64,000 nt of DNA from Bacteroidota bacterium (GTDB lineage: Bacteria > Bacteroidota > Ignavibacteria > Ignavibacteriales > Melioribacteraceae): NCBI GenBank assembly GCA_018829205.1, contig JAHJUE010000009.1, positions 62,001 through 126,000 on the forward strand, read 5' to 3'. Position 1 is the stretch's first letter. The number at the start of each line of letters is the position of its first letter. The notes under the pieces are model-generated. The model was not told the DNA's origin, searched no databases, and saw nothing but the letters and a program-made list of their open reading frames with translations. Position numbers and translations under genes: made by a program. This document shows, in pieces, positions 1 through 64,000 of this stretch.

Positions 1-1354
1 ATAACATCACAAATAATCCGCCGAAATAAATTGTTCCGCCTATTGAACGGATAATATACATCGGAACAATTTGAATTACTGTTTCAAGAAAATTTGGATA
101 TTGAAGAATACCGAGCGGAGTAAATTGTTTCCACATTAATGATTGAGCTAATCCCGCCCAATACATTGAACTTGCATAAACAACAATTCCTAATGTTCCA
201 AGCCAGAAATGTGTTGTCGCCAATTTTTTTGAATATAATGTAGTACCCCACATTTTGGGAACAAGCCAATATAACATACCGAATGTTAAAAATCCGTTCC
301 AGCCTAAAGCTCCAATATGAACGTGAGCAATTATCCAGTCAGTGAAATGAGCAAGTCCGTTTACGCTTTTTAATGAAAGCATAGGTCCTTCAAATGTAGC
401 CATACCGTAAGCTGTAACCGCGACAACCATAAATTTTAATACCGGTTCATCTCTTACCTTATCCCACGCGCCCCTAAGAGTTAAAAGTCCGTTTAACATA
501 CCGCCCCAAGAAGGCGCAATGAGCATAATTGAGAATACAGTTCCCAACGATTGCGCCCAATCAGGTAACGCAGAATAAAGAAGATGGTGAGGACCCGCCC
601 ATATATATAAAAATATTAATGCCCAGAAATGAAGTATGGAAAGCCGGTATGAATAAACCGGTCTGTTTGCTGCTTTGGGCAGATAATAATACATAAGTCC
701 CAAATACGGTGTAGTTAAAAAGAAAGCCACCGCATTATGTCCGTACCACCACTGAACAAGCGCGTCCTGAACTCCTGCGTAAACAGGATAGCTTTTTAGA
801 AAACTTACAGGTATTTCAATTGAGTTAACTATATGAAGAACTGCGACAGTAACAAATGTTGCTATATAGAACCAGATTGCAACATACATATGTTTTTCGC
901 GTCTTTTAACAATTGTTCCCATCATGTTTATGCCGAAGGCAACCCAAATAACAGCGATTAAAATATCTATAGGCCATTCAAGTTCAGCGTATTCTTTTGA
1001 TGTTGTAATTCCCATAACAAGAGTTAAAGCCGCAGCGACAATAATTAATTGCCATCCCCAGAAATGAATTTTACTTAAAAGATCGTTGAACATTCTCGCT
1101 TTACAAAGTCTCTGCAATGAATAATAAATTCCGGCAAACATAGCGTTACCCACAAATGCAAATATTACTGCATTTGTATGAAGAGGTCTTAATCTTCCGA
1201 AAGTTGTTTGAGGAATTCCAAGATTTAATTCGGGGAGATATATTTGAAATGCAAGCAGCAATCCTACAAGCATTCCAACTATGCCCCATAATACAGTCGC
1301 GATAGTAAACTGTTTTACTATATGATTATCGTAACTGAATTTTTCCACATTCAT
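1..1354 (-). CDS. ccoN: cbb3-type cytochrome c oxidase subunit I (CcoN), partial
   Basis: Catalytic haem-copper subunit of the high-affinity cbb3 oxidase, an inner-membrane enzyme reducing O2 to water. The reading frame runs from ATG at 1354 off the left edge, giving 451 codons. CcoN is usually about 470-480 residues, so only the C-terminus (or a fused CcoO) is missing. Translation shows many membrane helices and the expected histidines: LHTN early (low-spin haem ligand region), WWYGHNAV and GPHHL (CuB ligand region) and HVHIGALGW. The AYGMATFEGP segment fits the helix carrying the cbb3-specific cross-linked tyrosine. A strong AGGAG lies 8 bases before the ATG. It follows ccoI and ccoS on the same strand after 54 bases, so the three are probably one operon. 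The missing end prevents telling whether N and O are fused, as in some Bacteroidota. Confidence 0.96.
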   Translation of the reverse strand, partial: MNVEKFSYDNHIVKQFTIATVLWGIVGMLVGLLLAFQIYLPELNLGIPQTTFGRLRPLHTNAVIFAFVGNAMFAGIYYSLQRLCKARMFNDLLSKIHFWGWQLIIVAAALTLVMGITTSKEYAELEWPIDILIAVIWVAFGINMMGTIVKRREKHMYVAIWFYIATFVTVAVLHIVNSIEIPVSFLKSYPVYAGVQDALVQWWYGHNAVAFFLTTPYLGLMYYYLPKAANRPVYSYRLSILHFWALIFLYIWAGPHHLLYSALPDWAQSLGTVFSIMLIAPSWGGMLNGLLTLRGAWDKVRDEPVLKFMVVAVTAYGMATFEGPMLSLKSVNGLAHFTDWIIAHVHIGALGWNGFLTFGMLYWLVPKMWGTTLYSKKLATTHFWLGTLGIVVYASSMYWAGLAQSLMWKQFTPLGILQYPNFLETVIQIVPMYIIRSIGGTIYFGGLFVML

Positions 1355-1408
1355 AGAAGCGGCTCCTTTTTTTGTGCAATTTTGGGTACTAAGATAATTA
1401 TTTCAGAA

Positions 1409-1597
1409 TTATTTTTCCGATTTAATATCCTCTTTTTTATTTTCTTTTTCATTTTTAATTTTATCGTCAAATAATATTCTTACGGAAGGAGTGTATTTAT
1501 CATCATATTGACCGCTTTTTACTGCCCATAGATATGCGATTAAAAATCCTACTGCCACAAGTAAACTAAAACCGATTAATACTAAAATTACTGACAC
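1409..1597 (-). CDS. ccoS: cbb3 oxidase maturation protein CcoS
   Basis: A 62-residue small membrane protein needed for assembly of active cbb3 oxidase. It has one N-terminal transmembrane helix (about residues 3-25) ending in the AYLWAVKSGQYDD segment typical of CcoS, followed by a short lysine/glutamate-rich tail. The start is GTG at 1597. It shares one base with the TAG stop of ccoI (TAGTG), so translation is probably coupled to that gene. The tail after residue 37 is longer and more charged than the core and looks low in complexity. Position between ccoI and ccoN supports the assignment. Confidence 0.93.
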   Translation of the reverse strand: MSVILVLIGFSLLVAVGFLIAYLWAVKSGQYDDKYTPSVRILFDDKIKNEKENKKEDIKSEK

Positions 1598-4011
1598 TAA
1601 ATTAATCCTTTTCTCTTAGCGAGAATATTTGTTGAAAATGTTGTGAACACAACAACCGTAATAGAACTTAAAGGCATTAGGATTGCCGCAATAATTGGGG
1701 AGAGCGTACCTTGAACGGCAAAACTTAAACCGATTATATTATATAAAAATGAAATAGCAAAACTGGTAATAATAATTTTTTTACTCGTATTTGAAAATTT
1801 TATAAAATCATTCAGTTTTATAAACGAATCGGCTTCAAGAATTCCGTCGCACGCGGGGGAAAAATTATTTATATTTTCCGAAACCGTAATTCCCACATCG
1901 CTTTGCTGCAAAGCACCTGCGTCGTTTAATCCGTCGCCTATCATTAATACCTTTTTCCCGTTCTCCTGAAGCCGGTTTATAAAATTAAGTTTATTTTGAG
2001 GGCTCTGTTTAAAATGCATTCCGGTATTATCTTTAAACATTTTAATTAAAGTTTCTTTTTCACCGTCATTATCACCAGATAAAAGCGAGAGTGAAAATTT
2101 ATTCTCGAAAGAATCTATTATATCTTTCAGCCCCTTCCTGTAAGTGTTTGAGATTTTGTAAAATCCTTTTATACTGCCGTTGATGGAAATAAGAATTTTT
2201 GTACCTGCCGAATTATTACTTTGTGCTTCGGGCGCTACATAATCCGCAGAGCCGATCTTCACTAAATTACAGTCAACAACTGCTTCAATTCCTTTTCCAG
2301 CAATCTCTTTGTAATCCGATATTTCATTAAAATATTCTGAATCCAGATATTTGTTTATGTTTCCGCTGAGCGGATGTGAAGAGTTTCTTACAACAGATTT
2401 TACGAGCATTTTTTCGTAATTCGTTAACTTTTCCCCCTCATATTGAATATTCGCATTTTGCGATTCGGTTATTGTGCCGGTTTTATCGAAAACAACATCG
2501 GTAATCTTGGACAGCTTTTCTATAATGTGAGCATTTTTCAAATAAAATTTATTGCGTCCGAAAATTCTAAGTGCACTACCCAATGTAAAAGGAGTAGAAA
2601 GCGCAAGCGCGCATGGACAAGCAATAATCAGTACCGCAGTTAAAGCGTTAAATCCAAGTTCTGAATTCAGCGGCAGCCAGTAAAAAAAAGAAGCTAAGGC
2701 AATTGCTATTACGGCAAATGTAAAATATTTGCTTACCAAATTAACAAGCGAATCAATATTGCTTTTATAATTTTTATCGAACGCTTTATTGTTCCATAAT
2801 TGTGTTAAATAACTTTGAGAAATCTCTTTAATTGTTTCAACTTCAATTGCTCCGCCAATTTGTTTGCCTCCGGCATAAATCATTTCACCGTTATTTTTAA
2901 TTTCAGGGGTCGATTCCCCAGTAACAAAACTGTAATCAATATTAGCAAGTCCTTTTATTAAAACAGAATCGGCGGGAATCAATTCATTATTCTTAATAAT
3001 AATTCTTTTTCCTGTTTTTAGTTTTTCAACTGGAATTGTTGTTTCTTCTCCGTTTTTTATTATTGTTACTGCTATTGGGAAATAAGACTTATAGTTCCTT
3101 TCGAAATTGAGCGTATCGTATGTTTTGTTTTGGAAAAGTCTGCCTATCAATAAAAAAAATACAAGTCCGGAAAGTGAATCTAGATAACCTGCGTCGGATT
3201 TAGAAATTATTTCAAAAATGCTTCTTATAAAAAGAACCGAAATACCAATTGTTATTGGGACGTCAATATTTACTATTTTTTTTCTTAATCCTTTAAAAGC
3301 TGAAATAAAATAATCACTTGCGCTGTAAAAGAAAACCGGAAGAGCGAGAACAATATTAATATAACCGAAATATACTTTTAACTCTTCTGTCGCGAAATCC
3401 GTAATAGATAAATATTCTGGAAAACTTAAAAGCATTATATTTCCGAAACAGAAACCGGCGACGCCAATTTTGTACAATAGATTCTTATTTAAGTCTGTTT
3501 TTATATCTTTGTTTTCTTCCTGAAGATTTAAATCTGGTTCATATCCAATCGAATCCAGCAGTTCTACTACCTTCTTTAATGAAGTTTCATTTTTTTTATA
3601 TTTTATAAAAATTCGTTTCTGAAGAAAATTAACTTCCGATTGAACTATGCCCGATTCAAGTTTGTAAAGATTTTCTAATATCCATATACATGAACTGCAG
3701 TGCATCTGAGGAATACTGAACGTAACTTTGGAAATCTTCCCGTCCGAAAAATCCAATAAATTATTTATTAAATCATTGTCGTCAAGGAAATCATAATTAC
3801 GTTTTATTGAAATGTTTTTTTTAATGCCGGGCTGCTCGTCAATCGAATAATAGTTGCAGAGATTATTGTTATCTAGAATTTCGTAAACGGTTTTGCAGCC
3901 GTTGCAGCAGAAGTATTTATCATCTATAAATATTTCCTTATCGGGACATTCATCGCCGCAATGAAAACATTTAATCTTTTTAGTAATTATTTTTTCTTCA
4001 GATATCTGCAA
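1597..4011 (-). CDS. ccoI: Cu-translocating P-type ATPase CcoI/FixI
   Basis: Copper-transporting P1B ATPase that supplies copper for cbb3 oxidase assembly. In order: an N-terminal cysteine-rich metal-binding region (CFHCGDEC, then CCNGC, residues about 15-40), an HMA-like domain with MHCSSC near residue 104, membrane helices, the ion-binding CPC motif in ACPCALAL, the phosphorylation motif DKTGTIT, the SSHPLSG motif and the GDGLND hinge. At 804 residues it is normal for FixI-type proteins with the extra N-terminal domain. The start appears to be TTG at 4011 with no clear ribosome-binding site. No in-frame ATG precedes the first cysteine motif, so the start is the least certain part. It heads the ccoI-ccoS-ccoN run. 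Confidence 0.95.
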   Translation of the reverse strand: MQISEEKIITKKIKCFHCGDECPDKEIFIDDKYFCCNGCKTVYEILDNNNLCNYYSIDEQPGIKKNISIKRNYDFLDDNDLINNLLDFSDGKISKVTFSIPQMHCSSCIWILENLYKLESGIVQSEVNFLQKRIFIKYKKNETSLKKVVELLDSIGYEPDLNLQEENKDIKTDLNKNLLYKIGVAGFCFGNIMLLSFPEYLSITDFATEELKVYFGYINIVLALPVFFYSASDYFISAFKGLRKKIVNIDVPITIGISVLFIRSIFEIISKSDAGYLDSLSGLVFFLLIGRLFQNKTYDTLNFERNYKSYFPIAVTIIKNGEETTIPVEKLKTGKRIIIKNNELIPADSVLIKGLANIDYSFVTGESTPEIKNNGEMIYAGGKQIGGAIEVETIKEISQSYLTQLWNNKAFDKNYKSNIDSLVNLVSKYFTFAVIAIALASFFYWLPLNSELGFNALTAVLIIACPCALALSTPFTLGSALRIFGRNKFYLKNAHIIEKLSKITDVVFDKTGTITESQNANIQYEGEKLTNYEKMLVKSVVRNSSHPLSGNINKYLDSEYFNEISDYKEIAGKGIEAVVDCNLVKIGSADYVAPEAQSNNSAGTKILISINGSIKGFYKISNTYRKGLKDIIDSFENKFSLSLLSGDNDGEKETLIKMFKDNTGMHFKQSPQNKLNFINRLQENGKKVLMIGDGLNDAGALQQSDVGITVSENINNFSPACDGILEADSFIKLNDFIKFSNTSKKIIITSFAISFLYNIIGLSFAVQGTLSPIIAAILMPLSSITVVVFTTFSTNILAKRKGLI

Positions 4012-4160
4012 TTTTATATTTGGTTTATATAATGAAAGTAAAATTTTCTATTCAGCGCAAATCCGGTGTGTTAATATTACAGGATATTGGGTGTTTAATA
4101 ATAATAAAATCGGGAAAAACATAACAGATGGCGGAATAAAATATCTTATAAAAAGGGAGG

Positions 4161-4195
4161 AAAAAGGGACAGCCAGTTTAAATTAACTGTCCCTT
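4161..4195 (-). terminator. Rho-independent terminator of the phosphate transporter gene
   Basis: A perfect 9-bp inverted repeat (AAGGGACAG at 4164-4172, CTGTCCCTT at 4187-4195) is followed, on the minus strand, by five T. It lies just past the stop codon of the gene ending at 4203. Confidence 0.85.
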
Positions 4196-4202
4196 AAAAA
4201 AT

Positions 4203-6443
4203 TTATTTCTTTTGAAATCCTTCGTAGTTTTTCTTAAATACTGTTACCAGGTTATTTAGGTCATTTGATAAAGATTCACTATCTGCCAGAAGACCGAGAT
4301 AAAGAAGACTACCTCTGGTTGATGATGAACCGAGTTTAATTCTTAATACCTGATTTTCATCGAACTCATGCATTTTATTTTTAAACTCTCCGTACGCTAT
4401 GCTGAATTTTTCCAAATCTGAAAAGTTTTTAGTTTCAAAGAACCTTACGGATTCCGATATCTGCATAAATAATAGATCATTAAGTTTCTTTAATTCCTCA
4501 AGCTGCTGGTTGGAAGGTTTTTTATGATTGTTATCCAAATGATCAAAACATTTTTGATTGATTTCTTTAGAGTTATTATAGATGCTTTGTATTGCCGCAA
4601 TAATTTTACCGAAACGTTTATCCTTTTTTACGTCATCTTCCGGAAGGCTTTTTACAGCGTTAAAGATGTTGGAAATAAGCACATTTGTTTGTTTCTTAAG
4701 TTTCTTTGAATCTTTTTTTCCCTCTTTAATTGTTTCCCTGTTTTCGTTTTTTATTCCGGTATAAGTAATTGAGATTATATTTTTAACTGTCTTTAAAAAT
4801 ATTGACGTATCATCCATTACGCTTTTTATTGCTTCCAATCCGCTTGTTGTTCCGTCATAATAAGAAGCTTCAAGTTCTTCATCCTCTTTTTCCCTCACTC
4901 TATGCGCGATATGACTTTTATAAATTATATATCCGACAATACCGATTAATACAACTATGGCGGGAAGTTCTCCGTAATATATAACAGTCGCTAATAATCC
5001 GGAAGCGGTTAAGGCAATAAGAGCAGTAAAAAACCATAATCCGATAACCGATAAAACTCCAGATATTCTGTAAACAGCGCTTTCTCTTCCCCATGCTTTA
5101 TCCGAAAATGAGGTTCCCATAGCAACCATGAACGTAATAAATGTTGTTGAGAAAGGAAGCTTTAAAGAAGTACCTAAAGATATCACCATACTTGCAATCA
5201 TTAAATTTGAAGACGCCCGTATCAGGTCAAATGACGGCTGATCTTTCTTCTTTTTAACAGGCACCATGCTTTGATCAAGTCTCCTGCTAATAAAATTTTG
5301 AACGGAAACAGGTGTAATTTTTTTCACCGAGTTTAATAAACTTATATTCATTCTTACAAGCGATCTTGAAAGCATTGTTGACTCAAATCTTTCAAATCCC
5401 TCATGCTGTCTTCCTAGGTTTACCTCGGTTTTTGTTACTGATCTAGCTTTCTTCGAAACCCAAAGAGTAACAACCATAACGCATCCGGCAAGCAGCAGAA
5501 GCAGAGTATCAGATTGTACCGGGTCATTTAAAGAAGTCATTAAAAGATTTGAAGGGTCGTCGCTTAATAATCCGGCTTGATATGAACTTAATCCGGCAAG
5601 AGGAACACCAATAAAATTAACAAGGTCGTTTCCGGCAAACGCTAGTGCTAGCGCAAAAGTGCCAATTAGTACAATTAATTTTAGAATATTATAGTTTGAA
5701 AACCATTGAATCATCTGAAGCAGAATTGTCCAGAAAAGGAAGTTTCCAATTAGTATTAAATCGCTATTTGCATGAATCCATGCTTGGCCATCAGAGTCAA
5801 TTATTGAAGAACCTTTTGCTCCTTTTATTAAAATAAAAAATATAATAGCCGTTAATCCGGCTCCTCCCCAAATTGCGCCGTATCGTTTAAGTCTTTTTTG
5901 ATAGTCAAATGTAAAAATTAATCTTGATATAAATTGAAACAACGCCCCAACCGAGAAGGCGACAAGAACAGAAATAAGAATGCCCGATATAATTGCGAAT
6001 GCTTTACTTGTATTTATATACTTTACAAGATCAGCTAAGTTTTCCGAACTTGAATAAATTTTAATTAATGAAACAGCCAGCGAGGCTCCGAGCAGTTCAA
6101 ATACAATTGAAACGGTTGTTGATGTAGGCATACCGAAAGTATTAAACGTGTCCAGTAGAATAACATCGGTAATCATAACGGCCAAAAATATTACCATTAC
6201 ATCCGAGTAATAAAATTGATCCGGATTAAAAATTCCTTTTCGCGCAACTTCCATTATACCGCTTGAGAAAGTTGTTCCTACCAAAATTCCCAAACTGGCA
6301 ACAATCATTATAACGTGACGCGGAGCTACTTTTGAGCCGACTGCGGAATTTAGGAAGTTTACGGCATCGTTGGCAACGCCAACTACCAAGTCAGAGATTG
6401 CAAATAAAAATAAGATTACAACAATTACTAAATATAAATCCAT
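4203..6443 (-). CDS. PiT-family inorganic phosphate transporter with PhoU-like C-terminal domain
   Basis: Membrane symporter for inorganic phosphate (PHO4/PiT family). The family signature appears twice: GVANDAVNFLNSAVGSK near residue 22 and FAGNDLVNFIGVPLAG in the second half, as expected from the internally duplicated fold. At 746 residues it is much longer than a minimal PiT protein. After the last membrane helix (about residue 510) come some 220 soluble, helix-prone, charged residues that resemble the PhoU/DUF47 bundle found in some PiT proteins. ATG at 6443 is preceded by GGGA. It stands alone between the terminator downstream and a 332-base divergent intergenic region. Substrate is inferred from the family. 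Confidence 0.9.
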   Translation of the reverse strand: MDLYLVIVVILFLFAISDLVVGVANDAVNFLNSAVGSKVAPRHVIMIVASLGILVGTTFSSGIMEVARKGIFNPDQFYYSDVMVIFLAVMITDVILLDTFNTFGMPTSTTVSIVFELLGASLAVSLIKIYSSSENLADLVKYINTSKAFAIISGILISVLVAFSVGALFQFISRLIFTFDYQKRLKRYGAIWGGAGLTAIIFFILIKGAKGSSIIDSDGQAWIHANSDLILIGNFLFWTILLQMIQWFSNYNILKLIVLIGTFALALAFAGNDLVNFIGVPLAGLSSYQAGLLSDDPSNLLMTSLNDPVQSDTLLLLLAGCVMVVTLWVSKKARSVTKTEVNLGRQHEGFERFESTMLSRSLVRMNISLLNSVKKITPVSVQNFISRRLDQSMVPVKKKKDQPSFDLIRASSNLMIASMVISLGTSLKLPFSTTFITFMVAMGTSFSDKAWGRESAVYRISGVLSVIGLWFFTALIALTASGLLATVIYYGELPAIVVLIGIVGYIIYKSHIAHRVREKEDEELEASYYDGTTSGLEAIKSVMDDTSIFLKTVKNIISITYTGIKNENRETIKEGKKDSKKLKKQTNVLISNIFNAVKSLPEDDVKKDKRFGKIIAAIQSIYNNSKEINQKCFDHLDNNHKKPSNQQLEELKKLNDLLFMQISESVRFFETKNFSDLEKFSIAYGEFKNKMHEFDENQVLRIKLGSSSTRGSLLYLGLLADSESLSNDLNNLVTVFKKNYEGFQKK

Positions 6444-6775
6444 TTTGATCCCAATTTATTTCAAGGCAAGTTTATTACAATGAATGCAGAACTAAATTAT
6501 TTCCATTATTCCCAATTAGAATTTTAACGTAAATTTATAAACTGGCAAAGTTAAATAATTGTTAAGTTTCTATTCCCGGACAATTTTACCGCTTATAACC
6601 GTTTGTCTAAAATTTGCAATCTTTTCGAGAAAAACAAATAAAATTTCATTTCAAATTTAATGTTTGTCGGAAATGTTGATTTTGAGAAATATTAAGCCTT
6701 TTTTTTTATATGTGGATTAGTTTGATTAAATTTAACGTTTAAGAAATTATATTATTGCAATAACACGGAGTTAAT
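6444..6775. other. Divergent intergenic region, no gene seen
   Basis: This 332-base AT-rich spacer separates the phosphate transporter (minus) from the short-chain dehydrogenase (plus), so it should hold both promoters. I found no convincing Pho-box-like direct repeats, no RNA structure and no credible ORF. A GGAG ribosome-binding site for the plus-strand gene lies at 6767-6770. Confidence 0.6.
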
Positions 6776-7546
6776 ATGGAATCATTAAAAAACAAAATAA
6801 TTTTTATAACTGGGGCTACTGCGGGAATTGGTAAATCGACAGCATTTGCTTTTGCCAAGCAGGGAGCTAAATTGGTATTAACGGCCAGAAGAGAAGAAGT
6901 ATTAAACAACCTTGCCGGTGAATTAAAAAATAAATTTAATATAGAAGTATATACATCAAAAATGGATGTGAAAAATGCCGAAGAAGTTAAAAATGTAATT
7001 AGCTCGTTGCCGGCTAGGTGGTCCGATATAGATATTCTTATAAACAATGCGGGACTCGCAAAAGGGTTCGGTCATATATATGAAGATGATCCTGCCAATT
7101 GGGATGAAATGATTGACACAAATCTTAAAGGCGCTTTGTATGTTATCCGTTACATTGTTCCGGGAATGATTAAAAGAGGAAGCGGTCATGTGATTAACCT
7201 GGGTTCAACCGCCGGTCATATGTCATATGCAAACGGCGGAGTTTACTGCGCAACCAAATTCGGGATACGTGCTATATCCGACGCTTTAAGAATTGAACTT
7301 CTTGATAAAAATATAAGAGTAAGCTCCGTTGATCCAGGTGCGGTTGAAACCGAATTCAGCAACAATAGATTTAACGGCGATAAGGCAAGAGCTAAAAAAG
7401 TATATGAAGGAACTACACCGCTTAACGGTGATGATATTGCCGAAGCAATTTTATTCTGCGCCAGCCGTCCGCCTCATGCTAATATTAACGAAGTGATAAT
7501 TACACCGAATGTTCAGGCAAATTCATTTTTTATTCACAGAAAATAA
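6776..7546 (+). CDS. SDR-family NAD(P)-dependent oxidoreductase (YdfG-like)
   Basis: Classical short-chain dehydrogenase/reductase of 256 residues. The Rossmann cofactor motif TGATAGIGKS is at residues 12-21, the NNAG motif is near residue 90, a serine-containing strand (NLGSTAG) follows, and the catalytic YCATK is near residue 158. The basic residues in LTARREE after strand 2 favour NADP(H). Overall pattern and length are close to YdfG, the 3-hydroxy acid/serine dehydrogenase that can also reduce malonic semialdehyde. The exact substrate cannot be read from sequence. ATG at 6776 has GGAG five bases upstream. The gene is followed by a strong hairpin shared with the convergent yciO-like gene. 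Confidence 0.9.
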   Translation: MESLKNKIIFITGATAGIGKSTAFAFAKQGAKLVLTARREEVLNNLAGELKNKFNIEVYTSKMDVKNAEEVKNVISSLPARWSDIDILINNAGLAKGFGHIYEDDPANWDEMIDTNLKGALYVIRYIVPGMIKRGSGHVINLGSTAGHMSYANGGVYCATKFGIRAISDALRIELLDKNIRVSSVDPGAVETEFSNNRFNGDKARAKKVYEGTTPLNGDDIAEAILFCASRPPHANINEVIITPNVQANSFFIHRK

Positions 7547-7552
7547 AAATCT

Positions 7553-7581
7553 TATAGTGCAGATTATTAATCTGCACTATA
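7553..7581. terminator. Bidirectional terminator between SDR and YciO-like genes
   Basis: A perfect 12-bp stem (TATAGTGCAGAT at 7553-7564, its complement at 7570-7581) has a 5-base loop. T-rich runs follow on both strands (GTTTTA on plus, GATTTTTATTTT on minus), as expected between convergent genes. Confidence 0.9.
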
Positions 7582-7584
7582 GTT

Positions 7585-8199
7585 TTATGCAAGTATATTA
7601 ATGTCTCCTTTACCTTCCCGTATAATTTCCGCTTCATCTCCGGTTAAATCGACTATTGTAGAAGTTTTGCTGTTTAATACGCCTGAAGCAAGCATTAAAT
7701 CAACTTGTGTATTTAAAATATACCTTATTTCTTCCGGATCGTACAATAGTTCACCTTTGCGCGTTGTAACGCTGGTACTGATTATCGGATTACCCAATTC
7801 TTTTACAAGCGTGCGTGCAATTTCATTGTCGGGTACGCGAATACCAACGGATTTTCTTTTTGTCCATAATTTTTTGGGAACCTCGCGCGCAGCTGGAAGA
7901 ACGCAAGTAAACGGTCCGGGCAGCAGTCTTTTCATTGTTTTATATGAATAATCCGATACCTTCGCATATTTAGAGATATCTTTTAAATCGGCGCATAAAA
8001 AACTAAATAGTTTTGTACCCGCTTCATTTTTTATTGAGTAAATTCTTTCAACCGCTTCTTTGTTGAATATATCGCAGCCTAAACCGTATACAGTATCGGT
8101 AGGATAAATTATAACTCCGCCCTGCTTTAATACTTCAACGGCTTTATTAATATACCTCAGCTGAGGCGTAACAGGATGAAGCTCGTAATATTCCATCAT
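7585..8199 (-). CDS. yciO: YrdC/Sua5-domain protein, YciO subgroup
   Basis: A 204-residue protein of the threonylcarbamoyl-AMP synthase superfamily, whose main members (Sua5/TsaC) make the precursor of t6A in tRNA. The core reads GGVIIYPTDTVYGLGCD near residue 30, with SVGIRVPDN and PIISTSV farther on and VDLTGDEAEIIREGKGD at the end. The N-terminal YYELHPVTPQ and the overall layout match E. coli YciO more than TsaC. YciO's contribution to t6A synthesis is less certain, so the biochemical role is left open. Two ATG codons lie in tandem at 8199 and 8196, preceded by AGGAG. Either could start, with a difference of one residue. Confidence 0.88.
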   Translation of the reverse strand: MMEYYELHPVTPQLRYINKAVEVLKQGGVIIYPTDTVYGLGCDIFNKEAVERIYSIKNEAGTKLFSFLCADLKDISKYAKVSDYSYKTMKRLLPGPFTCVLPAAREVPKKLWTKRKSVGIRVPDNEIARTLVKELGNPIISTSVTTRKGELLYDPEEIRYILNTQVDLMLASGVLNSKTSTIVDLTGDEAEIIREGKGDINILA

Positions 8200-8350
8200 A
8201 ATGAACTCCTATGAAATTAAATTTGAGGTATTTAAAATCCCAAAAGGTTGGAGAGTTATTTTTACAATATATAGAAAATAGGATATGTTTTGTAATTGTC
8301 AATAAAAATATTTATGATTAAAACCATTAATTAAATTTCTGAAGGTTCTA

Positions 8351-9502
8351 TTGAAATTTAAAAATATTTCCCGGCAGGTTTTAATACTTGGAATGATAAG
8401 TTTCTTTACTGATTTCGCAAGTGAAATGCTTTATCCGGTAGCTCCTATATTTTTAACCGGTGCGCTCGGCGCTTCAATGGCTGTTGTGGGAATTATTGAA
8501 GGATTTGCGGAAGTTATTGCCGGATTATTAAAAGGTTATTTCGGATTTCTTTCGGACAAAATCGGGAAACGTTCCATTTTTGTTATGCTGGGATATGGAT
8601 TGTCTTCAATAATAAAACCTTTACCCGGATTTCTTCCAAATGTGATAACTGTTGCGCTTTCGCGCGGACTTGATAGAGTAGGCAAAGGAATTAGAACTTC
8701 CCCTAGAGATGCGCTTTTAGCGGCAAATTCAAACGGAAATTCGGGCGCAGTATTCGGATTTCATAGAAGTATGGATACATTTGGCGCTGTTGCCGGACCT
8801 CTGGCCGCGCTTGTTATTCTATATTTTGTACCCGGAGAATATGCAATTGTTTATTTGGCAGCTGTTATTCCATCAATATTTGCTGTTTATTTTACATTCC
8901 TTGTGAAAGACCCGAGGAATATTACGCCGGTTTCTAAAAAGAAACATTATAAAGAATTCTGGAAAGAAGCGCCTAAGCAGTATAAATATATACTTGTAAT
9001 TATTACAATTTTTTCTTTCGTAAACAGCAGCGATGTTTTTTTAATCTTAAAATCACGCGATATTTCTCAATCGGATTCTACTGCAATTTTAGGGTACGTA
9101 TTCTATAATTTCATTTACGCTTTCGGTAGCTATCCGGCCGGAATGCTGTCAGATAAATTCGGGAAGAAAAATATTTTTACAATTGGACTAATTGTTTTTT
9201 CGCTTGTTTATTTCGGATTCGCGGTTAGTGAAAATATGATGTTGATTTGGCTGCTTTTCGCTTTTTACGGAATTTATTCGGCAGCAACTGAGGGAATTAC
9301 AAAAGCATGGGTCGCGGATTTAATTCCCGACCATTTCCGCGGAACGGGCATTGGAATGTTAAATATGTTCACGAGTTTTGCTGTTATGTTCGGCTCAATT
9401 TTTACAGGAATTTTATGGGATCAATTCGGTTCTCAGGTTCCGTTTATTTTATCGGCGGTTGTCAGTTTAATTATTGCGGTGATTCTGCTATTAAAAAAAT
9501 AA
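8351..9502 (+). CDS. MFS transporter
   Basis: A 383-residue major facilitator superfamily permease with about 12 predicted membrane helices. MFS motif A occurs in both halves as expected: GFLSDKIGKRS near residue 62 and GMLSDKFGKKN near residue 266. RVGKGIRTSPRDAL, around residues 110-125, is a motif seen in a subgroup of uncharacterised MFS proteins. Substrate is unknown. The start is TTG at 8351 with AAGG eight bases upstream; no in-frame ATG lies close by. It is transcribed divergently from the yciO-like gene across about 150 bases. No neighbour suggests a substrate. Confidence 0.88.
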   Translation: MKFKNISRQVLILGMISFFTDFASEMLYPVAPIFLTGALGASMAVVGIIEGFAEVIAGLLKGYFGFLSDKIGKRSIFVMLGYGLSSIIKPLPGFLPNVITVALSRGLDRVGKGIRTSPRDALLAANSNGNSGAVFGFHRSMDTFGAVAGPLAALVILYFVPGEYAIVYLAAVIPSIFAVYFTFLVKDPRNITPVSKKKHYKEFWKEAPKQYKYILVIITIFSFVNSSDVFLILKSRDISQSDSTAILGYVFYNFIYAFGSYPAGMLSDKFGKKNIFTIGLIVFSLVYFGFAVSENMMLIWLLFAFYGIYSAATEGITKAWVADLIPDHFRGTGIGMLNMFTSFAVMFGSIFTGILWDQFGSQVPFILSAVVSLIIAVILLLKK

Positions 9503-9735
9503 ATACTTTCCCGATCGGTAATTATTTTGCAATATTTGATTTGCCGAATGTATTCTAAAATTCATACATTTATACATTCATATGTTAATACAACCTTTCA
9601 GTCATACAATTCTTTATTCAAATTAAAAACAATTACAAAAAACTGCTTTACATAACTTGAATTCCTTTATAATTCCTTTTCGTTTTATTATAAGATTTTC
9701 TTATCTTTTATCTTGTTTTATAAAAAAGTTATGTG

Positions 9736-10428
9736 ATGATACCGGAAAAATTAGCAGTAGTTGCGGTGAGCGGGGGATTAGACAGTTGCGTTACGGCGGC
9801 AATCGCGAATCAAGAGTATAGACTTGCGCTTGCTCATATTAATTACGGCCAGAAAACAGAGAAACGCGAGTTAAAAGCTTTTCATGAAATAGCGGACTTT
9901 TATAACGCTGAAAAACGTTTGGTAATAGATTTTGTTCATTTTGCCAAAATAGGCGGCTCGTCATTAACTGATAATGAAATGAAGGTTACAAAGGCGAACT
10001 TAAGTTCGAAAGAAATTCCTACTTCATATGTACCGTTCCGGAACGCCAATATTTTAACAGCTTGCGTTAGCTGGGCTGAAATTATTGGCGCCGAAGCCAT
10101 TTTCGTTGGAGCGGTTTTTGAAGATTCTTCAGGTTACCCAGACTGCAGACCTGAGTTTTTTGAATCATTTCAAAAGACAGTTGAGCTGGGAACCAGACCT
10201 GAAACAAATATAAAAATTATTACTCCGCTCATTCATTTAAGTAAGCCTGAAATTGTAGAAAAAGGAACTTTATTAAATGCTCCTCTGAATTTAACATGGT
10301 CATGCTATCAAAATGAAGAAGAAGCCTGCGGCGTATGTGACAGCTGCGCTCTTCGTTTAAGAGGATTTCAGAAAGCAGGAATTGAAGACCCGATTCCTTA
10401 TGCCGAAAAACCTAATTATATCGATTAA
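9736..10428 (+). CDS. queC: 7-cyano-7-deazaguanine synthase QueC
   Basis: Converts 7-carboxy-7-deazaguanine to preQ0 using ATP and ammonia, in the pathway to the tRNA nucleoside queuosine. The N-terminal PP-loop SGGLDS is at residues 13-18, and the HINYGQ segment follows. Four zinc-binding cysteines are visible near the C-terminus (CYQNEEEACGVCDSC). At 230 residues it is of normal length. A GTG one codon earlier (9733) is possible, but ATG at 9736 is preferred. The Shine-Dalgarno signal is weak either way. It lies 22 bases upstream of queF and the two are almost certainly co-transcribed. QueD and QueE are not in this window. Confidence 0.96.
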   Translation: MIPEKLAVVAVSGGLDSCVTAAIANQEYRLALAHINYGQKTEKRELKAFHEIADFYNAEKRLVIDFVHFAKIGGSSLTDNEMKVTKANLSSKEIPTSYVPFRNANILTACVSWAEIIGAEAIFVGAVFEDSSGYPDCRPEFFESFQKTVELGTRPETNIKIITPLIHLSKPEIVEKGTLLNAPLNLTWSCYQNEEEACGVCDSCALRLRGFQKAGIEDPIPYAEKPNYID

Positions 10429-10450
10429 ACAATTTTATATAGAAGGTTGT

Positions 10451-10813
10451 ATGAACGAAAAAACAAAATTGCTTGAAACATTTCCAAATCCGAATCCGGA
10501 AAGAGATTATACTATAATTCACACTGCGCCGGAATTTACTTCTGTTTGCCCTAAAACAGGACACCCTGATTTTGCTACAATAATTTTGGAATATATTCCG
10601 GAAGAATTGTGCGTTGAATTAAAATCATATAAATATTATCTGCAGTCATTTAGAAATGACGGAATTTATTTTGAAGCCGTAACAAATAAAATACTGGATG
10701 ATCTAGTTGGTGTTTTAAAACCTCGATATATGAAATTAACAGCCGAATTTAATACACGCGGGGGAATTTCATCAATTATTGATGTTGAATACGAAAAAGA
10801 GATTGAGTTATAA
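10451..10813 (+). CDS. queF: NADPH-dependent 7-cyano-7-deazaguanine reductase QueF
   Basis: Reduces the nitrile of preQ0 to the amine preQ1, the last step before insertion into tRNA. This is the short, unimodular QueF type (120 residues). It shows the catalytic cysteine and aspartate in TSVCPKTGHPDF and the EVTN-like substrate motif in EAVTN, ending in NTRGG. ATG at 10451 is preceded by AGAAGG. A longer frame opening at 10382 would overlap queC and add unrelated residues, so it was not used. Pairing with queC is strong supporting context. Confidence 0.96.
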   Translation: MNEKTKLLETFPNPNPERDYTIIHTAPEFTSVCPKTGHPDFATIILEYIPEELCVELKSYKYYLQSFRNDGIYFEAVTNKILDDLVGVLKPRYMKLTAEFNTRGGISSIIDVEYEKEIEL

Positions 10814-10814
10814 A

Positions 10815-10898
10815 AATTGCAAGATTACAGATTACAAAATTACAAGATGCGATATAATTCAATAATTTTGAAATCATGCAATTTGCAATCTTGCAATT
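10815..10898. repeat. Inverted repeat after queF
   Basis: AATTGCAAGATT (10815-10826) is complemented exactly at 10887-10898, with a 60-base spacer that itself repeats GATTACA-like words. It could be a long-loop terminator for queCF or a dispersed intergenic element. No T run follows directly, so the terminator reading is weak. Confidence 0.5.
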
Positions 10899-11090
10899 AA
10901 ACTAAAACTATGAAACATTATTGTGAAATAATACAAATGATAAACTTACACCGGATTCAGCAGAATCCTTATTTATCTTTAATCCTGAACAGGAAAATTC
11001 TTCTGTATAAGTATATGGCTATGATGTAGCTTCTCTCCGATAAAAATTTTAACAAAAACATTTATTATTAAAAAATTATTGGAGAAAAAA

Positions 11091-12479
11091 ATGGCTAAGA
11101 AACTAACAAAAAGAAGCTGGGCTGAACCATTCAAAATCAAAATGGTTGAACCTATTAAAATGACTACTAGGGAACAAAGAGTAAAAGCCGCGAAAGAAGC
11201 CGGATATAATACCTTCTTATTAAAAAGCGAAGACGTTTATATTGATTTGTTAACCGACAGCGGTACAAACGCGATGAGCGACCGTCAATGGGCGGGAATG
11301 ATGTTAGGCGATGAAGCATACGCCGGAAGCAGAAACTTTTATTATTTATGGGATAACGTGAAAAAATATTACGGAATGCCCTATTTAGTACCTACCCATC
11401 AGGGAAGAGCCGCTGAACATATGATCTCAAAAATATTAATAAAACAGGGCGATTATGTGCCGGGTAATATGTATTTCACTACAACTAGACTTCATCAGGA
11501 ATTAGCAGGCGCAACCTTTATTGACGTTATTATCGACGAAGCTCATAATCCAATAAGCGAACATCCCTTTAAAGGAAATATTGATCTTAAAAAATTAGAT
11601 AAACTTATAAATGAAGTAGGCGCAAAGAAAATCGCTTATGTTTGTATGGCCGGACCTGTAAATATGGCAGGCGGACAGCCGTTTTCAATGGCAAACTTGA
11701 AAGAAGTTTATGAATACTGTAAATCACATAAAATTAAATTATGGTTCGACGCTACACGTGCAACGGAAAATGCTTATTTCATAAAAGAAAGAGAAAAAGG
11801 TTATGCCGATAAATCAATTGAACAAATCTTAAAAGAAATCTGCTCTTATTTTGAAGGACTTTGGGTAAGCGCTAAAAAAGATCTAATGGTAAATATCGGC
11901 GGTATCCTAGCTACCAGAAATAAAAAAGTATATGAAGAAGCCCGCAACATGGTGGTTATTTATGAAGGTCTGCATACATACGGCGGTTTAGCCGGACGCG
12001 ATATGGAAGCAATGGCAATAGGTATGGAAGAAATGGTTCAGTACGACAATATAAAAGCAAGAATTGGACAGGTTGAATATTGCGGAAGACAATTAGAAAA
12101 ATACGGAGTTCCTTTTGTAAGACCCATTGGCGGACACGCAATATTTCTTGACGCTAAAAGAATTTTAGCGCATTTGCCTCAAAGCCAGTTCCCGGCTCAG
12201 ACTTTAGCGGCCGAAATTTATGTTGATTCTGGTGTTAGAGGAATGGAACGCGGAGTAGTTTCTTCGGGAAGAGATCCCGTAACAGGTGATCACAGATATC
12301 CCAAACTTGAGCTTGTCAGATTAACCTTCCCGAGAAGAGTTTATACTCAGGCTCATATTGATGTTACCGTTGAATCTGTAGCTGAAGTTTTTGAAAACAG
12401 GAAAAAAATTAAAGGTCTTGAAATGGTTTACGAACCGAAATATTTAAGATTTTTCCAGGCAAGATTTGCTAAAATTTAA
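11091..12479 (+). CDS. Tyrosine phenol-lyase-like beta-eliminating lyase (tryptophanase family)
   Basis: PLP-dependent carbon-carbon lyase of 462 residues. The sequence resembles tyrosine phenol-lyase more than tryptophanase: LTDSGTNAMSD, MLGDEAYAGS, GNMYFTTTR and GGLAGRDMEAMAIG all follow the TPL pattern. The PLP lysine lies in SAKKDLMVNIGG, and the cofactor Asp/Arg pair is in FDATRATENAYF. The arginine of GMERG sits where TPL has the phenol-contacting Arg381 and tryptophanase has a hydrophobic residue. This favours tyrosine to phenol, pyruvate and ammonia, but indole release is not excluded. Start: GGAG lies eight bases before ATG at 11091. A TTG at 11079 would put that ribosome-binding site inside the gene. 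A terminator follows. Confidence 0.88.
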   Translation: MAKKLTKRSWAEPFKIKMVEPIKMTTREQRVKAAKEAGYNTFLLKSEDVYIDLLTDSGTNAMSDRQWAGMMLGDEAYAGSRNFYYLWDNVKKYYGMPYLVPTHQGRAAEHMISKILIKQGDYVPGNMYFTTTRLHQELAGATFIDVIIDEAHNPISEHPFKGNIDLKKLDKLINEVGAKKIAYVCMAGPVNMAGGQPFSMANLKEVYEYCKSHKIKLWFDATRATENAYFIKEREKGYADKSIEQILKEICSYFEGLWVSAKKDLMVNIGGILATRNKKVYEEARNMVVIYEGLHTYGGLAGRDMEAMAIGMEEMVQYDNIKARIGQVEYCGRQLEKYGVPFVRPIGGHAIFLDAKRILAHLPQSQFPAQTLAAEIYVDSGVRGMERGVVSSGRDPVTGDHRYPKLELVRLTFPRRVYTQAHIDVTVESVAEVFENRKKIKGLEMVYEPKYLRFFQARFAKI

Positions 12480-12504
12480 TTCTTATATTATTACTTAAAT
12501 TTGT

Positions 12505-12533
12505 GAAGGGTTCTTTTAAAGAACCCTTCTTTA
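12505..12533 (+). terminator. Rho-independent terminator of the TPL-like gene
   Basis: A perfect 9-bp stem (GAAGGGTTC at 12505-12513, GAACCCTTC at 12521-12529) with a 7-base loop is followed by TTTAT. It sits 25 bases after the stop codon and before glnD. Confidence 0.9.
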
Positions 12534-12550
12534 TATAAGAAAGATTGAGT

Positions 12551-15115
12551 ATGACAAAATCACTTGAATTAAAACAAGAATTCCTCAAAGAACGGGAAAA
12601 ACTTTTTAATAACGAAAGTCTCGCCAAAAACTCGCTTAAATTCTGCGTCCGTTATAGCATACTTGTTGAAGAGTATATTGTTAAGGTGCTTAAAGATATT
12701 AAAATAAAAGGGGCAATAGCCTCCGTTGGAAGTTTCAGCAGAAGAGAGTTATCCCCATATTCCGATATCGATATAATGTTTATCTTCGAAAAAGTAAAAG
12801 GCAATGAAGCTGAAATTCAGGAATGTGTTACAAAACTTTGGGACAGCGGTATTGAAGTATCGCATACCGTAAGGGAGTTTTCAGATTTAAAGAGATTTTT
12901 AAAAGAAGACCTTCACGCTTTCACTCAATTTTTTGAAACAAGATTTATATTCGGCGAAGATAAAACGTACGACGAGTGGACAAAAAAAGTTTTTACAATT
13001 CTTACTCCAAAAGATAAAACTAATTTAATCCTGGAATTTTTTGATGATATTAAACTGCGTCACCAGAAATACGGCGAATCGGCTAAAGTTCTTGAACCTA
13101 ATGTAAAATTTACGGCAGGCGGACTTCGTGATATTCAGGTGGTGCAATGGATGTATTCTTTAAAGAACGATTTTTTCCTGGTGGATCAATACGAAGAAAC
13201 TCAAACCGAATTTTTCCTGAAGGAATTAAAAGATAAAAACATTATCGCACCCGCGGGAATTAAAAGACTGCTTGAAAGTTATAAACTTATTTTAGGCGTA
13301 AGAAATCTTCTGCATCTTCTTCAAAACAGGAAATACGACAGACTGGAATTTGCGCTTCAGGAAAGAATCGGTAAGCTGCTTAAATACGAAGGTGATTCGT
13401 GGCATACATTTATGCATCATTATTTTGAAGCGGCAAGCACAACAAAAAGATTCGTGCGCACAATGATGAAACATTTCGAAGAGCAGATAGCAAACCCAAT
13501 CCCGGATTCACTCGCAATTGAACTTGACGAAGACTTTTGCAAAAAAGGGAATATTATTTCTATTCATAATCCCGCTAAAAAAGATTTGTCGATATCCGAT
13601 ATACTTAGAGTTTATTATTACCGCGGACTTCATGATGCGAGATTCGACGAAAATTTGCGAAGCAGAATTATTGAAGTTACTCACGGTAATATTTTACCTG
13701 ATGATATTGAAAAAAATAGCTCTGTGTTTTTTAGGGAAATATTAAAACTTCCCAAAAACATAGGCAAAACTCTTAACGCAATGAACGAACTTGGTGTTCT
13801 CAGCGCATTCCTGCCCGAATTTAAAGACCTTGTCGGGTTCTTTCAGCCAGGAGTTTATCATTGTTATACCGCAGACGAGCATACATTAATTGCCGTACAG
13901 AACCTCGAAAAACTTGAAGAAATGGAAAAAGGCATTGGTGCAATATATAACAACGTAAAAGAAAAAGATCTTTTATATCTTGCGATGCTTCTTCATGATA
14001 TAGCCAAACCGCTAAGTATTTCGGGACACGAAATAATAGGAAGCGAAATTGCGTCTTCAATTATGCAGAGAATCGGTTATGATTCGGATGAGATTGATCT
14101 CGTATCGTTTTTAGTTAGGCATCATTTAACCATGGAACAGGTTGCCTTTAGAAGAAATCTTAATGACGCAAATACTCTTAATAGCTTCGCGGCAATATTC
14201 CCTTCAATTAAAGCTCTTGATTATTTATATCTTGTGACTTACGCCGACCTTTCCGCCGTTAGCGACATAGTTTGGACAAAATGGAAGGAAGAGTTATTAG
14301 GCGAACTTTACCGGAAATCGCGCGAAATGATTAATGAAAGAATTTCTGGCGAAGATCTTTTAAGAGCAAGAACCATTAAAGAAATTAATGGCCGAGATCT
14401 GCACGATGATGATAATATTAAAGAGCATATTGAATCTATTAACGATCTCGGTTATCTAAGTATTTTTACAAATGAAGAGATCAATTCGCATGTAGAAGAA
14501 ATTGAAAAAGGCACGGAAGTATCTGTCTTTATTAAAGAAGAAGGCGGCTTTACAAATATTACTATTATTACTAAAGATTCTAATTCTCTTATGTCAAGAC
14601 TTTGCGGCGCCCTTGCAATAAACGATTTAAATATTCACGACGCTAAAATATTCACGCGCAAAGACGGAATTGTGCTTGATAGTTTTAATGTTACCGATTA
14701 TAGATCGCATAAACCTGTTGATAAATCTCGATACGATAAAATAAAAGAAAGAATTGAAATGTCGGTTGAAAACAAGCTTGAACTTAGTTCAGAGTTTGAT
14801 AAAATAAGAAATAAGTGGTGGCGAATTGAGAAAAAGCTATTTAAGAAAAAACCTAACATAAAAATTATTTTTGAAAAACATGAAAAGTATACAATAATTG
14901 ATGTATACTCACCCGATAGATTGGGTCTGCTTTATAGAATTACAAAAAAAATGAATGAATTGGGGCTTTCGATTTATTTCGCGAAAATCGCTACCAAGTC
15001 CGACGATGTTGTTGATGCATTTTATACTCTCGACAGAAACGGACATAAAGTTTCCTCACACGATTATGATCTAATAAAACTGGAATTAACAAATACTATT
15101 GAAGAAATGATGTAG
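12551..15115 (+). CDS. glnD: [Protein-PII] uridylyltransferase GlnD
   Basis: Bifunctional nitrogen sensor that adds or removes UMP on PII proteins in response to glutamine. The 854-residue protein has the full domain set in order. A nucleotidyltransferase domain carries GSFSRRELSPYSDID (about residues 60-75), and a helical linker has the FTAGGLRDIQVVQW motif. An HD hydrolase domain has LLHDIAKPL near residue 480, and two C-terminal ACT domains each open with a strand such as FTNITIIT and YTIIDVYSPDRLGLLY. ATG at 12551 is preferred over a TTG two codons earlier. It is followed by murI after 215 bases. No PII gene (glnB/glnK) is in the window. Confidence 0.94.
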   Translation: MTKSLELKQEFLKEREKLFNNESLAKNSLKFCVRYSILVEEYIVKVLKDIKIKGAIASVGSFSRRELSPYSDIDIMFIFEKVKGNEAEIQECVTKLWDSGIEVSHTVREFSDLKRFLKEDLHAFTQFFETRFIFGEDKTYDEWTKKVFTILTPKDKTNLILEFFDDIKLRHQKYGESAKVLEPNVKFTAGGLRDIQVVQWMYSLKNDFFLVDQYEETQTEFFLKELKDKNIIAPAGIKRLLESYKLILGVRNLLHLLQNRKYDRLEFALQERIGKLLKYEGDSWHTFMHHYFEAASTTKRFVRTMMKHFEEQIANPIPDSLAIELDEDFCKKGNIISIHNPAKKDLSISDILRVYYYRGLHDARFDENLRSRIIEVTHGNILPDDIEKNSSVFFREILKLPKNIGKTLNAMNELGVLSAFLPEFKDLVGFFQPGVYHCYTADEHTLIAVQNLEKLEEMEKGIGAIYNNVKEKDLLYLAMLLHDIAKPLSISGHEIIGSEIASSIMQRIGYDSDEIDLVSFLVRHHLTMEQVAFRRNLNDANTLNSFAAIFPSIKALDYLYLVTYADLSAVSDIVWTKWKEELLGELYRKSREMINERISGEDLLRARTIKEINGRDLHDDDNIKEHIESINDLGYLSIFTNEEINSHVEEIEKGTEVSVFIKEEGGFTNITIITKDSNSLMSRLCGALAINDLNIHDAKIFTRKDGIVLDSFNVTDYRSHKPVDKSRYDKIKERIEMSVENKLELSSEFDKIRNKWWRIEKKLFKKKPNIKIIFEKHEKYTIIDVYSPDRLGLLYRITKKMNELGLSIYFAKIATKSDDVVDAFYTLDRNGHKVSSHDYDLIKLELTNTIEEMM

Positions 15116-15181
15116 AACAGCGCGGCTTTACAGAAAAATATTTAAATATGTGTACTGCGGAATTAATAATAAGATAATACA

Positions 15182-15257
15182 GATTGAATGAATGGATGAT
15201 TGAATGATTGATATAAAAAGTAGGTTATTCTAATTTTATTCAATCATCCAATCAATC
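15182..15257. repeat. Imperfect inverted repeat of GATTGAATG-type words
   Basis: A 13-bp perfect stem pairs 15193-15205 with 15238-15250. Outside it, GATTG at 15182 pairs with CAATC at 15253-15257 across a 4-base bulge. The 13-mer GATTGAATGAATG at 15182-15194 recurs at 39931-39943. It may end glnD transcripts, but it has no T run and looks more like a small dispersed element. Confidence 0.5.
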
Positions 15258-15330
15258 TTTCAAATACAAAAAAAAATATTTCAGTATTCTTTTCTCTTAA
15301 GAGAAATAAAAATTTTAACAGGAGAATTTC

Positions 15331-16158
15331 TTGAACTTCATGAACAGAACAAACCCGATTGGAGTATTCGATTCGGGAATTGGTGGATTAACTGTAGTAA
15401 AACAAGTCGCTTCTTTTCTGCCAAGTGAAAATATTGTTTATTTCGGCGACACCGCGCGGGTGCCTTACGGGTCAAAATCCAACGCAACTGTAATTGAATA
15501 CTCAATTCAAGACGCTAAATTTTTATTAAAGAAAAATGTAAAGATGATTGTTGTAGCCTGCAACACTGCGTCTTCTGCGGCGCTTAACGAATTAAAGGAA
15601 AATTTTGAAATACCGGTAATCGGTATGATTGAACCCGGCGCAAGAACAGCTTTGACAAAAACTAAAAATGGGAAAATTGGCGTTATAGGAACATACGCTA
15701 CAATCAATAATAAAGCGTATTCAAAAGAATTAAAACGTCTCGATAAAAAAATAAATGTTTATGAAAAAGCATGCCCCTTGTTTGTGCCTCTTGCTGAAGA
15801 AGGATTGATTGATCATAAAGCCACTGAACTTATTGCGAAAGAATATCTGGGAGAATTAAAAGAATTAGGGATCGATACCTTAATATTAGGATGTACGCAT
15901 TATCCCATTCTTTCAAAAGTAATTCAAAAAGTTATGGGGCAAAAAGTAACATTAATTGATTCTGGCACTGCCGCATCGGGAATAGTAGAGGAATATTTAA
16001 GAGCCAGGGATATTAAAAATCCTTCCAATATTCAGGGCGAACATAAATTCTATGTAAGTGATCTGCCTGCAAAATTTAAAGAAGTTGCCGATAGATTTCT
16101 CGGCAAACCGGTTAAGCATATTCAGAAAATTGATTTGGAAGAATTAATAGGGCATTAA
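15331..16158 (+). CDS. murI: Glutamate racemase MurI
   Basis: Makes D-glutamate for peptidoglycan. The cofactor-independent racemase signature is complete: GVFDSGIGGLTV at the start, the first catalytic cysteine in VVACNTASSAAL near residue 75, and the second in LILGCTHYPIL near residue 188. At 275 residues it is normal for MurI. The start is taken as TTG at 15331 because AGGAG at 15320-15324 is correctly spaced from it. ATG at 15340 would be 15 bases away and would remove three residues. It is followed seven bases later by the glutaminase gene, so the two are probably co-transcribed. Confidence 0.96.
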   Translation: MNFMNRTNPIGVFDSGIGGLTVVKQVASFLPSENIVYFGDTARVPYGSKSNATVIEYSIQDAKFLLKKNVKMIVVACNTASSAALNELKENFEIPVIGMIEPGARTALTKTKNGKIGVIGTYATINNKAYSKELKRLDKKINVYEKACPLFVPLAEEGLIDHKATELIAKEYLGELKELGIDTLILGCTHYPILSKVIQKVMGQKVTLIDSGTAASGIVEEYLRARDIKNPSNIQGEHKFYVSDLPAKFKEVADRFLGKPVKHIQKIDLEELIGH

Positions 16159-16165
16159 TCTCAAA

Positions 16166-17080
16166 ATGAACTTCAGCGAAATTATAAATGAAATTTATTC
16201 GGAAGTAAAATGTGGTGAGACCGATGGACATGTCGCGTCATATATACCCGAACTTTTAAATGTAAATCCGGATAAATTCGGTATCGCGCTGTTAACTGTT
16301 GACGGGAACGAATTCTGCTGCGGTGATGCGGAGGAAAAATTCTCCATTCAAAGCATATCAAAAGTATTCGCTCTTTCAATCGCCTTTTCATTATTAGGCG
16401 AAAAAATTTGGGAACGGATGGGAGTTGAACCTTCCGGAACATCTTTTAATTCGATAATGCAGCTTGAATATGAAAAAGGAAAACCGCGCAACCCTTTTAT
16501 TAATGCCGGCGCTCTGGTGGTCGCCGATATTCTGGTGTCGAATCTTAAGAACCCTAAAGAAGAGTTCTTGGAATTCGTTAAAGAAATCAGCGGTAATATA
16601 AGTATTTCATTTAATCATAAAATCGCGCAGTCGGAAAAAGAATTTGGTTTTAGAAACGCCGCTTTAATTAACATGATGAAATCATACGGCAATATAAAAA
16701 ACGATATAGAACTGATACTTGATTTTTATTTTTTCCTCTGCTCAATTGAAATGACATGCAAAGAACTTGCGCAGTCTTTTCTGCCTTACGCAAATTTATC
16801 AAAACCATTCAATTATAAAAATTTTCCACTTACTAAAAGCCAGATTAAAAGAATTAATGCGCTGATGATTTCATGCGGGTTTTATGACGAATCAGGCGAA
16901 TTCGCTTTTAAAGTTGGACTTCCAGGTAAAAGCGGAGTAGGAGGTGGAATTGTGGCAATTCACCCGAACATTTACAGCGTTGCTGTATGGAGCCCGAGAA
17001 TAAACTCAAAGGGCAATTCCGTTTTCGGAATGAAAACATTGGAGATGCTTACTACTAAGACTGAGATTTCGATTTTTTAA
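16166..17080 (+). CDS. glsA: Glutaminase (GlsA family)
   Basis: Hydrolyses glutamine to glutamate and ammonia in the cytoplasm. The 304-residue protein belongs to the serine-dependent glutaminase family with a beta-lactamase-like fold. The catalytic SxxK is in FSIQSISKVF (about residues 62-71). The family motifs PRNPFINAGAL and LPGKSGVGGGIVA are also clear. ATG at 16166 lies seven bases after the murI stop, with no strong ribosome-binding site of its own, which suggests coupling to murI. The pairing links glutamine breakdown to glutamate use. This functional link is inferred, not shown by sequence. Confidence 0.95.
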   Translation: MNFSEIINEIYSEVKCGETDGHVASYIPELLNVNPDKFGIALLTVDGNEFCCGDAEEKFSIQSISKVFALSIAFSLLGEKIWERMGVEPSGTSFNSIMQLEYEKGKPRNPFINAGALVVADILVSNLKNPKEEFLEFVKEISGNISISFNHKIAQSEKEFGFRNAALINMMKSYGNIKNDIELILDFYFFLCSIEMTCKELAQSFLPYANLSKPFNYKNFPLTKSQIKRINALMISCGFYDESGEFAFKVGLPGKSGVGGGIVAIHPNIYSVAVWSPRINSKGNSVFGMKTLEMLTTKTEISIF

Positions 17081-17354
17081 CTAACCAAAATCAGACATTC
17101 AAAACCCATCAACTCCCGTTTTATTTATGTTGTGAAAGTGTGTTGTAGAATTTATTTTATTACAACATTTATAAATATATAAAATTCATGCAGACCAGCA
17201 TCCTATATTCCGACAAACTAATTGAAAACAAAGACGATTCTATTTTATTCTGTTGTTATATTCACTTTGTTTTTAACAAAAATTGAAATTAATATAACTT
17301 ATAAAGCATCATTCTAAATTTCGTAAACGGCACGTAAATTATTAAGTTTTACAA

Positions 17355-17828
17355 ATGAACACATACCAAAAAATTTTCGGCACAGGTCCGCGAGGACTAT
17401 TAATAAGTTTAATAATGCTCGCTGTTTTTATTTACGGTGAAGAATATTTTGCTGATTTTCAAATAACCGAGTATGATTTTTTTCGCACCATATTTTTTTA
17501 TGCTTTGTCGGTAATTACTATCGTTATAATAATTTGGAGCGTAAAATCTCTGCCTCCGGCTGACAGGGGCAATAAATTAGTAATAAACGGTGCGTTCAAA
17601 TATTTCAGACATCCTTTGTACGGAGCTTTTCTTTCTTTTTTTAATTTTGGACTGGCAGTATTTCTAAATAACTGGATTTATATATTTTGGGCAATTCTAC
17701 AGCACCCGCTTTGGCATTGGAATGTTAAAGAAGAAGAAAAACTTATGCATAATATTTTCCCGTTAGAGTATGAAGAATATTGCAGAAAGACCGGAAGATT
17801 TTTCCTGAACTTTAATAAAAAAACTTAA
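17355..17828 (+). CDS. Isoprenylcysteine carboxyl methyltransferase-like membrane protein
   Basis: A 157-residue membrane protein with four or five hydrophobic helices. The C-terminal half carries the pattern of the ICMT/phospholipid methyltransferase-like group: NGAFKYFRHPLYGAF (the RHP-x-Y motif), then WNVKEEEKLMHNIFPLEYEEYCRKTGRFF, where the paired glutamates and EYxxYxxxTGRF are typical S-adenosylmethionine-binding-site residues. The substrate is unknown; bacterial members may methylate lipids or proteins. ATG at 17355 is the only reasonable start. It stands alone, with about 270 bases of AT-rich sequence before it. Confidence 0.78.
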   Translation: MNTYQKIFGTGPRGLLISLIMLAVFIYGEEYFADFQITEYDFFRTIFFYALSVITIVIIIWSVKSLPPADRGNKLVINGAFKYFRHPLYGAFLSFFNFGLAVFLNNWIYIFWAILQHPLWHWNVKEEEKLMHNIFPLEYEEYCRKTGRFFLNFNKKT

Positions 17829-17957
17829 CATCAAATTATAATCTTCTATCTTTTCCCGCCTTCGAATATGTTGAAAAATATTTAAAATTTTTAAAATACC
17901 TTGTAACTTTTTTAATTATAAAAAGTCAAAATCAGATAAATTTTAAGAGAGGATAGA

Positions 17958-18629
17958 ATGCAGCTTACAAAAACAGATTTATTTACATTTATACATAAAG
18001 CCTTGAGAAGTTTAATTTACGGCTTAGGCTCAAAACTGCAGACCGCTGATTTCAGCAGTGAACTGGAAAGCAAAAATATAGTTTCAATTCTAAGACATGA
18101 TCTCGGGCTTTTACATGAACATGCCGATCATGAGGACAATATTATATTTCCGGAAGTAAAAAACGAAGAGCCTGAAATGATCAAGGTTCTTGAAAATGAA
18201 CATATTGAAATAGGAGAAAAACTAAACGTTCTGAATAATATCCTTGACCTTTTACAAAATGAAACAGAAAGCAAAATAAGATTAAAGCTGGGCAATGAAC
18301 TGAATTTTTTATTTAATGATTTTGCCGCAAGTTATCTTAATCATATGAACCATGAAGAATCGACAGTGCTTGAAGCCAGTCAAAAATATTTAAGCGATGA
18401 AGAACTAATCGCAATCAGAACAAGAATACAAACTAAAATTCCGCCGGAAAGATATAGAATATGGCTGGATTGGATGCTTCGTTCGGCTAATATTACGGAA
18501 TTAATCGGTTTACTTAACGCAATGAAGATTAACGCTCCTAAACCGGTGTTCGATAATATAATTTCAACCGCGGAAAAAATTATTGAACCATCGCGATGGG
18601 AACTTATTAAAGAAAAAATAGGTTCATAG
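17958..18629 (+). CDS. Hemerythrin-like HHE-domain protein
   Basis: A 223-residue soluble, mostly helical protein. Histidines and acidic residues lie in hemerythrin-like spacing: LRHDLGLLHEHADHEDNIIFPE near residues 50-70, ENEHIEIGE, and YLNHMNHEESTVLE in the last helix. Such proteins bind a di-iron centre and serve in O2, NO or redox sensing or in iron-sulfur repair. Which of these applies cannot be read here. The region after residue 150 extends beyond the four-helix core and has no recognised motif. ATG at 17958 is preceded by GAGAGG. A strong hairpin follows, so it is likely monocistronic. Confidence 0.82.
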   Translation: MQLTKTDLFTFIHKALRSLIYGLGSKLQTADFSSELESKNIVSILRHDLGLLHEHADHEDNIIFPEVKNEEPEMIKVLENEHIEIGEKLNVLNNILDLLQNETESKIRLKLGNELNFLFNDFAASYLNHMNHEESTVLEASQKYLSDEELIAIRTRIQTKIPPERYRIWLDWMLRSANITELIGLLNAMKINAPKPVFDNIISTAEKIIEPSRWELIKEKIGS

Positions 18630-18660
18630 TTTTATTATAAATTTCAATACAAGATATGTT

Positions 18661-18694
18661 AAAACCGGATTCCGGTTAACGGACTCCGGTTTTT
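18661..18694 (+). terminator. Rho-independent terminator after the hemerythrin-like gene
   Basis: A 14-bp stem with one mismatch (18661-18674 with 18680-18693), rich in CCGG at its centre, has a 5-base loop. Its 3' arm ends in TTTT. Confidence 0.85.
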
Positions 18695-18777
18695 GATAAT
18701 TCGGGCTTGCCTAATATTTATTATATTTGTATTGTCATTTTTACATTTAACAAATAATCAAAAAGAAAGGGTATCAA

Positions 18778-19191
18778 ATGAAACGCAACGCAACAGCAGT
18801 TTGGAACGGTTCCGGTAAAGAAGGGAAGGGACATTTAACCACTCAAAGTACAATACTAGATAAAACACAGTATTCATATACAAGCAGATTTGAAGAAGGT
18901 CCGGGTACTAATCCCGAAGAATTAATTGCGGCGGCGCATGCCGGCTGTTTTACAATGAAACTTAGCTTTGTTTTGGGAGCTGCAGGATTTACTCCCGATA
19001 GTCTTGAAACAAAGTGTATTATCACGCTGGAAGACGGAAGCTTAACCGAATCTCATTTAGTGTTGAAAGCCAAAGTACCGGGCGTTAGCCAGGAAGTTTT
19101 TGACGCAAGCGTTAAAGAGGCTGAATTAAACTGTCCTATCAGCAAATCGATAAACAGTAAAATCAGTGTCGAATCAACATTAGAAAATTAA
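18778..19191 (+). CDS. osmC: OsmC-family peroxiredoxin
   Basis: Thiol-dependent peroxidase against organic hydroperoxides, 137 residues long. The two catalytic cysteines are in AAAHAGCFTMKLS (near residue 61) and LNCPISKSI (near residue 122). The N-terminal ATAVWNGSGKEGKGHLTT resembles E. coli OsmC rather than Ohr, so OsmC is the better name. ATG at 18778 has GAAAGGG upstream. The next gene, a VOC-family protein, starts six bases after the stop and is probably co-transcribed. Confidence 0.93.
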   Translation: MKRNATAVWNGSGKEGKGHLTTQSTILDKTQYSYTSRFEEGPGTNPEELIAAAHAGCFTMKLSFVLGAAGFTPDSLETKCIITLEDGSLTESHLVLKAKVPGVSQEVFDASVKEAELNCPISKSINSKISVESTLEN

Positions 19192-19197
19192 ACTAGA

Positions 19198-19698
19198 ATG
19201 TCTGATTCCGATTTTGAAAAACCAATTAATCCGGAAGTGCGGATTGGGCATGTGCATTTAAAAGTTTCAAACCTGGAACGCTCGCTTAAATTTTACTGCG
19301 GCGTTCTCGGTTTTGAAATTACACAGCGTTACGGAAAAAACGCAGCCTTTATTTCCGCAGGCGGTTATCATCACCACATCGGTTTAAACACATGGGAAAG
19401 CGAAGGGGGAAAATCTCCGGCCAACGGCACAACAGGTTTATACCATGTTGCAATTCTTTATCCTACTAGGGCAGATCTTGCAGATGCGTTAAGAAGATTA
19501 ATCAAATATGATATTCGTCTTGAAGGAGCTTCTAATCACGGCGTAAGTGAAGCACTGTATATTAGGGATCCGGATAATATTGGGGTGGAACTATACTGGG
19601 ATAAGCCGAAAGAAGAATGGAGTTTTGATAATGAAGGAAATTTAAATATGTATACCCGTCCCCTTGATCTTGAAAATCTGCTTTCCGAAGAAATATAA
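19198..19698 (+). CDS. VOC-family dioxygenase/glyoxalase-like protein
   Basis: A 166-residue vicinal-oxygen-chelate protein. Three candidate metal ligands are at the expected places: the first histidine in RIGHVHLKVSNLERSLKFY, the second in LYHVAILYPTR, and the glutamate in IRDPDNIGVELYW. The pattern is closest to the CatE/catechol-2,3-dioxygenase-like group (single glyoxalase domain with an extended C-terminus). Substrate is not determined. It starts six bases after osmC, so a role in detoxification or stress is plausible but inferred. Confidence 0.85.
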   Translation: MSDSDFEKPINPEVRIGHVHLKVSNLERSLKFYCGVLGFEITQRYGKNAAFISAGGYHHHIGLNTWESEGGKSPANGTTGLYHVAILYPTRADLADALRRLIKYDIRLEGASNHGVSEALYIRDPDNIGVELYWDKPKEEWSFDNEGNLNMYTRPLDLENLLSEEI

Positions 19699-19883
19699 AT
19701 ATGCCGAAGAAATAATTTCTAATTGCATTTTTGTTGTAAATAGAAGTACTGCCAATATTAATGAAATCTTTGTGAATTATATTCCCCTCTAATTAACCGA
19801 CATTTAAAATCTTCATTAAATTCAATACAATGAATTAAAAAGTATTTTTCATAAATTTATTATCAATAAATCAGGAAATAAAA

Positions 19884-20744
19884 ATGAACGCCATATTCTG
19901 GGGAAGATCAACCTGCGATTTTACTTATCGGCTTAACGGCTTTCCTGAGGAGAATAATAAAGTTTTTGCGTCGGATTTTATTATTCAGCCGGGCGGACCG
20001 GCTTTAAACGCAGCTTTTACTTTCTCTAAATATAACGGCTCGGCATATTTAATTTCCGGAATAGGTAATAATAATTTCGGTAAATCAGTAAAAGATATTT
20101 TATCGCTGAATAATATTAAAATATTTGATAACTCTGATGATAATTTTGAGATCCCTATTTCAACTGTATTTATAAATTCAAAAAGCAGTACACGGACAAT
20201 TATTAATTCACCCTTTATTAAACAGGGCGAAAATTTTACTAAGGAAAAAATCTGCGGAACAATTGAAAACTTAAAGCCGGATCTGATATTAATTGACGGG
20301 TACGGATTAGAAAATGCCGCTGAGGTTTTTGAATATGCCAAAATCAAGAAAATCAAAATTGTTCTTGACGGGGGATCATGGAAAGAAAATTCCAACGAAT
20401 ACTTAAAATATGTAGATATTGCTATTTGCAGCGGGAAATTCAGGATGCCCGGATTATCATTGGATGAAACAATAAGTTTTCTTCACGAAATAGGAATAAA
20501 ATATGTCGCGTTCACAAATGAACAAAATCCTATAATAAGCTCAATAAATAATAAAAAAGAGTTAATACCGGTTAATAAAATCAAGACAGTTGATACTCTC
20601 GGCGCGGGAGATGTAATGCATGGCTCGTTTTGTTATCACTATTTGAAGAACAAAAATTTCAATCTGTCACTTAAGAAAGCCGCAGTTGATGCTTCAAATT
20701 CCTGCCGTTATTTCGGAACTCATACCTGGTGGGATTATAAATAA
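19884..20744 (+). CDS. PfkB-family carbohydrate/nucleoside kinase
   Basis: Ribokinase-fold sugar kinase of 286 residues. The first PfkB signature is around QPGGPALNAAFTFSKY (residues 33-48). The second is VDTLGAGDVMHGSFCYHYL near residue 235, where the aspartate of GAGD is the catalytic base. Substrate is unknown: ribose, fructose, adenosine and sulfofructose kinases share these motifs. ATG at 19884 has AGGAAA upstream. It stands alone between the VOC gene and the exported BNR protein. Confidence 0.88.
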   Translation: MNAIFWGRSTCDFTYRLNGFPEENNKVFASDFIIQPGGPALNAAFTFSKYNGSAYLISGIGNNNFGKSVKDILSLNNIKIFDNSDDNFEIPISTVFINSKSSTRTIINSPFIKQGENFTKEKICGTIENLKPDLILIDGYGLENAAEVFEYAKIKKIKIVLDGGSWKENSNEYLKYVDIAICSGKFRMPGLSLDETISFLHEIGIKYVAFTNEQNPIISSINNKKELIPVNKIKTVDTLGAGDVMHGSFCYHYLKNKNFNLSLKKAAVDASNSCRYFGTHTWWDYK

Positions 20745-20912
20745 ACATATATATTTGAACAATTTATACCCGTTTACGTCCAAATATTGCTCGTTATTTT
20801 CTTATTTAGTGAAACATTTTTAACTTTAGGCAAGTGTTATCTCAATTTTATATTGAAACACATGGGGTTTTAAATTATTAACTATTCCATCCACAAAATA
20901 AAAGTTACTTAC

Positions 20913-23900
20913 ATGAAAAAAACAATTCTTTCAATTCTATTTTTATTTCTGTTTCTAAATTCGGGACAAATGTCCGCACAGAAAAAAGAATCAAGGTCTG
21001 AATCTGATTCATTAAAAAATATTTCTTTAGCCGGATTAAAACTCAGAAGCATCGGCCCTGCAATTACTGGCGGCAGGGTACGGCATATTGTTGTAAATCC
21101 AAATAATTTATCAGAGTATTATATAGCATCGGGAAGCGGATCTTTATGGAAAACCGTTAATAGAGGCGTAACCTTCACACCTGCTTTTGAAAATCAAAAT
21201 ACTTACGCCATTGGTTCTGTTGAAATGGATCCTAACAATCCGAATGTGCTATGGGTCGGGACAGGAGAAAACAGCAATCATAATAATGTGGCTTACGGCG
21301 ACGGTATTTATAAAAGCGAAGACGGCGGAAAAAGCTGGAAAAATATGGGATTAAAAACTTCAGAACATATAGGCGGAATTGCTATTGACCCTAATGATCC
21401 CAACATAATTTACGCGGCGGCAATGGGTCCGTTAAGAAAAAGCGGCGGTGAAAGAGGAATATTTAAAACCATAGACGGCGGTAAATCATGGGAAAATGTT
21501 TTAAAGATCAGTGAAAATACCGGATGTTATGAAGTTCATATGGACCCTCGTCACTCAAATATTTTATACGCTGTAGCACATCAGAGAATGCGAAAATTAT
21601 ATACCGGCGTAAGCGGCGGACCGGAAAGCGGAATTTATAAAACTACCGATTACGGCAAAACATGGAATAAATTAAGCGGAGGACTTCCTTCTGATAATGT
21701 TGGAAGAATAGGTATGGATATTTCACCGGTTAATCCCGATTTGCTTTATGCCGTTATTGAAGCGAAAGAAGGTCAGGGATTTTACAGAAGCACCGACAGA
21801 GGAGCCAGCTGGACAAAACAAAGCGATTATGTTTCTGCTTATAAATTTTATTTTCAAAAGATTTTCTGCGACGTTTTAAATGCCGACCGTGTTTACAGTA
21901 TGGATGTATTTCTGCAGGTTACCGACGACGCGGGAAAAACATTTAACAAACTTGGCGAAAAAAATAAACACGTAGATAATCACGGATTCTGGATTAATCC
22001 TAACGATAACAACCATTTAATATCCGGCTGCGACGGCGGAGTTTATGAAACATATGATCGTGGCCAAAATTGGGATTTTAAAAGCAACATTCCTCTTACC
22101 GAAATTTATAAAATCGCTGTCGATTACTCCTTGCCTTTTTATAATGTTTATTTAGGTACGCAGGATAATAATAGTTTAATGGGACCTTCAAGAACAATTA
22201 GTTCGGCCGGAATAACAAATCAGGACTGGACTTTTACTTTAGGCGGCGACGGTTTTCAGACTCAGGTAGATTGGAAAAATCCGAATATAATCTACGCGCA
22301 GTCGCAGAACGGCGGATTGGTGCGTTATGATAAAAAAAGCGGAGAACAATTGTATATCCGTCCTTATGAATTTACGGATACTGCCTACCGCTTTGATTGG
22401 GATTCTCCTTTATTAATTTCAAAACATGACAATAAAAGATTGTACTTCGGCGGTAATAAATTATTCCGTACCGACGATATGGGAAGCACGTGGATAGAAA
22501 TAAGTCAAGATTTAACGCGCGGTGTTCCGCAAAATTTCCAGAAATTAATGGGCAGAAGCTGGAGTATTGATGAGCTGGCTGCTAAAGGAAGTATGGCATA
22601 TATTGTATCTATTGCCGAATCGCCGTTGGATGAGAATGTTCTATTTGCCGGTTCGGGCGACGGATTAATACATTTTACAGCCGACGGCGGGAAGACCTGG
22701 ACCAAATCAAATTTAGGCGGACTTCCGGAATATATCAGAGTTCATCAAATTATAGCTTCGCATTTTGATAAACTTGTCGCTTATGCCGCTTGTCATAATC
22801 TGCATGACGGCGACTACAAACCGTATTTATTAAAAACTATTGACGGCGGTAAATCATGGCAATCTATTAATGCAAATCTTCCTTTATCCGGAAGTACTTA
22901 CACCATTGCCGAAGATCATGTTGATAAAAATCTTTTATTCGTTGGAACACAGTTCGGATTATTTTTTACCAACAGCGGAGGAAAAGAATGGATTAAATTT
23001 AAAAACGGACTTCCTACAATTGAAGTAATGAGCTTAACAATTCAGGAAAGAGAAAACGATCTAGTTGTTTCAACCTATGGAAGAGGAGTCTATATTTTGG
23101 ATGATTATACTCCTTTAAGAAATTTAACAAAAGAAACTTTAATGAAAGAAGCGTTTATTTTCCCGATAAAAGACGCTCAAATGTTTATACCTTCGGATCC
23201 TTTCGGTTTCCCGGGTATCGGATTTATGGGAACTGGTTTTTATGCAGCCCCTAATCCGCCAATTGGAGCTGTCTTTTCGTATTTCATAAAAGATGAAGTT
23301 AAATCACTAAAAGAAAAAAGAAGAGAACTTGAAAAAGAAAAACAAAAAAAGAATGAAGATCTTGAATACCCTTCGTATAATACCGTAAGAAAAGAACAAG
23401 ATCAGCCGGAAGCTTTTCTTCTTTTTACTATTACAGATGATAACGGAAATCCTGTCAGAAAATTAAAAACCGGAGTATCTAAAGGCGTAAATAGAATTGT
23501 ATGGGATTTCCGCTATACCCCGTTTTCGCCAATATCTACAACTCCTTTTGATGATTCTATTCCCTGGATATCACCCGATAAAGGATATATGGTTGCGCCC
23601 GGGAAATATAAAGTTTCGCTTTCCAAATTTGAGGACGGAGTATTTACGGAACTCGTTTCTCCTCAGGATTTTATTTGTAAACCATTAAATATCACCACTC
23701 TTCCGGCTGAGGATAAAAAAGCTCTTGATGACTTTAACAGAAAGGTAGCAGAACTAACAAGAATAATATCAGGAGCAGAGGAACATAGAAGCGAACTTGT
23801 AAATAAACTTACATATCTGAAGAAAGCGGTTTTTGATGCAGCAAAAGCTCCTGCTGAAACATATAATAAAATATTAAGCGCTGAATTAAAACTCAAAGAT

Positions 23901-24185
23901 CTTAACCGTAAATTCAACGGTGATAATTTAAAAGCGAATTATGAAGGAGCTTCACCAACATCCGTAAAAGAGAGAGTTGATTTAATTACTTATTCATTGT
24001 GGAACACAACCGCAGCGCCGACTACCACATTCATAAAATCCTATGAAGACGCGGCGGGCAAGTTTGGTGAAATTTTAAATTCATTGACGGAAGTCGCGGC
24101 TGAAATTGAACAAATAGAAATAATGCTTAAAGATTCAGGCGCATCTTATACACCGGGACGTTTCCCGAATTTGGAAATCAAATAA
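20913..24185 (+). CDS. Large exported BNR/Asp-box repeat protein (sortilin-like propeller)
   Basis: A 1090-residue protein with an N-terminal signal peptide (MKKTILSILFLFLFLN, then SGQMSAQ). The first 750 residues hold about ten Asp-box motifs of the form S/T-x-D-x-G-x-T/S-W, for example SEDGGKSW, TIDGGKSW twice, TTDYGKTW, STDRGASW and TADGGKTW. This predicts one or two beta-propellers of the VPS10/glycosidase-like type. A charged, coiled-coil-prone stretch near residues 790-820 precedes a beta-rich segment, and the last 150 residues look helical. Such proteins are often called glycosyl hydrolases, but no sialidase arginine triad is evident, so binding may be the role. No secretion tail of the QNYPNPFNP type is present. 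Confidence 0.82.
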   Translation: MKKTILSILFLFLFLNSGQMSAQKKESRSESDSLKNISLAGLKLRSIGPAITGGRVRHIVVNPNNLSEYYIASGSGSLWKTVNRGVTFTPAFENQNTYAIGSVEMDPNNPNVLWVGTGENSNHNNVAYGDGIYKSEDGGKSWKNMGLKTSEHIGGIAIDPNDPNIIYAAAMGPLRKSGGERGIFKTIDGGKSWENVLKISENTGCYEVHMDPRHSNILYAVAHQRMRKLYTGVSGGPESGIYKTTDYGKTWNKLSGGLPSDNVGRIGMDISPVNPDLLYAVIEAKEGQGFYRSTDRGASWTKQSDYVSAYKFYFQKIFCDVLNADRVYSMDVFLQVTDDAGKTFNKLGEKNKHVDNHGFWINPNDNNHLISGCDGGVYETYDRGQNWDFKSNIPLTEIYKIAVDYSLPFYNVYLGTQDNNSLMGPSRTISSAGITNQDWTFTLGGDGFQTQVDWKNPNIIYAQSQNGGLVRYDKKSGEQLYIRPYEFTDTAYRFDWDSPLLISKHDNKRLYFGGNKLFRTDDMGSTWIEISQDLTRGVPQNFQKLMGRSWSIDELAAKGSMAYIVSIAESPLDENVLFAGSGDGLIHFTADGGKTWTKSNLGGLPEYIRVHQIIASHFDKLVAYAACHNLHDGDYKPYLLKTIDGGKSWQSINANLPLSGSTYTIAEDHVDKNLLFVGTQFGLFFTNSGGKEWIKFKNGLPTIEVMSLTIQERENDLVVSTYGRGVYILDDYTPLRNLTKETLMKEAFIFPIKDAQMFIPSDPFGFPGIGFMGTGFYAAPNPPIGAVFSYFIKDEVKSLKEKRRELEKEKQKKNEDLEYPSYNTVRKEQDQPEAFLLFTITDDNGNPVRKLKTGVSKGVNRIVWDFRYTPFSPISTTPFDDSIPWISPDKGYMVAPGKYKVSLSKFEDGVFTELVSPQDFICKPLNITTLPAEDKKALDDFNRKVAELTRIISGAEEHRSELVNKLTYLKKAVFDAAKAPAETYNKILSAELKLKDLNRKFNGDNLKANYEGASPTSVKERVDLITYSLWNTTAAPTTTFIKSYEDAAGKFGEILNSLTEVAAEIEQIEIMLKDSGASYTPGRFPNLEIK

Positions 24186-24199
24186 TTCTGATTATTTAG

Positions 24200-24243
24200 G
24201 ACGCAGCAGGTGTAATAGCTTTGCATTTGCTGCGTCTTTTTTT
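24200..24243 (+). terminator. Rho-independent terminator after the BNR-repeat gene
   Basis: A perfect 9-bp GC-rich stem (GACGCAGCA at 24200-24208, TGCTGCGTC at 24228-24236) is followed by seven T. Confidence 0.93.
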
Positions 24244-24352
24244 ATTTAAAATTCCCCGTTACAACTTATCCGGTATTTTCTGACTGAAATATTTTAAACC
24301 CCGACGCCCATCTTTTTGTCAAAGAAACAAATCTATAACAAAGGTATTCCCA

Positions 24353-25864
24353 ATGAAGAAAATAATAATTTTCGAGACGTTTGTTTTGTTTCTTACTCCA
24401 AATAATTATAAAGCTCAATCATTAACTTATCCGGTTGTAGATACTGATCAGCATAATTTTTATAACAATACATCGCAAATTTCACAGCCTGATGAATCGA
24501 GTTCATTCTTCGGACAGGACGCTCAGTACAACGGACTTCAGCCTTCTTACTCGGATAATGGCGACGGGACAATCACAGATAACAATACAGGTTTAATGTG
24601 GCAGAAAAATCTGCTCGAGTCCAAATATAATTATTATGAGGCGGTGGAAGCGGCAGATACATTTTCATTGGCCGGGTATAACGATTGGCGGCTTCCTACA
24701 ATTAAAGAAATATATTCTTTAATGTTATTCTCCGGTAAAACAGGTATGGATAAATCATCCACAATCCCTTATCTCGATACAGATTATTTTGATTTTAGAT
24801 TTGGAGACGAATATAATCCCAGCGAAAGGTATATCGACGTGCAGTACGCCACAACATCGATTTATGTTGCTACAATAATGAACGGCGAAACTGGAATGTT
24901 CGGTTTAAATATTGCCGACGGCAGAATTAAAGGTTACCCTGTTTCAAAAGATTTTGAAGTGAAATTCGTAAGAGGAAACCCATATTACGGAATAAATAAT
25001 TTTAAAAACAATAATGACGGTACAATTTCCGATTTGGCAACAGGATTGATGTGGGATCAAGCGGGAAGCAGCGAAGCAATGCTTTGGGAAGACGCGCTTA
25101 AGTACGCTAAACAAAAAAACAGTGAAAACTATTTGGGATTTAATGATTGGAGAGTGCCGAACGCAAAGGAACTTCAAAGTATTTTGGATTATTCACGTTC
25201 GCCTTCAACAACTTCATCGGCGGCAATTGATCCTTTGTTTAACGTACCGCAAATTACAAATGAAGGCGGAGAAATTGATTATCCTTTTTACTTGACCAGT
25301 ACAACTCATGAAGATGGACCGCAGCCTGTAAGAGCAGTATATGTATGTTTCGGCAGAGCATTAGGTTTTATGGAAATGCCTCCGGGTTCAAATAATTTTC
25401 AGCTTTTGGATGTGCATGGAGCGGGGGCACAGAGAAGTGATATTAAAACCGGAGACCCGAATGATTATCCAAATGGACACGGGCCGCAGGGCGATGTAAT
25501 AAGAATTTATAATTTTGTTAGATTAGCCAGAGACTATGATTCCGATAATTCTGCTACATCTGTCGGTGATAATAATGAACTGCCGCAAGGATTTTCACTT
25601 GGGCAGAATTACCCGAATCCGTTTAACCCGAGTACGGTTATAAATTTTCAAATCCCGGAAACTTCGGAAGTAAGTTTAAAAGTTCACAATATTTTGGGAA
25701 GTGAGGTAGATCAAATTGTTGATAAACGGTTTGCGGCAGGTAATTACGAATTTAAATTTGATGCGGAAAATTTTTCGAGCGGGATTTATTTATACAGTTT
25801 AACAGCCGTCACAGAGTCTGGCAAAAATTTTCAGCAAACTAAAAAAATGATTTTAGTAAAATGA
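24353..25864 (+). CDS. DUF1566 (Lcl-like) repeat protein with type IX-type C-terminal sorting domain
   Basis: A 503-residue predicted exported protein. A hydrophobic N-terminus (residues 2-20) ends in KAQS, consistent with a signal peptide. Two DUF1566 units follow, each with a DGT-x-D/S...TGLMW motif and an NDWRLP/NDWRVP motif (about residues 65-200 and 220-390). Such domains occur in the Legionella collagen-like adhesin and in many surface proteins. After an Asp/Ser/Asn linker comes a C-terminal domain of about 85 residues opening with LGQNYPNPFNPST and ending KKMILVK, a type IX secretion sorting domain. It is likely surface-attached or secreted, with unknown ligand. It is convergent with the symporter gene across 48 bases. 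Confidence 0.88.
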   Translation: MKKIIIFETFVLFLTPNNYKAQSLTYPVVDTDQHNFYNNTSQISQPDESSSFFGQDAQYNGLQPSYSDNGDGTITDNNTGLMWQKNLLESKYNYYEAVEAADTFSLAGYNDWRLPTIKEIYSLMLFSGKTGMDKSSTIPYLDTDYFDFRFGDEYNPSERYIDVQYATTSIYVATIMNGETGMFGLNIADGRIKGYPVSKDFEVKFVRGNPYYGINNFKNNNDGTISDLATGLMWDQAGSSEAMLWEDALKYAKQKNSENYLGFNDWRVPNAKELQSILDYSRSPSTTSSAAIDPLFNVPQITNEGGEIDYPFYLTSTTHEDGPQPVRAVYVCFGRALGFMEMPPGSNNFQLLDVHGAGAQRSDIKTGDPNDYPNGHGPQGDVIRIYNFVRLARDYDSDNSATSVGDNNELPQGFSLGQNYPNPFNPSTVINFQIPETSEVSLKVHNILGSEVDQIVDKRFAAGNYEFKFDAENFSSGIYLYSLTAVTESGKNFQQTKKMILVK

Positions 25865-25912
25865 ATCTAAATGAGGCAGTTAGAAATTTTAGTATTTAAC
25901 TAGCATTAAAAT

Positions 25913-27319
25913 CTACTTAACTGTTAGTTTAGGTTTTATAATCATTGTGCTGAAACTAAAAATAATTAATGAACAAAAGACACCGAAAACACTCGGCTGC
26001 AAAAATTCAGTATTAAAGAAACTCATGTAAAAAATTGTTAAAACAATTGCGCCTACCATGGTAATAAATATTGTTGTATTCAGTTCGGGACTTTTCTTTT
26101 TATACATTGCTCCTACTATTATCGGAAGTATAACACTCGGTGCCCAAAGTGAATAAGTAAGCAGTAAAAGATCAATAATATCGGGCAGAATTAATGCCAG
26201 TGAAATTCCGATAATCCCTAATATAATTGAACTCATTCGAGCTATTCTTAATCCTTTCTTCGGGTCGGTTCCTCTTTTTGATAAGTATTCTTCATAAAGA
26301 TCTTTTGTAAATATAGCGGTTGTTGAATTTAATATTGAATCGGCCGAAGACATAACCGCGCTCATTAACGCCGCAATAATGATTCCCGAAACATAGGGAT
26401 TGTGAAGTTTTAAAATTGTTTGAGGCAGTGCATGACTCGGATCAATATCCGGGAAACTGTATCTGGCATAGGTTGAAATAATAAAAATAATTAAAGGGAA
26501 TACTAAAAGTAAAAATAGTCCCGCACGGAAGATTCCTTTTTTTAATTCTTTGATATTTCTACCAACGCAGAAACGTGTTGCATAGCCGGGAGCGAAAGTT
26601 TCTCCCAATAGAAACGCTAAAAATGTGGAAACGAGAAACAGCCATCCTTTGCCACCGTCAATTTGAAAAAATGTTTCGGGAAGTTCGTTTAATATTTCAG
26701 AGGAATGCGCCGCCATATCAGGAAGTATCATTATTACGGTAAAAATAAATCCGCCAATTAAAATTATAAATTGATAAACATCGGTATAAATAACAGCAAG
26801 CAGACCCCCGGCGGTGCTGTATGTAATTACAATAATACCTCCTATAATTACCGCGTAAGTATATTGAATTTCGGGCATCATTGAATTTATAATTTTACCG
26901 AACGCGACTAACTGCGCTCCGAGTACTCCTACCGAAAAAATTAATGAAAGCACAAAAGCGACAAATCTATTTTTGTCATCAAACCGTTTTCCGAAAAAAC
27001 CGGCCACGGTATATAATTCTTTTTCCCGGAAATATGGGGCGATATATTTTGCCGAAAACATAAATTGGAAATACCATCCGGTTGTAACTAATACCATTAT
27101 GATTCCCCATTCATATGTTTTGGCAATTGACCCGATTGAAGCGCCTCCGCCAATTACCGTAGCTCCCATAGTAGCCATTAAAAGAAACCAGCCTATATTT
27201 CTCCCGGCTACAAGAAAATCTTCGTCATCCTTTATGTTTCTTGATTTACTTATCCCTTTTATTATTATAAAAGAAAAATATAATATGATTATAGAATATT
27301 GTATTATAGGATTTTCCAT
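25913..27319 (-). CDS. Sodium:solute symporter family protein
   Basis: Sodium-coupled permease of the SSS family, 468 residues and about 13 membrane helices. Recognisable family segments include FLVAGRNIGWFLLMATMGATVIGGGASIG (helix 2) and the YTDVYQFIILIGG stretch. ALMSAVMSSADSILNSTTAIFTKDLY also matches; the serines and alanines there line the sodium site in this family. Substrate is unknown. It follows the racemase-like gene on the same strand after 84 bases. It may import an amino acid or amine handled by that enzyme, but this is inference from position. Confidence 0.88.
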   Translation of the reverse strand: MENPIIQYSIIILYFSFIIIKGISKSRNIKDDEDFLVAGRNIGWFLLMATMGATVIGGGASIGSIAKTYEWGIIMVLVTTGWYFQFMFSAKYIAPYFREKELYTVAGFFGKRFDDKNRFVAFVLSLIFSVGVLGAQLVAFGKIINSMMPEIQYTYAVIIGGIIVITYSTAGGLLAVIYTDVYQFIILIGGFIFTVIMILPDMAAHSSEILNELPETFFQIDGGKGWLFLVSTFLAFLLGETFAPGYATRFCVGRNIKELKKGIFRAGLFLLLVFPLIIFIISTYARYSFPDIDPSHALPQTILKLHNPYVSGIIIAALMSAVMSSADSILNSTTAIFTKDLYEEYLSKRGTDPKKGLRIARMSSIILGIIGISLALILPDIIDLLLLTYSLWAPSVILPIIVGAMYKKKSPELNTTIFITMVGAIVLTIFYMSFFNTEFLQPSVFGVFCSLIIFSFSTMIIKPKLTVK

Positions 27320-27403
27320 TAAGCGCCTTTCTATATTACATTTCTTTATACTTTAGCGTCACCGTAAAATCTTATTCGGCAAAGAAATAAAACACGAAGA
27401 ATA

Positions 27404-28480
27404 TTATTTTATCTCTTTAGTTATATACTTAGAATTAAGCAGCCTCGCAGTTGCCATATAGTTCGGTAGAAAATGAATTTTATCCCCCACTTTATAACCT
27501 TGTTTATTTTCACCGAGATTATATACAGTCATATCAGATGTTGTGCCTATGAATTTTATATTCTCATCGCGCGGGGTTAAATCTTCGGAATTAACATCAA
27601 TCGATCCGAAATCAACAATAGCTCTGTGTGAAATTATATTTTCATTTTCATCAAAGCCGGCCGTATGTCCAATTCCGGCATCGCCTATATTCCCATCCGG
27701 AACAGATTCTTTCTTTTCAAGTTCGATAATTTCCGCTGAAAAATTAAACGCGTGTGTTGAAAGATTCCTGAATTTTTTACCGTTATCTAATGATATTCCG
27801 TGAAATGCGGTTTCACCTATGCGCAGATGATTTAAGCTTTTTGGCAGCCGTTTTGAAATTAACGGTAAAGTGATTGAACTGCCCCCGGAAATTAACGGAA
27901 GTTTTTTTCTGAACTTTTCTTCCAGCAGAAGTTTATATAAACTAAGCTGAATCAGCTTGTCGTAAGTAGGTTCAATTCCGTACATGCAGCCCAGATTTGT
28001 CCCGAGCCCAATTACCTCAACATTTGATAAGTTTAATATTTTTTCATAAAACGACAGGACATTATTTCTTAAAACTCCCTCGCGCAGCTCGCCCATTTCA
28101 ATCATCACAATTATCTGATGTATTTTACCTATTGCTTTGGATGCTTTATTAATTTCATTAATTGTCGTAAGCGAAGAATTCAAAGATATATCCGAATAAT
28201 TCACAACATTTTTTATCTGGACAAGCGCCGGCGGCTTAATATAAATTGTTTTTACATCGGGACTAATTTTTTTTACCATCTTCAGATTAGACAATCTTGC
28301 ATCGCCGATTGAATGCAGGTTTTTTAAATATGATTCATTCAGTATTTTCTGAAGAAGCTGTTCGTTGCCGCAGGCCATTTTTGTAATAAGCGACCAGCTA
28401 ATTCCGAATCCGGATAAAAAAACGTCAAGTTTTTTTATATTCTCAATAATTTTGTTAGTATCAATATTTATTGTAGCCAT
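27404..28480 (-). CDS. PLP-dependent alanine/ornithine racemase-family protein
   Basis: A 358-residue fold-type III PLP enzyme. The N-terminal TINIDTNKIIENIK resembles the alanine racemase barrel start, and the PLP lysine is probably that of LITKMACGN (about residue 38). Later segments EMGELREGV, SGGSSITLPL and LRIGETAFHG are typical of the YhfX/ornithine racemase (Orr-like) subgroup rather than cell-wall alanine racemase. The start codon overlaps the stop of the upstream GNAT gene (TAATG), so the two are translationally coupled. A symporter gene follows on the same strand. The likely role is interconverting an L- and D-amino acid, perhaps ornithine; the substrate is inferred. Confidence 0.85.
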   Translation of the reverse strand: MATINIDTNKIIENIKKLDVFLSGFGISWSLITKMACGNEQLLQKILNESYLKNLHSIGDARLSNLKMVKKISPDVKTIYIKPPALVQIKNVVNYSDISLNSSLTTINEINKASKAIGKIHQIIVMIEMGELREGVLRNNVLSFYEKILNLSNVEVIGLGTNLGCMYGIEPTYDKLIQLSLYKLLLEEKFRKKLPLISGGSSITLPLISKRLPKSLNHLRIGETAFHGISLDNGKKFRNLSTHAFNFSAEIIELEKKESVPDGNIGDAGIGHTAGFDENENIISHRAIVDFGSIDVNSEDLTPRDENIKFIGTTSDMTVYNLGENKQGYKVGDKIHFLPNYMATARLLNSKYITKEIK

Positions 28481-28932
28481 TATTTTTTCTCTTTTATGAA
28501 TCTCATTTCAGCGTACTTATTTGTAAAGCCTAATCTTTCGTACAATTTTTTTGCCGGATTATCATATTCAACATGAAGTTTAACGTCGCCGCTGCTTTTT
28601 TCAACTACATGTTTAACAAGTTTTCCGCCTATTCCCTGGTTCCGGAAATTAGAATTCACCGCGATATAGACAAGTATGTTTTCCGGGATGTAACCTCCCA
28701 TTCCCGTTTCGTTCATAACAACCGCGCCTACTAGTTCTTTTTCAATAAAACCGCCTGCTACAAATCCGCCGTTTCCTTCTTTTCCCGAAAACGCGTAATT
28801 AACGCATTTTTTTATCGCTTCTTTGGAATCGCCAAACCTGTCCAAGTGGGTGTGTAAAAAGTTAATTAATGTTTCCAATGAAAAATCGTTTTCCATTTCT
28901 TTTAATGAATGATATTCTCTAATTTCGAGCAT
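28480..28932 (-). CDS. GNAT-family N-acetyltransferase
   Basis: A 150-residue acetyl-CoA-dependent transferase. The acetyl-CoA-binding motif RNQGIGGKLVKHV is near residue 105, preceded by the ILVYIAVNSNFR strand. The C-terminal YDNPAKKLYERLGF motif is also characteristic of GNAT proteins. ATG at 28932 is preceded by a strong AAGGAG. Its stop shares a base with the racemase-like start. The substrate is not visible; coupling to an amino acid racemase suggests an amino acid or polyamine. Confidence 0.88.
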   Translation of the reverse strand: MLEIREYHSLKEMENDFSLETLINFLHTHLDRFGDSKEAIKKCVNYAFSGKEGNGGFVAGGFIEKELVGAVVMNETGMGGYIPENILVYIAVNSNFRNQGIGGKLVKHVVEKSSGDVKLHVEYDNPAKKLYERLGFTNKYAEMRFIKEKK

Positions 28933-29437
28933 AAGTTCTCCTTGATATAAAATAATAAAATTAAACAGGGGTATAAATAAGTCAGATATAATTAAAAGAC
29001 GGATGTTTGCTTAGGAAGAATGTAATTTGTGTGTTAAAATAAAATATTTTGTTTTTGAAGACTAAGATTGTACTGTGGTATTTGTTTATTGCAAATTTAC
29101 GAAAAATTGAAGGGAAAACCAAACAATCCTGTTGAATCTGATTTCAGCTTAAATTATAAATTATTTTAAATATGCTTCTTTATATTCAAAATGTAATATT
29201 TTATGAATTGAACTATTGATTTGATAATTTGATATTTTCGGAAAATAAGAGCTTTAACTCAATTTTAAGTATCAAAAATCAATTGTTTATACTATTTTTA
29301 TAATGATAAATATTATCATTCAATTGAAGGAATTGAATAAAAACTATAAATATTTATAAAAAAATTGATGCATAAGTATTTATTTTCCCAAAAATTTTCG
29401 ATAATGTGTTAACATATTCAACAATAATTTGATATCA
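28933..29437. other. Long divergent intergenic region, no gene seen
   Basis: This 505-base, very AT-rich region lies between the GNAT operon (minus) and the sensor kinase (plus). It must contain both promoters. No ORF with a ribosome-binding site is visible. The one clear structure is a Fur-like palindrome at 29304-29318. Confidence 0.6.
29304..29318. promoter_or_regulatory. Fur/PerR-like palindromic site (candidate)
   Basis: TGATAAATATTATCA differs by one base from the 7-1-7 Fur-family consensus TGATAATNATTATCA. It lies within a slightly longer palindrome (29302-29320) about 120 bases upstream of the sensor kinase start. AT-richness makes chance occurrence possible. Confidence 0.4.
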
Positions 29438-31861
29438 ATGATTATCACAGACCTAATATATAACCTGTCATTTCTTGTGTCCTTAAGTATCTTTTCCGGC
29501 TTTATTGATAATAAATTTAAAAGAAATAAACTATCCGGTAAGGTACTGCAGGGAATATTTTTTGGAACTGTTGCGATTATAGGAATGGTGCTGCCGATCT
29601 ATCACACAAACGGCGCTTTTTTTGACGGCAGGTCTGTAGTATTAAGTTTAAGCGCTCTGTTTTTTGGTCCCTTATCAGGGTTTATTTCATTTCTAATGGC
29701 ATTAATTTGCAGGATTTATTTGGGAGGCAACGGAGTAATTCCGGGTGTTATTTTGATTGCAATTTCATTTATAATAGGTTCTGTTTTTAATTATTATAAT
29801 GTAAAAACAGACTTCAAAAAATTAACGCCTCTTAAATTATATGTATTTGGCCTAATTGTTCATCTCTTCATGTTTATAATAATTAGTTCCGATCCTGTCC
29901 CAAGTTTCCTTGAAAACTATTTTAAAGTTGTTCTATCGGTAGTTGTTTTCTTTCCGGTTATAACCTTGGTTGCCGGCAAGGTTTTATTGGATCAGGACAG
30001 AAACGCGAAATTTATAAATGAAATTTCCGAAAGGAAGGAGCTTTACAGAACAACGCTTTACAGTATTGGCGATGCCGTTATTACAACTGATATTAATGGA
30101 GAAATCCGGCAGATGAACCCAATTGCGGAACAATTAACAGGCTGGAGGGAAGTTGAAGCTAATGGGAAAAAACTAAAAGATGTATTTAATATTATTAATG
30201 AAATTACTAGAGAAAAAGTTGAAAGTCCCGTTGATAAAATTTTAATTGAAGATAAAATTATCGGTTTGGCAAATCATATACTTTTGATTTCAAAAAACGG
30301 CGATGAAATTCCGATAGCCGACAGCGGAGCCCCTATACATAGCAGCTCCGGAGAAGTAATTGGTGTAGTTCTTGTATTTCGCGATCAGACAAAAGAAAGA
30401 AGCACACAAAGAGCGTTACGCGAAAGCGAAGAAATTTTTACCCAGTTTATGAAATTTAGTCCAATCTATGTTTTCTTTAAAGATGCTCAAATCCGGGCAA
30501 TAAGATTAAGTAAAAACTATGAGCAGCTTCTTGGAAAACCTATGAATGAACTTATAGGGAAAAATATGTTTGAACTTTTTCCGTCCGACCTTGCCGAATC
30601 AATGGTTAAGGATGATAAAAGAATTTTAAGCGAAGGGAAAGTAGTGGAAGTTTATGAGGAATTTAACGGTAAATATTATAGAACAATTAAATTCCCTATT
30701 CATTACGACGGAATACCAATATATTTAGCCGGATTTACTATTGATGTTACCGAAGCCAAAGAAGCGGAAGAAAAAATTAATACTCTTTCAAAAGGTATTG
30801 AACAAAGTCCCGCCGCTTTAATTATTACGGATATAAAAGGAAATATAGAATACGTAAATCCAAAATTTACTGAAGTTACCGGATATACTTTTGAAGAGAT
30901 TTATAATAAGAATATGCGGGTAATGAAATCGGGTTACCACGATGAACTAACTTATAAAATTCTTTGGGAAACTATTTCTAACGGCAATATGTGGAAGGGA
31001 GATCTTTTAAATAAAAAGAAAAACGGCGAGCTGTTTTGGGAGCATGTTTCCATATCGCCTATTAGAAATGATAAAGGAGATATAACAAATTTTATTGCTG
31101 TAAAAGAAGATATTTCGGAACGTAAAAAAATGATGGAAGATTTAATCTTAGCAAAAGAAAAAGCCGAGAAAGCAAACCAGCTTAAATCCGAATTTCTTGC
31201 TCAAATGTCTCATGAAATTAGAAGCCCTATCAATACAATGGTAAGCTTTACAAGTCTTATCGAAGATGAACTTCATGATAAAAGTAATAAGGAACTTGAG
31301 GTTTGTTTTACCGGAATTGACTCGGCAAGCAAAAGAGTTATACGCACTATCGATTTGATATTAAATATGTCGGAACTACAGCTTGGAACATATGAAATAA
31401 GCAGAAGGAATATTAATATTTCGGATATTCTTTACAACCTACTTATCGAATACATGAAAATAGCAAGCTCAAAAAAAATTGAATTAAACCTGCATGTTGA
31501 ATCGGAAAATGTAATAATAAATTCCGATGAATATGCAGTAAGTCAAATATTCGCAAATTTATTGGACAATGCTATTAAATACACGAATAAAGGAAGGGTT
31601 GATTTGTCATTAGTTGAAAATGAAAAAGGACAAATCATTGTAAAAATATCGGATACCGGAATTGGTATTTCACCGGAATATCTCGAAAATTTATTTGAAC
31701 CGTTTTCTCAGGAAGAGCAGGGCTACAGCCGTAAATTTGAAGGCAACGGGCTTGGAATGTCGCTTGTTAAAAGATATTGTGATTTAATAAATGCTGAAAT
31801 AAGTGTTGAAAGCGAAAAAAACAAAGGAACAACTTTTACAGTAATTTTACCGAAAGAGTAA
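29438..31861 (+). CDS. Membrane PAS-domain sensor histidine kinase with 5TM (LYT-type) N-terminus
   Basis: Sensor kinase of about 807 residues. The first 185 residues form five or six membrane helices with GTVAIIGMVLPI, FDGRSVVLSLSALFFGPLSG and a YLGGNG motif, matching the 5TMR-LYT sensor module. Three PAS domains follow (about residues 200-315, 325-440 and 445-565). Next come a HisKA domain with the phospho-acceptor in AQMSHEIRSP (near residue 592) and an ATPase domain with DNAIKYTN, DTGIGI and GNGLGMSLV. No receiver domain is fused and no response regulator is adjacent. ATG at 29438 is preferred over a TTG three codons earlier; neither has a good ribosome-binding site. The ligand is unknown. 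Confidence 0.92.
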   Translation: MIITDLIYNLSFLVSLSIFSGFIDNKFKRNKLSGKVLQGIFFGTVAIIGMVLPIYHTNGAFFDGRSVVLSLSALFFGPLSGFISFLMALICRIYLGGNGVIPGVILIAISFIIGSVFNYYNVKTDFKKLTPLKLYVFGLIVHLFMFIIISSDPVPSFLENYFKVVLSVVVFFPVITLVAGKVLLDQDRNAKFINEISERKELYRTTLYSIGDAVITTDINGEIRQMNPIAEQLTGWREVEANGKKLKDVFNIINEITREKVESPVDKILIEDKIIGLANHILLISKNGDEIPIADSGAPIHSSSGEVIGVVLVFRDQTKERSTQRALRESEEIFTQFMKFSPIYVFFKDAQIRAIRLSKNYEQLLGKPMNELIGKNMFELFPSDLAESMVKDDKRILSEGKVVEVYEEFNGKYYRTIKFPIHYDGIPIYLAGFTIDVTEAKEAEEKINTLSKGIEQSPAALIITDIKGNIEYVNPKFTEVTGYTFEEIYNKNMRVMKSGYHDELTYKILWETISNGNMWKGDLLNKKKNGELFWEHVSISPIRNDKGDITNFIAVKEDISERKKMMEDLILAKEKAEKANQLKSEFLAQMSHEIRSPINTMVSFTSLIEDELHDKSNKELEVCFTGIDSASKRVIRTIDLILNMSELQLGTYEISRRNINISDILYNLLIEYMKIASSKKIELNLHVESENVIINSDEYAVSQIFANLLDNAIKYTNKGRVDLSLVENEKGQIIVKISDTGIGISPEYLENLFEPFSQEEQGYSRKFEGNGLGMSLVKRYCDLINAEISVESEKNKGTTFTVILPKE

Positions 31862-31885
31862 TTCTCTTTAGGTAATATTTAGTTT

Positions 31886-32194
31886 TTACAACTCATAATT
31901 ATTTACCAACTGAATTTCTTTAATTTGCGGCTGAGTCCAACCGTTTAAATTTCTTTCATTAATATTACTTAAAAATTCCGGATGAATGGATGCCAATTCA
32001 GTAAATGCCAATTGGCTCAATTCGTTTTTATGATAATTATGATCAAGCGCTGATTCTAATATAACCTCTTTTGTTAGTTTCTTAGAAACACATCTGTCGG
32101 TGTATGATTTTTCAAAAATAAATTTATACTTATTCATAATAATTTCTGTTTTTGATGTGTGAATTTTATAATCAATTGGTTTATGCCCAATCAA
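31886..32194 (-). CDS. Small protein of unknown function, coupled to the ABC/M1 gene
   Basis: I do not recognise this protein. It has 102 residues if translation begins at TTG 32194, whose bases overlap the upstream stop (TTGA). An internal ATG at 32137 would give 83 residues beginning MNKYKFIFEKSYTD. No membrane helix or signal peptide is evident. The tail NLNGWTQPQIKEI and the alternating charged residues suggest a small soluble helical protein. It ends 24 bases from the convergent sensor kinase stop. Position at the end of the ABC operon and the overlapping stop/start are the main evidence that it is real. Confidence 0.55.
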   Translation of the reverse strand: MIGHKPIDYKIHTSKTEIIMNKYKFIFEKSYTDRCVSKKLTKEVILESALDHNYHKNELSQLAFTELASIHPEFLSNINERNLNGWTQPQIKEIQLVNNYEL

Positions 32195-35100
32195 TTTATT
32201 TCTTCTATTTTTTTAATGTTATCTGCTGTGTTTTTATCTATTATATAATTAATTGGGTCAATAACTATAAATTCAGGTTTTTGTTTGAGAATTATTATCA
32301 ACACGGTTGAGGCGGAATTAAACTTGTACTTTTTACAAGTGATTAATTTATCAGCATTATCAAAATTTTCAGGGTAGCCTGAAAAGAAGCCTATCTGAAA
32401 ATTTTCGTTTAACGGCATTATATTTTTTTTGCCAAACTTATCAATCTCATATTTTTTTGCGGCAACCTTAATTTTAATCTCAAAACTTCTATCGGCAAGA
32501 GTTTTTGAGTATGCTGAATTGATTTTTAAATCATAGAAAATATTTTTTGTAAACCATTCATTTATTAATTGTTGTTCATCCGCTGTACTAACGCTGTACA
32601 GCTCGTCAAGTAAGTTTAGAGTTGTCGGTTTGAATTTTGTATAAAAATAATTTACTCTCAAATTACTCAATGCGAAATTCAATCTATCTTCACCCAAAAG
32701 TTCTTTTACAGCGTGCATTATTAATGCGCCTTTTTGATAATATATATAAGCGTCTCTATTTGCTACTGATTTATATAAAGGCGGTTCTTCGCCTGAATAA
32801 CCTCTTGAAGAAAGATAAACGTCGAGAATATCTGAAAAATATTGCCTTAAATACTTTTTCCCGGAATTGTTTTCAATAGCCGCCGCTTCGGAATATTGCG
32901 CTAAAGTTTCGGTTAATACTTTACTTCCTTCAACATCAGCAGGCTCTAACTGGTTTGCCCACCATTGATGAGACAGTTCATGCGCTACTGTTAAAAATGT
33001 GTAATCAACTTTTGTCGTGTCGCTTTGGTCAAGAAGAAACCCAACCTTTTCACTAAAGAAAAGCGTATTTGGGTATGCAGTAGCAGCCCCTCTGTACTGA
33101 GGAATTTCAGCTACTTTAATTTCTTTAAATTGGTATTTGCCGAAATTATTCTCGAAATAATTCAAAGATGTTTTTAACGCATTAATTATTTTATCGGTAT
33201 TGTAATAATGTTTATCGTAATAATATAATTTAATGTCAATTCCGTTATACAGTGTTTCTAAAACTTTATAATTTGCCGAAGCAATTGCAAACATAAAAGT
33301 AATTGGGTTTTCTTCTTTGTAATGGAAATAGTTCCGTTTATTTTTTGACCACATCTTTTTTAATTGTCCTGTTGTAACAATTTGCTGATCGGCTGATGTT
33401 GAAATTATTGTTTCAAAATTTATTCGGTTATAGTTTTGCGGTTTATAATCTTCAAGTTTCTTTTTATTGTTCAATGCAGGCAAACCTCTTTTTTTACGCA
33501 AGGATGGGTTTTTAATTTCATATGAATCACTGTACCCAATAAAAGGGACATACTTTTCGAGTTCGATATAAGATCCGTTATTCAAAATGGAATTTTCCGA
33601 ATTAAAATTTTCGAAACCGGTTTTTAAAACGTCAATTGAAAATTTCATTGTTGTTTGTTGACCCGGATGCATTGGGTTGTTAAGTATAAACAAATAATAA
33701 TTATAACGGTCATCCTGTTTTACTAATTTTGCTTTTGGGAATAGTATTTTGGAGGAAGTAACTTCATGGTCAATGCCTATTAAAACAGTGTCAATTATTT
33801 TTTCAGTTTTGTTTTGCAAAATATATGTGCCGTCAACATGGTATTTCCTTTCTTCAGGGTAGAGACCAACGTTTGATTTCACACTTGTGATAACAGGTTG
33901 CGGCAAAGAAGAATATAATTTGTATTTATGCTCGTACTCTGTTTGAAACTGCAGCATTTCTTCAGTGGTCATATATTCATTTAAAATGTTTGTTTGGTAA
34001 AAAATATAACTTCCGCTTGTTATAAAAATTATTAATAATGCAGCGGCGCTTATTTTGTATGATTTGTTAAATCTTATGCCCAATGATTTTATCTGTTTTT
34101 TGAATGATATATCTTTGCTATTTTTCCCAAATAACAAGCTCAACAAAATTAGAAGGCATGCAAATGAACTCCAATAAACCATATACCAATTAAATGCTGA
34201 TGAATAATGCCCGAACGCGTTAAAGTCCGAAAACATTAATTCGGGAGTATTTGCGTAACGGAATAAAAAATGTTCTATCCCTAAATTTTCACCTTTCATG
34301 GCTATAAAAATTGTTAATGCTGATAATACCATTCCCAAATATTTATTAGAAACTAAAGATTGAATGAACAACGCAAGCACGGCAAATAAAAACAAAGGCA
34401 AACTGCTGTAATAAAACAGTGAAAAGTAATACTGCAATTCATAACGGAAATAGTTATTGGCAGTTTGAAAAACTATTCCGAGTAATATGTTTAACGCAGT
34501 AAATATTATTATTAAAATTCCAAGCGCAGAACATTTTGATAAAAATATAATGGAGTTCGAAACAGGATATGAACCGATTAACCCGCTGATTTTAACATCG
34601 TGCTCGCGCCAAATAATTTCTGCGCTGTAATAAATTATAAATATTACACCAATCTTAGCCGCCAATAAAGTTGAGATTATTAATCCTGTAGACGGATAAT
34701 ATGAAGTGTCAAATATACCGCTGAATAACTCTTCGCTTAAAGTAATGCCAATCATACCAATCCATAAAATCATCATTACAATGAAAGGTATTCCTTTAAC
34801 AATTAATTTTGTTTCAAGTTTTGATTTTGTAATAAACGCAGCCCACTGTAATTTAAAATCAGAAGTGTTTGTTGAAACAGGTTTATATTTTATTAAAGCA
34901 GTTGTTTCTTCTAAAATATTATTTTGTTTCTGCTTTCTTGCCGGAATTAGTTTGAAAGAAAATATTTTGTAAACAATTAAAAATACTGTTACTGCGAAAC
35001 AACACCAGAAAATTCTGTTAATTAATAAATTTCCCTCGAGCGGAACAAGCTGTGTATTTTTTTCAATAACGCCCCAAAACTTTATTTGCGCAAGAAATCC

Positions 35101-35751
35101 TACAATGCCGTAAGGATCCATTAACACATGTAGCAAATTATTTTCAATGCCAGTTGGACTTGAGTTTGCCATAAGGGGCGAGTTGCCCAGCATTGAGGCG
35201 ACAAAATAAAGTATATAAATAAACACGCCGGTTACATATGTTGCAGTTGAACTTTGCGTTAAAATTGAAACTGTGAAAAGAAGTGAAGCGCCGAATAAAA
35301 TATTTGGCACGCCGAAAATAAAAAGAGGATAAATGTAATTCCATAAATTAATTACGCCCAATCTTTCTGCGTCAGCCCAAAATAAACCAAACAGCATTCC
35401 GGATACGGCAAAACATAACATTGCAAATGCGGCTAAAATTATTCCAGCAAATCTGCTGAATAGAAATTGAAATTTTGAGATAGAAGTAGAATAAATTAAT
35501 TCACTCATTTTATATTCATGGTCACGAAGTAATGCGTTTGCGCTGAATATTGTTAAAACGAAAAGTGAAAGCAGAGACAGAAGATTTAAAAAAAATGTAA
35601 TTGCGTAAGGGGAATTTATGTTAATATCTGTTCCGCCATAACTTCCTTTAGTTGCAAAAATTCCTGAAAGGAAAAAAACTATTGCTGCGGCTATAAACGA
35701 AAGCTGTTTGGAATGATACCGCCATTCAAATTTAATCATCTTTATCAGCAT
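32191..35751 (-). CDS. ABC-2 permease fused to an M1-family metallopeptidase
   Basis: A 1186-residue fusion. Residues 1-590 are ABC-2-type permease with about 12 membrane helices in two blocks. Residues 600-1186 are a predicted extracytoplasmic M1 aminopeptidase-like domain. It has the zinc motif HELSHQWW (near residue 923) and the third ligand glutamate in LTETLAQYSEA, the HExxH-x18-E arrangement. The usual GxMEN substrate motif is replaced by RGAATAYPN just upstream. So exopeptidase activity is uncertain while zinc binding looks intact. It lies 11 bases after an ABC ATPase gene, which supplies the energy subunit. This fusion type is known in Bacteroidota, but its substrate is not known. Confidence 0.9.
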   Translation of the reverse strand: MLIKMIKFEWRYHSKQLSFIAAAIVFFLSGIFATKGSYGGTDININSPYAITFFLNLLSLLSLFVLTIFSANALLRDHEYKMSELIYSTSISKFQFLFSRFAGIILAAFAMLCFAVSGMLFGLFWADAERLGVINLWNYIYPLFIFGVPNILFGASLLFTVSILTQSSTATYVTGVFIYILYFVASMLGNSPLMANSSPTGIENNLLHVLMDPYGIVGFLAQIKFWGVIEKNTQLVPLEGNLLINRIFWCCFAVTVFLIVYKIFSFKLIPARKQKQNNILEETTALIKYKPVSTNTSDFKLQWAAFITKSKLETKLIVKGIPFIVMMILWIGMIGITLSEELFSGIFDTSYYPSTGLIISTLLAAKIGVIFIIYYSAEIIWREHDVKISGLIGSYPVSNSIIFLSKCSALGILIIIFTALNILLGIVFQTANNYFRYELQYYFSLFYYSSLPLFLFAVLALFIQSLVSNKYLGMVLSALTIFIAMKGENLGIEHFLFRYANTPELMFSDFNAFGHYSSAFNWYMVYWSSFACLLILLSLLFGKNSKDISFKKQIKSLGIRFNKSYKISAAALLIIFITSGSYIFYQTNILNEYMTTEEMLQFQTEYEHKYKLYSSLPQPVITSVKSNVGLYPEERKYHVDGTYILQNKTEKIIDTVLIGIDHEVTSSKILFPKAKLVKQDDRYNYYLFILNNPMHPGQQTTMKFSIDVLKTGFENFNSENSILNNGSYIELEKYVPFIGYSDSYEIKNPSLRKKRGLPALNNKKKLEDYKPQNYNRINFETIISTSADQQIVTTGQLKKMWSKNKRNYFHYKEENPITFMFAIASANYKVLETLYNGIDIKLYYYDKHYYNTDKIINALKTSLNYFENNFGKYQFKEIKVAEIPQYRGAATAYPNTLFFSEKVGFLLDQSDTTKVDYTFLTVAHELSHQWWANQLEPADVEGSKVLTETLAQYSEAAAIENNSGKKYLRQYFSDILDVYLSSRGYSGEEPPLYKSVANRDAYIYYQKGALIMHAVKELLGEDRLNFALSNLRVNYFYTKFKPTTLNLLDELYSVSTADEQQLINEWFTKNIFYDLKINSAYSKTLADRSFEIKIKVAAKKYEIDKFGKKNIMPLNENFQIGFFSGYPENFDNADKLITCKKYKFNSASTVLIIILKQKPEFIVIDPINYIIDKNTADNIKKIEEIN

Positions 35752-35762
35752 ATAGTTTACAA

Positions 35763-36638
35763 TTAGTTACTTGCTTGATTAAAAATAGTTGAGAAATAAA
35801 CGTCTTCAAGGTCAGGAGCAACTTCTTCAAAACTGTTATCAGGGCGTGAGTTGGACAGTACATGAATTTGTGTTTTGCCTGAAAACAAATGTGTGGATAT
35901 TATTTGCAAATTAGATTTGTAATGATTCAATTCTTCTTTTAAAATAGTTTTGTGCCAGATACTGCCTTTCAATTCATTAATTAATTTTATCGGCGTACCT
36001 TGCAGTAAAATTTTTCCGTCAGCTAAAATTGCCATATCGGGACATAAATCACTAACGTCTTCTACAATATGCGTTGATAAAATAACAACTTTATCTTCTC
36101 CAATTTCACTTAACAAATTGTGAAACCGGTTTCTTTCTTCCGGATCTAATCCCGCCGTTGGTTCATCAACTATTATTAAATGCGGATCCCCCAACAGCGC
36201 TTGCGCAATGCCGAATCTTTGTTTCATTCCGCCGGAAAAATTACTGACAGCTTTCTTCCGCATTTTATATAAATTTGTTTGATCTAATAATGCTTTTACT
36301 TGCTCTTCACGTTCCTTCTTATTTAAAATACCTTTTAATATCGCAAGATGATCCAGAAGTTCTACTGCTGAGATTCGCGGGTAAACTCCGAAGTCTTGCG
36401 GCAAGTAACCTAAATCTGCTCTGAGCAGCTGAGGTGACTTAAGAACATCTAGTTCATCGAAATATATATTTCCTGAATCCGGTTCCTGTAAAGTTGCTAT
36501 TGTCCGCATTAGTGTTGATTTACCTGCACCGTTCGGACCGAGCAAACCAAACAATCCATTATTTATTTTTAAGGAAACATCTTTTAACGCAATAACGCCG
36601 TTTGAATAAGTTTTTGATAGGTTGGAAATTATCAACAT
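35763..36638 (-). CDS. ABC transporter ATP-binding protein
   Basis: A 291-residue ATPase subunit. Walker A is GPNGAGKST (about residues 34-42), the signature is NFSGGMKQRFG, and Walker B with catalytic glutamate is LIIVDEPTAGLDP. The switch histidine is in ILSTHIVEDV. The C-terminal 80 residues form the extension seen in ATPases of ABC-2 exporters. It lies 11 bases before the permease/M1-peptidase gene on the same strand and is almost certainly its partner. ATG at 36638 begins the gene. The substrate is unknown. Confidence 0.93.
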   Translation of the reverse strand: MLIISNLSKTYSNGVIALKDVSLKINNGLFGLLGPNGAGKSTLMRTIATLQEPDSGNIYFDELDVLKSPQLLRADLGYLPQDFGVYPRISAVELLDHLAILKGILNKKEREEQVKALLDQTNLYKMRKKAVSNFSGGMKQRFGIAQALLGDPHLIIVDEPTAGLDPEERNRFHNLLSEIGEDKVVILSTHIVEDVSDLCPDMAILADGKILLQGTPIKLINELKGSIWHKTILKEELNHYKSNLQIISTHLFSGKTQIHVLSNSRPDNSFEEVAPDLEDVYFSTIFNQASN

Positions 36639-36804
36639 AATAGGTATCCATTGAATAATACTAATTTGAGTAAATATGGTTTTGCACTTTTAGTTCTATT
36701 AGTCTTTTCAAATAAAGAAAAGTTGCAAAAAAAAATTAGCAGCGGGAAAGTATCACAAATCAACTAAATATTAATTAGTGATTATTAAAAGAAGCTGATT
36801 TTAT

Positions 36805-37341
36805 TTATAGATTTGAAGAGCTCAAATTCAAATACTGAATTCCGCAAATCGTTTTCGCGTCGACAATTTCACCGGTCAAAATCATATTGTAAATTTCTTT
36901 AAGTGTAAACTCAAGAACTTCCATTCCCAGTTCACCTTCTTCACGCTCATGTTCGCCGGCAATTAAATTTTCCGCTAAATAAATATGAAGAACTTCGGTA
37001 CAGAAACCCGGGGTTGTGTATATCGCCCCGAGTTTAGAAATTTTATCCGTCGTATATCCGGTTTCTTCTTTAAGTTCTCTTTGCGCAGCGGTTAATGGAA
37101 CCTCATTTCTATCCAGTTTTCCGGCAGGTAATTCAAGAAGTACTTTATCGAACGGGTAACGGTATTGTTTTACTAAAATTATTTTTCCGTCGTCTTTAAC
37201 AGGAACAACCACAGCGCCGCCGTTATGAACCGCGACTTCTCTAATTCCTTTGTTGCCGCTTTCGTATTTAATTTCATCTACTTTTAAATCGAAAACTTTT
37301 CCGCTGAATAAAATTTCACTTTTTTCTAATTTAAAATTCAC
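36805..37341 (-). CDS. NUDIX hydrolase, ADP-ribose pyrophosphatase-like
   Basis: A 178-residue nucleoside-diphosphate-linked hydrolase. The Nudix box is complete: G-K-L-D-R-N-E followed by REL-K-EE-TG-Y at about residues 75-97. The preceding KQYRYPFDKVLLELPAG is the pattern of ADP-ribose pyrophosphatases (NudF/YffH group). Start is GTG at 37341 with AGGATTT upstream. It is the last gene of an apparent three-gene unit with the DUF1232 protein (11 bases before) and the S9 peptidase. Substrate is inferred from family. Confidence 0.9.
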   Translation of the reverse strand: MNFKLEKSEILFSGKVFDLKVDEIKYESGNKGIREVAVHNGGAVVVPVKDDGKIILVKQYRYPFDKVLLELPAGKLDRNEVPLTAAQRELKEETGYTTDKISKLGAIYTTPGFCTEVLHIYLAENLIAGEHEREEGELGMEVLEFTLKEIYNMILTGEIVDAKTICGIQYLNLSSSNL

Positions 37342-37352
37342 ATAAATCCTAT

Positions 37353-37712
37353 TTACTGTTTTTCATAAAAGGGAATTAGCTCACTCCCCAAAAATTTCAA
37401 AACCGCCGTTACCACACCAAGATCATCCAAATATCCAACAAGAGGGGCAATGTCGGGAATTGTATCTATCGGTGAAATGAAATAAACAAGAGCTCCTACA
37501 ACAATTGCTTTGCGGTGCCAGCTTATTCGCGGGCTTATCATATAATTATAAAGCGCCGCAATATCTCTGGCAAATGAAATTTTTTTGCCTACCCTCTCAA
37601 TTTTATTCCACAATCCGTCTTCAATATATTCTTCGCCCCTTTCAATTTTTTCGGGAGAGTCGAATATATCTTCGAAATCATCTTTGTCCAAATTCTTAAA
37701 ATCGTCCTTCAT
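37353..37712 (-). CDS. DUF1232 (YkvA-like) membrane protein
   Basis: A 119-residue protein. The first 65 residues are acidic and soluble, and the rest contains the DUF1232 motif VYFISPIDTIPDIAPLVGYLDDLGVV with one or two hydrophobic segments. The family's biochemical role is not known. It starts three bases after the S9 peptidase stop, with AGAGG before the ATG, and is followed closely by the NUDIX gene. This suggests joint expression. Confidence 0.88.
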   Translation of the reverse strand: MKDDFKNLDKDDFEDIFDSPEKIERGEEYIEDGLWNKIERVGKKISFARDIAALYNYMISPRISWHRKAIVVGALVYFISPIDTIPDIAPLVGYLDDLGVVTAVLKFLGSELIPFYEKQ

Positions 37713-37715
37713 TTA

Positions 37716-39743
37716 TTACCTCTTAAATTGTTCGAACCAATCGAATACAGTTGACCACCATATTTTCGCATTAGCGGGCGAAAGCACCCAGTGATTTTCA
37801 TTTGGGAAATATAAAAATTTACTTGGAACATTTTTCATTTGTAAATCTGTAAACAGCTGAAAAGACTGTCCTTCGGTAACGCGGAAATCTTTTCCGCCTT
37901 GAATTACAAGCATGGGCGTTTTAAAATTTTCAACATAAGTACTTGGCGACCATTTTTTATATTCTTCGGGTTTTTCCCACGGCGTTCCGCCCATTTCCCA
38001 TAACGGGAACCAAAGTTCTTCGGTTTCTCCGAACATGCTGCGCATATCATATGTGCCGTCGTGGCTTACCAAAGCATTAAATTTAGTGTTATGTCCTTCA
38101 ATCCAATCAATCATATATCCGCCGTAAGAAGCGCCGGCTGCGAATAAATTTTTATCATCAATAAATTTAAAATTCGCAACCGAATAATCAAAAGCATTCA
38201 TTAAATCTATATAAACTTTTCCACCCCAATCCTGAGAAATTTCATCAAGGAATTTTTGTCCGTAACCAGAACTTCCTCTCGGGTTGGTAGCTACTACAAC
38301 ATAACCTTTCGCTGCGAACATTTGCAGATTCCAGCGGTAATGGAAATCGTCATTCCAATGCCCCTGCGGTCCGCCGTGAATTAGAAATATTAACGGATAT
38401 TTTTTTGATTCGTCAAAAAACGGAGGCTTAACTAAAATTGACTGCACCTTTGCTCCTTCAGCTCCTTCGGTCCAGAATGTTTCTGTATCATACCATTCAA
38501 TTTGCGATAACAATTCATTATTTAAAAATGTTAATTGTTTTAATCCGCTTCCGTCGGTATTCATTGAAAATAATTCATAAGGCAATCTTGATTGCTGCTG
38601 TCTGAAATATAATTTATTTCCGGCCGCTGTAATACCGGCATTAACTCTTTCTTTTAGAATAATTGTGTTTTCGCCTGATTCAACGTTTATTTTATATATA
38701 GAATTAAATATTTCATTTGCCGCATCGTAATAAATGTATTTTGAGTCGATATCCCATGATATTCCACCTAATGAAATATCTATGTTTTCTGTAACGTATT
38801 TTAATTCTCCTGTAATTCTATTATATAAAGCGAGTCTTTGTTTGTCTGCTTCAAACCCCGCTCGTTCCATCGAATTAAATGCTATATACTTACCGTCGGG
38901 TGAATAAACAGGCTGGGAATCATTCCCGCCGCTTAGAGATATTTTTTTATAAGGAGTTTCTTTTCCTTTTTGTATGTCGTTAACATTAATGATAAAAACA
39001 TCATTGTTTGTGCTTGTGGCAATTACTTTATCCAGATTCATTACAAAAGCGATTTCGCTCCCGTCGGGCGAAAATGAAAAATCGTTTGCGCTTCCCAATG
39101 CTAAAGGAGGTACATCCGCTCTGCTGTTTAATGTTAAATCAAAAAATTCTTTGCTTGCTACATCAAGCATAAATAAGTGGCTTCTTTTTTCCGTTCTCCA
39201 TGAATCCCAATGTCTAAACATCAATTCTGTGTAGACTTTATAATCTGCTTTATCATTTGCTTTTGCTTCATCTTTCATTTTATTGCAGTCCTGAGTTTGA
39301 CAATCGGGGTAAACTTCTGAAGCGAACAATATCTTTTTCCCGTCATTGGACCAAACAATCTGCGAAGCTCCGGTGTACATATCTGTTAATTGTTCTTCAT
39401 TATTGCCGTTAAGATCGCATTGCCAAATTTGGCTCTCTTTTATAAAAGATAATTTACTGCCGTCCGGAGAAAATTTTGGCGTACTTTCGTTTGCCTCCGA
39501 ATTAAGCAATACTCTTTGGTTTGTGCCGTCGGCGTTAATAAGCCAAATATCTTTATTGCCTTTATTCGTTTCCATGCTGAAATGCTGCATTGTGAACGCA
39601 ATTAATTTGCCGTCCGGCGAAACGTCAAATTCTAACAGCCGTTTCATTCCCCACATATCATCTACTGTTAAAGGTCTTTTATTTTGTGCGTTAAGATTCA
39701 TATTAAACAATAAAATTAAAATTACAATAATGAACTTTTTCAT
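37716..39743 (-). CDS. Exported S9-family serine peptidase (dipeptidyl/acylaminoacyl peptidase type)
   Basis: A 675-residue peptidase of the prolyl oligopeptidase clan. A signal peptide (MKKFIIVILILLFNMNLNAQ) is followed by a TolB/WD40-like propeller of about 400 residues with repeated SPDGK motifs. An alpha/beta hydrolase domain follows, with the oxyanion-region HGGPQGHW and the nucleophile serine in GASYGGYM (near residue 540). The aspartate is in QGGKDFRV and the histidine in PNENHWV. The start is set at ATG 39743, with GGTGGG just upstream; an ATG eight codons earlier would put charged residues before the signal peptide. It probably cleaves short peptides in the periplasm. Confidence 0.92.
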   Translation of the reverse strand: MKKFIIVILILLFNMNLNAQNKRPLTVDDMWGMKRLLEFDVSPDGKLIAFTMQHFSMETNKGNKDIWLINADGTNQRVLLNSEANESTPKFSPDGSKLSFIKESQIWQCDLNGNNEEQLTDMYTGASQIVWSNDGKKILFASEVYPDCQTQDCNKMKDEAKANDKADYKVYTELMFRHWDSWRTEKRSHLFMLDVASKEFFDLTLNSRADVPPLALGSANDFSFSPDGSEIAFVMNLDKVIATSTNNDVFIINVNDIQKGKETPYKKISLSGGNDSQPVYSPDGKYIAFNSMERAGFEADKQRLALYNRITGELKYVTENIDISLGGISWDIDSKYIYYDAANEIFNSIYKINVESGENTIILKERVNAGITAAGNKLYFRQQQSRLPYELFSMNTDGSGLKQLTFLNNELLSQIEWYDTETFWTEGAEGAKVQSILVKPPFFDESKKYPLIFLIHGGPQGHWNDDFHYRWNLQMFAAKGYVVVATNPRGSSGYGQKFLDEISQDWGGKVYIDLMNAFDYSVANFKFIDDKNLFAAGASYGGYMIDWIEGHNTKFNALVSHDGTYDMRSMFGETEELWFPLWEMGGTPWEKPEEYKKWSPSTYVENFKTPMLVIQGGKDFRVTEGQSFQLFTDLQMKNVPSKFLYFPNENHWVLSPANAKIWWSTVFDWFEQFKR

Positions 39744-40215
39744 TTTCCCACCAGAATATTTTTTCATGTAATATTTATTAAAGTATGAGATTAAAATAAG
39801 AATTTTCTTCTATAATTGTGAATTTTTACTTAAAACAAATTAGTAATAATGAAATGATTTAATGCAAATATCTGTTTATTAAATGATATCGCAATAAATT
39901 TTAAATTGAATGGAGATTGTTTGATGGTATGATTGAATGAATGTATAAATGCTTTGTTGAATTATTATCAGTTAAACAAAAAATCTCTAAATCTTCTGGA
40001 ATTACTTAAAATTTTAAGCTTACTTGATCTACGGCAATTCTGTTCCTCCTAAGAATTGCGAAATCATTTTCTTGATAAGCAGAAGCAATTTTGATAACTT
40101 GAAGTTTATTTTTTCACAAATTTAGAAAATTAAGCAATTTGCAGGTTTTTAATACTTTTTTGTTTATCAAATAAAGGATTACCTGTTACAGTTTTATTAT
40201 AGGAAATATATAACG
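39744..40215. other. Divergent intergenic region, no gene seen
   Basis: This 472-base AT-rich spacer lies between the S9 peptidase (minus) and leuS (plus). It contains GATTGAATGAATG at 39931-39943, matching the repeat at 15182, and a hairpin at 40034-40059. The T-box consensus expected for a tRNA-sensing leuS leader is not visible. A GGAAA ribosome-binding site precedes leuS. Confidence 0.6.
40034..40059. repeat. Hairpin with CCTCC loop upstream of leuS
   Basis: An 8-bp perfect stem (GCAATTCT at 40034-40041, AGAATTGC at 40052-40059) encloses a 10-base loop containing CCTCC on the plus strand, or GGAGG on the minus. No T run follows, so it is not a normal terminator. Function is unknown. Confidence 0.4.
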
Positions 40216-42672
40216 ATGAAATATCCTTTTGAACAAGTAGAAACTAAATGGCAGAAATATTGGGAAGAGAATAAAGTCTATAAAACCGACTTATCAGATA
40301 TTAAAAAGAAAATTTATTGCCTGGTAATGTTTATTTATCCCTCAGGCTCAAAGCTGCACTGCGGGCATTGGTACAATTACGGGCCGACCGATTCATGGGC
40401 GCGGTTTAAGAAAATTCAGGGGCATAATGTATTTGAGCCGATGGGTTATGATGCCTTCGGACTGCCGGCGGAAAATTATGCTATAAAAACAGGTGTGCAT
40501 CCCAAAGACAGCACTATTATAAATATAAATGATATTCGTGATCAGTTAAAAAGAATCGGATGTATGTATGATTGGGATGCTGAATTAATGACCTGCGTCC
40601 CGGAATATTATAAATGGAACCAATGGCTTTTTCTTCAGCTTTATAAAAAAGGACTGGCATACAGAAAAAATGCCCCCGTTAATTGGTGCCCTTCTTGTCA
40701 TACTGTTTTAGCAAATGAACAAGTGCAGGCAGACGGAACATGCGAACGCTGCGGAACAATGGTTGAACAAAAAAATCTTACTCAATGGTTCTTTAAAACC
40801 ACAGAATATGCCGAAGAGCTTTTACAGGGACTTAATAAAATTAACTGGCCTGAAAAGACAAAACTTATGCAGGAAAACTGGATAGGAAAAAGTGTAGGGG
40901 CGGAAGTAAAGTTTAAATTGAAGAACTTCGAAGAAGAACTTTCCATATTCACAACAAGACCTGATACATTGTTCGGCGCGACATATATGGTTCTTGCACC
41001 TGAACATCCGCTGCTTGAAAAAATTACCGCAGAAGATTATAAAACAGATGTTACTAATTATATCGAATCGATTAAGTCGATGACAGAAATTGACAGAACA
41101 TCTACCGTAAAAGAAAAAACAGGTGTATTTACCGGTGCTTACGCTATTAATCCGGTTAATAATAAAGAAATTCCTATATGGATTGCTGATTATGTTTTGA
41201 TGACATACGGTACCGGCGCAATTATGGCGGTTCCGGGACAGGATGAACGAGATTGGGAATTTGCCGAGAAATTCGGATTGCCTATTATTAGAACAGTTCA
41301 GCCTGCAGAAGGATTTACAGGTAAAGCATTCACCGGAGACGGTCCGGCGATAAATAGTGATTTTCTTGACGGATTAAATGTTGCAGATGCAAAAAAGAAA
41401 ATTATTGCATGGCTTCAGGAAAAAGAAATTGGAGAGGGAAAAATTAATTACAGGCTGCGCGACTGGTTAATCTCGCGTCAAAGATATTGGGGAACTCCAA
41501 TACCTGTCGTTTATTGTGATAAATGCGGCGAGGTTCCAGTACCTGAAAATCAGCTGCCGGTTGAACTTCCGTATGATGTGGATTTTAAACCCGACGGAGG
41601 CTCGCCTCTTGCACGCAACGAAGAATTTGTGAATACAAAATGTCCTACATGCGGCGGCAGCGCTAAACGTGATGCGGATACAATGGATACATTTGTGGAT
41701 TCTTCCTGGTATTATCTTCGTTATATGAATCCTCAATTTTCAGAAGGAATTTTTGATAAAGAGCTTGCTGATAAATGGACTCCCGTTGATACTTATGTGG
41801 GAGGAGCCGAACACGCTACAATGCATTTACTTTACGCAAGATTTATTCATAAGTTCTTGCGAGATCTCCGATTGGTTAACAGCGACGAGCCTTTCGCAAG
41901 ATTGGTTCATCAGGGTACAATTACAAACGGCGGTGCTAAAATGTCGAAATCAAAAGGAAACGTTGTTAATCCCGATAGTTTTATAAAAGAATACGGGTCC
42001 GACGTTTTTAGAATGTACCTTATGTTTATGGGTCCTTATGAAATGGGCGGCGATTGGAGCGATAAAGGAATTGTAGGCGTCGACAGATTTGTTCAACGGT
42101 CATACGCACTTTTTACAGAAAACGAAAATATTCTAAAATCTGTCTCAGTTCCCGAAAAATTTAATCTCGATGAATTAAATGAAACTGAAAAAGAAGTTTA
42201 TAGAAAGGTGAACAAATCAATACCGAAAATAAGCGACGAGATTGATAGTTTTAAATTTAATACCGCGGTCGCCACGCTTATGGAATTATCCAACGAAATG
42301 ATTAAAGGCTTCGACGAATGTAGAAATGAATTAAAAGCTTATTCACTTCAAAGATTCGTTATAATGATTTCTTCTTTGGCGCCTCATCTAGGAGAAGAAA
42401 TGTGGAATATGATCGGCAACGAAAAGTCATTGTTTGAAAACCCTGTTTGGTTTGAGGCCGACAAGGATGCATTAACCGTTGATACAGTTACTATAGCTGT
42501 TCAAGTTGCCGGAAAAATGAGAGCCAAAATTGATGTTCCTTTCGATTGCGGCGAAGAATTAGTTAAAAAAATTGCGCACGAAAATGAAAACGTCCTTCGC
42601 CACGTAGAAGGTAAAAACATTGTTAAAGAGATATACGTCAAAAACAAAATTTTGAATATTGTTGTAAAGTAA
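40216..42672 (+). CDS. leuS: Leucyl-tRNA synthetase
   Basis: Charges tRNA-Leu with leucine. The class I enzyme has 818 residues, normal for bacterial LeuRS. The HIGH-type motif is HCGH (in SGSKLHCGHWYNYGP), an unusual version of the common HVGH. The CP1 editing domain shows TTRPDTLFGATYMV and YGTGAIMAVPGQDERD. Two cysteine pairs, CPSCHTVLANEQ...CERCG (about residues 160-180) and CDKCGE...CPTCGG, suggest zinc-binding insertions. KMSKS is in AKMSKSKGN near residue 575. ATG at 40216 is preceded by AGGAAA. It is followed by a GxxExxY gene and serS. Confidence 0.97.
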   Translation: MKYPFEQVETKWQKYWEENKVYKTDLSDIKKKIYCLVMFIYPSGSKLHCGHWYNYGPTDSWARFKKIQGHNVFEPMGYDAFGLPAENYAIKTGVHPKDSTIININDIRDQLKRIGCMYDWDAELMTCVPEYYKWNQWLFLQLYKKGLAYRKNAPVNWCPSCHTVLANEQVQADGTCERCGTMVEQKNLTQWFFKTTEYAEELLQGLNKINWPEKTKLMQENWIGKSVGAEVKFKLKNFEEELSIFTTRPDTLFGATYMVLAPEHPLLEKITAEDYKTDVTNYIESIKSMTEIDRTSTVKEKTGVFTGAYAINPVNNKEIPIWIADYVLMTYGTGAIMAVPGQDERDWEFAEKFGLPIIRTVQPAEGFTGKAFTGDGPAINSDFLDGLNVADAKKKIIAWLQEKEIGEGKINYRLRDWLISRQRYWGTPIPVVYCDKCGEVPVPENQLPVELPYDVDFKPDGGSPLARNEEFVNTKCPTCGGSAKRDADTMDTFVDSSWYYLRYMNPQFSEGIFDKELADKWTPVDTYVGGAEHATMHLLYARFIHKFLRDLRLVNSDEPFARLVHQGTITNGGAKMSKSKGNVVNPDSFIKEYGSDVFRMYLMFMGPYEMGGDWSDKGIVGVDRFVQRSYALFTENENILKSVSVPEKFNLDELNETEKEVYRKVNKSIPKISDEIDSFKFNTAVATLMELSNEMIKGFDECRNELKAYSLQRFVIMISSLAPHLGEEMWNMIGNEKSLFENPVWFEADKDALTVDTVTIAVQVAGKMRAKIDVPFDCGEELVKKIAHENENVLRHVEGKNIVKEIYVKNKILNIVVK

Positions 42673-42722
42673 AATAATAGAACGCAGATTTTCATGATTG
42701 TTATGATTTATTATGATAAAAA

Positions 42723-43124
42723 ATGAATAATAATTATAAACACTCAGAAATAACTGATAAAATTATTAAAGCATTTTATAATGTTTATAATAATTTAGGA
42801 TACGGGTTTTTAGAAAAAGTTTATGAAAATTCAATGTTGATTGAATTGAATAAACTCGGATTGAATTGCAAAAAACAGATACCTATTGACGTTTATTATG
42901 AAGGTAAAAATGTTGGTGAATATTTTGCTGATATAATAGTTGAAAATTGTGTAATTATTGAATTGAAAGCAGCAGAAGGTTTATGTGAAGAACATGAATT
43001 CCAATTAATTAATTATTTAAAGGCAACTGAGATAGAAGTTGGTTTGTTATTGAATTTTGGTAAAACGCCTGGATTAAAAAGGAAAGTACTTACATCTGAA
43101 TATAAAAATCTTAAAAAATCATAA
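42723..43124 (+). CDS. GxxExxY-family protein
   Basis: A 133-residue protein with the family-naming motif G-F-L-E-K-V-Y (about residues 27-33). Next are a beta strand with EYFADIIVEN and an IIELKAAEGL segment, the layout of a PD-(D/E)xK nuclease-like core. A final LLLNFGKTPGLKRK follows. The family is widespread, its function is not established, and it is often found inserted near unrelated genes. Here it sits between leuS and serS, 50 bases from one and 46 from the other, on the same strand. No mobile-element borders are visible around it. Confidence 0.88.
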   Translation: MNNNYKHSEITDKIIKAFYNVYNNLGYGFLEKVYENSMLIELNKLGLNCKKQIPIDVYYEGKNVGEYFADIIVENCVIIELKAAEGLCEEHEFQLINYLKATEIEVGLLLNFGKTPGLKRKVLTSEYKNLKKS

Positions 43125-43170
43125 TGATCATAAAGATCAGCGTTCCATTAAAAATAGGAAATATTAGAAA

Positions 43171-44448
43171 ATGCTCGACTTAAAGTTTATCCGTGAGAAT
43201 CCTGATTTAGTTAAACTAGGTGTTGGAAATAAGAATGAAAAAAATACCGTTGACGAAATTTTAGAACTCGATAAAGAACGCAGAGATTTCCTGCAAAGAA
43301 CAGAAGAACTAAAAGCAAAAAGAAACACGGTATCCCAGGAAATTGCACGGCTGAAAAAATCAGGCGAAAACGCCGACGGAATAGTTGCCGAAATGAGGGA
43401 CGTTTCCGATGAGATAAAATCGCTTGATGATAAACTGCGAATAATCAGCGACAAACTAAATGTACTTTTATTATGGATTCCAAACCTTCCCCACGAATCC
43501 GTGCCGGTCGGTAAATCTGCCGCTGATAATATTGAAGACAGACAATGGCTGCCTGAAGGATTTAAGTTTGAAAATGAAGCACCTGTATTGGATCATGTTG
43601 AGCTCGGCAAAAAATTAAACATCCTGGATTTTGAAAGAGGCGCGAAAATTAGCGGTTCAGGTTTCCCTGTTTATGTGGGTAAGGGAGCTACACTTGAAAG
43701 AGCATTAATTAATTATATGCTGGACCTGCATTTGGCTGAGCACGGTTATACCGAAATGATGCCCCCGTTATTGGTAAACAGAGATTCTATGACCGGAACG
43801 GGTCAAATTCCCAAAATGGAAGAGGATATGTATCATTGTGAAAAGGATGATCTGTTTCCCATACCTACGGCAGAAGTGCCAATAACAAATTTTCACAGGA
43901 ACGAAATTTTAAATGAATCCGATCTTCCAATAAAATATGTGGGATACACAAAATGTTTTAGAAGAGAAGCCGGTTCGTACGGAAAAGATTCAAAAGGATT
44001 TTTACGGGTTCACGAATTCAATAAAGTTGAAATGGTAAAGTTTGTTAAACCCGAATCATCATACTATGAACTTGAAAATTTGGTTAACGACGCCGAGGAT
44101 ATTCTGAAAGCATTAAAAATTCCTTATAGAATATTAAAATTATGCACTGGCGATTTAAGTTTTTCAGCCGCAAAATGTTATGATATTGAAACATGGTCTC
44201 CGGCCGAAAACAAATGGCTCGAAGCTTCCTCATGCAGCAACTTCGATAATTTCCAGGCCAGAAGAGCAAATATTAGATACAGAAAAACAGAGGATAAAAA
44301 AGTAGATTTTGTTCACACATTAAACGGTTCCGGACTTGCCACAAGCAGGCTGATGGTTTCTATATTGGAAAATTATCAGACACCGGAAGGAAAGGTTATT
44401 GTACCGGAAGTATTGCAGAAATATACCGGTTTCAAAATAATAGAATAA
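43171..44448 (+). CDS. serS: Seryl-tRNA synthetase
   Basis: Charges tRNA-Ser (and tRNA-Sec) with serine; class II synthetase of 425 residues. The N-terminal 100 residues form the long coiled-coil arm that reads the tRNA. Class II motifs are present: TAEVPITNFHRNEIL, motif 2 in CFRREAGSYGKDSKGFLRVHEF and motif 3 in NGSGLATSRLMVSILENYQ. ATG at 43171 starts the frame. The ABC exporter gene begins three bases after its stop, so it is in the same transcription unit. Confidence 0.97.
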   Translation: MLDLKFIRENPDLVKLGVGNKNEKNTVDEILELDKERRDFLQRTEELKAKRNTVSQEIARLKKSGENADGIVAEMRDVSDEIKSLDDKLRIISDKLNVLLLWIPNLPHESVPVGKSAADNIEDRQWLPEGFKFENEAPVLDHVELGKKLNILDFERGAKISGSGFPVYVGKGATLERALINYMLDLHLAEHGYTEMMPPLLVNRDSMTGTGQIPKMEEDMYHCEKDDLFPIPTAEVPITNFHRNEILNESDLPIKYVGYTKCFRREAGSYGKDSKGFLRVHEFNKVEMVKFVKPESSYYELENLVNDAEDILKALKIPYRILKLCTGDLSFSAAKCYDIETWSPAENKWLEASSCSNFDNFQARRANIRYRKTEDKKVDFVHTLNGSGLATSRLMVSILENYQTPEGKVIVPEVLQKYTGFKIIE

Positions 44449-44451
44449 TAA

Positions 44452-46200
44452 ATGCGAGAATTATTTGAATTAAATAAATATTTCATCGCCTATAAAAAGA
44501 AGTTAATTATAGGTATGATATTTATTCTTATTTCGAACGCAGCGCAAATTTACATCCCCTTATTGCTAAGGGATAGTATTGACGGTCTTCAAAACAATAT
44601 ATCATACGCGAAACTAATTGAATACGCCTTGCTGATTTTTGGCGCGGCGATTATAAGCGGAATTTTCCTTTTCTTAAAACGCCAGACAATTATTGTTGTG
44701 TCGCGCGAAATTGAATTTGACATCCGTCAAGATTTCTGGAGCCACCTGCAGAAACTGCCTTTAAGATTTTTTCAGAACAGAAGTACCGGCGACATAATGG
44801 CGCATGCAACAAATGATATAAGCGCTGTTCGTATGTATGTCGGGCCGGCGGTAATGTATTCCGTAGATACAATCACGATTTTCCTAATTGTTATAGTGAT
44901 AATATTTTCAATCAGTCCGAGTCTTACCTTATACTCTTTGCTGCCGTTGCCAATACTTTCATATTTGGTATATCAGCTGAGCAAAAAAATCCATGAAAGA
45001 TTTACTAAAATCCAGGAAAAATTCAGCGAGCTGACTACAAAAGCGCAGGAAAATTTTTCCGGAATAAGGGTTGTAAAATCATACGTAAGAGAAAACAACG
45101 AAATAAATTCTTTTACAAATCTTAGTAAAGATTACCTTGATAGAAATATGGATAAGGTTAAAATACAAGCATGGTTCATGCCTATCTTATTTCTTATTTC
45201 GGGACTATCTATTATTATCGTGATACTTGTAGGCGGCGGTATGGTTATTAACGGCGAGCTTACTTTAGGAGAAGTCTTTGCTTTTATTGCTTATCTGTCT
45301 TTACTTATTTGGCCGGTAATTGCATTCGGCTGGGTAGCAAATATAATTCAGCAGGCTTCCGCAAGCATGAAAAGACTGAAAACTATTATGAATGAAGATG
45401 TTGAAATCGCAGATTCCGAAATAACCAATAAATTAATTAACGGCATTAACGGAACTATCGAATTTAAAAATGTTTCTTTCAGATTCAGAGATAATCTTCC
45501 TTATGTACTCAAAAATATAAATTTGAAAATAAAAAAAGGCAGCACTGTTGCTGTTGTAGGCAATACGGGCGTGGGTAAAACAGCTCTTGTAAATTTAATA
45601 TCTCGGCTTTATGATATTTCGGAAGGCGAATTATTGATTGACGGATATAATGTGAAATCCGTACCGTTAAATATATTAAGAAAAAATATTGGTGTGGTTT
45701 CGCAGGAAACGTTTCTGTTCTCCGATACTCTTTATAACAATATTCTTTACGGCGCAAAAAACGGCAATAAAGAATTAGTCGAAAAAGTCTCTGCAATTTC
45801 TAAACTTGAAAAAGATGTGGAAAGTTTTCCATTAGGTTACAATACGATTTTGGGAGAAAGAGGCATAACGCTTTCGGGAGGACAAAAACAGAGAGCGTGT
45901 CTGGCACGTGCGCTTGCTACCGATCCTAAAGTGCTTATTCTTGACGATTCTTTTTCGGCTGTTGATACAAATACTGAGGAAGAAATTTTAATTCGTTTAA
46001 AAGATTTTATGAAGGACCGGACAAGCATAATTATAAGCCATAGAATTTCTACTGTTAAAGACGCCGATAAAATTATTGTTTTACAGGACGGCAAAATTGT
46101 GGAAGAAGGAATTCATGACCAGCTTGTTGCGTTAAACGGAATCTACGCTGACATGCATTTTAAACAATTGTTAGAAGAAGAATTAAAAGAATTAAAATAA
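44452..46200 (+). CDS. ABC exporter half-transporter A (degenerate Walker B)
   Basis: A 582-residue half-transporter with six membrane helices (residues 15-310) and an ATPase domain. Walker A is VGNTGVGKTAL. The signature is a standard LSGGQKQR. Walker B reads VLILDDSF, so aspartate stands where the catalytic glutamate should be. The switch histidine is present in ISHRIST. This is what is seen in the partner of heterodimeric exporters whose Walker site is inactive (such as TM287 or BmrC). The next gene has the complementary pattern, so the two probably pair. It starts three bases after serS. Substrates may be drugs, lipids or peptides. Confidence 0.92.
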   Translation: MRELFELNKYFIAYKKKLIIGMIFILISNAAQIYIPLLLRDSIDGLQNNISYAKLIEYALLIFGAAIISGIFLFLKRQTIIVVSREIEFDIRQDFWSHLQKLPLRFFQNRSTGDIMAHATNDISAVRMYVGPAVMYSVDTITIFLIVIVIIFSISPSLTLYSLLPLPILSYLVYQLSKKIHERFTKIQEKFSELTTKAQENFSGIRVVKSYVRENNEINSFTNLSKDYLDRNMDKVKIQAWFMPILFLISGLSIIIVILVGGGMVINGELTLGEVFAFIAYLSLLIWPVIAFGWVANIIQQASASMKRLKTIMNEDVEIADSEITNKLINGINGTIEFKNVSFRFRDNLPYVLKNINLKIKKGSTVAVVGNTGVGKTALVNLISRLYDISEGELLIDGYNVKSVPLNILRKNIGVVSQETFLFSDTLYNNILYGAKNGNKELVEKVSAISKLEKDVESFPLGYNTILGERGITLSGGQKQRACLARALATDPKVLILDDSFSAVDTNTEEEILIRLKDFMKDRTSIIISHRISTVKDADKIIVLQDGKIVEEGIHDQLVALNGIYADMHFKQLLEEELKELK

Positions 46201-46345
46201 CAAGAAAGAGTTGTTCGGTTTTTAAATAAAGAAAATGATTGTAAAGATGATTGACTGGATAAAAAAACATTCGCTCAATTTTACAAACAAATTCCATCTT
46301 AAATTTTTATTGTAATATTTTAAAAAAGTTTTTTAAGGAAAAGTT

Positions 46346-48127
46346 TTGAGTCAAGACGATGAAATATTAGGTAAAGCGTACGATTCCAAATTAATGAAGC
46401 GTCTTTTAGGATACGTAAAACCATACACTAAGTACGTTGTGCTTGCAATCCTATTAAACCTGCTGGTAGCCGGATTAGGTCCGCTTCGTCCTTACCTAAC
46501 CAAAATCGCGGTTGATGATTATATTGCTGTTAAAGATTACGACGGATTGTTAAATATTGCTCTTCTTTTGGTCGCTACATTAATTATCCAGTCGTTTATA
46601 CAATACTTTCTTACCTATTACACACAGCTGATGGGACAGAAAATAATTTATGATTTGCGCGTAAAACTTTTTGCGCACGTTCAGAAGCTTGCGTTAAGGT
46701 ATTTTGATAAAACGCCGATAGGAAGAATAGTAACCCGGGTTACCAACGATATAGAAGCATTAAACGAATTATTCTCTTCTGGTATTGTTATGGTATTCAG
46801 CGACATATTTATTATAGTCTGGATTTTTATTTTTATGTTTTTTATGTCATGGGATTTATCACTTGTAACCTTATCCGTACTTCCTATTCTTATTTACGGG
46901 ACATTTTTATTCAGGAGAAAAGTAAGGGAATCCTACCGTGATGTACGCTTCCATTTGGCGCGGTTAAATTCATATATGCAGGAACACATAACCGGTATGG
47001 CTATTGTGCAAAGCTTTGCAAAAGAGGATGATGAAATTAAAAATATTGCTTCGATAAACTCGGATCATAAAAAAGCAAACATCGACTCTATTTTTTACTA
47101 TGCCGTTTTTTATCCTGTTGTTGAGGTACTAAGCGCGGCGGCCGTAAGTTTAATTATTTGGTACGGCGGCGGAGATGTTATTCAAAGCTCAATGACAATC
47201 GGCGTACTGTTCGCTTTCATTCAATACACGGAAATGTTTTTCAGGCCTATCCGCGACCTTTCGGAAAAATATAATGTTATGCAGACAGCAATGGCTTCTT
47301 CGGAAAGAATATTTAAACTTCTTGACAATGAAACCGTTGTTAAAAACCCTGACAATCCGAAATCTTTACCAAAGGTAAAAGGTTCAATTGAATTTGATAA
47401 CGTATGTTTTGCATATAATGAAAATGATTATGTTCTTCGCAATGTATCATTCAAAATAAATCCAGGGGAAACAGTAGCAATTGTTGGAGCTACAGGCGCA
47501 GGTAAAACTAGCATAATTAATATTCTTACAAGATTTTATGATATTCAAAACGGCAGAATATTAATTGACGGAACTGATATTAAAGAAATTGATAAGCGCG
47601 ATTTAAGAAAATATATTTCGGTTGTGCTGCAGGATGTTTTCTTGTTCTCAGGCACAATAAAATCAAATATTAATTTAGACTCAGAAAACATTTCGCAAGA
47701 AGAAGTAATAAACGCCGCGAAAACCGTAGGTGCGCATAAATTTATTTCGTTATTGCCCAATCAATATAACGAAGAGGTAAAAGAAAAAGGGGCAACATTA
47801 AGCGTAGGTCAAAAACAATTAATTTCTTTTGCCAGAGCGTTGGCTTATAACCCGCAAATACTTATTTTGGACGAGGCAACTTCCAGCGTCGATACGGAAA
47901 CTGAAATTTTAATTCAGCAGGCAATTGAGAAACTTCTTGTAGGTAGAACTTCAATTGTAATTGCCCATAGGTTATCCACAGTGCAAAACGCAGATAAAAT
48001 TATTGTGATGCATAAAGGTGAAATTAGGGAAATGGGAACACATCAGGAATTGCTTTCTAAAAAAGGAATTTATTATAAACTATATCAGCTGCAGTACAAA
48101 GATCAGGAAATTAGTAAACCAGCTTAA
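46346..48127 (+). CDS. ABC exporter half-transporter B (canonical Walker B, altered signature)
   Basis: A 593-residue half-transporter with six membrane helices followed by an ATPase domain. Walker A is VGATGAGKTSI, Walker B is ILILDEATSSVD with the catalytic glutamate, and the switch histidine is in IAHRLST. The signature motif reads LSVGQKQL instead of LSGGQ. Combined with gene 44452-46200, this gives one complete ATP site and one degenerate site, as in heterodimeric exporters. The start is TTG at 46346 with AAGGAAAAG upstream; no in-frame ATG is near. It is separated from its partner by 145 bases and followed closely by fbp. Confidence 0.92.
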   Translation: MSQDDEILGKAYDSKLMKRLLGYVKPYTKYVVLAILLNLLVAGLGPLRPYLTKIAVDDYIAVKDYDGLLNIALLLVATLIIQSFIQYFLTYYTQLMGQKIIYDLRVKLFAHVQKLALRYFDKTPIGRIVTRVTNDIEALNELFSSGIVMVFSDIFIIVWIFIFMFFMSWDLSLVTLSVLPILIYGTFLFRRKVRESYRDVRFHLARLNSYMQEHITGMAIVQSFAKEDDEIKNIASINSDHKKANIDSIFYYAVFYPVVEVLSAAAVSLIIWYGGGDVIQSSMTIGVLFAFIQYTEMFFRPIRDLSEKYNVMQTAMASSERIFKLLDNETVVKNPDNPKSLPKVKGSIEFDNVCFAYNENDYVLRNVSFKINPGETVAIVGATGAGKTSIINILTRFYDIQNGRILIDGTDIKEIDKRDLRKYISVVLQDVFLFSGTIKSNINLDSENISQEEVINAAKTVGAHKFISLLPNQYNEEVKEKGATLSVGQKQLISFARALAYNPQILILDEATSSVDTETEILIQQAIEKLLVGRTSIVIAHRLSTVQNADKIIVMHKGEIREMGTHQELLSKKGIYYKLYQLQYKDQEISKPA

Positions 48128-48144
48128 TATATAGGAGAATCTAT

Positions 48145-49161
48145 ATGCCCGCAACTCGCTTCATGACTCTTCATCGTCATATTCTTGAAGGCGAAAAGAT
48201 GCACCCCGAAGCAACTGGAGAATTATCCGCGTTATTGTCCCAGTTGGGTCTCGCGGCTAAAGTAATTTCTCTTGAAGTAAACAAAGCCGGACTTGTTGAT
48301 ATCATCGGATTTACAGGCGATAGTAATGTTCACGGCGAACAGGTAAAAAAACTGGATATTTTCGCTCATGAGATTTTAATTAAAGCAATGGACCACGGCG
48401 GCCACTTCTGCGTTATGGCTTCCGAAGAAGAAGAAGATATTATTCATATTCCTAAAAAACATAAAATCGGTAAATACGTTCTTTTATTTGATCCGCTTGA
48501 CGGATCTTCAAATATTGACGCTAATGTAAGTATTGGTACAATTTTTACCATATATAAAAGAATAACCCCCGACGGTGAACCGGGAACACTAAAAGACTGC
48601 CTTCAGGAAGGTTACAGACAGGTGGCGGCCGGTTATGTTATTTACGGTTCAAGTACAATGCTTGTTTATACAGCCGGACACGGGGTTTACGGGTTTACGC
48701 TTGATCCTGCATTCGGCGAATTTCTATTGTCGCATGACAATATAAAAATTCCGGCTAACGGAAGAATATATAGTCTGAACGAAGGCAACTATCTTTATTG
48801 GCCGCAGGGATTAAAAAATTATATTAAACATCTGCAGTCAAATTTATATAACGGCAAACCGTTTCAAGCGCGGTACATTGGTTCGATGGTCGCCGATATT
48901 CACAGGACATTGCTTTACGGAGGAATATTTATTTATCCTTCTGATAGAAGAAACGAATTCGGGAAATTAAGATTAATGTATGAATGCAATCCAATGGCGT
49001 TTATTGTAGAAGCCGCCGGGGGAAGAGCCACTAACGGCAATCAGAGAATTTTAGATCTTAAACCTGAAAGCCTGCATCAGCGCACTCCAATTTATATTGG
49101 CAGTCCCGAAGATGTATTACTTGTTGAGAAATTTTTGCATGAAAATAAATCGGCAGAATAA
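48145..49161 (+). CDS. fbp: Class I fructose-1,6-bisphosphatase
   Basis: Gluconeogenic enzyme removing phosphate 1 of fructose-1,6-bisphosphate. The 338-residue protein has the metal-binding signature LFDPLDGSSNIDANVSIGTIF near residues 115-135, acidic EEEEDI metal ligands before it, and the YIGSMVADIHRTLLYGG and KLRLMYECNPMAFIVEAAGG segments of the substrate site. ATG at 48145 is preceded by AGGAG. It starts 17 bases after the ABC exporter gene, so it is probably read from the same transcript. With the PEP carboxykinase at 52.1 kb it supports gluconeogenesis. Confidence 0.97.
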   Translation: MPATRFMTLHRHILEGEKMHPEATGELSALLSQLGLAAKVISLEVNKAGLVDIIGFTGDSNVHGEQVKKLDIFAHEILIKAMDHGGHFCVMASEEEEDIIHIPKKHKIGKYVLLFDPLDGSSNIDANVSIGTIFTIYKRITPDGEPGTLKDCLQEGYRQVAAGYVIYGSSTMLVYTAGHGVYGFTLDPAFGEFLLSHDNIKIPANGRIYSLNEGNYLYWPQGLKNYIKHLQSNLYNGKPFQARYIGSMVADIHRTLLYGGIFIYPSDRRNEFGKLRLMYECNPMAFIVEAAGGRATNGNQRILDLKPESLHQRTPIYIGSPEDVLLVEKFLHENKSAE

Positions 49162-49162
49162 A

Positions 49163-49191
49163 AATAAGGCGTTTAATTATAACGCCTTATT
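49163..49191. terminator. Bidirectional terminator between fbp and the 88-residue gene
   Basis: A perfect 11-bp stem (AATAAGGCGTT at 49163-49173, its complement at 49181-49191) has a 7-base loop, with a short T-rich tail on each strand. The 3' arm overlaps the last codons of the minus-strand gene. Confidence 0.85.
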
Positions 49192-49453
49192 TATTCATCT
49201 TAATTAATTCTTCTTCAATTTTTGCCGCTAAATCTTTTGGGGAAATTCCTTCCAATTTTAATTTAGCGCTTTTAACCAGAATTTCAGGTGCGTCGCCTTC
49301 TCCCTGAACAAACTTAACAAGGTTAAAGCCTAGTCTGTTCCTGTCATTAGCAATCGGTATAAATTCTTTGAACTTGTCGGCTATGTCGTAGCATTTTTTT
49401 TCTATCGAACTATCCGGGAATTTATTTGTCGCCGGCGGAGGTAATGTACTCAT
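49187..49453 (-). CDS. Small protein of unknown function
   Basis: An 88-residue protein that I do not recognise. It starts MSTLPPPATNKFPDSSIEKKC, has a central VKFVQGEGDAP and ends in a charged helix (KLKLEGISPKDLAAKIEEELIKMNK). No membrane segment, signal peptide or zinc motif is visible; there is one cysteine. ATG at 49453 begins the frame, and its stop falls in a hairpin shared with fbp. The amino acid composition is normal for a soluble protein, which supports it as a real gene. It is transcribed away from the GT9 gene, with 175 bases between. Confidence 0.6.
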   Translation of the reverse strand: MSTLPPPATNKFPDSSIEKKCYDIADKFKEFIPIANDRNRLGFNLVKFVQGEGDAPEILVKSAKLKLEGISPKDLAAKIEEELIKMNK

Positions 49454-49628
49454 TATATTTTCCGTTTATTATTAATAATCTTTGTTTAAAAAATACTGAA
49501 CAAATCGTTAACACTCAACAACCATCTGGATGCTTTATGAATAATCAAGTATTTATATTTCGGTAAAAGCAATAATTGTAACACTAAGTATTATTGCATA
49601 AATTTCAACATCATATTTGGACTTTTAA

Positions 49629-50618
49629 TTGATTTTAAGAGATATCGACAAAATACTCATTATCCGATTAAGCTCCTTGGGTGATGTACTGCTTACCACT
49701 CCGGTTTTAAGAAGCATAAAAAATTATAATCCGAAACTGGAAATTGATTTTATTGTACAGCGCGAATATGTGGATGCCGTAAAATTTAATCCTAATATTT
49801 CATCCGTTTTTTCATACGTTAAAAACGGTGACAATTCAAAGCTATTTGAAGCTCTGTTAAAAAGGAATTATGATTTAATAATTGATCTGCAGAATAATAA
49901 TAGAAGCGCGGGAATTGTTCAGTCTCTTTCAAAACCGGTAGCTAAATTTTATAAACCATCATTAAAGAAGTTTCTGCTTGTTCATTTTAAAATCAATCTC
50001 TTTAAAGAAATAATTTCAATTCCGGAAAGATATGCCGGCGCGTTTAAAGAAGTTAAATTGGATGATTTCGGATTAGAACTTTTTCTGCCCGCTGAAATTA
50101 AACCTCAGGTTGAAGAAAATAATTTAATAGGGTTTTGTCCCGGCTCAAAACATTTTACAAAAATGTGGCCTTCAGAATATTTTATTGAATTAGGAAATAG
50201 ATTAGCCGCCGAAGGCAATAAAATAATTTTACTGGGCGGAAGTTCCGATAATAATATTTGTTCGGAAATAGCTTCTAAAATAAAAGGATCAGTAAATCTA
50301 TGCGGCGGCGATAATTTGCTTCAAATTGCCGCCGATATGAAAAAATGCAGGTTTGTTGTCTGCAATGACTCGGGTCTGATGCATACAGCCTGCGCAGTTG
50401 ATATTCCAATGATTTCTATTTTCGGCTCAACGGTTGAAGAATTCGGATTTTTCCCCTATAAATCGCGCAATTTAGTTTTAGAAAATAAATCCTTAAATTG
50501 CAGACCGTGCAGTCACATAGGGAAAAATGCTTGTCCCCTAAAACATTTTAAATGCATGAAAGATTTAACACCCGGATTTGTTTACGATAACATCAAAAAA
50601 TTTGAAGAAATATTATGA
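49629..50618 (+). CDS. Glycosyltransferase family 9 (heptosyltransferase-like)
   Basis: A 329-residue GT-B-fold enzyme of the LPS heptosyltransferase family, acting at the cytoplasmic face of the inner membrane. The N-terminal IRLSSLGDVLLTTPVLR is the acceptor-side signature. FCPGSKHFTKMWP and VVCNDSGLMHTACAVDIPMISIFG are the GT9 donor-binding segments. The start appears to be TTG at 49629, since the first strand follows at once and no in-frame ATG is near. It overlaps the Kdo transferase gene by four bases (ATGA), so both belong to lipopolysaccharide core synthesis. The exact sugar is not determined. Confidence 0.92.
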   Translation: MILRDIDKILIIRLSSLGDVLLTTPVLRSIKNYNPKLEIDFIVQREYVDAVKFNPNISSVFSYVKNGDNSKLFEALLKRNYDLIIDLQNNNRSAGIVQSLSKPVAKFYKPSLKKFLLVHFKINLFKEIISIPERYAGAFKEVKLDDFGLELFLPAEIKPQVEENNLIGFCPGSKHFTKMWPSEYFIELGNRLAAEGNKIILLGGSSDNNICSEIASKIKGSVNLCGGDNLLQIAADMKKCRFVVCNDSGLMHTACAVDIPMISIFGSTVEEFGFFPYKSRNLVLENKSLNCRPCSHIGKNACPLKHFKCMKDLTPGFVYDNIKKFEEIL

Positions 50619-51892
50619 TTCAACCCTGGTATGTTTTATATAATTATATTGTTCTTCCTGTGTTATATATTATCCTGTATTTATTAGGATTTTTTAATGA
50701 GAAGATTAAAAGAGGAATAAAAGGGCGCAAAACACTTTTTTTTGATTTAGCAACAAACATAAAGAAAATTGATAAAGAGAAAAAAACAATATGGTTTCAT
50801 TCCTCCTCAATGGGAGAATTTGAGCAGGCTAAACCTATAATTGAAAAATTAAGAAAAGAAAAAAATGTTAATATCATTGTTACTTTTTTCTCTCCATCAG
50901 GATATGAAAATTCGTTAAAGTATCCTTACGCGGATGTAATCTCATATTTGCCTTTTGATACGCCGAGACTTGCCGAAAAATTCGTAAAAATTATTAAAGC
51001 GGACGCGGTAGTTTTTATGCGTTATGATATTTGGCCGAATATAATACTTCAGATTCAGAAATATAAAATTCCTTCGTTTATTGTTGACGCTACAATGCGG
51101 AGCGATTCAAAAAGAAAACTTCCTTTTATAAAAAACTTTCATAAAAAACTTTATAGCGGTTTCTCAAAAATCTTAACCGTCTCCGATGCAGATGTTAATA
51201 ACTTTTTATCGTTCGGGATTGACGGCGGAAAGGTAACTGCAGTAGGAGATACCCGTTTCGATAGGGTTTATCAGAAAAGCATTCAGGCAAAAGAAAAAAA
51301 ACTACTGCCTGATAATTTTTTTAATGGGAAAAAGGTTTTTGTGTTCGGAAGTTCCTGGGAATCGGATGAAGAAGTGGTTTTTCCCGCTTTAATGAAACTA
51401 TTAAGATACGATCCCGATACAATTGTAATTGTCGTTCCTCATGAACCGACAATTTTGCATCTTGAAAAAATTGAACATACTTTTATTAATAAATTTTCGA
51501 CAATCCGTTTTTCATACCTGAATAATTATAATAACGAAAGAGTAATTATTGTCGATTCGATTGGAATTTTACTTACACTTTATTATTACGCCGATGTCGC
51601 TTACGTAGGGGGGAGTTTTAAACAAGGCATTCATAATGTTCTTGAACCCGCGGTATACGGAATTCCTGTTTTATTCGGTCCAAAATTTCACAATAGTCAG
51701 GAAGCCGAAATTTTAATTAAACTTGGCGGAGCGTTCGTAATAAGTAATAAAAGAGAAACATATATAAAATTGCGGGGCCTTTTTTCTAATAATCAATCGC
51801 GTATAAATACAGGAAATATTTGTTACGGTTATGTGAATAATAATATTGGCGCAACGGATAAAATATCAGAAGAAATTTGTAGGTTTATTTAA
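50615..51892 (+). CDS. waaA: 3-deoxy-D-manno-octulosonic acid transferase (WaaA/KdtA)
   Basis: Transfers Kdo from CMP-Kdo to lipid A at the inner membrane. At 425 residues it is of normal length. An N-terminal hydrophobic anchor (residues 8-27) is followed by HSSSMGEFEQAKPII, where the glutamate matches the catalytic base of KdtA. Later motifs include FMRYDIWPNI, AVGDTRFDRV, VVPHEPT and VGGSFKQGIHNVLEPAVYGIPVLFGP, typical of the donor-binding domain. ATG at 50615 lies inside the end of the GT9 gene, so translation is coupled. Presence of this gene indicates a Gram-negative outer membrane. Confidence 0.96.
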   Translation: MIQPWYVLYNYIVLPVLYIILYLLGFFNEKIKRGIKGRKTLFFDLATNIKKIDKEKKTIWFHSSSMGEFEQAKPIIEKLRKEKNVNIIVTFFSPSGYENSLKYPYADVISYLPFDTPRLAEKFVKIIKADAVVFMRYDIWPNIILQIQKYKIPSFIVDATMRSDSKRKLPFIKNFHKKLYSGFSKILTVSDADVNNFLSFGIDGGKVTAVGDTRFDRVYQKSIQAKEKKLLPDNFFNGKKVFVFGSSWESDEEVVFPALMKLLRYDPDTIVIVVPHEPTILHLEKIEHTFINKFSTIRFSYLNNYNNERVIIVDSIGILLTLYYYADVAYVGGSFKQGIHNVLEPAVYGIPVLFGPKFHNSQEAEILIKLGGAFVISNKRETYIKLRGLFSNNQSRINTGNICYGYVNNNIGATDKISEEICRFI

Positions 51893-52114
51893 GATTCCTT
51901 ATTAATTTAACTTAATATTTCACTTCCGGATACTTAATTGATTGAAGCAGAAAATCTTTTTCCCTATTTTTTCATAGATAAATTTGCAGCTTTTTGTAAT
52001 ATAGTTCCTTTTCAGTTTCGGAAAAAGAAGTGTTTCAAATCTGCTAACCAAACAAATCTTATCCAGAAGTAAATCTATTTTAAAAATACTTAAAATATAA
52101 ATATAGGAGCAAAA

Positions 52115-53719
52115 ATGTCAGTATTGGACTTGACAAAATACGGATTACTGAATGTAAAAGAGGTGATTTATAATCCCGATTATGAAACATTGTTTGAGCA
52201 CGAAACAGATCCCAGTTTAATTGGTTTTGAAAAAGGACAGGTATCGGAACTAGGCGCGGTGAATGTTATGACTGGCGAATTTACGGGCCGTTCACCAAAA
52301 GATAAATATATTGTAAAAGATTCTGTGACTGAAAATACAATATGGTGGACATCGGACAAAGCTAAAAATGACAATAAGCCGATTACGCAGGAAGTTTGGG
52401 ACGATTTGAAATTAACCGTTACAAAACAGCTTTCGGAAAAAGTGCTGTATGTAATAGATGCTTTCTGCGGAGCAAATGAAGATACCAGATTAAAGGTGCG
52501 TTTTATAATGGAAGTTGCTTGGCAGGCGCATTTTGTTAAAAATATGTTTATTCGTCCCACCGAAGAAGAATTGAAAAATTTCGGCGAACCTGATTTTATT
52601 GTTATGAACGGATCTAAAACTACCAACCCTAACTGGGAAAAACACGGACTTAATTCCGAAAATTTTGTCGCTTTTAATCTAAGCGAAAGAATGCAGCTAA
52701 TCGGCGGGACATGGTACGGCGGCGAAATGAAAAAAGGCATGTTCGCGATGATGAATTATTATCTACCGTTAAAAGGCGTAGCCTCTATGCATTGTTCGGC
52801 AAATAAAAACGCCGACGGAGAAGTGGCGATTTTTTTCGGTTTATCCGGTACAGGCAAAACCACTCTTTCAACCGATCCGCACAGAGAATTAATCGGCGAC
52901 GATGAACACGGATGGGACGATCACGGTGTTTTTAATTTTGAAGGCGGATGTTACGCAAAAACTATAAATCTTGATAAAGAATCCGAACCGGATATTTATA
53001 ACGCAATAAAAAAAGACGCTCTGCTTGAAAATGTTACGCTCGATACGGACGGGAAAATAGATTTTAATGACGGATCAGTTACGCAAAATACGCGTGTGTC
53101 GTATCCAATTTATCATATAAAAAATATTGTAAAACCGGTTTCAAAAGCAGGTCACGCCAATAAAGTGATTTTTCTTACTGCCGATGCATTCGGCATAATG
53201 CCTCCGGTTTCAATACTTTCACATGAACAGACAAAATATCATTTCCTTTCGGGCTTCACTGCAAAATTAGCAGGAACCGAACGAGGTGTTACGGCCCCGC
53301 TTCCAACTTTTTCAGCATGCTTCGGGGCGGCCTTCCTTTCGCTGCATCCTACTAAATACGGCGAAGAACTGGTTAAGAAAATGGATGAGCATAATGCAAC
53401 CGCTTATCTTGTGAATACCGGATGGAACGGTTACGGAAAAAGAATTTCAATTAAAGATACAAGAGCAATTATTGACGCGATTCTTGACGGCTCAATTGAA
53501 AAAGCTGAAACCAAAACTATTCCTATATTTAATCTTACGGTGCCGACCTTTCTTCATGACGTTGACCCCAAAATTATGGATCCGAGAGATACTTATTCCG
53601 ATCCGGCTGAATGGGATAAAAAAGCAAAACAGCTTGCTGAATTATTCATTAAAAGTTTTGAGAAATACACCGACAATGATGAAGGAAAATCTTTAGTGGC
53701 CGCCGGTCCGCAATTATAG
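52115..53719 (+). CDS. pckA: Phosphoenolpyruvate carboxykinase (ATP)
   Basis: Interconverts oxaloacetate and PEP using ATP/ADP, the entry step of gluconeogenesis. The 534-residue protein shows the ATP-type motifs: [11 protein letters not shown] early, [11 protein letters not shown], the P-loop [11 protein letters not shown] near residue 250, the DDEHGW metal site and [13 protein letters not shown] at 52115 is preceded by AGGAGC. It is followed by a strong terminator and preceded by about 220 bases of AT-rich sequence. Confidence 0.97.
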
Positions 53720-53739
53720 CTAAATTTCTAATTCTTATT

Positions 53740-53796
53740 AAACCCAATTTCAAAACTGAATAATATATTCTTTTTGAAATTGGGTTTATTTTTAAT
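53740..53796 (+). terminator. Rho-independent terminator of pckA
   Basis: A perfect 16-bp stem (53740-53755 with 53772-53787) and 16-base loop are followed by ATTTTTAATT. It starts 20 bases after the pckA stop. Confidence 0.93.
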
Positions 53797-53889
53797 TCTT
53801 TCCCGATGCTTATTTAATTAGTAAAAGTAATTTTTTATATTATACCTATATTTTCCAGCCGAAGATTAAACACTCTAACAGGATATTTT

Positions 53890-56800
53890 ATGGATTCCGT
53901 TGATAACAAAAAAATGAAAGTTACATTTGAGGAAATATTTGACGCGGCGCCGGTCGGAATTCTAATTTTTAATGATGAGTGGATTATTACTCATGTAAAT
54001 CAGAATTTTATAAGGTTCGGATTACTTAAAGATGAATTCGGCGGGTATCTTGTTCATAAAAATATAATAAAGCAGGAAATATTTGAAAGTATTGATATAA
54101 TCCGGGAAGTTAAAAATCTTTTCCGCGGCGATCCGTTTGAAAAAGAATTATTAAATGTAAAAACTTTTGAAGGTGGCGAACTTAGCATTCTCGTTAAAGG
54201 TACGCCTCTTTTTGAAGGGGAAAAATTCCAGGGCGGAATTCTTATTATAGAGGATATAAAAATAGGTCTCGACGTTCAAAAAGAAAAATTAATACATTCA
54301 AAATATTTCAGCGATTTATTAAAAGGAATTAGCAGTCATTTTTTCATTACCGATAACTCTGGAAAGGTAAAGTATTCTTCGTTAAACGGCGAAGTAAGCC
54401 AGTTCAAATCCTTTCTCTCAAACTACGGCGGAAAATCAAATTCTTTGTTTACTTTAATATCATCGAATAAATTAAAAGATCTATTTGAAAAAGTTAATGA
54501 GAAAAAAGAACCCTTAAACGCAATTGTACCTACCGAAATTTCGGGCGATCTTTTTAATTACAGGGTGACTCTCGTCCCGCTTCTTTCAACAAGTAATGTA
54601 ATCCAGTTTGTTATTGTGCTGCTTACGGATATTTCAAAGGAAGCGGAAGATCTGGAATATTTAGGGACTGAAATTCACGAGTTAAGAACATTCAGGGATA
54701 TTACTTTAGCTATTGTAGATGCTGTTATAAATATTAATATTGAAGGCAAAATAATTCTCTGGAATGAAAAAGCAGAAAAAGTTTTCGGTTATTCGAACAA
54801 AGAAGTTCTAAATCAATTCCTCGGGAAAATTCTTCCTTCAATTGATCATGAATATTTTCAAAGAATTAAGGAAGAATTAAAAAGAAGCAATATCTGGGAA
54901 AGCGAAATAAAAATCGCCAAAGATAATCTTGAAGTAGAATATTTATCAATAAAAATGGGAATAGTCGGGAAGGATGAAAATCAATCCATTGTAATGCTTT
55001 GTACAAATATTACACGGCGCGCTTTGATGGAAAGAGAATTAAGGCAGTCCGAAGAAAGATTCAGGAATATTGTTACCAATACCCGCGAATATATTTGCAC
55101 ACTCGACTTAAAAGAAAATATAACATACGTAAATCCTTATTTTTCCAAAACATTTGATTACCCGGAAAATGAACTTATGGGGAAAAGTTTTAAGGATTTA
55201 ATTGAAGAAAATTATATAAATGAAAACGGGTTCGCGGTCGAGAAAATAATTTCGGATAAACCGGATTCCCTCGAACTTCCCCTAATCAAAAAAGACGGTT
55301 CCAAAGTTTATGTGCTTTCAAGTTTTACACCTGTTAAAGATTTTAACGGAACGGTAAGATTTTATAACGTTGTGCTTACCGATATAACGGTCAAAAAAGA
55401 AGCCGAAAAAGATCTGCTTTTAGTGCGCTCTGTATTTGATGCGTCACAGGACGGAATTGGCGTAAGCACAGGCAATAAGCTGATATTGGTTAATGAAAAC
55501 TTTGCGAATATTTTCGGATATGAGGACACTAAAGAAGTGCTGGGCAAATCCTCTCTTGAATTTGTCGATTTAGTAGATAGAAAAAGAGTTGAAGAAATAA
55601 TTAAAAAAAGATCCGAAGGCAAAGAGGTTGAAAACAGGTATGATTTTGTAGGCGTAAGAAAAGATAATTCCAAATTTTATGTCGAAGCTTCCGTTACTTC
55701 ATATGTAAGCGATAATGTTACTTATACCGTTTCTGTTATGAGGGATATAACTGAACAGAAAATTGCCGAAGAAAAAGTTAAAGAATCCGAAGAAAGATAT
55801 AGGAGCATTACCGAAAATATAAATGAGTCAATGTGGACGGCAGAAAGAATCGGCGAAAAATTAAAAGCGGTTTTTTATACGTCTGCTATAAAAAAAATTA
55901 CGGGTTACTCTAATGAAGATTTTATTTCCAATAAAAAATTATGGTTTAATATTATACACCCGAACGACAGCGAATTTGTATTAAAGAAATTAAAAAGACT
56001 TTACCGCGATCCTGCGCGTACTTCCGACGAAATTGAATATAGAATTCAAAATAATATCGGAAATATTGTATGGATAGAAAATAAAATAAACGTTGTGCGT
56101 AATAAAAAAGGCATTATACAAAAAGTATACGGCGTTGTTAGCGATATTACATTAAATAAAAGAGCTGACGAAGAGTTCAGAAAATCTGCCGAAAATCTGA
56201 AACAGTTAAATGAAACTAAGGACAGGTTTATTTCAATTATTTCTCATGATTTGCGCACGCCGTTCAGTTCAATCCTTGGTTTTACCGACCTATTGCTAAC
56301 GGACAGGCATATGCCCGAAGATAAAAAAATACAGTACGTTGAGTTTATCCAGGAATCATCTCGTAATATGCTTTCATTGGTTAATTCGCTGCTTGATTGG
56401 ACAAGGGTGCAGACAGGCAGAATCCGTTTTGAACCGGAAAGAATGAACGCTAAATATATTGTTACCAAAGCCATTCAAATGTTATCCGGCTCGGCTATGC
56501 AGAAAAATATTAATCTTTATTCGGCTATTGAAAATGATGTATTTATTTATGCCGATGAGGATCTCCTGCTTCAGATATTAAATAACTTAATCTCAAATGC
56601 CATTAAGTTCACACGTATTAACGGCACAATAAGTATTCACAGCGAATTACTAATTGATGAAAGAAAAGTAAAGTTTACCGTGAAAGATACAGGAGTTGGA
56701 ATTAAAGAAGAAAACCTTACTAAACTTTTTAAAGTGGATACCAAATTTACTTTAAAAGGTACAGAAGGCGAAAAGGGGAGCGGATTGGGTTTGTCGCTTG

Positions 56801-57276
56801 TTCATGATATTGTGCAGAAACACGGCGGCGATATTTGGGTAGAAAGTAATTACGGACAAGGATCGGAATTTATGTTTACTATACCGATTGCCTCTACAAA
56901 AATTCTTCTGGTAGAGGATATAAATACCGATAGAATACTTTATACAAAATTAATTAAAAGTATTATGCCTAATTTCGAAGTTATTGAGGCTAAAGACGGA
57001 AGAGAAGCATTCGAAATAATTAAATCTTCGCAGCCGGCGCTTGTTATTACAGATCACCAAATGCCCGTCATGAGCGGTTATGATCTTGTAAAACAAATGA
57101 AAATTACCGACTTAAAATATATCCCACCGGTAATAATTTTAAGTAGCGATTTGAATAATACAATTATTGATGAATACAAAGAAATGGGGATTGAATATGT
57201 ATTTTCAAAACCTGTAAATCTTTCCAGTTTTAAAGTAGCTGTTGATAATTCATTAAAGAAAGCGATATTTAACTAA
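53890..57276 (+). CDS. Soluble multi-PAS hybrid sensor histidine kinase/response regulator
   Basis: A 1128-residue cytoplasmic signalling protein with no membrane helix. About six PAS-type domains cover residues 12-755, with the clearest from about 265 onward. They are followed by HisKA with the phospho-acceptor in SIISHDLRTPFSS (near residue 785). Next comes an ATPase domain with NAIKFTR, DTGVGI and GSGLGLSLVHDI, then a C-terminal receiver domain with the phospho-aspartate in VITDHQMPVMSG (near residue 1055) and the lysine in FSKPVN. The receiver suggests a phosphorelay, but no HPt protein or output regulator is next to it. It sits first in a row of three signalling genes. Confidence 0.93.
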   Translation: MDSVDNKKMKVTFEEIFDAAPVGILIFNDEWIITHVNQNFIRFGLLKDEFGGYLVHKNIIKQEIFESIDIIREVKNLFRGDPFEKELLNVKTFEGGELSILVKGTPLFEGEKFQGGILIIEDIKIGLDVQKEKLIHSKYFSDLLKGISSHFFITDNSGKVKYSSLNGEVSQFKSFLSNYGGKSNSLFTLISSNKLKDLFEKVNEKKEPLNAIVPTEISGDLFNYRVTLVPLLSTSNVIQFVIVLLTDISKEAEDLEYLGTEIHELRTFRDITLAIVDAVININIEGKIILWNEKAEKVFGYSNKEVLNQFLGKILPSIDHEYFQRIKEELKRSNIWESEIKIAKDNLEVEYLSIKMGIVGKDENQSIVMLCTNITRRALMERELRQSEERFRNIVTNTREYICTLDLKENITYVNPYFSKTFDYPENELMGKSFKDLIEENYINENGFAVEKIISDKPDSLELPLIKKDGSKVYVLSSFTPVKDFNGTVRFYNVVLTDITVKKEAEKDLLLVRSVFDASQDGIGVSTGNKLILVNENFANIFGYEDTKEVLGKSSLEFVDLVDRKRVEEIIKKRSEGKEVENRYDFVGVRKDNSKFYVEASVTSYVSDNVTYTVSVMRDITEQKIAEEKVKESEERYRSITENINESMWTAERIGEKLKAVFYTSAIKKITGYSNEDFISNKKLWFNIIHPNDSEFVLKKLKRLYRDPARTSDEIEYRIQNNIGNIVWIENKINVVRNKKGIIQKVYGVVSDITLNKRADEEFRKSAENLKQLNETKDRFISIISHDLRTPFSSILGFTDLLLTDRHMPEDKKIQYVEFIQESSRNMLSLVNSLLDWTRVQTGRIRFEPERMNAKYIVTKAIQMLSGSAMQKNINLYSAIENDVFIYADEDLLLQILNNLISNAIKFTRINGTISIHSELLIDERKVKFTVKDTGVGIKEENLTKLFKVDTKFTLKGTEGEKGSGLGLSLVHDIVQKHGGDIWVESNYGQGSEFMFTIPIASTKILLVEDINTDRILYTKLIKSIMPNFEVIEAKDGREAFEIIKSSQPALVITDHQMPVMSGYDLVKQMKITDLKYIPPVIILSSDLNNTIIDEYKEMGIEYVFSKPVNLSSFKVAVDNSLKKAIFN

Positions 57277-57513
57277 TATTTATTTTTGCCGGAAAAAATG
57301 TTTTTATCGTTTTTCCTTTCTATTATATCTCTATTTCTTAATTAGATATTCTATTTAGATCAAATCTTCAGTTTGATAACGGAAAAATTTACCTTCCTCA
57401 AATAACAATTTAAAGCTAAAACTTTTCATAATGTTTTCGATAATAAAACCTGAAGGGATTATTATGCTAATATACCCCTAAAACCAATACTTAAAATATA
57501 ATTGGAAAGAATA

Positions 57514-59334
57514 ATGTCGTTTTCAAATTTAAAACTTAGATCAAAAATTCTAATTACATTCCTTGGAGCTATCTCCGTAATTATGGCGTTTGTGCTCATT
57601 ACCAGCACAAATTTAACCTCTGACGCAATTAACGAAAATGTAAAACCTTTACATAAAGTATATGCCGAACTTGCAAAAGAGGAGATAATCGGTGGAGTTC
57701 AATTTAATGATCCTATGGATGTTGAAGGTTCTTTAGCAGGTTTTCTGGCTCAGGAAATCTTTTCCTATATAAAGGTTACGGGGAATAAAAACAACGTATT
57801 GTTTGAATATAGAAAAGAAGGATTTTCTGATTTATCAAACCTAAGTAAGGAAGAATTAAATGAATTTGATAACGAAATGTTTGAAATTCTTCCTATTGAA
57901 TCGGGTAATGAAATGATCGGTGAGTTAATTATTGGAATTAAACTTGATGAAAGAAATCAATCCATAAATTTTATTCGTATTGCATTTTTAATTCTTGCCT
58001 TTATTGCCATTGCTATATTTGTTGTTATTACTTTTATGTTTTCTGTTAAGATAATGAACCCGATAAAAAAACTCGCCGACGGGGCGGCAAAGGTAGCCGC
58101 GGGAAATCTTTCCGTACAGGTGCAGTATAATTCAAACGATGAATTGGGGGAATTGTCGAAATCTTTTAATTCAATGGTAATAAGTTTGAACAAAGCAGAA
58201 AAAGAATTAGTGGATGAAAAAAGCAGTATTGAAAAGAAAGTTGAAGAGGCTGTTAAAAAATCAGAATTGCAGAAAGAGTATTTAACAAAAAGCATTAATA
58301 CGCTGCTTGTGGAAATGGATAAGTTTTCTAGCGGCGATCTATCAGTTTCATTAAATTCCGAACAAGATAATGATATGGTGGCGGACTTATTTAACGGATT
58401 TAATAAGGTTGTTTCTAATATATCTAATATGATATCCAACGTTACCGACGCTGTTAAAGCTACCTCTCAGGCTAGTCTGCAAATTAGCACAAGCAGCGAA
58501 GAAATGGCCGCCGGGGCTCAGGAGCAAAGCGCGCAGACTTCTGAAGTTGCGGCAGCAATTGAAGAAATGACTCGCACCATTCTTGAAACAACTCATAACG
58601 CAACAACTGCGGCACAAAAATCAAAAGATGCGGGACAAGTGGCAATCCAAGGCGGCAAGGTAGTTGAAGATACAATTTCAGGTATGAATAGAATTGCCGA
58701 AGTTGTTAAACAATCTGCCGATATTGTAAAAACTCTGGGAAAAAACAGCGATCAGATTGGTGAAATAATTCAAGTAATTGATGATATAGCCGATCAGACA
58801 AATCTGCTTGCGCTAAACGCTGCGATTGAAGCTGCAAGGGCGGGCGATCAGGGAAGAGGTTTTGCCGTTGTTGCAGATGAAGTAAGAAAACTGGCGGAAA
58901 GAACTACAAAGGCTACAAAAGAAATAGCGGGCATGATTAAGAAAATTCAAAATGATACGGGCGGCGCCGTAAGTGCAATAGAAATGGGCACAGAAGAGGT
59001 TGAAAAAGGTAAATTATTAGCTGGTAAAGCCGGGGATTCTTTAAAAGAAATTATCAGAGAGACTAATGAAGTGGTTGATGTTATTAATCAGGTAGCCGCT
59101 GCAAGCGAAGAACAATCGGCTACTTCCGAACAAATAAGTAAAAATATCGAAGGTATAAGTAATGTTACCCATGAAAGCGCGGCTGGCGTTCAGCAAATAG
59201 CATCTGCGTCCGGAAACCTGAACGAATTAACCGATAATTTGCAGAAATTAATTTCTCATTTTAAATTGGCTGATAATATAAAAAAGCAAAACAAAAGCAG
59301 ATTGAAAACTGAAAAATCTAATTTACTGAACTAA
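57514..59334 (+). CDS. Membrane-bound methyl-accepting chemotaxis protein
   Basis: A 606-residue transmembrane chemoreceptor. One membrane helix near residues 10-30 is followed by a periplasmic domain of about 120 residues and a second helix at about 155-180. A HAMP domain ([22 protein letters not shown]) comes next, then a second HAMP-like segment ([14 protein letters not shown]). The cytoplasmic signalling hairpin has the highly conserved tip [31 protein letters not shown]. No C-terminal CheR-binding pentapeptide is seen. ATG at 57514 is preferred to a TTG four codons earlier because GGAAAG precedes it. Its signalling half is very close to that of the gene at 59746. The ligand is unknown. 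Confidence 0.94.
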
Positions 59335-59353
59335 AAAAAATCAATAAACAGAT

Positions 59354-59388
59354 AAATAAAAACAAGAAGCATATTCTTGTTTTTATTT
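59354..59388 (+). terminator. Rho-independent terminator of the membrane chemoreceptor gene
   Basis: A perfect 15-bp AT-rich stem (59354-59368 with 59374-59388) has a 5-base loop and a T-rich 3' arm. It separates the two chemoreceptor genes into different transcripts. Confidence 0.85.
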
Positions 59389-59528
59389 AAAATAGTTACA
59401 AGAAAAAATCTACATTACTTACATAGCCGTTTTGAAAATAATTCGTGCTTCCGGTTTTTACATACTAATTTGAATATATATTTTTACTGTTTGTTTTTAC
59501 CGATCAAAACACTCCACATACTATTTAT

Positions 59529-59560
59529 TCATCACAAATATCTTTCGCTCATCACAAATA
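59529..59560. repeat. 12-base direct repeat upstream of the hydrogenase-like chemoreceptor
   Basis: TCATCACAAATA occurs at 59529-59540 and again at 59549-59560. The 20-base period is about two turns of DNA, so it could be an operator for a protein binding on one face. It is about 190 bases before the start at 59746. Confidence 0.45.
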
Positions 59561-59745
59561 ATTAAATTCTTAACCATAATTATCCGACTATATCTAAGAT
59601 TAATTTCATGTATTTATATTTTGAAATATCATAATTACTTGTTTTGAATCAACAAAAATATTTTTAGAAAGAAAGTTTAATTTAAATATAAAGCCGTACT
59701 GAAACCATTTTGTGTAAATTTATATAATTATTAAAGGACTTTAAA

Positions 59746-62082
59746 ATGAATCTTTCCAAAATTATTAATGTTGACGAAGAAAAATGCATTAACTGCTATC
59801 AATGTATTTCAGTTTGCCCGGTTAAATATTGTAATAATGCATCCGGAAATCATGTAGAAGTTGACCCGGACTTATGTATTGGCTGCGGAAAATGTATTGA
59901 CGCTTGTACACATGAAGCTAGAATTGGGATTGATGATTTTGATAAATGGATGATTGATATAAATAACGGTGCTAATATTGTCGCAATAGTTGCTCCTGCA
60001 ATAGCGGCGAATTTTCCGAATGAGTATTTAAATTTTAACGGATGGCTAAAATCTTTAGGCATCAGAGGAATATTTGATGTTAGTTTTGGTGCCGAGCTGA
60101 CAGTTAAAAGCTATTTGAATCATATTCAAAAAAACAAACCTGCCTGTGTTATTGCACAGCCTTGCCCGGCTTTAGTTACCTATATTCAAATCTACAAACC
60201 TGAACTAATTGAGCATTTAGCTCCGGCCGATAGCCCAATGACGCATACAACAAAAATGATAAAAAGTTTTTATCCGCAATTTTCTAACAGCAAAATTTTA
60301 ATTATATCCCCTTGTATCGCTAAAAAAAGAGAATTTGATGAAGTGGGAATTGGCGATTATAATGTTACAATGAAAAGAATATCCGAATATTTTAATAAGA
60401 ATAATATCTATTTGTCAAAATTTCCCAAATTAGATTATGATAATCCCCCCGCCGAAAGAGCAGTTTTATTTTCAACACCAGGAGGATTGTTAAGAACCGC
60501 TGAAAGAGAATTCCCGGGTGCGGTAAATATTGCGCGGAAAATTGAAGGTCCCGAAATCATTTATGAATATTTGAATCATCTTCATAAAAATATTAATGAT
60601 AAGAAAGCCCCGTTGTTAATTGATTGTTTGAATTGCGATATGGGTTGCAACGGTGGTACTGGAACCGACAAGAATAAAACCGTGGACGAAGCCGAATATT
60701 ATGTTGAGAAAAGAAGTATTGAAATGCAGAAGAAATATAAATCATCATTGTCAAAAAAACCGTCCCTTACTAAAATTAGAAAAACAGTAAACAAGTACTG
60801 GAACGAAAATATTTATAAGAGAACTTACAAAAACCTTTCTTCAAATTTGAAATCGAAAATAAAACAGCCGACAGAAAATGAATTAAAAAAAATATATGAA
60901 AGCATGCTGAAATTTAATAAGGAAGATATTAGAAACTGCTCTGCCTGCGGATATAATACTTGCGAAAATATGGCTACGGCAATTTTTAATAATTTGAATA
61001 AAGTTCATAATTGTAATTTATACCTTGAAAAGTTAGAAGATCAAGTAGCATTAAATTTGGAAAATGTAAATAAGTTTTCCGACGGTGATCTTAGTGTTGT
61101 ATTTGATGATCAAGGCAACACCGAAGTTTCTATTTTATTCAAAGAGCTTAATACCGCCGCACGTCATTTTAAAGAAACTATAATTGGACTTATTGATTCA
61201 ATACAATTAATAAGTCAAACAAGTTCTAAATTATTAATAAGTTCGGACGAAATGGCCGCCGGAGCTAAGGAACAAAGTTACCAGACAAATAATGTAAGCA
61301 ATGCTGTTGAACAAATGGCATCTACTATTATGGATACAAATCATAATGCGGGAATTGCCGCCGAAAAATCTAAGCTTGCCGGTGAAATTGCAAGAAGCGG
61401 TGGATCGGTTGTTCAAGAGACAGTAAACGGAATGAAGAAAATTGCTCTTGTTGTCAGCCAATCGGCCGAAATTATAAAAGAACTCGGCAATAACAGTGAT
61501 CAGATTGGAGAAATTATACAGGTAATTGATGATATTGCCGACCAGACAAATTTACTCGCTTTAAATGCCGCCATTGAAGCAGCTAGGGCAGGTGAACAAG
61601 GTCGAGGTTTTGCTGTAGTTGCTGATGAAGTTAGAAAATTAGCGGAAAGAACAACAAAAGCAACTAAAGAAATTGCAGGTATGATAAAAAGAATACAAAA
61701 TGATACAAGCGGCGCTGTTATTGCTATTGATAAAGGAACAGAAGAAGTTGAGAAAGGCAAAGAATTAGCCGAAAAGGCAGGAGAATCGTTAAAAGAAATT
61801 ATAAAAGGTACTTATGAAGTGGTTGATGTTGTTAATAAAGTCGCCGAAATAAGCGAAGAGCAATCCGGAGCGGCAGAATTAATCAGCAAAAATATAGAAG
61901 GAATTAATATTGTGGCGCACGAATCTGCGCAAGGTGTTCAACAGATAGCAATTGCGGCCGATGACTTAAACAGACTTACGGAAAATCTGCAGAATCTGGT
62001 AGGCAGATTTAATCTTGGCAATAGAAATGAAATTATTGCTGTTAAAAAGAAATCTGATAGAAAAAAAATAATTGGCTATTAA
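59746..62082 (+). CDS. [FeFe]-hydrogenase-like sensor domain fused to a chemoreceptor signalling domain
   Basis: A 778-residue soluble fusion. Two 4Fe-4S motifs (C14, C17, C20, C24; C44, C47, C50, C54) precede an H-cluster domain. Its motif L1 is AQPCPAL (C140), L2 is SPCIAKK (C190, K193) and L3 is CLNCDMGC (C297, C301). All four H-cluster cysteine ligands are kept, but the extra L1 cysteine of catalytic enzymes (TSCCP) is proline here. A four-cysteine Fe-S motif follows (C398, C401, C406, C423), as in HsfB-type sensory relatives. Then a HAMP-like SDGDLSV linker and a chemoreceptor hairpin with [12 protein letters not shown] near 605-616. There is no membrane helix. It probably senses H2 or redox state and signals to CheA. 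ATG at 59746 has AAAGGA upstream. Confidence 0.92.
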
Positions 62083-62100
62083 TGAATCTAGTTGTTAAAT

Positions 62101-62137
62101 GATATGCCGAGTCACTAATTAATTGGCTTGGCATATC
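62101..62137 (+). terminator. Probable terminator of the hydrogenase-like chemoreceptor gene
   Basis: A 12-bp stem with two G-T pairs (62101-62112 with 62126-62137) is followed by TTGTAATAATTTTTC. The T run is broken, so the confidence is moderate. Confidence 0.65.
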
Positions 62138-62267
62138 TTGTAATAATTTTTCAAATAATACTTTACAACTTCTAATTTATTTTTATTTTAATTGAGTAAA
62201 AAATTAATTAATTATTGTATTAATCCCGACATTAGAAGAAGCATTTTCCTACTTCCAATCTATAATA

Positions 62268-62351
62268 TGAATACCCTGTGAATACCCTGTGAAAACCCAT
62301 CAAATCCGAGATAAATATAAGGTGAAAACCCTGCGCCTTCGAGATAAATCC
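62268..62351. repeat. Short direct-repeat cluster
   Basis: The 11-mer TGAATACCCTG occurs twice in tandem (62268-62289), followed by the variant TGAAAACCC and again by TGAAAACCCTG at 62323. CGAGATAAAT occurs at 62307 and at 62340. The layout is too short and irregular for a CRISPR array. Confidence 0.5.
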
Positions 62352-62415
62352 TAGACGAATCCGGAATCAATTCGATAAAGACATAAAAAGAAAGGCATCT
62401 TCACTAATTTCAAAT

Positions 62416-63030
62416 CTATTTATTATTAAAAGTTTGGTCAATTATAGAGAACCTTCTCCAATCTTTATAATCATAATGCCACCATTCGGATTCGAGGTGA
62501 TTGAAACCGAACATAGTCATAACATTTAAAAGAAGTTTTCTGTTTACTAATATATGCGTCGGAAAATCTGTGTAGCTATGCCCCGCCTTATCCGTGAAGT
62601 CATCATATAAAGTCCCCATTAAAAGCTCAACGCCGTTTGAATCGACAATTGTTAAATCAACCGCGGCGCCTCTATTATGTCTTGAACCTGTTGCGGGATC
62701 GGCAACAAAATTAGGATCGGGGTAAATTTCCCACATTTTTTTCTGAACTGATAGCGGACGGTATGCGTCGAAAATTTTGAGTCTGAGATTATGATTCTTT
62801 TTCAGATATGAATTGATTTCTTTTAATTTTTCAGCAACAATTTTTCTGCAGTATACTTTATCGGTTGGATAAAGAATTTTTCCGGCGAAATTGTCAGTTG
62901 TTGCGTATTTAACATCTGTAATTATGGTTGAATCAACACTGCCAAGAAATACAATTGAAGTATCATTCTGAGCATCTGTATTTCTAAAAAATATAATTAG
63001 TATAAAAACCGTAAAAAGTACTTTGTACAT
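62416..63030 (-). CDS. D-alanyl-D-alanine dipeptidase, VanX/DdpX family (M15D)
   Basis: Zinc peptidase that cleaves D-Ala-D-Ala, 204 residues long. An N-terminal signal peptide (MYKVLFTVFILIIFFRNTDAQ) predicts export, as with Gram-negative DdpX-like or lipoprotein forms rather than cytoplasmic VanX. The active-site pattern is clear: the substrate arginine in FDAYRPLSVQKKMW, zinc ligands in SRHNRGAAVD (SxHxxGxAxD), and the catalytic glutamate with third histidine in ESEWWHYDY. It probably works in peptidoglycan turnover or D-alanine recovery. No vancomycin-resistance partner genes (vanH, vanA, vanRS) are near. Confidence 0.93.
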   Translation of the reverse strand: MYKVLFTVFILIIFFRNTDAQNDTSIVFLGSVDSTIITDVKYATTDNFAGKILYPTDKVYCRKIVAEKLKEINSYLKKNHNLRLKIFDAYRPLSVQKKMWEIYPDPNFVADPATGSRHNRGAAVDLTIVDSNGVELLMGTLYDDFTDKAGHSYTDFPTHILVNRKLLLNVMTMFGFNHLESEWWHYDYKDWRRFSIIDQTFNNK

Positions 63031-63106
63031 ATTTTTATCCGTTCATGAAATTATGGTTTTTCATTCATCATTAAAAAAAGGCTTAATTAATTGTTAAGTT
63101 ATACTC

Positions 63107-63307
63107 TCAGGACTTTTTATTCCTCAAATCCGTTATACAAAGTTCAACGGCTTCTTCAATTTCTTTTTGCTCTGTTAGGTGCCGGACCTTTGAAATAAAT
63201 ACTGCGGTATTTATTTTATTACCTGAGATCGGGTCATAAAAAAATAAAGATTCCTGAACAAGACCTTTTTCTAATGCTAAACGAGTAATTGTTTCGTGAG
63301 AGTGCAT
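63107..63307 (-). CDS. Small protein of unknown function
   Basis: A 66-residue protein that I do not recognise. It begins MHSHETITRLALEKGLV, has the short segment FFYDPISGNKINTAVFISKV and ends with a charged helix EEAVELCITDLRNKKS. No membrane segment or metal motif is clear. ATG at 63307 has a GGGAAT-like ribosome-binding site. The coding stretch has ordinary amino acid content, which supports it, but its small size leaves doubt. It is on the same strand as the dipeptidase, with 76 bases between. Confidence 0.55.
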   Translation of the reverse strand: MHSHETITRLALEKGLVQESLFFYDPISGNKINTAVFISKVRHLTEQKEIEEAVELCITDLRNKKS

Positions 63308-63509
63308 CTTTATTCCCGAAATAATTATACATTTTTTAGAGGATTATATAAACAGAATATTTGACGCAATATTAGTAGAAGTTAAGTAATGCAGTATATA
63401 AGTAAATCTAAGTTAAAATTAATTATTTCATTTCACAACATTAAAAATCCGATTAATTAAAATTAAAGATTATTGTCTCAATTTTTAAGTTATTTTAAAA
63501 ATCTAATTT

Positions 63510-64000
63510 CTATTTTCTTTTTAGCACTATTCCGCTGACCGGATTTAAAATAATTTCAGCCGGTGCAATTCCAAGCGAACTTGTGCCGGCTTTTTTATTA
63601 TTAACTAAAATTTCCCATTGGTTTTCAGCAATAGGAAATTTCGCTTCAATATTTTTATTAGCGTTAAACATTACTAAAAATTCTTCTTCTTTATATTTTA
63701 TTGAATAAGCAAGCGCGAATTTATTATAAGAAAGTTCGGTGAATTTAATATTGCCGTAATCAGCTTTGCGGAATGCTTCATAAGTTTTTCTTAACTCAAT
63801 TAATCCTTTGTAATAATCGAAAAGATCATGATTAATTTCAGCATGATTATAATTAATATAATTTGCCTCATTGTCTTTATCGTAGCTGTTATGGTCAATC
63901 ATTCCTTTATGCGGATCTTTAGCATCTGTATTATTTGGGATAACTTTAGACCTTGCGAATTCCTGCCCGCTGTGAATCATTGTTATCCCCTGAGAAGTCA
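63510..64000 (-). CDS. Pullulanase-type GH13 glycoside hydrolase, C-terminal part
   Basis: The frame enters from the right edge and is open for 163 codons to its stop at 63510, so only the C-terminus is present. The visible start of the frame, TSQGITMIHSGQEFARSK, matches the end of the GH13 barrel in type I pullulanases. It is followed by a HNSYDKDNEANYINY segment and YYKGLIELRKTYEAFR. A beta-rich C-terminal domain ends in NPVSGIVLKRK. Pullulanases cleave alpha-1,6 branches in glycogen or pullulan. Catalytic residues and any signal peptide lie outside the window, so activity and location cannot be judged. Confidence 0.88.
   Translation of the reverse strand, partial: TSQGITMIHSGQEFARSKVIPNNTDAKDPHKGMIDHNSYDKDNEANYINYNHAEINHDLFDYYKGLIELRKTYEAFRKADYGNIKFTELSYNKFALAYSIKYKEEEFLVMFNANKNIEAKFPIAENQWEILVNNKKAGTSSLGIAPAEIILNPVSGIVLKRK

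Follow-up and report, generated by a model that had tools for sequence, protein, structure and literature searches.

A conserved gene joining a sensory [FeFe]-hydrogenase-type module to a chemoreceptor signalling hairpin in an Ignavibacteria genome, and its proposed role in sensing H2 or redox state

What would a soluble protein sense if the iron-sulfur and active-site domains of an [FeFe]-hydrogenase were followed, on the same chain, by the signalling hairpin of a methyl-accepting chemotaxis protein (MCP)? This question is raised by a gene found in a 64-kb stretch of genomic DNA (hereafter, the window) from a member of the Ignavibacteria. The fusion gene is real, conserved, functional-looking and of a known kind; its product is probably a cytoplasmic chemoreceptor that uses a low-turnover sensory [FeFe]-hydrogenase as its input and responds to H2 or to redox state, with H2 as the best single explanation for the stimulus.

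Regarding its composition, the sequence-only reading of this DNA had described one uninterrupted frame that joins two 4Fe-4S motifs, an H-domain, a four-cysteine motif and an MCP hairpin, with no membrane segment, and the Pfam searches of the translated product agree with the order of these parts (Table 1). All eight cysteines of the ferredoxin motifs (C14, C17, C20, C24 and C44, C47, C50, C54) and the four of the C-terminal Fe-S site (C398, C401, C406, C423) are invariant in 60 aligned sequences. The Fe_hyd_lg_C match is above its Pfam cut-off of 22.1 bits and covers positions 2-244 of the 245 of the model, and that of PF04060 (FeS), over residues 397-423 (1.8e-4), reaches 21.6 bits, just under the cut-off of 23. 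As for the membrane, the maximum hydropathy over 19 residues is only 1.36, compared with the 3.19 reached by the membrane MCP of the adjacent gene, so that the fusion has no membrane span, as had been claimed. Pfam gave no match to a PAS domain in the protein; an Rfam scan of the window gave no match at gathering thresholds, and promoter and terminator scans were near the shuffled expectation.

Table 1. Parts of the fusion gene and the neighbouring MCP gene, in window positions.
Feature	Position (strand)	Description	Evidence
Neighbouring membrane MCP	57502..59334 (+)	CHASE8-like, HAMP, MCPsignal; just upstream of the fusion	
Shine-Dalgarno-like AAAGGA	59733..59738 (+)	5' of the fusion start codon	sequence
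Whole gene	59746..62082 (+)	778 aa, ATG start; Fd - H-domain - FeS - HAMP-like - MCP hairpin	
Two [4Fe-4S] ferredoxin motifs	59758..59925 (+)	residues 5-60	Pfam Fer4, 1.5e-10
H-domain	59974..60657 (+)	residues 77-304	PF02906 (Fe_hyd_lg_C), 3.3e-31, 109 bits
L1 motif AQPCPAL	60154..60174 (+)	C140 (CpI C300), H-cluster ligand; P139 (C299), proton-relay position	
L2 motif	60307..60336 (+)	S188 (M353), C190 (C355), K193 (K358), E196 (E361); CpI numbers in brackets	
L3 motif	60622..60666 (+)	L295 (M497), C297 (C499), C301 (C503); CpI numbers in brackets	
C-terminal [4Fe-4S] site, C-x2-C-x4-C-x16-C	60937..61014 (+)	residues 398-423	Pfam PF04060
HAMP-like unit (putative)	61015..61173 (+)	residues ~424-476; helix 424-445, GDL connector, start of long helix	inferred
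MCP signalling domain	61363..61908 (+)	residues 540-721	PF00015, 2.2e-50, 171 bits (cut-off 34.6)
Hairpin tip	61546..61629 (+)	residues 601-628	sequence

Two artefacts were considered and rejected. A separately translated MCP half is disfavoured because, judged by a simple pattern, none of the in-frame starts in the stretch from codon 405 to codon 560 has a Shine-Dalgarno-like sequence before it, and because fused orthologues are the rule; an assembly chimera is disfavoured by the intact fused orthologues in five other searched genomes and in many independent assemblies.

The protein also has a part that the sequence-only reading did not list, the putative HAMP-like unit, which links the Fe-S site to the hairpin. 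Its match to the Pfam HAMP profile (PF00672) is below the cut-off (E 0.12, 13.1 bits versus 25); by homology the region corresponds to the second of the HAMP-like units in the neighbouring MCP, and its helices are predicted in the full-length AlphaFold2 model. From this unit to the C-terminus the fusion and the neighbouring MCP are 63% identical over 336 residues, and they differ at one position within the 28 residues of the tip, the usual CheA/CheW-binding part of MCPs. The best fused orthologue is 57.5% identical to the fusion in the C-terminal half and 74% in the sensor half; the output half is thus nearer to the neighbour and the sensor half nearer to the orthologue, a pattern suggesting that the output half descends from the neighbouring MCP type or was exchanged with it. 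The strict methylation-site consensus, present in the neighbouring MCP, was not found in the fusion, which has relaxed matches only; this is a point against the chemoreceptor reading. Upstream of both MCP genes and on the same strand, positions 53890-57276 encode a large multi-PAS hybrid histidine kinase with a receiver domain.

A structure prediction, which the sequence-only reading had proposed as a check, produced a confident AlphaFold2 model of the sensor (residues 1-445; pLDDT 94.5, pTM 0.92, 60 sequences) with a fold like those of CpI and CbA5H. Foldseek matches had E values down to 3.7e-18, and the comparison gave Z scores of 39.4 for CbA5H and ~35-37 for CpI, over ~345 residues at 2.6-2.9 Å; these fold matches span residues 1-370 and hardly test the C-terminal Fe-S domain. 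In the full-length model (pLDDT 83.3, pTM 0.63) the output half is a helical hairpin, formed by residues 460-614 and 616-753 with the turn near 615.

The active site was compared by aligning the fusion with the host's own HydA and with relatives, using the CpI numbering. The four H-cluster cysteines (C140, C190, C297, C301) are invariant across all the sensory copies compared, and every one of the 66 MCP-fused copies keeps the equivalents of C300, C355, K358, E361, C499, C503 and S323. These same 66 copies all have proline for C299, serine for M353 and leucine for M497. Among sensory sequences, ~10% have proline for C299 and ~32% have serine for M353 (PMC10055695); TamHydS, the group D protein from Thermoanaerobacter mathranii, likewise has serine at the M353 and leucine at the M497 position (PMC11803613). 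All three replacements are inside the range reported for sensory types.

The proton path of group A (C299, E279, E282, S319) is not kept in the fusion, which has P139, A159 in place of S319, and neither glutamate. As for the group D path, group A has a valine at the place of TamHydS E252 (PMC10407848); placed by this published description, E252 would correspond to L248 of the fusion if its place equals CpI V423, and with a leucine there the group D path would be missing; the place of TamHydS E289 would fall on D293, going by its offset from M497. The loss of the group A path favours the main rival to H2 sensing, namely that the protein is a redox or O2 receptor acting through its [4Fe-4S] clusters, with a retired hydrogenase fold whose H-domain holds the cubane and no [2Fe] subcluster. 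This reading is rather unlikely: the residues of the [2Fe] subcluster site (the K358, E361, S323 and C503 equivalents) are invariant, and both TmHydS and TamHydS have no such path and still bind a working H-cluster (PMC10055695, PMC10407848).

Hydrogenase-chemoreceptor proteins have already been proposed from genomes, and the fusion is not categorically new; the suggestion in the sequence-only reading that its architecture might be unreported is not supported. In HydDB (2016), the class description of group C2 reads "[FeFe] chemotactic (putative)", with the role listed as undetermined (PMC5037454); the trait of that group, a hydrogenase associated with an MCP, is found here as an MCPsignal domain in the same chain. 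Compared by class description only, the fusion shares with C2 an H-domain tied to an MCP and the proposed H2 sensing, and it adds the HAMP-like linker and an Ignavibacteria host (PMC5037454). A 2022 survey described C2 likewise and discarded its own C2 hits during validation (PMC9431212), and a statement in PMC4704652, citing Warnecke 2007, proposes that sensory hydrogenases serve for orientation in the H2 gradients of the termite gut. No experimental study of any hydrogenase-MCP fusion was found in a literature search that covered a minority of subscription papers, which makes the negative result a weak one.

Among the known sensory proteins, TmHydS (group C, Thermotoga maritima) has, like the fusion, a ferredoxin domain, a four-cysteine H-domain and a C-terminal Fe-S site, and it also replaces C299, M353 and M497, with A, G and S rather than P, S and L; after the Fe-S site, however, it has a PAS domain where the fusion has the MCP hairpin (PMC10055695). 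Since no PAS domain was matched, the fusion is not classed with the proteins of TmHydS type. TamHydS resembles it in having two ligands of the C-terminal site 25 residues apart (C379 and C404, against C398 and C423 in the fusion; PMC13104023), but lacks an output domain (PMC13104023, PMC10407848, PMC11803613); in TamHydS, H2 reduces an N-terminal cluster, and a redox change of the C-terminal cluster was not seen with H2 (PMC13104023), the latter being a point against the chemoreceptor reading. The host itself encodes a sensory hydrogenase linked to a histidine kinase (L005 11367-13355; HydDB C1-like), with the same Fd - H-domain - FeS input at ~30% identity; it differs in its histidine-kinase output, in having G at the M353 position and FCEGCINGP as L3, and in lying within a hydrogenase cluster. 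Finally, the HydS-like protein of Ruminococcus albus 7 (RUMAL_RS17375, pRUMAL01) shares the sensory hydrogenase module and the C-terminal Fe-S motif, but has C, G and S at the 299, 353 and 497 positions and is followed by a separate SpoIIE phosphatase gene.

Regarding the distribution, a search of 58 genomes, mostly of the same family and order, returned five fused orthologues besides the window's own, with 60-69% identity over the query and 59-74% in the sensor half among the Ignavibacteria fusions, together with a separate histidine-kinase-linked class at ~30%. A scan of named genomes gave 274 candidate loci, and a quick tree that included the best 80 of these 274 placed 79 rows in the sensor clade; the tree came from a short search, has long inter-group branches and was used solely for clade cohesion. 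An MCP domain is present in 67 of the 79 rows (66 by profile, plus the Acetoanaerobium copy by Pfam); the others have no output (7), SpoIIE (3), PAS (1) or a histidine kinase (1). The clade extends over about ten phyla (Ignavibacteriota, Spirochaetota, Bacteroidota, Acidobacteriota, Verrucomicrobiota, Planctomycetota, Fibrobacterota, Thermodesulfobacteriota, Auribacterota and Bacillota), with the proviso that most rows are MAGs, so that an individual assignment could be mistaken. How far the hairpin tip lies from the last Fe-S cysteine varies between lineages (178-179 residues in Ignavibacteria, 125-129 in most spirochaetes and 67-96 in some others), as expected if linker and output have been remodelled. 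Bacteroidota copies that stop after the Fe-S domain were seen at seven loci (L048, L050, L051, L054, L057, L059, L094); in L050 the sensor gene comes after genes for dCache/HAMP/GAF proteins without a recognised output domain. One treponeme MAG has two sensor genes of the family in tandem (L080 3720-5801 and 5980-8067).

The retention of the H-domain fold and of every cluster ligand would also suit a plain hydrogenase enzyme, in which the C-terminal helix serves for scaffolding or polar localisation alone, without signalling. This is extremely improbable, given that the complete signalling tip is conserved, that the proton-path residues of the catalytic group are lost, that the same sensor is joined elsewhere to SpoIIE, PAS or histidine-kinase outputs, and that at two loci cheB and cheR lie directly 3' of the fused gene, with cheA further along (L042, L047). 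CheA was found in 41 of 43 genomes tested, including all 31 with an MCP-fused copy; the two without it (L051, L072) have sensors without an MCP domain. The host encodes two CheA proteins; the gene for the first belongs to a flagellar/che cluster, and that for the other to a separate che cluster along with genes for CheB, CheD, CheR, an MCP and CheW (named from their sequences).

As for maturation, the host has adjacent genes for HydG and HydE (L121; 545 and 343 bits, above the NCBIfam cut-offs) and a gene for HydF (540 bits). Among the relatives, hydG and then hydE lie directly 3' of the fused gene on the same strand in L037; L115 has overlapping fused and hydG genes and then hydF, with hydE divergent. 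Maturase genes adjoin the sensor gene in two phyla, which, with the host's HydE, HydF and HydG, argues against a redox receptor devoid of [2Fe]. The interpretation given in the sequence-only reading is partly supported: a hydrogenase-type sensor and a chemoreceptor share one soluble polypeptide, the host has the maturases, CheA and flagellar genes, and relatives show operon links to hydEGF and che genes. H2 is the presumed stimulus, and the [2Fe] subcluster is presumably loaded in the fusion.

It should be noted that HydG is undetectable in ~40% of the genomes with the wider family, and this is the main caution for the H-cluster reading; many genomes of family members are without HydG and some also without HydF, in favour of the redox alternative. 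HydG exceeds the cut-off in five of the six Ignavibacteria with the fusion, and in 34/43 and 12/36 of the wider genomes; within Ignavibacteria, its co-occurrence with the fusion (5/6 versus 24/52) is not significant (Fisher p 0.19), and it was undetected in a genome with a fused copy that is 99% complete (G031). However, many HydG-negative genomes carry canonical hydrogenases, so that a missing HydG is not peculiar to the sensor, and its absence was rejected as a disproof of the H-cluster for that reason and because most of these genomes are MAGs of unestablished completeness; they are either incomplete assemblies or use a different maturation. Three near-complete genomes of relatives within the order (99-100%, 1-6 contigs) have a canonical HydA-type hydrogenase and no HydG match; HydF is kept in two of them (G035, with L159, and G048) and missing from the third (G044). 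Termite-gut treponeme MAGs (e.g. G110, G112, G113, G116, G117, G125) have hydrogenases above 300 bits with HydG and HydF undetected.

In one branch of treponemes, of rumen type, the L3 motif reads GCNCG and not GCNGG (L083, L096, L100, L101, L106-L109, L112, L113, L116), and of the 11 genomes in this branch 10 are without HydG; these count in favour of redox sensing as one lineage and not as independent evidence. A broader proposal, speculative and on balance doubtful, is that the sensor is an H2-taxis input of wide occurrence, coupled in about ten phyla to different outputs (MCP, SpoIIE, PAS, histidine kinase), from which the GCNCG branch dropped [2Fe] and came to sense redox by means of a remodelled Fe-S site; if true, it would be a natural switch from H2 sensor to redox sensor inside one receptor family.

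For the chemoreceptor responsive to H2 or redox state, the events would run as follows. HydE, HydF and HydG would load the H-cluster onto its four cysteines; H2 would react there and, by analogy with TamHydS, pass electrons to the N-terminal [4Fe-4S] clusters; a shape change, suggested by the anatomy of the protein, would reach the hairpin by way of the C-terminal Fe-S domain and then the HAMP-like unit, and the hairpin would alter CheA activity and with it flagellar rotation, the host having CheA, CheW and flagellar genes. Swimming would then be biased by the H2 tension or by an H2-set redox poise, with a sign of response that is not predictable.

CO binds H-clusters in general, and the host, with its COX1-family oxidases, would meet gases besides H2. 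That a small molecule other than H2, for example CO, is what the fusion detects at its H-cluster is nevertheless very improbable, since the known sensory types are more CO-tolerant than the prototypes (PMC11803613) and the same genome has hydrogenases and a kinase-linked sensory hydrogenase. The remark in the sequence-only reading about a cbb3 oxidase is plausible, on the basis of a COX1-family match at positions 29-1321 of the window, minus strand.

No tested receptor for H2-directed swimming was found, although such proteins have been inferred from genomes for years. The host combines a complete set of maturases with flagellar genes and a kinase-linked paralogue of the sensor, and within the sensor family the outputs and the altered active sites form a natural series; with these, hydrogenase-driven chemotaxis becomes a directly testable question. 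The host also has two HydA-type hydrogenases, and in the second of them (L005 5375-7291, minus strand) L1 reads TSCSPGW, a serine replacing the second cysteine of the common TSCCPGW.
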